Shown here piece after piece: positions 1-64,000 of a stretch of DNA of 64,000 nucleotides. Source of the stretch: Bugula neritina (Eukaryota; Bryozoa; Gymnolaemata; Cheilostomatida; Bugulidae). A model generated the notes under the pieces. The model ran no database searches and was not told the DNA's origin. It saw only the letters and a list, made by a program, of their open reading frames with translations. A program made the position numbers and the translations under genes. The stretch is taken from NCBI GenBank assembly GCA_964035545.1, contig OZ037767.1:27943628-28007627 (forward strand), given 5' to 3'. Position 1 is the first letter of the stretch. Every line of letters starts with the position of its first letter.

Positions 1-627
1 GAAAATAAATTACACACCTTTCTGCTCCAAATCCACTGCTTTTATTTTCATGATCAGTACAGGGTTAGGAGCAGTTGTTCCTTGTCGAAGTGATAATTAT
101 TCTCTCCTCTGAATATCTTTTAAAACAAACATTTACATTTCCAAAACTTGTGATATGATGTAGGGATACAATTAGTTATTAATATATTATACCATAACAA
201 TTCAAGTTTTAGTCCAATTTGAATCTAACATGCCTATCCGAATATAATGGTGAAACTCCTACAGGCAAATAATCATAAGTACACTCACTAAACATAAAAG
301 GCAAATTTGTACACCAGCTTGTTTCAAGAGCTTGAGTAGTTCAGCAATGCCTTGAATGTAATAAAGTAGTGGTTATTCTGGTAACTATTTAACTCTATAG
401 ACTAGTGCTTTATCTTGCATTCTGCTGTGCCTTGAAATACTTATAAATGGGCATTTTTTTAAAAATTATGCAGTAAAGTTTGCAAATTTTTGTACCCAAA
501 CTCCTTTCAAATATTAATCACCTTAAAATAAGCATTATATTATAATATTATTATAGTCTGCACATATTAGTCTGCCATGACTTGAAGTTATCCCAATAAT
601 TACTGATGTATGCTTTTCTTCTGCCAG

Positions 628-2727
628 GAAGTGATTATTTCTGTGGCTTTGGAGCATTGGCTGTAGAATTTGTATTGTTTGCCTACCACCTGCATGGTAG
701 AACTCTGCTCAACACCCACCTCCATACACTCCTTATTTATACAATCGGACTCAATGCTGTTGCTACAATCACAGAGTATATATATAGAGACAAGTTTATT
801 TGGTCTCTTCCAAGGTACTTTTACAGCTCTAAATAGAAACTTGATTGTTTAGTAAAAACATTTTGCTCCTCTCCTCCCCCTCTTGGTACACCACACTCTA
901 GCAGAGGTGTACTAAAGAAAGCTGTCTAAATCACTGCAATTAATTGCAATACGTTTAAAGTATTCCAAAATAGTATATTCATGCAACTCTACTGAGACAT
1001 GCTACTGTCTTTGAAAGAGGACTAGCTAAACTGTAGCTAAACTAGAGAACTTTTGGGAACAGCTAGTCGGTCAATTCTCAAAGAAATCTTCATATAGGTC
1101 AATATGCTTTGATAGCGTGTGATTCGAAATTAGCTTTAATTTAAGCCTCTATGTAACAAGACTTGGTAATTCGACTAATATGGTGTTTCGTGTCAAGTGT
1201 TTACTACAACTCATCATCGTGTAATAAAATCCTGCTCAACAGGCATGCGCACCAGCATATAGCATCTATAAGATCACGTGTAGATAAGAAGAAATACTGC
1301 GTGTGCCAGGAGATTATTCTGCCTTTTATTCTTTGCCATTAGTTGAGGATTTTAGTTGAAATCACAACTTACTCCTAACTCCGCTAGTGTATTCATTAGA
1401 CATGCTATATTATATTGGTCATGTAAACTACTAATCGGTCGCATTCCTTGTGTTACAGAATAGTCTTCCTCTGGCTACAAGGGACTTGGTTCTATCAAAT
1501 AGCTTTCATACTCTTCAATCCTTACAGGGATTCTCCCACCCTTGATGTGAATGATAATGAGTCGGTGATGGTCGTCACTTTATATTTTGCTGGCCACATT
1601 CTATTAGCTTTTGCAGGTAATGTGATGCTAATACTTTTCTTTCAAAACGTGTTGTTTTGTAATATGATTTCTCCAGGGGGATGCTAGCTCTTTCACTGCC
1701 TTCTGATCATAATATTATAGTCTTTGTTTATAAGCAAGGAACAAAACTTGCCCGCGTTGGTTCATCATTGCAATTGCCTTGTGTGTCTTTCTGTAAAGAT
1801 GTAATAAGGAGTTTATGTAAATCATTTTTAAAACTTTTTGTAATATTTACTTAGTTGATTGAAAAATTGTATATTGATAGAAAAAATAACTCTAAATTAA
1901 ATCACCAACTCTTTTTTGAGGCCTGCAGTGAGAATGAAAATATTAATGTGCTTTGTTAGCAATGACTTTCAGTTTGGAGTGAGTGGAGACGTACTCAAAC
2001 ATAGGTATTGCGTTTAGATTTTAAGCTATATAGTTTAATTTTAGTTGAACATTTCAATCTTTGTAGGAGATATACAATTGATTACTAGGAACTTACGTGA
2101 ACGGGCATCTTTTTTAGCTTTTACTATAGAATTTAGGTCTCTAATGCTGAAAACTTTTTATAGTTTATAGTTTATAGTCATAGGAATTCATAGTTAGAGT
2201 AGTTACTAGAAACTGCTATCTTCGACTCAGGAACTTTGACTGATAGTTGAATATATCAGCAATTTGCATCAAACTAAACAAAACTTAATAAACTGTGAAA
2301 TTAGAACCAAGTCCTAGAGCTGATTAATCTAATATGTAAAATGTGTATTAAACCAACAAAAGTTAATTAGGGGGGGGGGACCTAACATAAAGTGTATGGT
2401 ACTACATTTATCTTTATTTGCTACATCTATTTATTCTGTACAATTTCTTAATATATCACTATAACTACAGTAAACTAATTATTGCAGCTGTTAGAGTTTG
2501 AATATATGTTTGCAGTACAATTCCTAATTGGTGGGTTAGTGTACCTCTGTAATGGCAGACCTGCATTGAAACTAAACAGAGATTATACCCAGCTTGAGGA
2601 AATCTCAACTTCTGGCTCATCGCAATCATCTGCTTCTAACAGTGTAACTGAGAAACACGGGAGTGGAAGTGACAATGAATTGTGGGAAGAGACTAGCAAA
2701 CTGATAAAAGAGCTACCTCACTCATAG
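628..2727 (+). CDS. TMEM45: TMEM45 (DUF716) family membrane protein, paralogue A, 5' end off-window
   Basis: Three terminal coding exons are visible: 628-814, 1459-1616 and 2516-2727 (stop). The first enters in phase 1, and earlier exons must lie left of the window. About 184 residues are present. The first exon has the family's His-rich stretch (HLHGRTLLNTHLHTLL). The second has the conserved LQGTW motif before a membrane segment and an acidic loop ending in HILLAFAG. The last has one more membrane segment and a Ser/Asp/Glu-rich cytoplasmic tail. Exon lengths 187 and 158 bp are identical to those of the inverted paralogue downstream, which supports the model. Human TMEM45A/B are roughly 275-residue multipass proteins of endomembranes; the biochemical function is not settled. 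The last-exon acceptor at 2514-2515 was chosen over an AG at 2486-2487 because it matches the paralogue's phase-1 junction. Confidence 0.85.
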
Positions 2728-4839
2728 ATGTTTTACAGATGCTTATAGTTGGTTGTCAAAATATACAACCTTTTTATTCGTATCTCGTTTGATTTACTGC
2801 TGAATACTTTATCTCTATATAACTGCAATAGTCACAGGCTAGTAATTGTTGCAAAACATAGTATAATATTTCTACATACCGGTTTTTGACTTTTGTCAAT
2901 TGAACTTTTTGCTTCAGTGAGTTAATAACTATGATTCTACAGTAAATGAAGCATAAGGAATTTGCTTCCATAAATTTATAGTTACCTGTTTGGTTTAGTA
3001 TACCTTTCAATCATAATTTGTATTGATGTTTTCATACATTTTAAAAAAGCTGTAAGATGTTTACAAATTATGGAAGCATTAAATTTCATATTTTAATTCT
3101 ATTATAGCCTATATCACTTCAGACATGCAGTTAGTGGTACAATTTATATGTATATGCCCAAAAATATTTTTAGAATTTACTCAACCAATCAGCTCATGTG
3201 TTTTGCTAGATATAAAATGACAAAAAAAAATGAAAACTTATGTGTTTTTATAGTTTACTGTGAAGTGACATGTAAGGTGCAGGTGCTATGACATTTAAAA
3301 TCATGTGTCACTTACAAATATCTAGTTTTAATATGCTACATTTTTGCGCCATGACATACAGTAATACAGTGTTATCATTTTTATACTATGGGTCCATGAT
3401 GTTCTTTTTGTGGGTGAAGGTTAGTTTATCATAAGCAGTTCATTTTATTTTAAATTATTTCAATTAAGTAAAAGTGTTTACTATAATTATTTGATTTCAA
3501 TATTAATCATTACTGTGGGAAAGTCTATTAGCTGATTATTAGTTTATGCTTTTGCATGTTTCTGTTTTTAAGTTGTTTTATTAGTATTACCCAACTGTTC
3601 TTGTTCCAGTTATAACATCTGTGTTTTTTGGAAAATATATTTCACAAAAATAAAATGGTTGTGTGATTGACTGCATAATTTCAAAGTACACATTAAATGT
3701 TGAAAAGTGGAATATACAATAATCATATGCTCAAGAGGATGCATCAAGTAAAAATCCTGTTCTTATATGATTTCTTGAACCATTTCTTTCATATACTCGT
3801 ATATTGTCTAAGCCTTAGGGATTTCCCCTAAATATACTTCCAGTAGTTTGAGTATAAAGGAAAAAGTTGTAAAACTTGGTGAAAACATATTTTTATCCAA
3901 ATAACCTACAGAAATCCCAAACTCACAACTATTGGTTTTATTAAGGTTATACACTTTGATTAGCTGTAATAGCACTACCAGTGTCAGAAATTGCAACATT
4001 ACACAGGTCGATCTGACCGTTATATATTTTATGACAATATATTGCAGATTTAAACATGTTTCTATGCTATAGAAATATAAAAATCCTATAAATTTATTTA
4101 CAATTCTGTAGTTAGCAATTCCCAATATAATAAATAATCTATTATATAATATATTGTATGGCTATAATATGTTACTCAGACAAACAAGTTGGAGTTGTCC
4201 TTTCACTCCTAATGGAACTTCGCTACTGGTTATAATCTTTTTATTCTAATAAACCAACTTGCAGTTGTCAGGTTAAATCTAAGTTATTTATAGCAAATTT
4301 CTACAATAAGCCTCAATTGACTCTCACACACCATGTAAGCCTTGAACAGTTTGAAGCAATTGGGAAGGAAAAACACATATGCCTTCTGTTATACTTCCAG
4401 GCAAGCCCTGTAAGTGTGGGGCTAGCTGTCACAACTTTGTAACACAAAAGTTTTCATTTTTGAATAATTATTGTGCTTTTGAAAAAATTAAAATCGTGTC
4501 CTCTCTATTTAAGTGTTTGTGATGAATTAATACATATGTTTTGTTCAGGAACCAGTCTTTAGAGATGTGAAATGGCGTTTATATTCAACTGCAGAAGACG
4601 AGCGTAACAATAAAGCCATGTACAAGAATGCGTTATTACGGAAAGTCAAAACAATTACAACACACATTACTATGCCATGTTATGAACAGCACTAATTTTA
4701 GTCAATGTTTGGCTGTTATGCAAGTTACAGTATCTTAAAAAGAAGAGACACTACAAAACCATAAATTCATTCTAATAAATACGGTAAAACACAATGAAAT
4801 GATGATCAGTGATGACAAAATTTGAGAGAAATGGTAATG
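2728..4839. other. Intergenic region between convergent TMEM45 paralogues
   Basis: AT-rich sequence between the two stop codons. No confident gene. Two exon-like pieces on the + strand lie at 4350-4409 and 4549-4695 (see findings). An inverted pair CAAGTTGG...CCAACTTG sits around 4188-4265. No start codon or upstream exon supports a real gene here. Confidence 0.5.
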
Positions 4840-7800
4840 TCACTGCATTGGCTTGTATTCTGCCATATTATTATTAAGTTTATCCCATGAGTCAGTGTCG
4901 GTCTCCTGCTCAATAGCGAATGTATCGTTAGAAGTTCGAAATCTGTTGCTTAGCTGTGAGTAGTGGGAAGTTGTTTTCTTTCGGCCATAGCACAAGTAAC
5001 ATATAGTCCCAATAATAATTTGCACTATAAAATATTAGAAGGTTATTTGAGGTTGATCTACTGTAGAAGATTAATTAGTATAAGTGCAGAATTTCATTCA
5101 AGTGAGTACATGCATGTCTTTAGAAGAGATGTTTGTGTGATGACAGCATGCATTACTGAGGAGTTATTTAAGTGCCATCAGCTAGCATTATAAATGCATG
5201 TGTAAGCCCACAACATGTAAATGAGAATATAACTTGAAAAAGTTTAACTTTGTAAAAAGAACAGCACTCTAAAGGAATGTAGGGGCAGGTAATAAGCAAC
5301 AAACACATAAGTTGGGAACCATATAAGCTCTAAGCAGTTGAAAGTAATTGTAGACCACAGTTGTTCAAGTGGTACAGTCTATGAACTAAACTTGCCTGCG
5401 AAAGCTGCTAGAATATGCCCAGAGAAATAGAGAGTAGAGATCATTACTGACTCGCTGTCATTCTCATCCAAAGAGGGCGCTGACCGGGCGGGGTTAAAGA
5501 GAATCAGCGCTGTTTGAATTAGCCATGTTCCTTGAAGACAGTAAAAGAACTGCCTAAACAAAGAAAATAGTAAATTCTGTATTGTCAAAGTTTTAATATC
5601 AAAATATAAAGTTGTAAATTTTATCAAATTTTAGTTTAATTGCGGCTTTTTTCTTTTGTGAAATATAAATATATATATAATAGCTCACTGAAATTTTTAT
5701 TTTTCCAGAATCGAAATTTTGCAAAAATATAGACACCGCTTGTCCAGGTTTTGATGGTAAAGCTAGTTGGATGGTAAAGCTGGTGTTAGCATTAAGCAAG
5801 CTAGGCTGGCGATAGCATTATGCACAAGCCAATATTGAAATCAAATAACTACTTTTTAATCACTTTGTAATTTACTTATCACTAAAGCTGTCTTGCATGA
5901 ATTTTTTTACATAAACACCAATAAAATAATATGTTATTATAGTTTTGTACTAGGTAATGTAAATATATTGTTAACATTATCATACCATTTTTTTGTATGT
6001 TGCACTAATTATTTCAGACTGGTTACAAAGGTGCTTGCTCTTAGAGAGTACTTAGACATAGAGTTTTGAAATTTAAACATTAAATTCAGTCATAGATACT
6101 AGCAAAAAGTTGAAGGTGATGTTAATCTAACACAAATCAAATCATGAACAAGTTGACACGTAAGGAGTTGTCTGGCCATGAATCCAACTAAAAAGCAGAA
6201 AGTAAATATAAGCCCATTTCCCATTATCTATGTTTATGATGATTTGTCTATGTTTATAAAGGGCTAATTTAAAAAACCAGATGCCTGTAGAAAACTTTCA
6301 GAGCAATGCCTAATATACTAGCTCTCAATAACTGTATTTTCTTTTTAAACACCTTTTTTCTCATCTCAAACATCCATTAGACACGTTTGGTCTTTCATCT
6401 TACAGCAGTGGCTATTCTGATGCATGTACCACTATTTTAGAAACAGCAACAACAAAAGAATATATAATGTGCATGATGAGATAGGTAGCTCAGCCCATTG
6501 CATGACTATGTAGTTGTGTTTCTAAGAGCGACAACAAAAAGGTATAAAAAAATGATGTGTAAACAAACAATATTATAAAATTTTGCTTAAAACCAGTTGC
6601 TTTTACTCTTTATGACTGAAAAAGATGCTTCTTCCAGAATATCTTAGAACTTAGATTAGAAAACAAGTTTCATCCCAATATTGCAGTCATCATCAATGAG
6701 TTTATATGAGCAGCTACCCACAATTTACTATACCCATTATATAGTATGATGCATCAAAAAATAAGTAATTGACATAGGCTTATGGCTAGTAACTAGGAAA
6801 CTTTTCATAGAGAGATTCTCTTTATGGCCCATGTGATGTGATTGAAATAAGCTTCTTGATAATCAAATAAAATCAACTGCAACAAAGCATGCAGTTTTAT
6901 GGCTGAGGAATTCAAAAGTACTTTAAAGTATGTTGCATAACTAAAAATTGTATCACTTATGGCTTACAATTATTTCGCAATAAGTTTGTCTCAAATTAAG
7001 TTCAATTTCAAGCATTTGACTAACCAAATAAATCATACAGTATATGCTGATAATCTAAAAATTAAGGTATATCTGTAGAATGGAGAATATTTTACGATTA
7101 ACAACATACCTTGGAAGAGACCAAATAAACTTGTCTCTATATATATACTCTGTGATTGTAGCAATAGCATTGAGTCCAACTGTATAAATAAGGAGTGTAT
7201 GGAGGTGTGTGTTGAGCAGAGTTCTACCATGCAGGTGAAAAGCTAGCAGTACAAACTGCACCCCAAAAGCTCCAAGTCCACAGAAATAAGCACTGCCTAT
7301 ATGAACATATAATATAAATGTTATTGTAATGATTTGCCTAATTACCTTGTAAAATGCAGTATGCAAATTTGAATGATGGCATATTTATTCTATATTAATT
7401 CAATCTCAAGATTTAAAACTTGAAGAATCGATTTTAATTTAACCAGTTGTCAATATTTGTATATGTATTTCAAGGTCGTAGTTGTAATGACTTAAACTGT
7501 GCATTGTAATATCATATAATATTCTATAACATAATAAACATACATTATATAATATTATATAATATAACTATATTACATTACAATAATTGAGAATTTGGGT
7601 CAGCCTTTTTAATTATAAACATTGGTGAGGAGGGTTTTTATTAGAGAAGGTTGCATTCTATTTTATTCTACTATTTAACTATTTATAGCACTTGTTTTAC
7701 AGCCTATAGACCTATAAACCTATAGAGCTGAGGGATAGAAGTTTACTTAGTTGGTTAGCTCCACAACATCTTTGCAAACCTGTTCAGGAAATCTGCTGGT

Positions 7801-10684
7801 ATATGAAATATAAAGAGTCAATGTTCTAATAGACCCATATATAGATCAGAAGAAATTTCATTATTATTACATATATATTCTAGAGCAACAGCTGCATGTA
7901 TTTGCTTGCTAATAAATGAAGACATGTAGTATATTTTAATGATGGCTAGCTGGACATATTCTGTTGTAATGAAATACTAAGTTTGTCTGCAATTTTTTTG
8001 GAAGAACTGTGGGAAATTGTGAGAAACACCTGGCATTTTATATGTCATACATTTACATGTATGCTTTACATGTAAACTCATAACATAAATCTACTTGCTT
8101 ACAAATTATATGCAATACTCACATTATTGTATCGTAGTATTTATAGTTGTAACGTGTATAAGTGCAGCACAGTTTGTGCTCCCTATTCACATCTATAATA
8201 TACCTTATCTACACTTCTGGACCATATCTACACCACTGAACTGAAGCTATAACTATAGTTCAATGATCTACACCATTGATTATATGTTCATGCACTCTAT
8301 CTACATACATATATCCTACCTACACCTATGTACCTTATTTACCATGAACTTATGGACATAAACTATACTGTAGACACATTATATATGGTGAGTCAGTGAG
8401 CATTTTGAACTTTAAGTAGCTGAAAGTTATATAACCTAATCAAACCAAACCCGACTTAACCTGATATGTGACAAACAGCTAATAATGTGGCAAATTTTAA
8501 ACTGATGGTTATATTCCAGTAGCAAAGAATAATTGTATTGTTGATAGACTTAGTTCTACTCATTGTGCACAACCTACCATCTGGCAGACAGCTATTTCCA
8601 TGGTAGGTGAGAATGTCCACAAAAGCTGACAAGCCAAAGGCTGTGAATATTGCACTGTGCTCAGCGTGAATGACTCCATTTGTGTATTTCCTGTTGTGAC
8701 CTATATAATTTCATAACAACACAACTGATAGAGCAGGCAGTGATGGCAAGGAGTCTGTTTATGAATAATTCATTAGCATTTTTTCCTGCTGGTGGTGGCC
8801 TACCATCACTACATGGTGTCTGATGTCCAAGTGCTATTGACACATAACTGCTGAGGTGAAAGCTATAGAAAGCATTAAGTAAGGCTGTAATAATTCTGTT
8901 ATAAATGAATATGGATTACAACAGTTTGGTATGCGAAGTAATGAATCAGGCTTTGAAGTGGTTTATATTATTTTAGTTAACTCTTAAACCTACAGTATAA
9001 CATGCTAATCACAAAAATAATAACCAACAGTTATAACTTGAATGCACATTTTTTTGCATTATTAAATGTTATCAACTATTATTACAGATACTGTAGTTTT
9101 ACAACCCCTTATATGATAGCATAATAATATTATTATTATTGTATAAACATTTCTGATTGGTTCCATAGAAATTGCCACAGAGTCTATACTGAAATTAACA
9201 GATCACAGACCTTATGGTTCTAATAACAACATAAAAGTATTGTTTGATATGTTTGACAGCTAATGACACATTAGGCACTTGAATTTAAACATATTATTAT
9301 GTATCAAACAATCAACAATTTCATTAGAACAAAAATAAAATGATTTTGATTCACCAATTAAAAAAACAACCAATAAATTAAATCTTTTAGAACAAATTGT
9401 TTTATAAGCAGCTTTGAGTTGAGGGCGACTGAGTGCAATAGTTTGCGGTTCTCAGGTTTGGAGTTGGGGGCCTCAATAAGCCCCAGCTTTAACATGAGAA
9501 GCCTCAGACTACTGTACTCGATCACCCCTAACTCCGAGCTGCTTATAGAAAATATTTTCCAAAACACAAGGAAACCATAACCTAATAACCTTATAGGATA
9601 CAGGGTGGAGAAGGAAGTCTTTACATAATAGCAACTTGTTCACCTTTGAACCCTGACAGCAGCTCAGCAGCAACTCCAAGGAACAGAAGGGTAAATCGAA
9701 CTACAGCTTCTATCTGACGTGTTTTAGCAGTTTTGTTACTCAAAAACCAATATGAATGACCATGAGAAGCTTGGAAGCACTCTGCAAATTAATATACCGA
9801 TAAAGTAACAAATGCATTGCTTTTTGTATAACTCTAGTGATGTTGGCTTTTTTAAAAAAAACCTGCAATATATAAATCAGCTAAAGGCTCTGCATCATCA
9901 AACTGGAATCAGTTGTCCATGTTAAGTATACACATGTGTATATATTCAAATTAATTCCCTGTTGTCAATGCCAAGAATCTGGAACTGAAGAGTTATGTTT
10001 GCATAATAATGGAGTTGAAATGTTACACTGAATGAAGCTTTCAAATACCTACCTGTACTTTTTACATTCATTAAAATAAAAAACAAAAATAGAGCAGCTG
10101 TGATTCAGTAGCCATAGTAATGACCTAGTATGACACAAGTAGACTAGAACATCGTTCAGATGCAGTAGTGGAGAAATTTCAATTTCAAATTTAACTTTTT
10201 GAATAAACCTTGGTTTGAAGAAACGGTTGAAATTCTTGTGAGAACATAACTTTTTTGCTACATTTCTAATCTAGAACACAGGCTTTTCTCAATTTCTCCA
10301 TCACTGCACCTATTTCCACAACATAATCCCCCCAGCTATGTTGTCAACATAGCTGAGACATGGCTTTCATCTGTCTAAATAAAATCCTTTACCATTGTAT
10401 TTCTCATAGACATTGTGAGTTTAAGCAAACGTGACTTGAAACACAACACAAAATATACTCAACTGATAAACTAATGACTTAATATTCCAAGATCACTATA
10501 AAATTACAAGTATACCAAACTAATATAGTAAATGGCACATACTTTTCTTTGAATTAGACTTGAAGTGCTGCCGATAGAGATCCACGCTGCCGTAGATTGA
10601 TATTGTTATGAAGAGTATTCCTGGCAACATGTGACCAATGAACCTTGGCACTCGCATCTCCGCCATCGATTCATTGTACTCCAT
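4840..10684 (-). CDS. TMEM45: TMEM45 (DUF716) family membrane protein, paralogue B, complete
   Basis: Six exons on the minus strand: 10543-10684, 9644-9781, 8578-8700, 7110-7296, 5396-5553 and 4840-5024. They total 933 nt, or 310 residues, and all phases close. The start (ATG at 10684) is the most upstream Met; a second Met in MAEMRVPRF is a possible alternative. The N-terminus has the family's GHMLPG motif and a membrane segment. Later exons carry AEHSAIFTAFGLSAFVDIL, the His-rich FHLHGRTLLNTHLHTLL and FYCLQGTW, then a last membrane segment and an acidic tail. Family members have about seven membrane segments. Intron 5 uses a GC donor (GCAG|GCAAGT at 5395), where paralogue A has GT. The protein is about 35 residues longer than human TMEM45B, mostly at the C-terminus. 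It is convergent with paralogue A, which suggests an inverted duplication. Identification is confident; function is not inferred. Confidence 0.9.
9404..9546. mobile_element. Palindromic MITE-like element, family P, copy 1
   Basis: A 143-bp element in intron 2 of TMEM45 paralogue B. It begins ATAAGCAGCT and ends AGCTGCTTAT, and the two halves are imperfect reverse complements over about 50 bp (GAGTTGAGGG...GAGTGCAATAGTTTG against the inverted right half). It has no coding capacity. A relative lies at 35973-36085. Confidence 0.7.
10160..10311. mobile_element. MITE-like element, family T, copy 1
   Basis: About 152 bp in intron 1 of TMEM45 paralogue B. Ends are inverted repeats: TGCAGTAGTGGAGAAATTTC on the left and the complement of AATTTCTCCATCACTGCACC on the right. 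The interior carries the family core GTTGAAATTCTTG...AACATAACTT...ACACAGGCTTTT. Relatives are at 27196, 27745, 28736 and 30726. Confidence 0.7.
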
Positions 10685-13600
10685 TGCTGCTCCTCTTCAG
10701 CCTACAGATTGCGAACTTTTGTGCAGCACATGTATTCAAACTAACATGGAGAGAGATTGATGGTACTGCTTGTAAGTAGTTTTCAGCGTATCATAGTTTT
10801 GGACATTTTCCAACACAGGTATAATTGCTTGTATATGCATTGTGTGTATCCTAATATCTGTTTGGAACCAAGTAACATCCTACTCTCTTAACATGTAGCA
10901 GTCAATAGCCTAAGTTGTTTTGACTATATGGATTTTGAATTTGAGACCTGCTGAAAATTCCCAAGAGCAAAACTTCTATTGCAAGGCTTTATATTTAGAC
11001 CACAGGCTTTTAAAGCATCTCTCTTCAGAGAACTCAAGCTCACATTTTTCAGTTTCAACTGACTGCATAAGAAGTAGCTGCTAGAGTGTTCTACTATTAA
11101 ATATAAAACATCAAGAGTAGCAGTTTTATAGTCTGCATAAGGAATAATTGTCAAGTTGATATTTTTATACTCTACTTTATGCAACGAATTAATCGATACA
11201 CAATTCACATCTTTTCAAGCTTGCCAAAATATTTTCTTGAATTATCACTGCTACAGAGTAGCAAGTGGAGGCAGCCTATTTATAAAGTGATTAACTGCAT
11301 TATCTGATTAGAAGTAGTTTCAATTCATTATTTTATTTATTGCTCAAATATACATTCATTACATTAGAAGTGAAAGCAGAAAATGCAAGTTGTTATATGT
11401 TGGAGAAAACTAATTAGCAAAACATATATTTACTTCAGACAGTGGAAAAAAACCATGACAAATCTAGTGTAATAGCAATTTGTATGACTGAGAAGAGCTA
11501 TCTAGTTATAAACGTGCTTATTGAGTGTGTAAATGTTTTAATAGCTGAAACTTTCCTGTTTTTGTGTACAATAGTCACTATCAAGTTAAGTACTCTCAGG
11601 TATATTATCCTCCGAAAATGCAAGCCTCACAAAACTAAAAGTTTTGAGTTAAATGCTATTTGCAACAAATTTTCACATATGTGCAGTAAAGGAGAATTTT
11701 CAATAGTCTAAATTCTTCAGATTTTTTTCTATTTCCCATTACTACACCTACCTCTAGTTTGTATAGATATCTATTGCCAACCATATAGTATATATATGAC
11801 AGGTAGAGCAGACCTTACCTGTATGTCTACCTGTCTATTACTCTCTATTAATAATGACTGTCACAATACTGCTCCAAACAACTCATGCATGAAAGAGAGT
11901 ACCAACACTTCCTCTGTCCACATACTTCACAGTACAGTAATGAAATAGAATTATGCATGCACAGCGCAGCAGTTGAGCTAAAATTATCAGTTAACCTTAA
12001 TGAATAAATTTTAATTCTATTAAAGAAGAAATCTGATAATCTGTATAAGACAATTCAATATTATAGAAAGAATAACCAGAGTTAACAAGGAAAGACAACT
12101 TTGCATTTAAAGGTCTACCACGAGCATGTGCCAGTTAGTGAAATGTAAACAAAGCTTAATAATTTAACAAACACCATGCTAATGTAAAGTTGGGCGTTGA
12201 GATAGGTCATAAGAGCATGCTGCATATGTGTTTAACTAATATTCTATTTATATTCCCCCCTACAACATACTCATTACCTTTTGTTATAAAAGTATAATCG
12301 TTTATAAAACATTATTTGGTTATTGAATTTATAGAATTGACATCTAACTGGTAATATAAATTACAACTTGATTAAACTCAGTGGTACCAAAAAAATAATG
12401 GCTAATGATTATCTAGCATTAGGAAATTCTACAATGTTGACAAAAGTATATTTAATAGCTTTTAGATACCTGTGTATACAAATTTCGTGCACGACTGAGC
12501 AATTGCATGGATTGCGTAACATATTATATATAAATTACAAGTATATAAAATAAGGTGTGATGTATAATATTTTTAACAGTTGCTACAGTGTCTTGTATAT
12601 ATATGGAGTAGTCTACTAAATTTGCAGATGGAACTGATATAGTAAGTTGAAAAAAATACAGTTAAATGCCTGAAACATGCTACTATATGCCAGTACGCTG
12701 CTGAAAACTGGTCTGAATTGATAAATTAATGAAGTAATTCTTGTGTGATTATAATATTATGATGTCTAGGGTGAGACTAATTCCAGATATTGTGGTAAAT
12801 ATTTATATACATATTGGCAAAAGTGCAATTTTACTACATATAAAAATGTTTTACGTATTACTAGGCATGCAACTGTACTGTATATGAAGGTCAGTTGTAG
12901 ACCATTTCAAGTAGTTGTTAATTTTATTATAACCATAATTTAATGAGGGCCAAGATAAATCTGCATGCAGGTATAATAGGACTATATCTAGCGTTTAGAC
13001 ATCGCTGTATATGCATGGTGCATGAAGTTACAGTGCTAGCTTGACTATTATGAGTTATAAAATGGAATGACATGAAAGTCAAGAGAAGACAAATTCAACA
13101 GTGCAAAATCTACATTATGTAATTTAGCTCCTTGTTACGTGAGATTTCGTGCAAGGGATGGTGTTTATTTGATTCAAGTTCTTTAAAAGTTTAACGTGAA
13201 TAAAAAGTTTCTCGTAAGCTATATTTATATAAGATATTAAGTAAACTAATGCACAAGATAGATATGAATGGCTGTTTTATATTATCAATTTTATTAAGGG
13301 CAGTATAACTTTCCGCTACTGCTCAGACGCAATCCAATAAAATTAAAATAAATTAAAAAAGAATGAGAAATATTTAAATATCAGCCAAAATGCATTAATT
13401 ACAATTTAACAGTACTACATATTACAAAATATTTCACAATAATATTCTTATATTCTTTATTTAGACAGGAAATCAGTTATAAAAACCAAACGACTTGGAA
13501 TGACAACTCCTTTAAGAGTTGACAAACAGTCAAGTAATGAGGTTTTTACCCACGAGCTAGCTGTGAGCAAAGCATTACTACTGGAAATACGCAGCCTAAG

Positions 13601-13685
13601 TTATAGAATGAAGCAATAACTGTACAGGTCAGTTGTAGAACAGGTGGTGATAACTGCAGGCATTTACTCTGTAACTATGAGAGAG
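10685..13685. other. Intergenic region, TMEM45-B to DYNLT1
   Basis: About 3 kb of AT-rich sequence between the start of TMEM45-B and the 3' end of DYNLT1. Only short open frames without splice-compatible partners or recognisable protein similarity. The TMEM45-B promoter should lie just above 10684, but I see no clear TATA box. Confidence 0.5.
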
Positions 13686-13690
13686 TTTAT

Positions 13691-13691
<1 letters not shown>
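13686..13691 (-). terminator. Poly(A) signal of DYNLT1
   Basis: AATAAA on the minus strand overlaps the last base of the DYNLT1 stop codon (TAA at 13693-13691). If used, the 3' UTR would be only about 20-30 nt. Another AATAAA lies near 13456-13461 on the same strand. Confidence 0.5.
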
Positions 13692-17030
<3,339 letters not shown>

Positions 17031-17310
17031 CTTTTTTATATAAAACCTGTAATTCTAATTGTAAAAGTATGAGAATGATGAGATGTTTTCACTTCCAGTT
17101 GTAGCCAAACAACGTGATTGAACGCGAAATCCGATGTATCTATAGCGACACAGGCCAATCAAACACGGCATTAAGGCCAATAGGATGATACATTGAGAAG
17201 GAACAACTCCGCAAGTTTTAATTAGTCGTCCTACAGCAATGGGGAAAAACCAAACTATTTAAATCGTCATATCTGCATATTGAACATCCTTTTAGTAATC
17301 GAGCGCCATC
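17031..17310. promoter_or_regulatory. Head-to-head promoter of DYNLT1 and RPL7A
   Basis: The 280 bp between the two start codons contain CCAAT boxes at 17155-17159 and 17177-17181. An AT-rich TATA-like TATTTAAAT lies at 17256-17264 on the RPL7A side. About 30 bp further on, a pyrimidine tract CCTTTT at 17288-17293 looks like a 5' TOP start, as is usual in ribosomal protein genes; it would give a 5' UTR of about 22 nt. No TATA box faces DYNLT1. Confidence 0.65.
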
Positions 17311-19635
17311 ATGGTAAGTCTACTTTATATAGCAATATATTTTTCATCTTTTACCATCTTTTCCTACCAGTGCCTTACCACATTAATTAATGCAGAATAA
17401 ACGACCAATAAATGCCTTCTCGTACACCAACTCGATTAACTAAGTTAGGCGCTAGCTACCTATTTTTGTTACAAAATTTCTAGAGAGAATGACTATGAAA
17501 ATGGACACGCACACGCATTAAAAATTTAAACGTGTGGCAGCATATAACTTGATACAGCATAACCAGAAATATCCTTAATTCATATAAATTTGAAATTCGT
17601 CGTGACTGGCGCAACTTGAACTTGGCAATGGCATTTAGCATAACACCATAGAAGTTAATAGGACTTATAGAGTTTAGCATTGTGACGATTCTTTGTAGCC
17701 AAACAAGCCGATCAAGAAGGTTAAAAAAGGTAAAAAGGTAGCACCTGCACCTTTGAGGAAAAGAGAGCCAAAGAAGCCACCACAAAATCCACTCTTCGAA
17801 AAAAGGCCTAGGAATTTTGGCATTGGTTAGTGTTATATGGTAATACCATAAAGCATATGTATTCCCGAATTAAAATTTTTGCAGGTTGGACTAAATTACA
17901 ACCAAAGTTTGCATAGTTTTAATTTTAAGCATGAGTATGTTTCAGTACAAAAGCATTCTGTAAAAGAACGCCGCTAATGCCAACCCAACCCGGCTGTTAA
18001 ATGATTGATAAAACTAAAGTAGAGACCTAAAATGGTCACTGAAGTTTACTTGATAGGAAGAGACTGACCAACAGCCATAATAAATCATTTTATTTTTTTA
18101 TGCTCTGTAATATTCCTGCTGCTTATCACACTTTGAATTTGTAGGTCAGGATATTCAACCAAAGCGAAAACTCAACAGATTTGTTAGATGGCCCAAGTAC
18201 ATTCGCTTGCAAAGACAAAAAGCAGTTCTTTTGCAAAGACTAAAAGTACCTCCACCGATCAATCAGTTTAGAACCGCTATAGATCGCCAAACAGGTACAA
18301 AGTTTTCATGCTAAGCTGTAATTGTCATACCAGGTTAATGATTATACCAAACTGTATTGAGTCCTGATTTTATACCAAGATCTCTGAATACCTGATAATT
18401 TATTCTAGTTGCAGCATATTTTCTGTTTCATTCTTCTCTTACAAAAGTATTCTGATGTTGTAGCCACCCAGCTGTTCAAACTTCTGGACAAGTACAGAGC
18501 AGAGACCAGACAGGCCAAGAAGCAGAGACTGGCAGCCAGATCCGAGGCTCGAGTGGCTGGTAAAGCTGACAAACCAACTGACCGCGTGCCTATGGTCAGG
18601 GCTGGTGTCAACACTGTAACCAAACTCGTCGAGCAGAAGAAAGCACAACTAGTTGTGATTGCTCACGATGTGGAGCCACTTGAGGTATGACCTGCTGGAT
18701 AGATGGCTGCTAACGAGTACATAGCTGAGAGCGCCCTTTACTGGGAGTTTGCTCTGTGAAGCAGGCAGTATGAGAGCATCACAGCCTAGCTGTGAGGTTT
18801 GCTCTGTGACGCTGTTATATGTAGTGTATGTGAGCTGAGAGCATCCTGATTTATAGCTCAGGAAGTTTGCTCTGTGACGCTCTCCAACTTTGCTATGAAC
18901 ATTATACCGGTATGTATACAACGGCACCACTACTTTCAGTAGAGACTCGGTGAATGCGTTCACTCTGGCTGTGATGTTTGCTAGATAGTAACAGAGACTT
19001 GGTCAAAGCTTGATAACTTTTGCAGTCTGAGCCAGTAGAGCTTCTCCTGGCAATGATTTGTAGGGATGTTGCGATGCATTATGTTAGCTGACTGTGTGTT
19101 GCAGATGGTCCTCTTCCTACCTGCCCTCTGCCGTAAGATGGGTGTTCCTTACTGTATTGCTAAAGGTAAGGCCAGATTGGGACGTGTTGTGAGACGAAAA
19201 ACTTGTGCTGCTCTGTGCATAGACAAAGTAAACCCTGAAGATAGAAGCAACTTGAGTAAACTGGTGGAAACCTGCAAGAACAACTACAATGAGCGTGGAG
19301 ATGAGGTAAAAATCCTATGTCCATGTCTGTTATTTAAATTCTACAAACTTGAGATAAGTTTTGCTAGCATGTTGCTGTGTGCCTTGGACAATGAGTGTGA
19401 ATGATGTTTTGTATACTTGCTATCCGAATACCATGTAGACAGCATACTTATGTCCTGACACACTCTGAGTATTTCAGTCTTGATAGTCCTCATCAAATAT
19501 GCCTGTCTAAAGTTGAGTAATAAGTTCATATTTTTACAGATCCGTAAACACTGGGGAGGTGGTATTCTTGGTTCCAAGAGTCAAGCAAGAATTGCCAAGT
19601 TTGAGAAAGCCAAGGCCCGAGAAATAAAATTGTAA
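17311..19635 (+). CDS. RPL7A: Ribosomal protein L7a (eL8)
   Basis: Six exons: 17311-17313 (the ATG alone), 17699-17825, 18145-18294, 18464-18684, 19105-19305 and 19540-19635. Total 798 nt, 265 residues, against 266 in human. Diagnostic stretches are [26 protein letters not shown]-type sequence, [34 protein letters not shown] and [13 protein letters not shown], then the HWGGGILG region near the C-terminus. It belongs to the L7Ae/L30e/S12e/Gadd45 RNA-binding fold and is a structural protein of the large ribosomal subunit. The split after the initiator ATG is common in ribosomal protein genes. Introns 2, 4 and 5 contain box C/D snoRNA candidates, consistent with RPL7A as a snoRNA host gene in vertebrates. 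Confidence 0.98.
17992..18076 (+). ncRNA. Box C/D snoRNA candidate in RPL7A intron 2
   Basis: An 85-nt candidate with a perfect 7-bp terminal stem: GGCTGTT at 17992-17998 pairs with AACAGCC at 18070-18076. Just inside are a C-box-like ATGATTGA (18001-18008, one deviation from RUGAUGA) and a D box CTGA (18064-18067). An internal ACTGA and TTGATAG could serve as D' and C'. It sits in an intron of a known snoRNA host gene. The guide target was not determined. Confidence 0.65.
18727..18890 (+). repeat. Diverged triplicated element in RPL7A intron 4
   Basis: Three diverged copies of a unit with GAGAGC at the front and GTTTGCTCTGTGA(A/C)GC at the back, the back motif lying near 18746-18762, 18797-18812 and 18865-18880. 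CACAGC-CTA-GCTGTG forms a hairpin around 18780-18794. GAGAGCATCACAG near 18771 can pair with the third CTGTGACGCTCTC near 18873-18885. This could be a duplicated structured RNA; no class is assigned. Confidence 0.5.
18965..19035 (+). ncRNA. Weaker box C/D snoRNA candidate in RPL7A intron 4
   Basis: CTGGC (18965-18969) pairs with GCCAG (19031-19035). Inside these are GTGATGT (18971-18977, C-box-like) and CTGA (19027-19030, D box). An internal TTGATAA could be a C' box. The stem is only 5 bp, so this is less certain than the other two candidates. Confidence 0.4.
19393..19465 (+). ncRNA. Box C/D snoRNA candidate in RPL7A intron 5, SNORD24-like guide
   Basis: A 73-nt candidate. The terminal stem GAGTGTG (19393-19399) pairs perfectly with CACACTC (19459-19465). 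The C box is ATGATGT at 19401-19407 and the D box CTGA is at 19455-19458. The internal TACTTGCTATCCGA resembles the ATTTGCTATCTGA guide plus D' box of vertebrate U24 (SNORD24), which also sits in RPL7A introns; that comparison is from memory. Confidence 0.7.
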
Positions 19636-19665
19636 ATTTGTTGTCTGTACCTACTAACAACATCC

Positions 19666-19671
19666 AATAAA
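19666..19671 (+). terminator. Poly(A) signal of RPL7A
   Basis: AATAAA 30 bp after the RPL7A stop codon, giving a 3' UTR of roughly 50 nt, typical of a ribosomal protein mRNA. Confidence 0.75.
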
Positions 19672-21764
19672 CTTTCCTAAAACTATACTATTTTTACTTG
19701 TCATTTACTTTATACCAGATCTCTAGCATAGATATAATTTATGAGTCTAGCTTGCAAACTTCATAATAGTCAACAGCTTCAAGTGCAATCAAGCATTTGC
19801 TTTACCTCTACTAGTCTTCCTTGCTAATGACATTTGGTTGGTAAAATTTGAGTTTCTTCAAAGTTTGTGTTTTTGTTAGGCCAAGTACTGCTCAAGGGTT
19901 GAGTAACCATCCATTGACTGTCATGCATGGGTGTCGTGGCCCATTTTCTAAGCCATTGAGCTTTTGTTCTCCGGCTTATTGGTGTTAAATTTTTTCAAGT
20001 TCTAACCTTCTATTTGGCCAGTTGCAATAAGTAGAAAAATTATACTGTCGACAGCCAACTATTGTAAATTGACGTGGTAGGTGCTCAAATACTATGTAAT
20101 ATCTAATAACTATAGTGCGACCAAATCAGGAGAGAGTAACTTCTAGTTGGGCAGCTGTTATTTTGGTGAATCTGTAAATTGATTGCATATTATCTTACCT
20201 CGAAAGAGAATTTCAAAAGCTTATTAATTCAATGCACTAACATCTAGTACATTTAGAAGGTGAAGGTGAAATTCTATGGATATCAACTCTACTTATATGC
20301 TGCACCTAGGCATGTCACTCCATAAGTTAAACAACTAATCTCTTTGACCCACAGTTAAAGCTGCCATGACCATGTCATAATTAAGTTTAGCTGCATAACT
20401 ACTAACGCAAATTGCTAAAATAAAATACAACTCAATAAGCAAAACAGTTCAGCAAACAGTGCAAGATTGAAAAGTAACAAAAAATAGCAACCTTTACTAA
20501 AGTTTTAAGTTGACTTTTATAATTTCATGACAATAACTTACAACTATAACATAGTATTGTAGAAATAAGAAACTTTTCATCTTCACTATTTTCACCATGT
20601 CTTATAATTAGATTGAAGTACACTAATATTTGAAATTCGACTGCTTATTATGGTAGTGAGATTCTGAATGTTTATCCAAATCTAATCCAACTAAACTTGA
20701 AGTAAATTAAAACTCAGGTGTGAGATGTAACTTATTATACCAACAGATAAGTAGTAGTGTCTTTACAGTCGAATGGGCAGGCAACTACAAACTACGAGTA
20801 CTAAGACTCCAAGACTGAAACTCTGTGCATACATTATGGGTGTTTTTAAATATTATGTGTATAATATGCTATGTGTATATGTTTGTTTAAAATATATGTA
20901 TAAGTAAGCATTTAATATTAGTGTGTGCACATATAACTGTTATGTGCTAGCATGTCTATATAATATATTACATGTAAGCATATATATCCAGAGCACTGCG
21001 ATATAGGCAAGGCACCAGTACACACTACACTATGCTGCTATCTTGATACTGTTAGCTTAGTAATTATCAGGTCTCTCAGACATAAGTTCCTGTTACCATG
21101 CAGGACAGCAGCTGTTGCTAGCTTCTCATGTAATTTCCAGCTCCCCAGGTGAGTCAGCATAAGATTTCCTCGTGCAGCTGCCAGCAATAAGCGTGAAAAG
21201 GCTCAGTTTCTTACAGGAGCTGTTTGATTTAAATTCTATAATCTGATAACAATGTTTTCATTGCTTAGAAAATGGATAAGCCTTTTTAAAAATTCTTTTG
21301 ATTGATTACATAAGCAATCAGTGATAAGTTTTCTTTAGCATTTCATAGTGTTTAATGAAATGTGATTAGTCTTTGTGTGTTCCGTTAGAGCATTGCATTT
21401 GATCAGTTACTCGCGGCTTTTCGGAAAGCTAACAACTTTTACCAACTTATAAGATATTAGAACGCAAAGGTGAGTTCCAAACTGAAAAAGTTGAAAAATA
21501 AATTTTGCTAAATGTTATATTAATAGAATTGTTAAAATTCAGGTAAATTTATAATCAAGCTCCGAAAGCCTGTTTGACATAAAGCCACAATAATATAGTG
21601 TAGCCTGATATAAAATACATCTTTTACCAAAACTTTTTAAAAACTTACTTACCCTTTGATGAAAATATGTAGGCTTGTACACTTAGTTTGCTGATATATA
21701 AAAGAACATTATAATTTATAACCGTTACATGAAGTAAGACGAAATTTATTATTTTTCTTGCAGC
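19672..21764. other. Intergenic region, RPL7A to death-domain gene A
   Basis: About 2.1 kb of AT-rich sequence with no open frame or element I can support. The promoter of the next gene should lie in its right part; no clear TATA box or initiator stands out. Confidence 0.5.
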
Positions 21765-30360
<8,596 letters not shown>

Positions 30361-31510
30361 AGTTACTTACATTGTTTTTGCAGTCTTCATATAGTAAACT
30401 ACATCTGATAAATATAATTGTGTAGATTAATGACACTTTTTTGTATAGAATTATTTTAATGGAGTGATTTTACAGATTTCATCAGGCAATGAATGTGAAT
30501 TGGCTTTAGAGATGCTATTTACCTGCAATTTTTGTGTGCTGACTGCTTTTATCAGTACGGTTTTGCAACAGTATCCTTGCAATTTATTTCTAATTTAAAA
30601 ATAAACTATTAATATTGCTCGGTATTTGAGTTGGTGATTATATTGTTTGGCTCATGAAAATGTGACAGAGAAATCTTCAGCCAGACACAAGCATCGAGAT
30701 GCAGTAACTAAACAATTTATATTTCGGTGCAGTAGTGGAGAAATTTTAATAGCTTAAGTTTTTTATTTCTTTTAAATGGCTCCCAAGAAAACATAACTTC
30801 TTTTGCTATGTTTCTCAGCGGCTCTTTTCATTTCCTCCTTCACTACACCTATACCTTTTCAGTCAGTTGTTTCAATAAAAGTCGAAAGTATCTCTTACAT
30901 TGCTAGACAAAAACATACTTTTACATAAAACTGGTACCAATTCCTAATTGTTTTGTTCATAATATGTTGAAAGTTATGAAGTTGATACTTGTCAGTTGTA
31001 TTTTAATGCCCTAACTGTTTATAAAATTCACATGATATGATATATTGTGTAAAATTAGAGTTTGCCAACGCACAAGACCAGATGTAGTAAATAAAATCTC
31101 AACAGGAGTGAAACTCAAAACATTTGGTACTATGTATGCTGTATGGTGTTGTATTGTTAGAAGTCACTGAGCATGTAATATAACTTATTTGGTTTTGTTT
31201 CAAAGGATAATGTAATATTCTTTTTAACTCATATTTGATTAAAAGCTTAAACTAATTGGCTGGTAAATTCCTTTGCATTTATTTAAGCACTAGGTTTGAC
31301 ACCTGGTAGAATGTTTTTGTTTTAATGTAACAATACATTATTTTCATTTCTTGAATTTCCTTATCAACGTAGTGTTATTCACATAAACTGTAACATTAGT
31401 ACATAACTCACTTTTGCTTGCTATATCTTACCACACTGTAGAAGTACTAGATGTAAGAATCAGGTTTATGAAACTGTGCGACATATTTTTTGTGATTTCC
31501 ACCCGTTAAA
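30361..31510. other. Spacer between tandem death-domain genes
   Basis: Holds a poly(A) signal AATAAA at 30600-30605 for death-domain gene A and a family T element at 30726-30850. No other gene is visible. Confidence 0.55.
30726..30850 (+). mobile_element. MITE-like element, family T, copy 5
   Basis: Starts GGTGCAGTAGTGGAGAAATT and ends TTCACTACACCT. It keeps the AACATAACTTCTTTTGCTA core and is shorter than copy 1. Confidence 0.65.
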
Positions 31511-37530
<6,020 letters not shown>

Positions 37531-37927
37531 TTTGGAATTATGTCACGGGGTACTACACTTTTTCTCTTACAAGAAAAAATTATCAGCTAGCTGTGATAGT
37601 AAATTCCAGGGGCTACGTTAGCAAAGAGAATTACTAATTGAGAAAAAAGCAAAGTTAAACCTCCAAATATGTATGCTTGCATATGTTCAATTATGATTTC
37701 ATTCGAAAGGTTGACTGTAAAATTTATTTCTATTTCTTTTAGCTCGAGTATGGTGCATAATTCAGTAATAGTCTTGTAGATTTTGCTTGTCTATTGTGTT
37801 CTAAATGTTATATATATTGCACTTTTATATGATACAGAGTAAAAACAGCTATATTTTGCAGCATTGACAATAGAGCAGGGCTGATGTGATGGACAAATTT
37901 TATACATTTATTATACTGATTGTACGC

Positions 37928-40900
37928 TCAACACGACGCAGTGTGGTTGTGTGAAAGCAACTTCAGGGGTATTAACTCAGTGTTCTGTATATACTGAAAA
38001 GCTTGAGTGTAGTTCTGAAGTGTGGCAATGAGGAAGGCTGACATAGCACCCGACACATACTCGTGGTACTGTGGATAGACTCTAGACCAATCACCTACTG
38101 TCTTACAGAAATGTCCAATATGGCAGGCTAAAACATAAACATATAATAGGCTAAACAGTATTAAATCATATATATGCGTGTGTTGCTATAGACTCAGTTT
38201 CAATATAACCACAAAATATAATCTTAATTTACAAATAAAGCTGCATGTATTTGTTGACTTACTAGCTATTGCAAGCACATAGTAATTATTTGTAGCATAT
38301 GTATGTGAAACAGTGCAGCTTATACAAATAAACTCAATTATATTTCAAATATTGTGTGATTTGCTTTGCAATAAACCTAATGATTATTATTGTAAATAAT
38401 AAAATATGCATTATACACTTATGCACTCATGCAAATAAATTAAATAACTTATTTACACTGTTCTTGTTAATTTGCCGAATCATTTTACTATTGACTACTA
38501 TTCTTGATTAGTGAAAACATGAATTTTACACTTACTTTCCCACCAAAGCTTGTCCAGTATGTCACAGTGGCCAAAATTCTACAAATTTAATGAATAAAGA
38601 AAATATATTTCGAGATAGTATAACGTGAGTAGAACTTGTACCGCAATAATTTTACAAAATTTAGTTTTAAAGTTAAATTTCTGATCTTTTGGAGATCTAA
38701 CAATATAAATATCTGAAAATAATAACAATAATATATTAATATGATTTTTTGTTGCAAAGTGCCTGCCTGTATAAACCTGCTGCTATAATATTACTAAAAT
38801 ATCTCCAAATGATTGGTATCTCAGCTCACGGATTCTGTTTATTACCAAAACTTTTAGTAAATGGCTAAATTTGTTACAACTCATTCTGCAATAGTCAATA
38901 TTTAGCCTATTACATACACTTTAAAACTACAAGAATTGCATTTAAACACCCAAGCAATGAATAGAGAGATACAAAATATCAGTGCAGTCTAGTATATATT
39001 ACTGTACTATATGAGTATATATTTTGAGAAATTATTAATTATTCACACAACCATAATATGGTGATATGCTGTGCTGTAGGCTATATATTATTATATATAC
39101 CATACATGCATATAATACTATACAGGCATATATCATACAGATATATATCATATCCTAAGGACATATATCATGTATGTGCATATCAAACACCATACGGCAT
39201 GCATCATTCACCATGCAGCCACAATAGCTAATGTATTATTACCGTATACTAACAATAGAGTTTACAAAGTCAAGGGTTTGAATCCCAGAGAGTGCATTGG
39301 TGTCTGGTGATGTCAGAAGTATCATCCAATCATAATTGCTCCTGTGTTACAGCATACACAGTTCTTAGCCCACTAGAACCCCCTTACCATCAGGGTTCTC
39401 ACAAGTATGAGTTGTTATAACAGACTCATCAATACGTACAGCTACTTCAGTAGTCCATTTTGGACAGCCCCAAGTGTCATAAAACGCTTTATAATCCACT
39501 CCTGGCAATGAACAAGGAAATGGCCCATACTCCTCTGCAAACTGTGTGCCGTACATGTAAGCTGGAACTTTAATGCCTGGCTTTTTGCTAATTCGTACGC
39601 TGAAGGGCTCCATGAAGATTGTACTCTATAAATATAATAACAAAACTATTTCAATATATTAGGAGAGGAGCTCAGAGCTAAAATCACCAAGATGTAAGAT
39701 TTTACCAGTTTTCAAAACTTTGTTGCTCTCTGCAAAAAAATTCCTTCACAATCAAATGCATGCAGTCTAATATTCTCAACTTGATTATTTGAAGCACAGC
39801 TTTTAAAAAATTAAGTTATAACTTTCAGACTTACTGCAACCAATGACAACTGATATTTGAAAATGATGTCTATATTATGATATATAAAATAGTATAATTA
39901 TAAAATACTCGTACTTATAAGCAACGCTAAATTAGTTTACTGAGAAGTTCAGCCGGGGTTTACATTGTTGCAATACTTGATGCAGAGATAATATAAATAT
40001 TAAAAGCTATTATATAGAGTTATTTGCTCACGTTAGCTACAGTGTCGTCTGCTTGTAACATTCCTAGCGTAACGTCACAGCCAGCTGAATGACAACCCAG
40101 GGCTAAGTTATTGGTCAGAGGTTTGACTGTCGAGTTTAAATACGTTGTAAGATGTTGTTTAAGCTACAATGTAGTATAGCATAAACTGTACTATGAATTA
40201 TATTATTTTCATACAACATTGCTGTCGCAAAATAAGAAGAAAGAGCAATGTAAGCAAAAGCTAAGGACTTATAGAGAAGCATGTACTACAACCAATTGGT
40301 GATAATTTTCATCTGCATACTGTGTGTAATGTCTGTGTACAATGCAGCTATAACATTTACAATTTTCGGAATGTAATAATATATATTTACAATATTTACC
40401 TTTGAATGAAATGTAAATGGTAAAATTTTCAGTAATATTGTGTAGTTTTACAAACCCATGCGACATGCTTCAAGTTTTTAGTTATGAGATCATCTTGTTC
40501 TACACGACTTTGTCTAGAATAGCTGAGTGCGGGATAGAAAGGGTCGACAGCCGCCACAATGAAACCGTGGGAGACAACTCTAGTTAGGACGTCGGTATAC
40601 CACTCTGCAGGGATAACTCCCTCTGGTCCACCAGGCACAAAGTAGTAGACTGGATACTCTCCAGCCTCTTGTGGGTGAATTACTTTATGAAAATAAAACA
40701 AGTAGACAGTGACATATGTATATAGGTGCTGTGAAGAAGTTTAATAGCTTGAAATAGCTTAAAATATTTAAATTTTTGATAAATTGTAGCTTTGGGTTCA
40801 AGTTGAAATTTTTCCTTTGAAATGCAGAGATGTTGAAGAAATAAACCAAACTCGAATAAAAGTTGTGGTTAATGGCTTCTGAATATTGTGAAGGTTCTTT

Positions 40901-41625
40901 CGGTGTCATATTATATTTAGTAAGTTAATTTCTGAAGAACATATCATTGTTTGTCTCTTGCTTTGTGTTTATAATGTGTAGTCTCTAAAGGCCATGCCTA
41001 AAAATCTTGAGAAGACTGTTGAGTGAACGCAATAAATTAACAGTAGAATGACTAGTAATAGTCTGAGTTGTATTTATTGTAGGTATACCAGTTAGTAATA
41101 GCCTGAGTTGTATTCACTGTAGGTATACCAGTTAGTAATAGTCTGAGTTGTATTTACTGTAGGTATACCAGTTATGAATAGCCTGAGTTATGTTTATTGT
41201 AGGTATACCAGTTATGAATAGTCTGAGTTATGTTTACTGTAGGTATACCAGTAGTATGGAGTGGAGCATTCTCATTGGCTGACAGGGTAAAAGTTGAATT
41301 TCCCAGTTGTCCAATTATATACGGATTAGACTTCTCAATGTAACCAGAAATAGAGCCTGGAAATGCTAGGAGAAGGAAAACCTTCACCAACATTCTGTCT
41401 ACAAATAATAATATATTACATAATTATTATATGCTGTGAAATCATTTACAAAAAGAAGACAAAATACTCCTTTTAGTTTGGTGACATAATTTACAATTAC
41501 AATAATTTCAACCAGACAAGTTTAAATACATATATACAACATAATATATTATATATTATAATCACTATCATTACAGTTTTAATTATTACTACTAGTTTCA
41601 CTATTACTGTGTACTTACTTGACAT
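37928..41625 (-). CDS. Secreted chlorophyllase-like alpha/beta hydrolase, 314 aa
   Basis: Seven coding exons on the minus strand: 41619-41625, 41249-41398, 40456-40682, 40032-40163, 39440-39625, 38536-38578 and 37928-38127. They total 945 nt with phases closed. The first exon has only 7 coding nt; a second in-frame Met at 41393 could also start translation. The N-terminus MLVKVFLLLAFPGSISG is a signal peptide. The body has YYFVPGGPEG and SHGFIVAAVD. The nucleophile region is LALGCHSAGCD (Ser154). The substrate-pocket-like LPGVDYKAFYDTWGCPKW is followed by NFGHCDILDKLWWE (His238), the counterpart of the GHMD(M/F)LDD motif of plant chlorophyllase. By my alignment, the Asp of the plant GVDPV motif is Glu178 in FMEPF. 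The family hydrolyses ester bonds, chlorophyll phytyl ester in plants; the substrate here is unknown. Plausible roles are digestive or secretory. The tiny exon 38536-38578 was found by phase and motif. Confidence 0.8.
39258..39415 (+). mobile_element. tRNA-derived SINE, family S, copy 3 (5' truncated)
   Basis: Keeps the B box (GGGTTTGAATCCCAG) and the body GATGTCAGAAGTATCATCCA to TTAGCCCACTAGAACCCCCT and TTACCATCAGGGTTCTCAC. It lies antisense in intron 5 of the hydrolase gene and ends about 25 bp from the exon 5 donor. Confidence 0.7.
41051..41252. repeat. 40-bp tandem repeat, five copies, at the hydrolase intron 2 donor
   Basis: Exact 40-bp period (GTTAGTAATAGTCTGAGTTG then TATTTACTGTAGGTATACCA), five copies with a few substitutions. 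Read on the minus strand, each unit contains CTG|GTATACC, the same sequence as the exon's own splice donor at 41249/41248. Confidence 0.9.
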
Positions 41626-41674
41626 GCTGAGTGTTTAAACTACGACTCAGCAAAGCTTATTACAGTCAACTAGT

Positions 41675-41702
41675 AACTGTGCTACAGTATGCTATTTATA
41701 TA
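41675..41702 (-). promoter_or_regulatory. Core promoter of the hydrolase gene
   Basis: On the minus strand, TATATAAATAG (41702-41692) is followed about 24 bp later by an initiator-like CAGTT (41679-41675). The start codon at 41625 is about 50 bp further on. Spacing agrees with a TATA plus initiator promoter. Confidence 0.6.
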
Positions 41703-43102
41703 TCACCATGTGACTGCCAACACCTGGGGATTTATATCTATATATTACAGTATAGAAAATATCATGTAGTATATAATGTTACGTTCTGTTAGCTATAGAT
41801 AGTGGCCATCTGCATAGTGTGTTGTTTTACCAGCAAAGCTATTCCAATATCGCACTAGATGCTTGTGAACATAAGTATTAGCTTCTTACCTGCATAGTTT
41901 GCATGCATAGCTTTACCTTACCTGCATAGTTTGCAAACATTTACTGCACAAAGTTTTAAGTGAAACACAAAAATTGTGTAAAGAGTAAAATATTTTAGCA
42001 AAGCCCGCTGTTTGAACTCTGACATTAAAAACATGATGTTTTCACATTCTAAGAGTAAAAATTGAAACTCTTTTTTATCAGATGAGCATAATATTTATGA
42101 ACAGAATCTTTCTATTTGTAAATTATAGTAGACAAAGATACAGCGTGGAATAAAGAATCTAAAATTAGAAGTTGAAAGAATAAGCAACTTTCGATTAACA
42201 AATTATAAATAGATGTGAATTCCTGTACACAGTAAAAAAATCATAAAAAGCAGTGGAGTTCTTCTTAATGGTTGTACAAGGATAATATTTTTATATATGT
42301 ATGCCACATTCAATATAAGTTTGAATAAACTTAAGATCTTATATATACTATATTAATACAACATATACAATACAATGTGTAACACATAAAATGTATGCAA
42401 GCAACTAGTTAATGTTTGTATTATAACTATGACCAATACTTTTAACAAAAACCTGCCTGAAAAATGCTTTTTATTTCATTATTTAAAAAGAGATTTGAAT
42501 TTATCCTGAATAAAGAGCTTATTTGAATATAAAATTGTCCTAAAATATAAAAATTGCATACTAACTGAAGATGAATCTTAAATTGTGTGTAGTTGAAGGT
42601 GTTTAAGGGTGGGTTTGTAATTGTAATTCTTGCTCATAGCCATTACTGTTTTGTTACCATAATATGTATTTATGCAACAATTATCTATATGATTTATTAA
42701 AAGCAATTTTGAACAAAAGAAAGAAGCCAATTAGTTATTAACTTTATAAGTTGGTTCCATTAACTAAGTATGCAGTAGCAGCTGACGAATGCTTTAAAGC
42801 AATCCATTTACAATGCGCAAGCTTACTAAGCTTTTGGATTAAATACATTGAAGCGCAAATATTATACAGCCATTGTTGAATGCAAACTATGATAAAAATG
42901 ACTAGTATGCAGATACTGTGCAACAGTGATTTCAACTATTCAAATGCTGATTTCTAATTTTACAAAATAATTAGTTATTGTAATCACTAAAATCACGGTG
43001 CAGCAGTTTCTCAGTGTTTACAATCTTGAAGTAATGGCGGACTCATTTCAATTCGCAAATTTGTAGTTTGGTTTGTGGTGAAAGATTACAGCAGGCACCA
43101 AC
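41703..43102. other. Divergent intergenic region
   Basis: About 1.4 kb between the hydrolase promoter and the repeat-protein start. AT-rich, no supported gene. Confidence 0.5.
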
Positions 43103-45600
43103 ATGAGCCACTCAAGACTTTTGCTATATGCCAAAGTGGCTGGCGGGTGAGACATATATACATTTTCCAAGATATTTTATTTATATTCTCTTTCACTTAA
43201 ATAGCTTACTTTTTTTCAGAGCATAGAGCAGTTTCCAGCATTAGATTTTTGAATTTGTCTAGAGTTTTTTAAATGGTCAGTGATGACTTTCAATGTTAAC
43301 CTTGTTTCACATAACAGTATCTGTTCATCTAAATAAATACAGCATATATAGTAATATTATTATATTCTACTACATAAGTAAAGGAACTAAAAGCGCTTCT
43401 TGGTTGTTTGTTTAGATTATTTGCTGCTGGAGTCGCTATGAAAGTAATATACAGTCTGTATAAATCTAAGAGTGAGAAGTCAGAGCTAAACTTGAATGTA
43501 CCTGCAGGCACCAATGAGCCTAAAGAAAATGTGCCCACCACAAGCGATGGAGTTGAGTCAAATACAGAAAGCTCAGCAACTACATCTAAAAATATTATCA
43601 AAAAAGCAGCCAGTAAAAAGAAAACCCCTGCTGCTGAAAATGACACATCAAATACCCAATCTATTAGCCAACATGCTGAAAGAAAAGACCAACCAATAGA
43701 GAAGACCACTAAAAGAGAGAAAGACTCTTCAGGCAGTTCTAAGAAGGGGGTACCTTCTACCAGCACACTTGAGGACTTTGTTGCACTGGATGCAAATGAC
43801 CATAAGAGAGCAGAAGAAGCCATTTCTAGAGTACTCGTACAATCTAAGCAACGCCTGCAAGATGTGGAATCAAGATTGCGAAACTTCATGATGCAAGACC
43901 CCAAAAACCGCAAGCAAGCTGAAGAAATTATGAACAAGGTGATAACAATGTCTAAAAGACGAGTATCAGAAGTAGAGTCGAGGATGAAGGATGTGGTAAA
44001 AATGGATTTGGAAAGTCGTGTAAAGGCAGCAGAAGCTATTAACAAAGCTCTTGGAGAAACAACTAAACAAGTATTAGAAAAAGAATCTCGACTTCAAGGT
44101 TTTGTTAAAATAGATGCCCCGCATAGGAAAAGTGCTGAAGAAGCCATTAATCAAGTTTTGTCCAAATTTAGAATGCGATTACTTGAAGTTGAATCAAGAT
44201 TCAGAGATTTTGTAGTGCAAGATGAATCTAGTCGACAGCAAGCAAAAGATGCAATCAATGAGATTTTCTCGGCATCCAAAAAGCCTGATGGTGCTAGTCA
44301 GATTGACAATCAGGGCTCAACAGAAAATGATTCTTCTGCAAATAAAATGCCGCAAAAGGATAATGCTTCAGAAGCTCAGGCAAGACTGCAAGATGTTGTA
44401 ACAATGGATTCAGAAAATCAGGTCCTGGCAGCTGAAACAATGAAAAAGGTTATCGCTGAGTCTGCAAGACGAATACTGGAGCAAAAGTCAAGGTTCCAAG
44501 ATTTTGCCAAGCTAGATACATCTAGGCGCCAAAGTGCTGAGGAAGCTATCAAACAGGTACTGACGGATTTCAAAAGACGCATGTCTGAAGTAGAGTCTCG
44601 GTTCAACAGCTTTGAAGTACAAGATCAATCAGCTCGTCAGCAAGCAAAGGATACAATTCAAAAACTTCTACAAGAACAAACAGCTAACTATAAAGGTGCT
44701 AAAGTAGCTGAAAATGACACTAGTGAAAATCTGCAAGGCAGTCCTGAGACAGAAGTAAAATCAAGATTAGATGATGTTGTAACTATGAACATAGAAAGCC
44801 AGCAGCAGGCAGCTGAAACTATGAAAAAAGTGGTGGCAGAGTCTGTGAGACGTATTGTAGACCAAAAGTCAAGATTTCAAGATTTTGCTAAGCTAGATGC
44901 AACTCGTCGTCAAAGTGCTGAAGAAGCTGTAAAGCATGTTCTCGTTGAATTCAGAAAGCGCATGATTGAAGTGGAGTCAAGGTTTAGCAATTTTCAAGTA
45001 CAAGACTCGTCAAGTCGTCAACAGGCTACAGCTGCCATAAACAAACTTTTGCTTGAACCAAGAAAAAGTGTCCAGGAAGATGGACAAAAAATTGAGAGTG
45101 AGAGTGAAAGCAAGAACTTATCAGAGATAAGGTCAAGACTGAAAGATATTGTAACAATTGACTCAGGAAGTCAAATGCTTGCAGCAGAAGCTATGAAAAA
45201 AGTCATCACAGAATCTGTGCGACGCATAAATGAACACAAAGCAAGGTATCAGGACTTTACTAAGCTAGACGCACCACGGCGTCAAAGTGCTGAAGAAGCC
45301 ATCAATCAAGTCTTGACCGAATTCAAAAAACGTGTGTTTGAGGTGGAATCCAGGTTGAACGATATAACTGTGCAAGATGAATCAAGTCACCAGCAAGCAA
45401 AAGAGGTAATCAACAAACTCTTGCAAGAGCCAAGAAGAGCCTCAAAAGATGGCAACCAAGAAAATCAGAGTAATGTTGAGCAACTCACTAAGAATGAAGC
45501 AGAAGATTTGTTGTACTATTTAAATGATCAGATTGGTTCTGATGAAGAGGCAGTGCACTCCTACAATAGTGATGAGTACAGTAGCGCGGTTGATGAGTAA
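43103..45600 (+). CDS. N-terminally anchored protein with fourteen 36-residue repeats, 742 aa
   Basis: Two exons, 43103-43146 and 43416-45600, join in phase 2 to give 742 residues. The N-terminus MSHSRLLLYAKVAGG plus LFAAGVAMKVIYSLYKSK has one hydrophobic segment (about residues 8-30) followed by Lys, so it is probably a signal anchor. After a Lys/Ser/Thr-rich low-complexity stretch, residues about 133-690 consist of fourteen copies of a 36-residue unit with pattern (L/F)xDFVxxD..SR..AEEAInxVL......EVESR. The first two units stand alone. The remaining twelve form four triplets, each with a VVTMD-type, a FAKLD-type and a VQD-type unit, and acidic linkers after the VQD unit. The C-terminus is acidic and Ser-rich. 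The repeats look alpha-helical and highly charged and may form a rod or bundle. I recognise no family, and function is unknown. Nearly the whole protein comes from one exon. Confidence 0.85.
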
Positions 45601-45637
45601 TAATTCAATAATTATATAACAATTAAACAACTTCATA

Positions 45638-45643
45638 AATAAA
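45638..45643 (+). terminator. Poly(A) signal of the repeat-protein gene
   Basis: AATAAA 38 bp after the stop codon; another lies near 45720. Confidence 0.6.
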
Positions 45644-46415
45644 TAATCTTGTTTTTCAAGAGTATTTTGAATTTAGATACTATCCACCTTCAGCTTGTCC
45701 ACTAATAGTTTTCAGTGAAATAAATGTTTTAAATTTTGAAATAATTGCAATAAAATGTACGGCAAATACAAAGATTCAATTTTTGTGAAACATTTTAAAA
45801 GCAACGGCATGTCTAGTTTTATTATGCTGCAGCAGGCTATCTTATTGCAAATATCCCAGTTTAAAATTTTTTCAATCATTATAATAGAGTTGTCCTCTCT
45901 TAAACTTATAAATTTATCATGAATACTAAGTGAGTTAATAGAGTTATCCTCTCTCTGAAATAAATCTCATTTCAAAACTTCTTCCCCATGTTTTGTTTAA
46001 AAAATGTCTTTTTATTAATTTTTTGATTAAATACTAAAATTAAAATTGCAATATTTATGACACACTTCATCACAAAGTTTCAGTACATCTACATGGAATA
46101 CCAACAGTAGGTCAGGCGATCCCACCAAATTTGAGTTTTAACAATTTGATAGCGTGAGATTCCAGATAAAATTTAATGTGTATGTAGCAGCCACAGTCTG
46201 CTCGTGTCTTGTGTGCGAAGGGCGAAAATGCTTGCGATTTCACGTCAATTTAAGTCCTGAGCTGCTCAAATGTCGATTTTTTATAACCCGCTCTAACCAT
46301 TATCTAATTTTTTTTGGTTATGGTAATACTAATTAGCTAAAAGTAAAAGCACTGACTCTCACTATTTGTCAACCTTTCTATAATCAGCAAAGAAGTATTT
46401 GCATTCATAAGCAAC

Positions 46416-53785
<7,370 letters not shown>

Positions 53786-53950
53786 ATTCTTGAACTGATA
53801 TGTGCAAATTCAAACTCTATCCTTATTTTTCAGATATAAAGCTGTGTATATAATGCAAATTGAACATGCTAATGAGCTTTCATATGTAATGTAGATATAT
53901 TCTAGTGATGTCCACAACCAATACCACAAGACATACTGTTTTATCCATTT

Positions 53951-53956
53951 AATAAA
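53951..53956 (+). terminator. Possible poly(A) signal of CDC5L
   Basis: AATAAA about 166 bp after the CDC5L stop codon. Confidence 0.5.
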
Positions 53957-54258
53957 AATACCTTCAGTCTGATTACTCAGCTTAATTGAAGCAAAATCTG
54001 CTCTCCCAATAAAATTTTCTGTAATATGCTCCACCAACAGCTGTGGCAGCATAATAATATGCTCAAACATCTGGCTCATAGAGTCTGCTGTCGAGTCTTG
54101 GGAATATTTTTGCATATGCTGCCTTAAAATGTAAAAGTATGACAAATTTTACTAACAGGAATTTAGACTGTCTGGAAACTCAATATAATATTTAAATTAG
54201 CATTCAAATGTGTAAAAGGGTACCATCAAGTATAGATTTAACACCTGCTGCCAGTTGT

Positions 54259-54287
54259 TATATAAGAGGGGAGTGGCAAATTCAGTT
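54259..54287 (+). promoter_or_regulatory. Core promoter of the cystine-knot ligand gene
   Basis: TATATAAG at 54259-54266 and initiator TCAGTT at 54282-54287, about 25 bp apart. The start codon at 54321 would leave a 37-nt 5' UTR. Strong, focused promoter architecture. Confidence 0.7.
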
Positions 54288-54320
54288 CTCATTAAGCAAA
54301 GCAGTCTCTAAGACAATACA

Positions 54321-56515
54321 ATGGAATTTTACAATTTGAGTACTGTGTGTCTTGTGCTGCTACTAGCTATGCTGTCTCCAAACTGTAATGGTAAGTATCC
54401 ATAGTACATACATCTTAATCAATCTTTTTATTGCATAATTTCAATATTTAGAGCATTTTTCATGATTGGCTTGCTGCAAGTATTATAAGCTTATGCTCTA
54501 TATAATGTAAAAACCATCAGTAATAGTTGCTGTGAATATAAATCATGCTATTTCTTGTTATTTTTGTGTGTTGTATTTATTGAATAAAATTATTAGTACT
54601 CTAATTGCCACACAGCTTATGTTAAAATAGTGATGCTGTTTTATCTGTTTTAAGTGTAAATGATTTTGCCAGATATTAAGCAGTGCTGCGCTATTTTTCA
54701 GTGGCTGCCCAAAACAAAGCTCTTGAGGCTATTCACCACATCCTGTCTGGAAAAGAAAAGGATCTGCTGCTTGTGAGAGTGAACAGCCCTCAGTCTCATA
54801 AACCCTACTCCAATTCTAAACGTGAAACTGTAAGCCTAATGCTGATTAGCTGAAATATCTGGTTTATTTGAATAAAGTATGCGTAGCAGATTTGTAATTT
54901 AGTAGAAAACATGGTGCAAAATTACAGGTAGATTATACTTTAAGCTGTAACTTGATATGATAATAGGCTACTGTTGGGTATGATGAAGATAATTTAGTAA
55001 AATTGAAAAGTGCCAGCCTTGAGAACTAAAATACACTTGCCTGTATATGAATGTGCATATATTCTAGTGTTCATGGTTTTTTTCTGATTTAATTTATTTT
55101 TTCTTGATAGTATAAAATTGTTGCTAATTTTATTAGCCAACAACCATTTCAATGCTTCTGTTATCAATCTCTGAGTTTTTCTCAACTTCCAGTGTCACAC
55201 AGTACAGATCTGTCTTTTCATTGATTTAAAATTATTATGGTAAATGAAGCACTGATACTGTAATGAATGCTGACTTGTTATATATACTGTACTGTTTTGA
55301 CCTACTAGAATATTAATAGGTTGCACATTATAAAGTGTACAAGGAAGACTGGTAGCTGTTACAATCCAAATCAAACTTGTGTTCTGATGTGAAACTTATT
55401 AGTGTACTTTATTATATTATTACTTTATTATGTGTTTTTATCTACTTCTTAAATGAAGAATATACTTGAAAGTATTGAAGTATGAATCATAACTGATCTT
55501 CTTATTCATTACATTCATCAGAACACTTTTGTTACAATTCAATGTTTTCTATTAGGTATCAAATGTGTTTGAAATGAAAAACCTTGAGCCTAACGCTATT
55601 ATTCAATGATTATTTACACATATGTAAGCACTATTTATTTTCAAATTTAAAAATTCTATTTCTTGTAGAAACGAGTGCTGCCTGCTGACTCTCAACTCCA
55701 AACAAACTCGGCAGCAGATGAAGATCTGCGTTATCTAGATTACATTTGGGAGCCGGTGTGTAATCAGGTACAATGTTAAATATATTTACTCATCACTATA
55801 AGTGCATAATGTAAGTGAACCTAGATCTAGCCAATAATTTTAAAATGATTTCTGCTATTTCAAGTTGGAGATACAAGAAGCATTTCAACACCAGGAGAAT
55901 AAACTCTCTGTTGTAGAAGGGCAAAAGTGTCTCTTTAATGCATTATGTGTAAAGTTTAATAAAGCCCGTTGAGAATGTTTATCTACTGTTTAGCTACTGT
56001 CCTGGTATAATGGCTCTTCCTAAGTTCTTCTTTTCTATATAAAGATTATATTTTACAGACTCGCGACTACATTGTGCTGACAACTGCTAATAATGAATAT
56101 GGCAATAGAGTAGACATATGGCAGCCAGCAGAAAGATGGCGGATGCAGAAGTTTATAAACGTCACTTGTACAGGATTTACCGATTCATGCAATGTACCGT
56201 CTGACAATAGGTAATCCATGTTATTATACAGTGTTGAACCCTATCCGTATATACATTATCTACTATATACAGTTTTATTGCTGTGTGACCGTTCAATACA
56301 TTTACATTAATGACACAATTTTGTTTGCAAGTAGAATTGAATCTCGGTGCGAAACCAAGTACGGGTTGGTACACGCTCTACTCGCTGATCCAAGCAGCTT
56401 GGTGGGATATAAGCTAGGCTATATAATGGCTTCCGTTGGCTGTGTATGTGTGCAGAGGGAGAAGTCTGTTCAAGAACAATCCTTCTACAACCAATTATTT
56501 GGCTCGGGTTTCTAG
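54321..56515 (+). CDS. Neurotrophin/Spätzle-like secreted cystine-knot ligand precursor, 209 aa
   Basis: Five exons: 54321-54390, 54702-54829, 55669-55767, 56059-56210 and 56335-56515. Total 630 nt, all phases closed. Residues 1-24 form a signal peptide (hydrophobic VCLVLLLAMLS). A short pro-region ends in dibasic KRETKR (residues 63-68), a likely furin-type cleavage site. The mature part has six cysteines at about 97, 136, 143, 155, 186 and 188, that is C-x38-C-x6-C-x11-C-x30-C-x-C. This is the neurotrophin cystine-knot order; NGF has x42, x9, x11, x27, x1. FINVTC, CETKYGLVHALLADP and the terminal CVCV resemble NGF and also the Spätzle family. NVTC is a potential N-glycosylation site. Such ligands signal as dimers through Trk/p75-like or Toll receptors. 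Which subfamily this belongs to cannot be decided here. Confidence 0.78.

Positions 56516-56518
<3 letters not shown>

Positions 56519-56548
<30 letters not shown>
56519..56548 (+). repeat. (CTG)10 repeat in the 3' UTR of the ligand gene
   Basis: Ten uninterrupted CTG triplets starting 4 bp after the stop codon of the cystine-knot ligand, on the sense strand. Confidence 0.95.
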
Positions 56549-56551
<3 letters not shown>

Positions 56552-58737
56552 TTACTGCACAAGTGGTATTTGTTTTCATGAAACAACCTCTTTTTATTTT
56601 GTTGTTTATCTTGTATTGTGTATGATTGGTCTACTGTAATATGGAACTACTGTTTTTGATAATCATTTATTTGCTGTACAAGATATAATGTTTTATGTTC
56701 TTCATTAATTATATCATGTGTGTATAACAATTGTTCTTTATTTTATATTGCTATGATTTGTTCAAAATTAATTATATATTTTTTTTGCATAATTTTAATA
56801 TAATTTTGTTGACATGTTACGAAATAATAAATAACAGTAACAGCAAATGTTTTGTATGCTTTGTTATATTTATTCAACTATCAAATTCTTAGAGCAATTC
56901 TTAGACAATCTACATATGCATTTGTCTGATGAAAAGTATTTATAATGTTATATAGGTATGTATAGCTAGCTGCGTGCAAAGCATACTTAGTTTCTGACAA
57001 ACTCAACTCTATGCCATTACAAATTGAGGAATTTATTTATAGAAAAATCCCTGGCACACTTCATTTATACAGTAATAAAATATTAATATAAACCTTAGCT
57101 ATTATCTATACAAACTAAGGGCTGTATGCTCAAACAATTATGTTTTATAATAAATTTGATGCTCTCTTGCATTTTTGTTTTGCTCTGCAGTCCAGAATAT
57201 ACAACTAACACTAGTTATTGCTTAGTTTCATTATATGCTATTCTCAGCTGCTGCACCACACAGCCTTATCACTAAGCTGGCTTAAAAGTTTAAAATTTAA
57301 ACACGCTGACAGCTAAGCAGTTAGTCATCAACTTTAGCTAGAGTTATCTTACCCCTTACAAAACCTGCGTAGTTAATTTAACAAGAGAGGATAACTACTT
57401 ACAAAAACGTAGTTCGCGTATGAATCCGTGCAGGAAGCAACATGGTTTCTTGCTTAGCAACGGCGCTACAATTTTGCGAAATGGCTGTTACCTAAACCTT
57501 TGCAGCGTGAATATAATCATATTTGTTCCAAATATGACCATACAATTATTGTCATAAATTTATTCGTGATATTTGATTAACGAGTAAATGTACAAATTAA
57601 ACATTTTATTAAGTAATTTAAGGCCTTTTCAAGGGAAGTTCATGATTAAAGCAACATTATTTTTATTTTATTATTTATATTATATTTATTGATTGTTTAT
57701 ACTTATACGTATAGTTAGAATTTTGATAACTTTTAAATCAATTCAACCTTTGTGCTACAAAAATTAACATTTCATTAATTGCAAAAATGATAATTATGTA
57801 TAGTAAAAATTCAACTTATACTCACTCACTACTTATAGTTATAGTTATTGCAATACTGAATCAAATGTCTTTAGTATCACTATCAGTATGAGGCTGAGCA
57901 TTATTATCATTATGATTATTATAATCATAATGCTATTACTGCCAATATAATTACTAACTCTAAGTTTACGCTTCTAGCTACTACTGTACTAGCAGTTAAT
58001 GCTTATTGATGTATAGTTTTAAAGCTGAAGTGTGTCTTAGGCCTTAGCTAATATTTGAAACAATCTTGATGCATGATTTCAATGTAAACTAGTTGTATGA
58101 TAATATAATTTTGGCATATTTTTACATAAATATATAAACCCATAAGCTTAACATTGTTATTTTAGTAAGTTAGATGTGTCTGTAAGACCTAAAAACTATG
58201 CTACTGTCCCTGGTGGTGCTGTTTTTCAGGCAACTGTCATAGGTCAACAACACCATATAATTTAGCTCAAAATCTATTTTCTCAGCTGTTTTGAGTTTAA
58301 TCATGCAAAGATCTAGAAAGTCTTTAAACTCTTACTTATCAAGTATTCTCATTCTTTCAAACTTTCTAATTCTCTCCTTATAATTGTATAAATAAATGTA
58401 ATTTTCCAGTATTATGAACAACTCTCTTTATTTTACATTTATATTTTTACATTTGAGCATATGTTATTGTGTTTTATTTTTTCTTTTAAATTGTAAATTC
58501 AACAAAATATTTGATTTGTACTATATAAACCTAGTTAGTTAATATTACAGTTTGCTGGCTTTAATGAAAGCATCTTTTAATCATCAGCCTTGTGCCTTGC
58601 TATTAGAAAGTTGGACAAATTAGGTAGTTTAGTTTAACCCAAATAATTGTACATTTTAGTTTTGTCGTATGTTTAAACTTGTATAGTTGGTACTTGAACT
58701 GTTATAAATATATTCATATTTTAGGTATATTTATATA
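56549..58737. other. Intergenic region, ligand gene to LRRC34-like gene
   Basis: AT-rich. A poly(A) signal AATAAA at 56826-56831 may serve the ligand gene. Around 57410-57490 the sequence is less AT-rich and could hold the promoter of the LRRC34-like gene, whose start codon follows a splice-acceptor-like TTTTAG at about 58719-58724. No other gene is visible. Confidence 0.5.
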
Positions 58738-59819
58738 ATGACTACTATACATGACATTATCAAGCAGTTTGAAGATGCTGTGTCTTCTAGCAGTTGCCCA
58801 CAAGTTGACTATATCAAACAGGTGCTGTTAAAAGAAAAGCAGCTGGATAGCATGTGAGTCAAAGTCATTTTCTAGTTTAAATTTTAAATAATAAAAGTTG
58901 AATTAAGCTTATAAATGTGCAATATTATAATGCAATATAGCTTAACAGATAAACTGAAACAGGATTAAGCTTGACACTTACCGTATATAAAAAGTAATAT
59001 AATATGGGCCTATATCCTTGAAAGTATTTAATTTATGCTTTTGTATTAGTTTCTTTTATGGCTGTTTCATCTACTTTTCTATTTAATGCAATTAGGATTA
59101 ATTATAAAAAAAAAATTAATTTAGTAATATTGCCATGACCCATACATTCTGCCTCTGCACACAGAATTGTTGTCTTTCTATAACTTGTAATTTGATAATT
59201 AATTTAACATAAAATTTTCAAAGTATTTTTGTAACTTTAAGCTAATTTTTCTATAAAAGATATCCCTTAAAATTCCATTTTCTGTTTTTTTTTCAAATAA
59301 CACAATGTATTATGTTAAAATGGTTTCATAAAAATTTCAAACTACAAGTAAACCAATTTATTCTAAACTAAAATGCTAAAAAAACAGAAATGGGTAGCCT
59401 ATGATTATCTAATTTAGAAACACAATCATGGTTTAGTGTTCTAGCAAGCAATAGGTCATAAGTTCAAATCTAGGCAGCATTATTGCTGGTGTCAGGAATG
59501 CATCTCATCATAACTATTCCAGTACCACAGCAATATTTGTATAAGCCTAGTGAGATATACAGTTCTTAGCTGCCTCACACAAATCACCATAATCAGGGAT
59601 TTTCATTGAGATAATGTAGTGATGGGATTACCCAGTAGTCCCTGTGGTGTAATGGCTAGCGCCTGCTTGCACGCCGGAGGTCTCGGGTTCTAATCCCAGT
59701 GAGGGGGGAGGGCAAATTATTTTATAGATAGTAATTTTAGGCAAACATAATAATAATATGTATATTGTTTGTAAAATGAATTACATTATATACGTACGCA
59801 TATAGTATATATATAAAAT

Positions 59820-59860
<41 letters not shown>

Positions 59861-62800
59861 GCGGTATATTATATTGTATTATATTATATTGTATTATATT
59901 ATATTGTATTATATTATGTTGTTTATATCATGGTATATTATATATTGCATTATATATATTATTATGTATATTTCTTTGGCAGTGAACCTAAAAGCTCAAT
60001 GCACCTTGCCCTTCCTGGAAATGTGCACCTCAAAGAGAACAAACAAAAAGTAACAGATGCAGATGTTGAAGTTGTGGTCTCTCTGCTCAAAGGCAACACG
60101 TATATTATAACTAGTCTAGACTTGAGATACAACAGAATAACAGATAGTGGAGCAAAACTCCTGGCTCAGGCTATTAAGGTTGGCTGAGTTTGATACTCGA
60201 AGTACTGCAGAAAGATTTGTGTTTAAGAGCAATGTTAAATGCCATTCAACTGCCAGCAAGTTTAGAATCATTTAATGAACCATATGAATAGTTATTTCAT
60301 AAATTGAATATATTTATTTCTCAAACAAGCTAATGCATTTTCCAACTTTATTTAAATTCATTTTAGACATAGCTGAATCATGTTGAAACCATTTATTGTA
60401 GTCTGTGGTTGCTGAATCTGTTTCAATATATTATCTGAAATAAAAGAATATAATAGTATACGTCAATAACTCAGGCTATATTTTTTTCTTGTTGAAAATA
60501 CATAAATGATGTGCAACTGCATGTTTGTTTTAGGAGTCATCTTCACTTGTTCATCTTAATCTAAATGGAAATGATATTGAAGAAGAAGGAGCTAGAGCAC
60601 TCGCAAATGCTTTGCAGGTATATATGACATACTATAGTTTGTAACATATTAGCTTAGTGTTATCTGTGTGTTGTGACATGCTACATATAGCTTATTACAT
60701 GCACGTGACACATATATATAATTTATGTATGAGACACAAAAACTTATTCATAAATTTATCAATTATGCTATTTTTATTTTGAAATTATTTCCTTTTTTAA
60801 GGCTAGACAAATATTCATTGTAAAATTGTGTTTCAATGTTTATAGGACAATGAGAGTGTAAAAGAACTACGTTTAAAGAGTAATAAAATTGGAAATGCAG
60901 GCGGAATGGCATTTGCTCAAATGCTGCAGGTAAGTTTCACACTTTCCGTTAACCTGTTGGAAATAAACTTGCTAAAGTGCAGTTTTGATTGCTAAAGCAT
61001 TTTATTATCTAACAATAATAGGTCGGTCTCTATGTGTAGTAATTTTTTATCAGATTTAAGAGCGCATACAATCTAGAACTTTCTTTTAAGAGTTATCATC
61101 ACTTCAATTTTATGAACTGAGTAATTTTCATTTGTTTCATGACATTTTATTTTGTACTTTAAGGCTCTTTATTTTTAAATGTTCACTAACAAATCATGTA
61201 AATTCTTGTCTATTAGTTGAACACAGGTCTGCAAAGACTTGACCTGAGTGACACAGATTTGAAGACGGAGGCAGTTATTGCCTTCAGCACGGTTCTCCGG
61301 AATAACCGCACGCTGAAGTTTCTGGAAATCAACCGCCCACTTCTGTTTACACACCAAGAAGAGCCAACTGTCCACTTTGCTAAAATGTTGAAGGTGTGAG
61401 TCAGACAAATTTCTCATGAATTAAATGAGTCATTCGTTATGATTTGTTATATTTAATGTTTCTATGATATATATTGGTCTTCAATCAGTTAAATTTACAG
61501 TATCATTTGTCCAACTCATCGCTACAACAGTATTAGTTACTTGTTTAAATAAATGTTTTCATCATATTAAATTTTCTGTGGTAGATTGTTCAATTCAGTA
61601 GAAATTATAGTATGAATTTATTTATACAAGTATTAATGTCATAGACTATCACAAAACATCGAGGACTTTGCCAATTCGCAACTTTATTAATTACGACTTT
61701 AGGTAAACTTATGGTTTTAGGTAAACACAACCCTTCAAGGACTGAGTATGATGAAATTTGACATGAGAGATTTTGGGGCAGGCCAACTAGCGGAGAACCT
61801 TCTAGAAAACATGTCTCTTACACACCTTGACTTGAGCTGGTGAGTAGCCAATCAGCATCTAGCGAGTGGCAATCTTCTCAATCATTTCCTGTTAGTTTGT
61901 ACATCAAGATATTATGCTTTAGTTCTAAGCTGGAATTTCCAATGTCTATGGAGAAAGCAATTATTGGCTATACAACTATGTACTCTTCAAGATAGACTTT
62001 GTGAAAGGCAGAGAAATACTTTGATAAACCACCTGACTGTGGCTGGTTTATGAGTAGATATTTTGTAGTAGTTATAATATATGAAATTAGGTACATATTT
62101 TACAGGTCACCAGGTGGGTTACACAGGAGCAGGTGTTAATAATTTGAACCCCATATTTTACTGTATTTTTTGTGCCTAATGCACCAGGTTACCTCTGCAA
62201 TTTTTGCAACTAACTATGTACAATGATTTATTAATACTTGTAGCAATAGGATAACCAGAGATGGTATGGAGTTGTTAGCTCGTGTTCTCAGAAACAATAC
62301 CTCACTCACTCATTTAGACCTTAGTAACAACAGACTTGAGTGCCCTGGGGCTAAATTCTTGGCTACAGCCTTAGCCTACTCTAATACCAACCTTACTTGG
62401 TAGGATTATTTTCTCAGACTAAGATTAGTTTTGGGTCAACGTTTTTATTTTATTCCAAATCTGTTAAATTCATCACGATAAATTATATATATTTATATAG
62501 GAATTATGCAGGTGCATTCTAAATTAATATTTTTAAGCTGATTCCAAAGGTCTGCTTGATTTTAAGTGTAATTATTGTTGCAGTGTCTCCGTGAGATACA
62601 ATAATATTAAAGGTAAAGGGTTGTGCCGCTTGGCTGACGCCATGAAACAGAACACAACTCTTAATAACATGTACATCTGGGGGAACGTTCTAGAAGAAAC
62701 GGCTTGTATTGTAAGTTTTTTAAAGTTTTTTTTATGTCATACTATGTAGTAGCACTGCATGTAGATATATTTCAGATATATTCAGCTTTATCCTATATAA

Positions 62801-63352
62801 TTTATATCAAAAACAGCTGTATGAACTACTTTTCACCCTTTCCTTTTGCCCATGTGTGTATGGACTACTAACAGCGCTAGCTAATGCTCTGTAAACACAG
62901 TGTCATGCAAACTATTCACTCTAATAATAGCATTTATTGATATTATTTAATAGTCTGATATGTGCTCAATTCATGACCTGCACAGAGCTATAAATCTCTC
63001 TAAAAATAAAGTTTGTAACATGGAAAAATACCTGTAACTCATTGTATCGTATCAGATGACTTTCTTGTATTACAAATACAACTTTTTTGTTTTTGACAGA
63101 TTCAGTATATATTTCAAGATGTTTTAGAATGCTAGCAAGTGCTAATAAGGGACTTTGAGTACAATATCATTGTTTTACATCCAGGCATTCAAACAGTTGC
63201 TTGATGCTGGAAGATTTCAAGAGATTGATTTAGATGTGAAACCTTACATCGTGGACGAGGTGACGTACCTGTGCGAACTAAACACAGCCCCGCACCGATA
63301 TGACTATTGGAAACCAGTCTATGGTGATGACATTCCAGATCAGCTAGTCTAG
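58738..63352 (+). CDS. LRRC34: Leucine-rich repeat protein, LRRC34-like
   Basis: Nine exons: 58738-58853, 59983-60178, 60534-60617, 60846-60929, 61217-61393, 61721-61839, 62244-62399, 62584-62710 and 63185-63352. Total 1227 nt, 408 residues, phases closed. After an N-terminal helix (MTTIHDIIKQFEDAV) come about nine ribonuclease-inhibitor-type LRRs, for example SLDLRYNRITDSGAKLLAQA, LVHLNLNGNDIEEEGARALA and LTHLDLSNNRLECPGAKFLA. Two exons of exactly 84 bp each encode one 28-residue repeat, typical for this LRR class. The C-terminal exon (DVKPYIVDEVTYLCEL...DYWKPVYGDDIPDQLV) is non-repeat. Length and the C-terminal tail fit LRRC34, a nucleolar/germ-cell-linked protein in mammals, but the assignment is from memory and another RI-type LRR protein is possible. 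Confidence 0.8.
59425..59625 (+). mobile_element. tRNA-derived SINE, family S, copy 4 (diverged)
   Basis: The B-box-like AAGTTCAAATCTAGG is followed by GGTGTCAGGAATGCATCTCA, CAGTTCTTAGC and AATCAGGGATTTTCA, matching the body and tail of the other copies. It lies in intron 1 of the LRRC34-like gene. Confidence 0.55.
59639..59710 (+). pseudogene. tRNA-like sequence (decayed tRNA or SINE head)
   Basis: A-box TGTGGTGTAATGGCTAGCGC and B-box GGGTTCTAATCCCAG are both present. The anticodon arm CCTGCTTGCACGCCGG looks like a CCTGCTTTGCACGCAGG arm that has lost one T and gained a mismatch, and the T stem also has a mismatch. It is therefore not an intact tRNA gene. Confidence 0.45.
59820..59930. repeat. 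(AT)n and ATATTATATTGT-type repeats
   Basis: An AT run to about 59861 is followed by several copies of a TATTATATTGTATTATAT-type unit, in intron 1 of the LRRC34-like gene. Confidence 0.85.
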
Positions 63353-64000
63353 TTGATTTATTTTTAGATCATTTTTCCCAATGGAACTTATATTAGTTTA
63401 CTGTCAGAGCTCTGTTGATGAGCTCTTGTCATAAGTAAGACTGGAACAAGTAATTCTGGTGGCTGAGCACTGTGGAAGCCATTAAATGTAAGAGTTTTAC
63501 TTTTTATTTGAAAAAATTTAATTTGAATCACATAACATTATTTTGATGGTAAAATTTTTATTCATTTTATTATAAATGTATAATACATTTATTTATGTAA
63601 ATTTATCTTCATTGTTTAAAGCAAACAGTATTGGAGAGATATTTTTAAAAGAATAAACTCACATTATTAAAATGAGATATAATATATCAATAAAGAGTAC
63701 TTGTATAATATACATATTATGTATTATGTTGTATTACACATGTAACTTAACACAGTTCCATGGCCTCACTCAGCATATAAGATAACATATACATGTAGTT
63801 ACGAAAATTTTAGTTTATTTGAGTGAATAAATGATAGAACGTGTTTTATTACCACCGTGGGATTTGCAATTTGGTTTGCAACAGATACAGGGATTCAGCA
63901 AAATTACTTGAAAGATTTAGCATAGTGCACTCATTACTATGCAATTACTAACCAGTTAACAATATCTTTACCAGCTCAATGTGGTACCCTCTACTAAAAA
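63353..64000. other. 3' flank of the LRRC34-like gene
   Basis: Contains AATAAA near 63652-63657 as a possible poly(A) signal. No further gene is visible up to the window edge. Confidence 0.5.

Follow-up and report, generated by a model that had tools for sequence, protein, structure and literature searches.

A predicted membrane-anchored protein built from duplicated triplets of 36-residue helical units in the bryozoan Bugula neritina

Kinectin and p180 are coiled-coil spacers or scaffolds on the ER, and PTPIP51/RMDN3 and MIGA2 are mitochondrial proteins with an N-terminal anchor and a helical part. Spectrin repeats are about 106 residues long, and proteins of the apolipoprotein, perilipin, and LEA kind have a repeat length of 11. 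For signal anchors, an Arabidopsis study reports that more than 89% of those in mitochondria and chloroplasts have a hydrophobicity below 0.4, whereas more than 85% of those in the ER lie above it; the same report extends the rule to most signal anchors of mammalian and yeast mitochondria and adds that at least three basic residues usually follow the mitochondrial segment (PMC4010795). The core of the FFAT motif is given as E-F-F-D-A-x-E, placed after an acidic tract, and the phospho-FFAT form, present in the ER-contact proteins PTPIP51 and MIGA2, has Ser or Thr at position 4 (PMC7610837).

Here we describe a repeat gene in a 64,000-nucleotide stretch of Bugula neritina chromosome 3 (27,943,628-28,007,627 of the contig), called the window below. 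The gene occupies 43103-45600 on the + strand in two exons (Table 1). Tentatively, we propose that this nuclear gene encodes a signal-anchored, cytosol-facing helical spacer or scaffold, most likely on the mitochondrial outer membrane; in this proposal, the membrane, the orientation, the single helix in each unit, and the function as spacer or scaffold are all inferred. Judged by sequence, the predicted gene model is sound. Its ATG at 43103 is preceded shortly upstream by an in-frame TGA at 43079, and joining 43103-43146 to 43416-45600 across a GT...AG intron yields exactly 742 residues and a stop codon (TAA, 45598-45600), as the earlier note on this DNA had it. An open frame of 254 codons on the opposite strand (43329-44093 -) is taken as a by-product of the repeat-gene coding sequence.

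Table 1 Features of the repeat gene, with positions in the window.
Feature	Coordinates	Strand	Evidence
Exon 1: ATG, 14 codons and 2 bases (44 bases), start of anchor	43103..43146	+	GT donor at 43147, TGA at 43079
Intron, phase 2, within anchor codons	43147..43415	+	GTGAGA...GTTTAG; phase-2 intron at matching anchor position in the paralog (L002)
Exon 2: remainder of the 742-aa protein and stop	43416..45600	+	Joined translation
Predicted membrane anchor (residues 12-30), its codons divided by the intron 43147-43415	43136..43461	+	Best 19-residue window on two scales; aligns with the paralog from residue 16
Polar linker, residues 35-132, net +2	43474..43767	+	Charge count
Units U1 and U2, not in triplets	43768..43983	+	Repeat alignment, unit tree
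Triplet 1 (U3-U5), most diverged of the four	43984..44277	+	Repeat alignment, pairwise identity
Linker 1, 36 aa, net -1	44278..44385	+	Charge count
Triplet 2 (U6-U8)	44386..44679	+	Repeat alignment, structure model
Linker 2, 29 aa, net -1	44680..44766	+	Charge count
Triplet 3 (U9-U11)	44767..45060	+	Repeat alignment
Linker 3, 26 aa, net 0	45061..45138	+	Charge count
Triplet 4 (U12-U14)	45139..45432	+	Repeat alignment
Acidic tail, residues 703-742, net -11	45478..45597	+	12 acidic and 1 basic in the last 40 residues
Phospho-FFAT-like core EYSSAVD, residues 735-741	45574..45594	+	Pattern match; lead only

From its N-terminus, the protein consists of the anchor, a polar linker, 14 units of 36 residues arranged as two singles and four triplets, and an acidic tail. 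The units begin at residues 133, 169, 205, 241, 277, 339, 375, 411, 466, 502, 538, 590, 626, and 662 and span residues 133-697, and three linkers break the array. Over residues 133-702, the mean BLOSUM62 score at a lag of 36 is +0.82, against -0.49 +/- 0.08 (maximum -0.24) in 1000 shuffles; together with the unit tree described below, this bears out the 14 units, the regular 36-residue period, and the three-unit super-period that had been read from the letters beforehand. The repeats are charged and contain neither cysteine nor tryptophan. Ala15 is present in all 14 units and Asp8 in 13, the latter often followed by Ser, Ala, Pro, or Glu. Most units share Arg12, Glu17, Ala18, Ile19, Val22, and Leu23, to which the full-length ones add Arg29, Glu32, Ser35, and Arg36. 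Judged from this pattern, Asp8 looks like a helix cap with a long helix after it.

The third, VQD-type unit of a triplet matches over about 26 residues only, and in triplets 1-3 a linker of 26-36 residues comes next. At the linker ends, unit-like residues (AQAR, EVKSR, and EIRSR) return directly before the next unit. Because of this reappearance, we read the linker as interrupting the third unit, or helix, rather than trailing a complete one. The linkers had been described as acidic, but the three internal linkers are close to neutral (Table 1), and it is the tail alone that is acidic.

The triplets are 49-69% identical to one another over 98 residues, with triplets 2, 3, and 4 mutually 63-69% identical and triplet 1 sharing 49-51% with these. 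Estimates could be obtained for five of the six triplet pairs; in these, dS is 1.36-2.55, values that are imprecise owing to saturation, and dN/dS is 0.09-0.26. Synonymous sites are near saturation and the protein is conserved. The triplet duplication does not appear recent; the triplets are old, contrary to the recent expansion first suggested for them. A unit-by-unit tree, proposed at that time as a check, was built from 17 units (14 from the window gene, among which U1 and U2 were assigned to no group, and three from the paralog described below). In this tree the triplet types cluster: types A, B, and C, taken together with the group of the paralog, need three changes, the minimum, against a mean of 8.8 after shuffling, and none of 200 shuffles was as low. 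Single groups are modestly supported (B 94/89, A 63/37, C 47/37), with no branch starred and B alone fairly supported. The pattern fits duplication of a three-unit block.

A tblastn search of the species' own genome (215.8 Mb, 295 contigs) with the window protein returned one relative, on chromosome 6 (locus L002, E 5e-15, 30% identity), which was the sole other match below E 0.01; the single further match (E 0.043) falls in a frame resembling, by eye, a retrotransposon. The exon 2 frame of this paralog is 304 residues long from stop to stop and, with a 38-base exon 1 placed by eye from sequence alone, gives a protein of 310 residues. It begins MNTKVAALVKIGWLLAAGLAVKVIYDLHKARK, and the window protein begins MSHSRLLLYAKVAGGLFAAGVAMKVIYSLYKSK. 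Both genes have a phase-2 intron immediately before the LFAAG/LLAAG stretch of the anchor. The paralog has an anchor of the same kind and about three units, one degenerate and two good, and anchor and units align between the two proteins. The ancestral form probably comprised an anchor, a linker, and some three units. A search with the paralog as query listed 39 places, namely itself, six in the window gene, and 32 others (best E 0.006), and all of these 32 fall within query residues 19-146, mainly its KEQ-rich linker. That linker (L002:1632-1800) carries a short KEQLS/KEHVP-like repeat of its own, recognized by eye.

The helical character of the repeats was predicted from two structure models, both weak and built on alignments of only four and five sequences. 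For triplet 2 (four-row alignment; pLDDT 76.3, pTM 0.32), helices are placed at 2-12, 16-81, and 88-107, with breaks in U6 (positions 6-8) and U8 (positions 3-8), and U6-U7 form one helix that is unbroken at Asp8 of U7. For U1-U5 (five-row alignment; pLDDT 54.5, pTM 0.31), helices are placed at 4-48, 50-81, 86-117, 122-151, and 158-174, that is, one per unit, with four breaks at unit positions 3-8 and the U1 helix beginning before its Asp8. The two models agree that the repeats would be helical and the helices long, and they point to a single helix for most units. When averaged over a unit, the hydrophobic moment does not exceed that of shuffles, 491 of 2000 being as high, which counts against a simple unbroken amphipathic stripe. 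The earlier suggestion of a helical rod at a membrane or organelle is upheld in part: the helical build predicted by these weak models is compatible with a rod or spacer, and by the published hydrophobicity rule the organelle would more specifically be the mitochondrion, at its outer membrane.

In searches for known families, no match was accepted in Pfam, NCBIfam, or solved structures, in keeping with the first reading, which had recognized no family. The exon 2 frame gave 12 Pfam matches up to E 10, all below cut-off (best Dermcidin, E 0.026), in a search where HMMER filters may drop weak matches. Among the best 25 of 27 families matched by the four triplets up to E 1, the top one was ANIS5_cation-bd (E 0.0027, in two of four triplets); none was accepted, and for the first triplet, the one for which cut-offs were compared, all eight matches were below them. 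The paralog had no Pfam match up to E 1. In NCBIfam, the frame of the window gene had four matches, the best at E 0.0013, and the paralog had three, all far below cut-off, and no match of the triplet or doublet profiles to solved structures was accepted. The predicted protein is new to the Pfam, NCBIfam, and solved-structure libraries named, and we mean new in that sense only. Beyond these libraries, viral contigs queried with the single protein yielded no relative, and a triplet profile run against genome contigs yielded 203 pattern matches, none of them confirmed. Literature searches found nothing on 36-residue repeats combined with membrane terms, and those on Bugula or bryozoan gene novelty found nothing on the repeat gene, as judged by title or abstract.

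Kinship with cGAS or Mab-21 was considered and rejected. The spine helix of cGAS (PDB 7uux, 7kxs) was the top solved-structure match of two triplet profiles (E 0.29 and 0.27) and, at E 0.22, second for the doublet profile. As a reversed control profile made from four of the eight rows of the doublet alignment reached E 0.23 with an unrelated chain, we read the cGAS match as chance. No Mab-21 match was found in the own genome at E 0.001, in a search run without a positive control. The first match of the doublet profile, enoyl-ACP reductase (E 0.018), is better than the best of the control and covers 39 profile positions only.

Several other observations were made in the window and the genome. 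Downstream of the repeat gene, a gene at 47412-51438 (+) contains a Myb domain (47412-47642, E 2e-10) and Myb_Cef matches (49677-49985 and 51205-51438), and we take it to be a CDC5L/Cef1-like splicing factor. Two DUF716 exons, presumably TMEM45-like, lie on opposite strands (1427-1684 + and 7055-7381 -; E 3e-6 and 5e-7). A ribosomal L7Ae-family exon (18409-18687 +, E 2e-8) is probably RPL7A. An exon at 40429-40737 (-) matches the Chlorophyllase family (E 7e-8), with an unmatched frame nearby (39365-39622 -). A Death domain exon (37255-37527 +) is barely over the cut-off (E 1e-4), and a similar-looking frame at 30082-30357 is unmatched up to E 0.01. Within chromosome 6, a full-length COX1 match (L020, C6:11174072-11175412 -) carries TGA codons at nine places, like its counterpart in the mitochondrial contig (C295). 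Other COX1-like stretches, on C17 (no TGA), C196 (two pieces), and C65, could stem from other organisms or represent inserts.

A single N-terminal membrane segment had been noted before, and the segment predicted here (residues 12-30) agrees with it, being the best 19-residue window on two scales. On the Wimley-White interface scale, the best 19-residue mean is 0.14 for the window gene and 0.15 for the paralog, both below 0.4, the scale variant behind the 0.4 rule being assumed. Lysines K31, K33, and K36 follow the anchor, as K, R, and K follow the segment of the paralog. The two sequence features of mitochondrial outer-membrane signal anchors, moderate hydrophobicity and at least three basic residues afterwards, are therefore both present. 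One hydrophobic segment at the N-terminus, with lysines behind it and then a long stretch of charged repeats, would also suit a signal anchor of the ER or secretory pathway, making the protein a coiled-coil ER spacer or scaffold similar to kinectin or p180. We consider this unlikely, since the segment is moderately hydrophobic, has one lysine within it, and has a mean under 0.4, whereas more than 85% of ER signal anchors in the plant data set lie above that value (PMC4010795). The anchor might instead be a cleaved presequence. Five basic and no acidic residues in the first 34 would be in line with a mitochondrial presequence or an inner-membrane anchor and with repeats inside mitochondria as a structural protein. 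However, the corresponding stretch of the paralog includes one acidic residue, no inner-membrane or cristae family came above cut-off, and ApoO reached just E 0.35, in the first of the four triplets, so that we regard an intramitochondrial location as quite unlikely.

Other readings concern the repeats themselves. Charged, predicted helical, and lacking cysteine and tryptophan, they could be amphipathic helices that bind lipid or membrane in the manner of apolipoproteins, perilipins, or LEA proteins, forming a surface coat or protecting the cell; a protective charged protein had been one of the original suggestions. This appears very unlikely to us, as a period of 36 cannot be built from whole 11-residue repeats, the hydrophobic stripe does not rise above shuffles, and the 12 Pfam matches with E up to 10 include neither Apolipoprotein nor LEA families. 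The spacing of Asp8, Arg12, Ala15, Ala18, and Ile19 may resemble the second helix of HEAT repeats, and one could imagine units that are HEAT- or armadillo-like two-helix repeats in a partner-binding solenoid. Yet the weak models show one long helix per unit, or longer, rather than two; neither family is among the 12 exon 2 frame matches or the best 25 of 27 triplet families, and a lone Importin_rep_6 match (E 0.031) occurs in one of four triplets, all of which makes a solenoid highly improbable. Under the cytosol-facing spacer or scaffold that we tentatively favour, the short, moderately hydrophobic N-terminal segment and its lysines would fix the protein in the membrane, leaving the remainder cytosolic. 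Past a flexible linker, the 14 units would each form about one long helix starting at the near-invariant Asp8, giving helical modules, with two units at the front and four three-helix modules behind, set apart by flexible, near-neutral linkers. Such a jointed spacer or scaffold could keep the acidic C-terminal end away from the membrane, with its length set by duplication of units and then of triplets, and the paralog would be the short form.

The C-terminal end itself offers a lead, not a finding. The tail ends EYSSAVD-E, which fits the core pattern E1-F/Y2-x3-S/T4-A5-x6-E/D7 of a phospho-FFAT motif. This strict pattern, written after the match was seen, occurs in 2.2% of 20,000 whole-protein shuffles and in 0.7% when the last 55 residues alone are shuffled, and a loose pattern occurs in 27% of whole-protein shuffles. 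The six residues before the core include one acidic residue and two serines, and three further acids lie 10-12 residues before it. The paralog, the only relative compared, has no phospho-FFAT match, strict or loose. In the genome, nine matches to the MSP domain (PF00635) were found, five of them stop-free on chromosomes. From the match of the C-terminus to the phospho-FFAT core, one could envisage an ER-mitochondria tether that evolved in bryozoans, with an outer-membrane anchor, a jointed series of three-helix modules bridging the gap, and an end that would bind VAP on the ER upon phosphorylation of Ser738. We see this as a distinct long shot. If it were true, the repeat number, set by duplication, would be the ruler of the contact distance, and the number of modules would allow the effect of spacer length on organelle spacing to be tested in a natural case.

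From an evolutionary perspective, the two genes look like a family in which a short anchored protein was lengthened by stepwise duplication of helical units, the steps being still legible in the sequence. Bryozoans are little studied, and what we see here is a neat new repeat protein from such a phylum, not a new kind of system. If it is only a scaffold, it would still give a starting point from which a new repeat family could be described.

Compared with described systems, the predicted protein shares with spectrin-type three-helix repeats (Spectrin_7 PF25101, SYNE3 PF25804) groups of three helical units, of about 98 residues here. In contrast to spectrin, the third unit is short and a polar linker comes after it. 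These two profiles reached E 0.059 and 0.27, each in one of four triplets; the former is the best spectrin value, and no spectrin profile is among the exon 2 frame matches up to E 10. Similar to PTPIP51/RMDN3 and MIGA2 as described in PMC7610837, the protein would have a membrane anchor and a core with Ser at position 4. It differs from them in that the motif is at the extreme C-terminus with a weak acidic flank nearby, the paralog is without the motif, and no TPR or MIGA family is among the matches listed. Finally, unlike Tom20-type proteins, it gave no match to a receptor domain and has fourteen 36-residue units instead, and its location is a predicted one. It nevertheless resembles mitochondrial outer-membrane signal-anchored proteins such as Tom20, as they are characterized in PMC4010795 and PMC9355564, in having a moderately hydrophobic N-terminal segment, basic residues, and the bulk of the protein afterwards.
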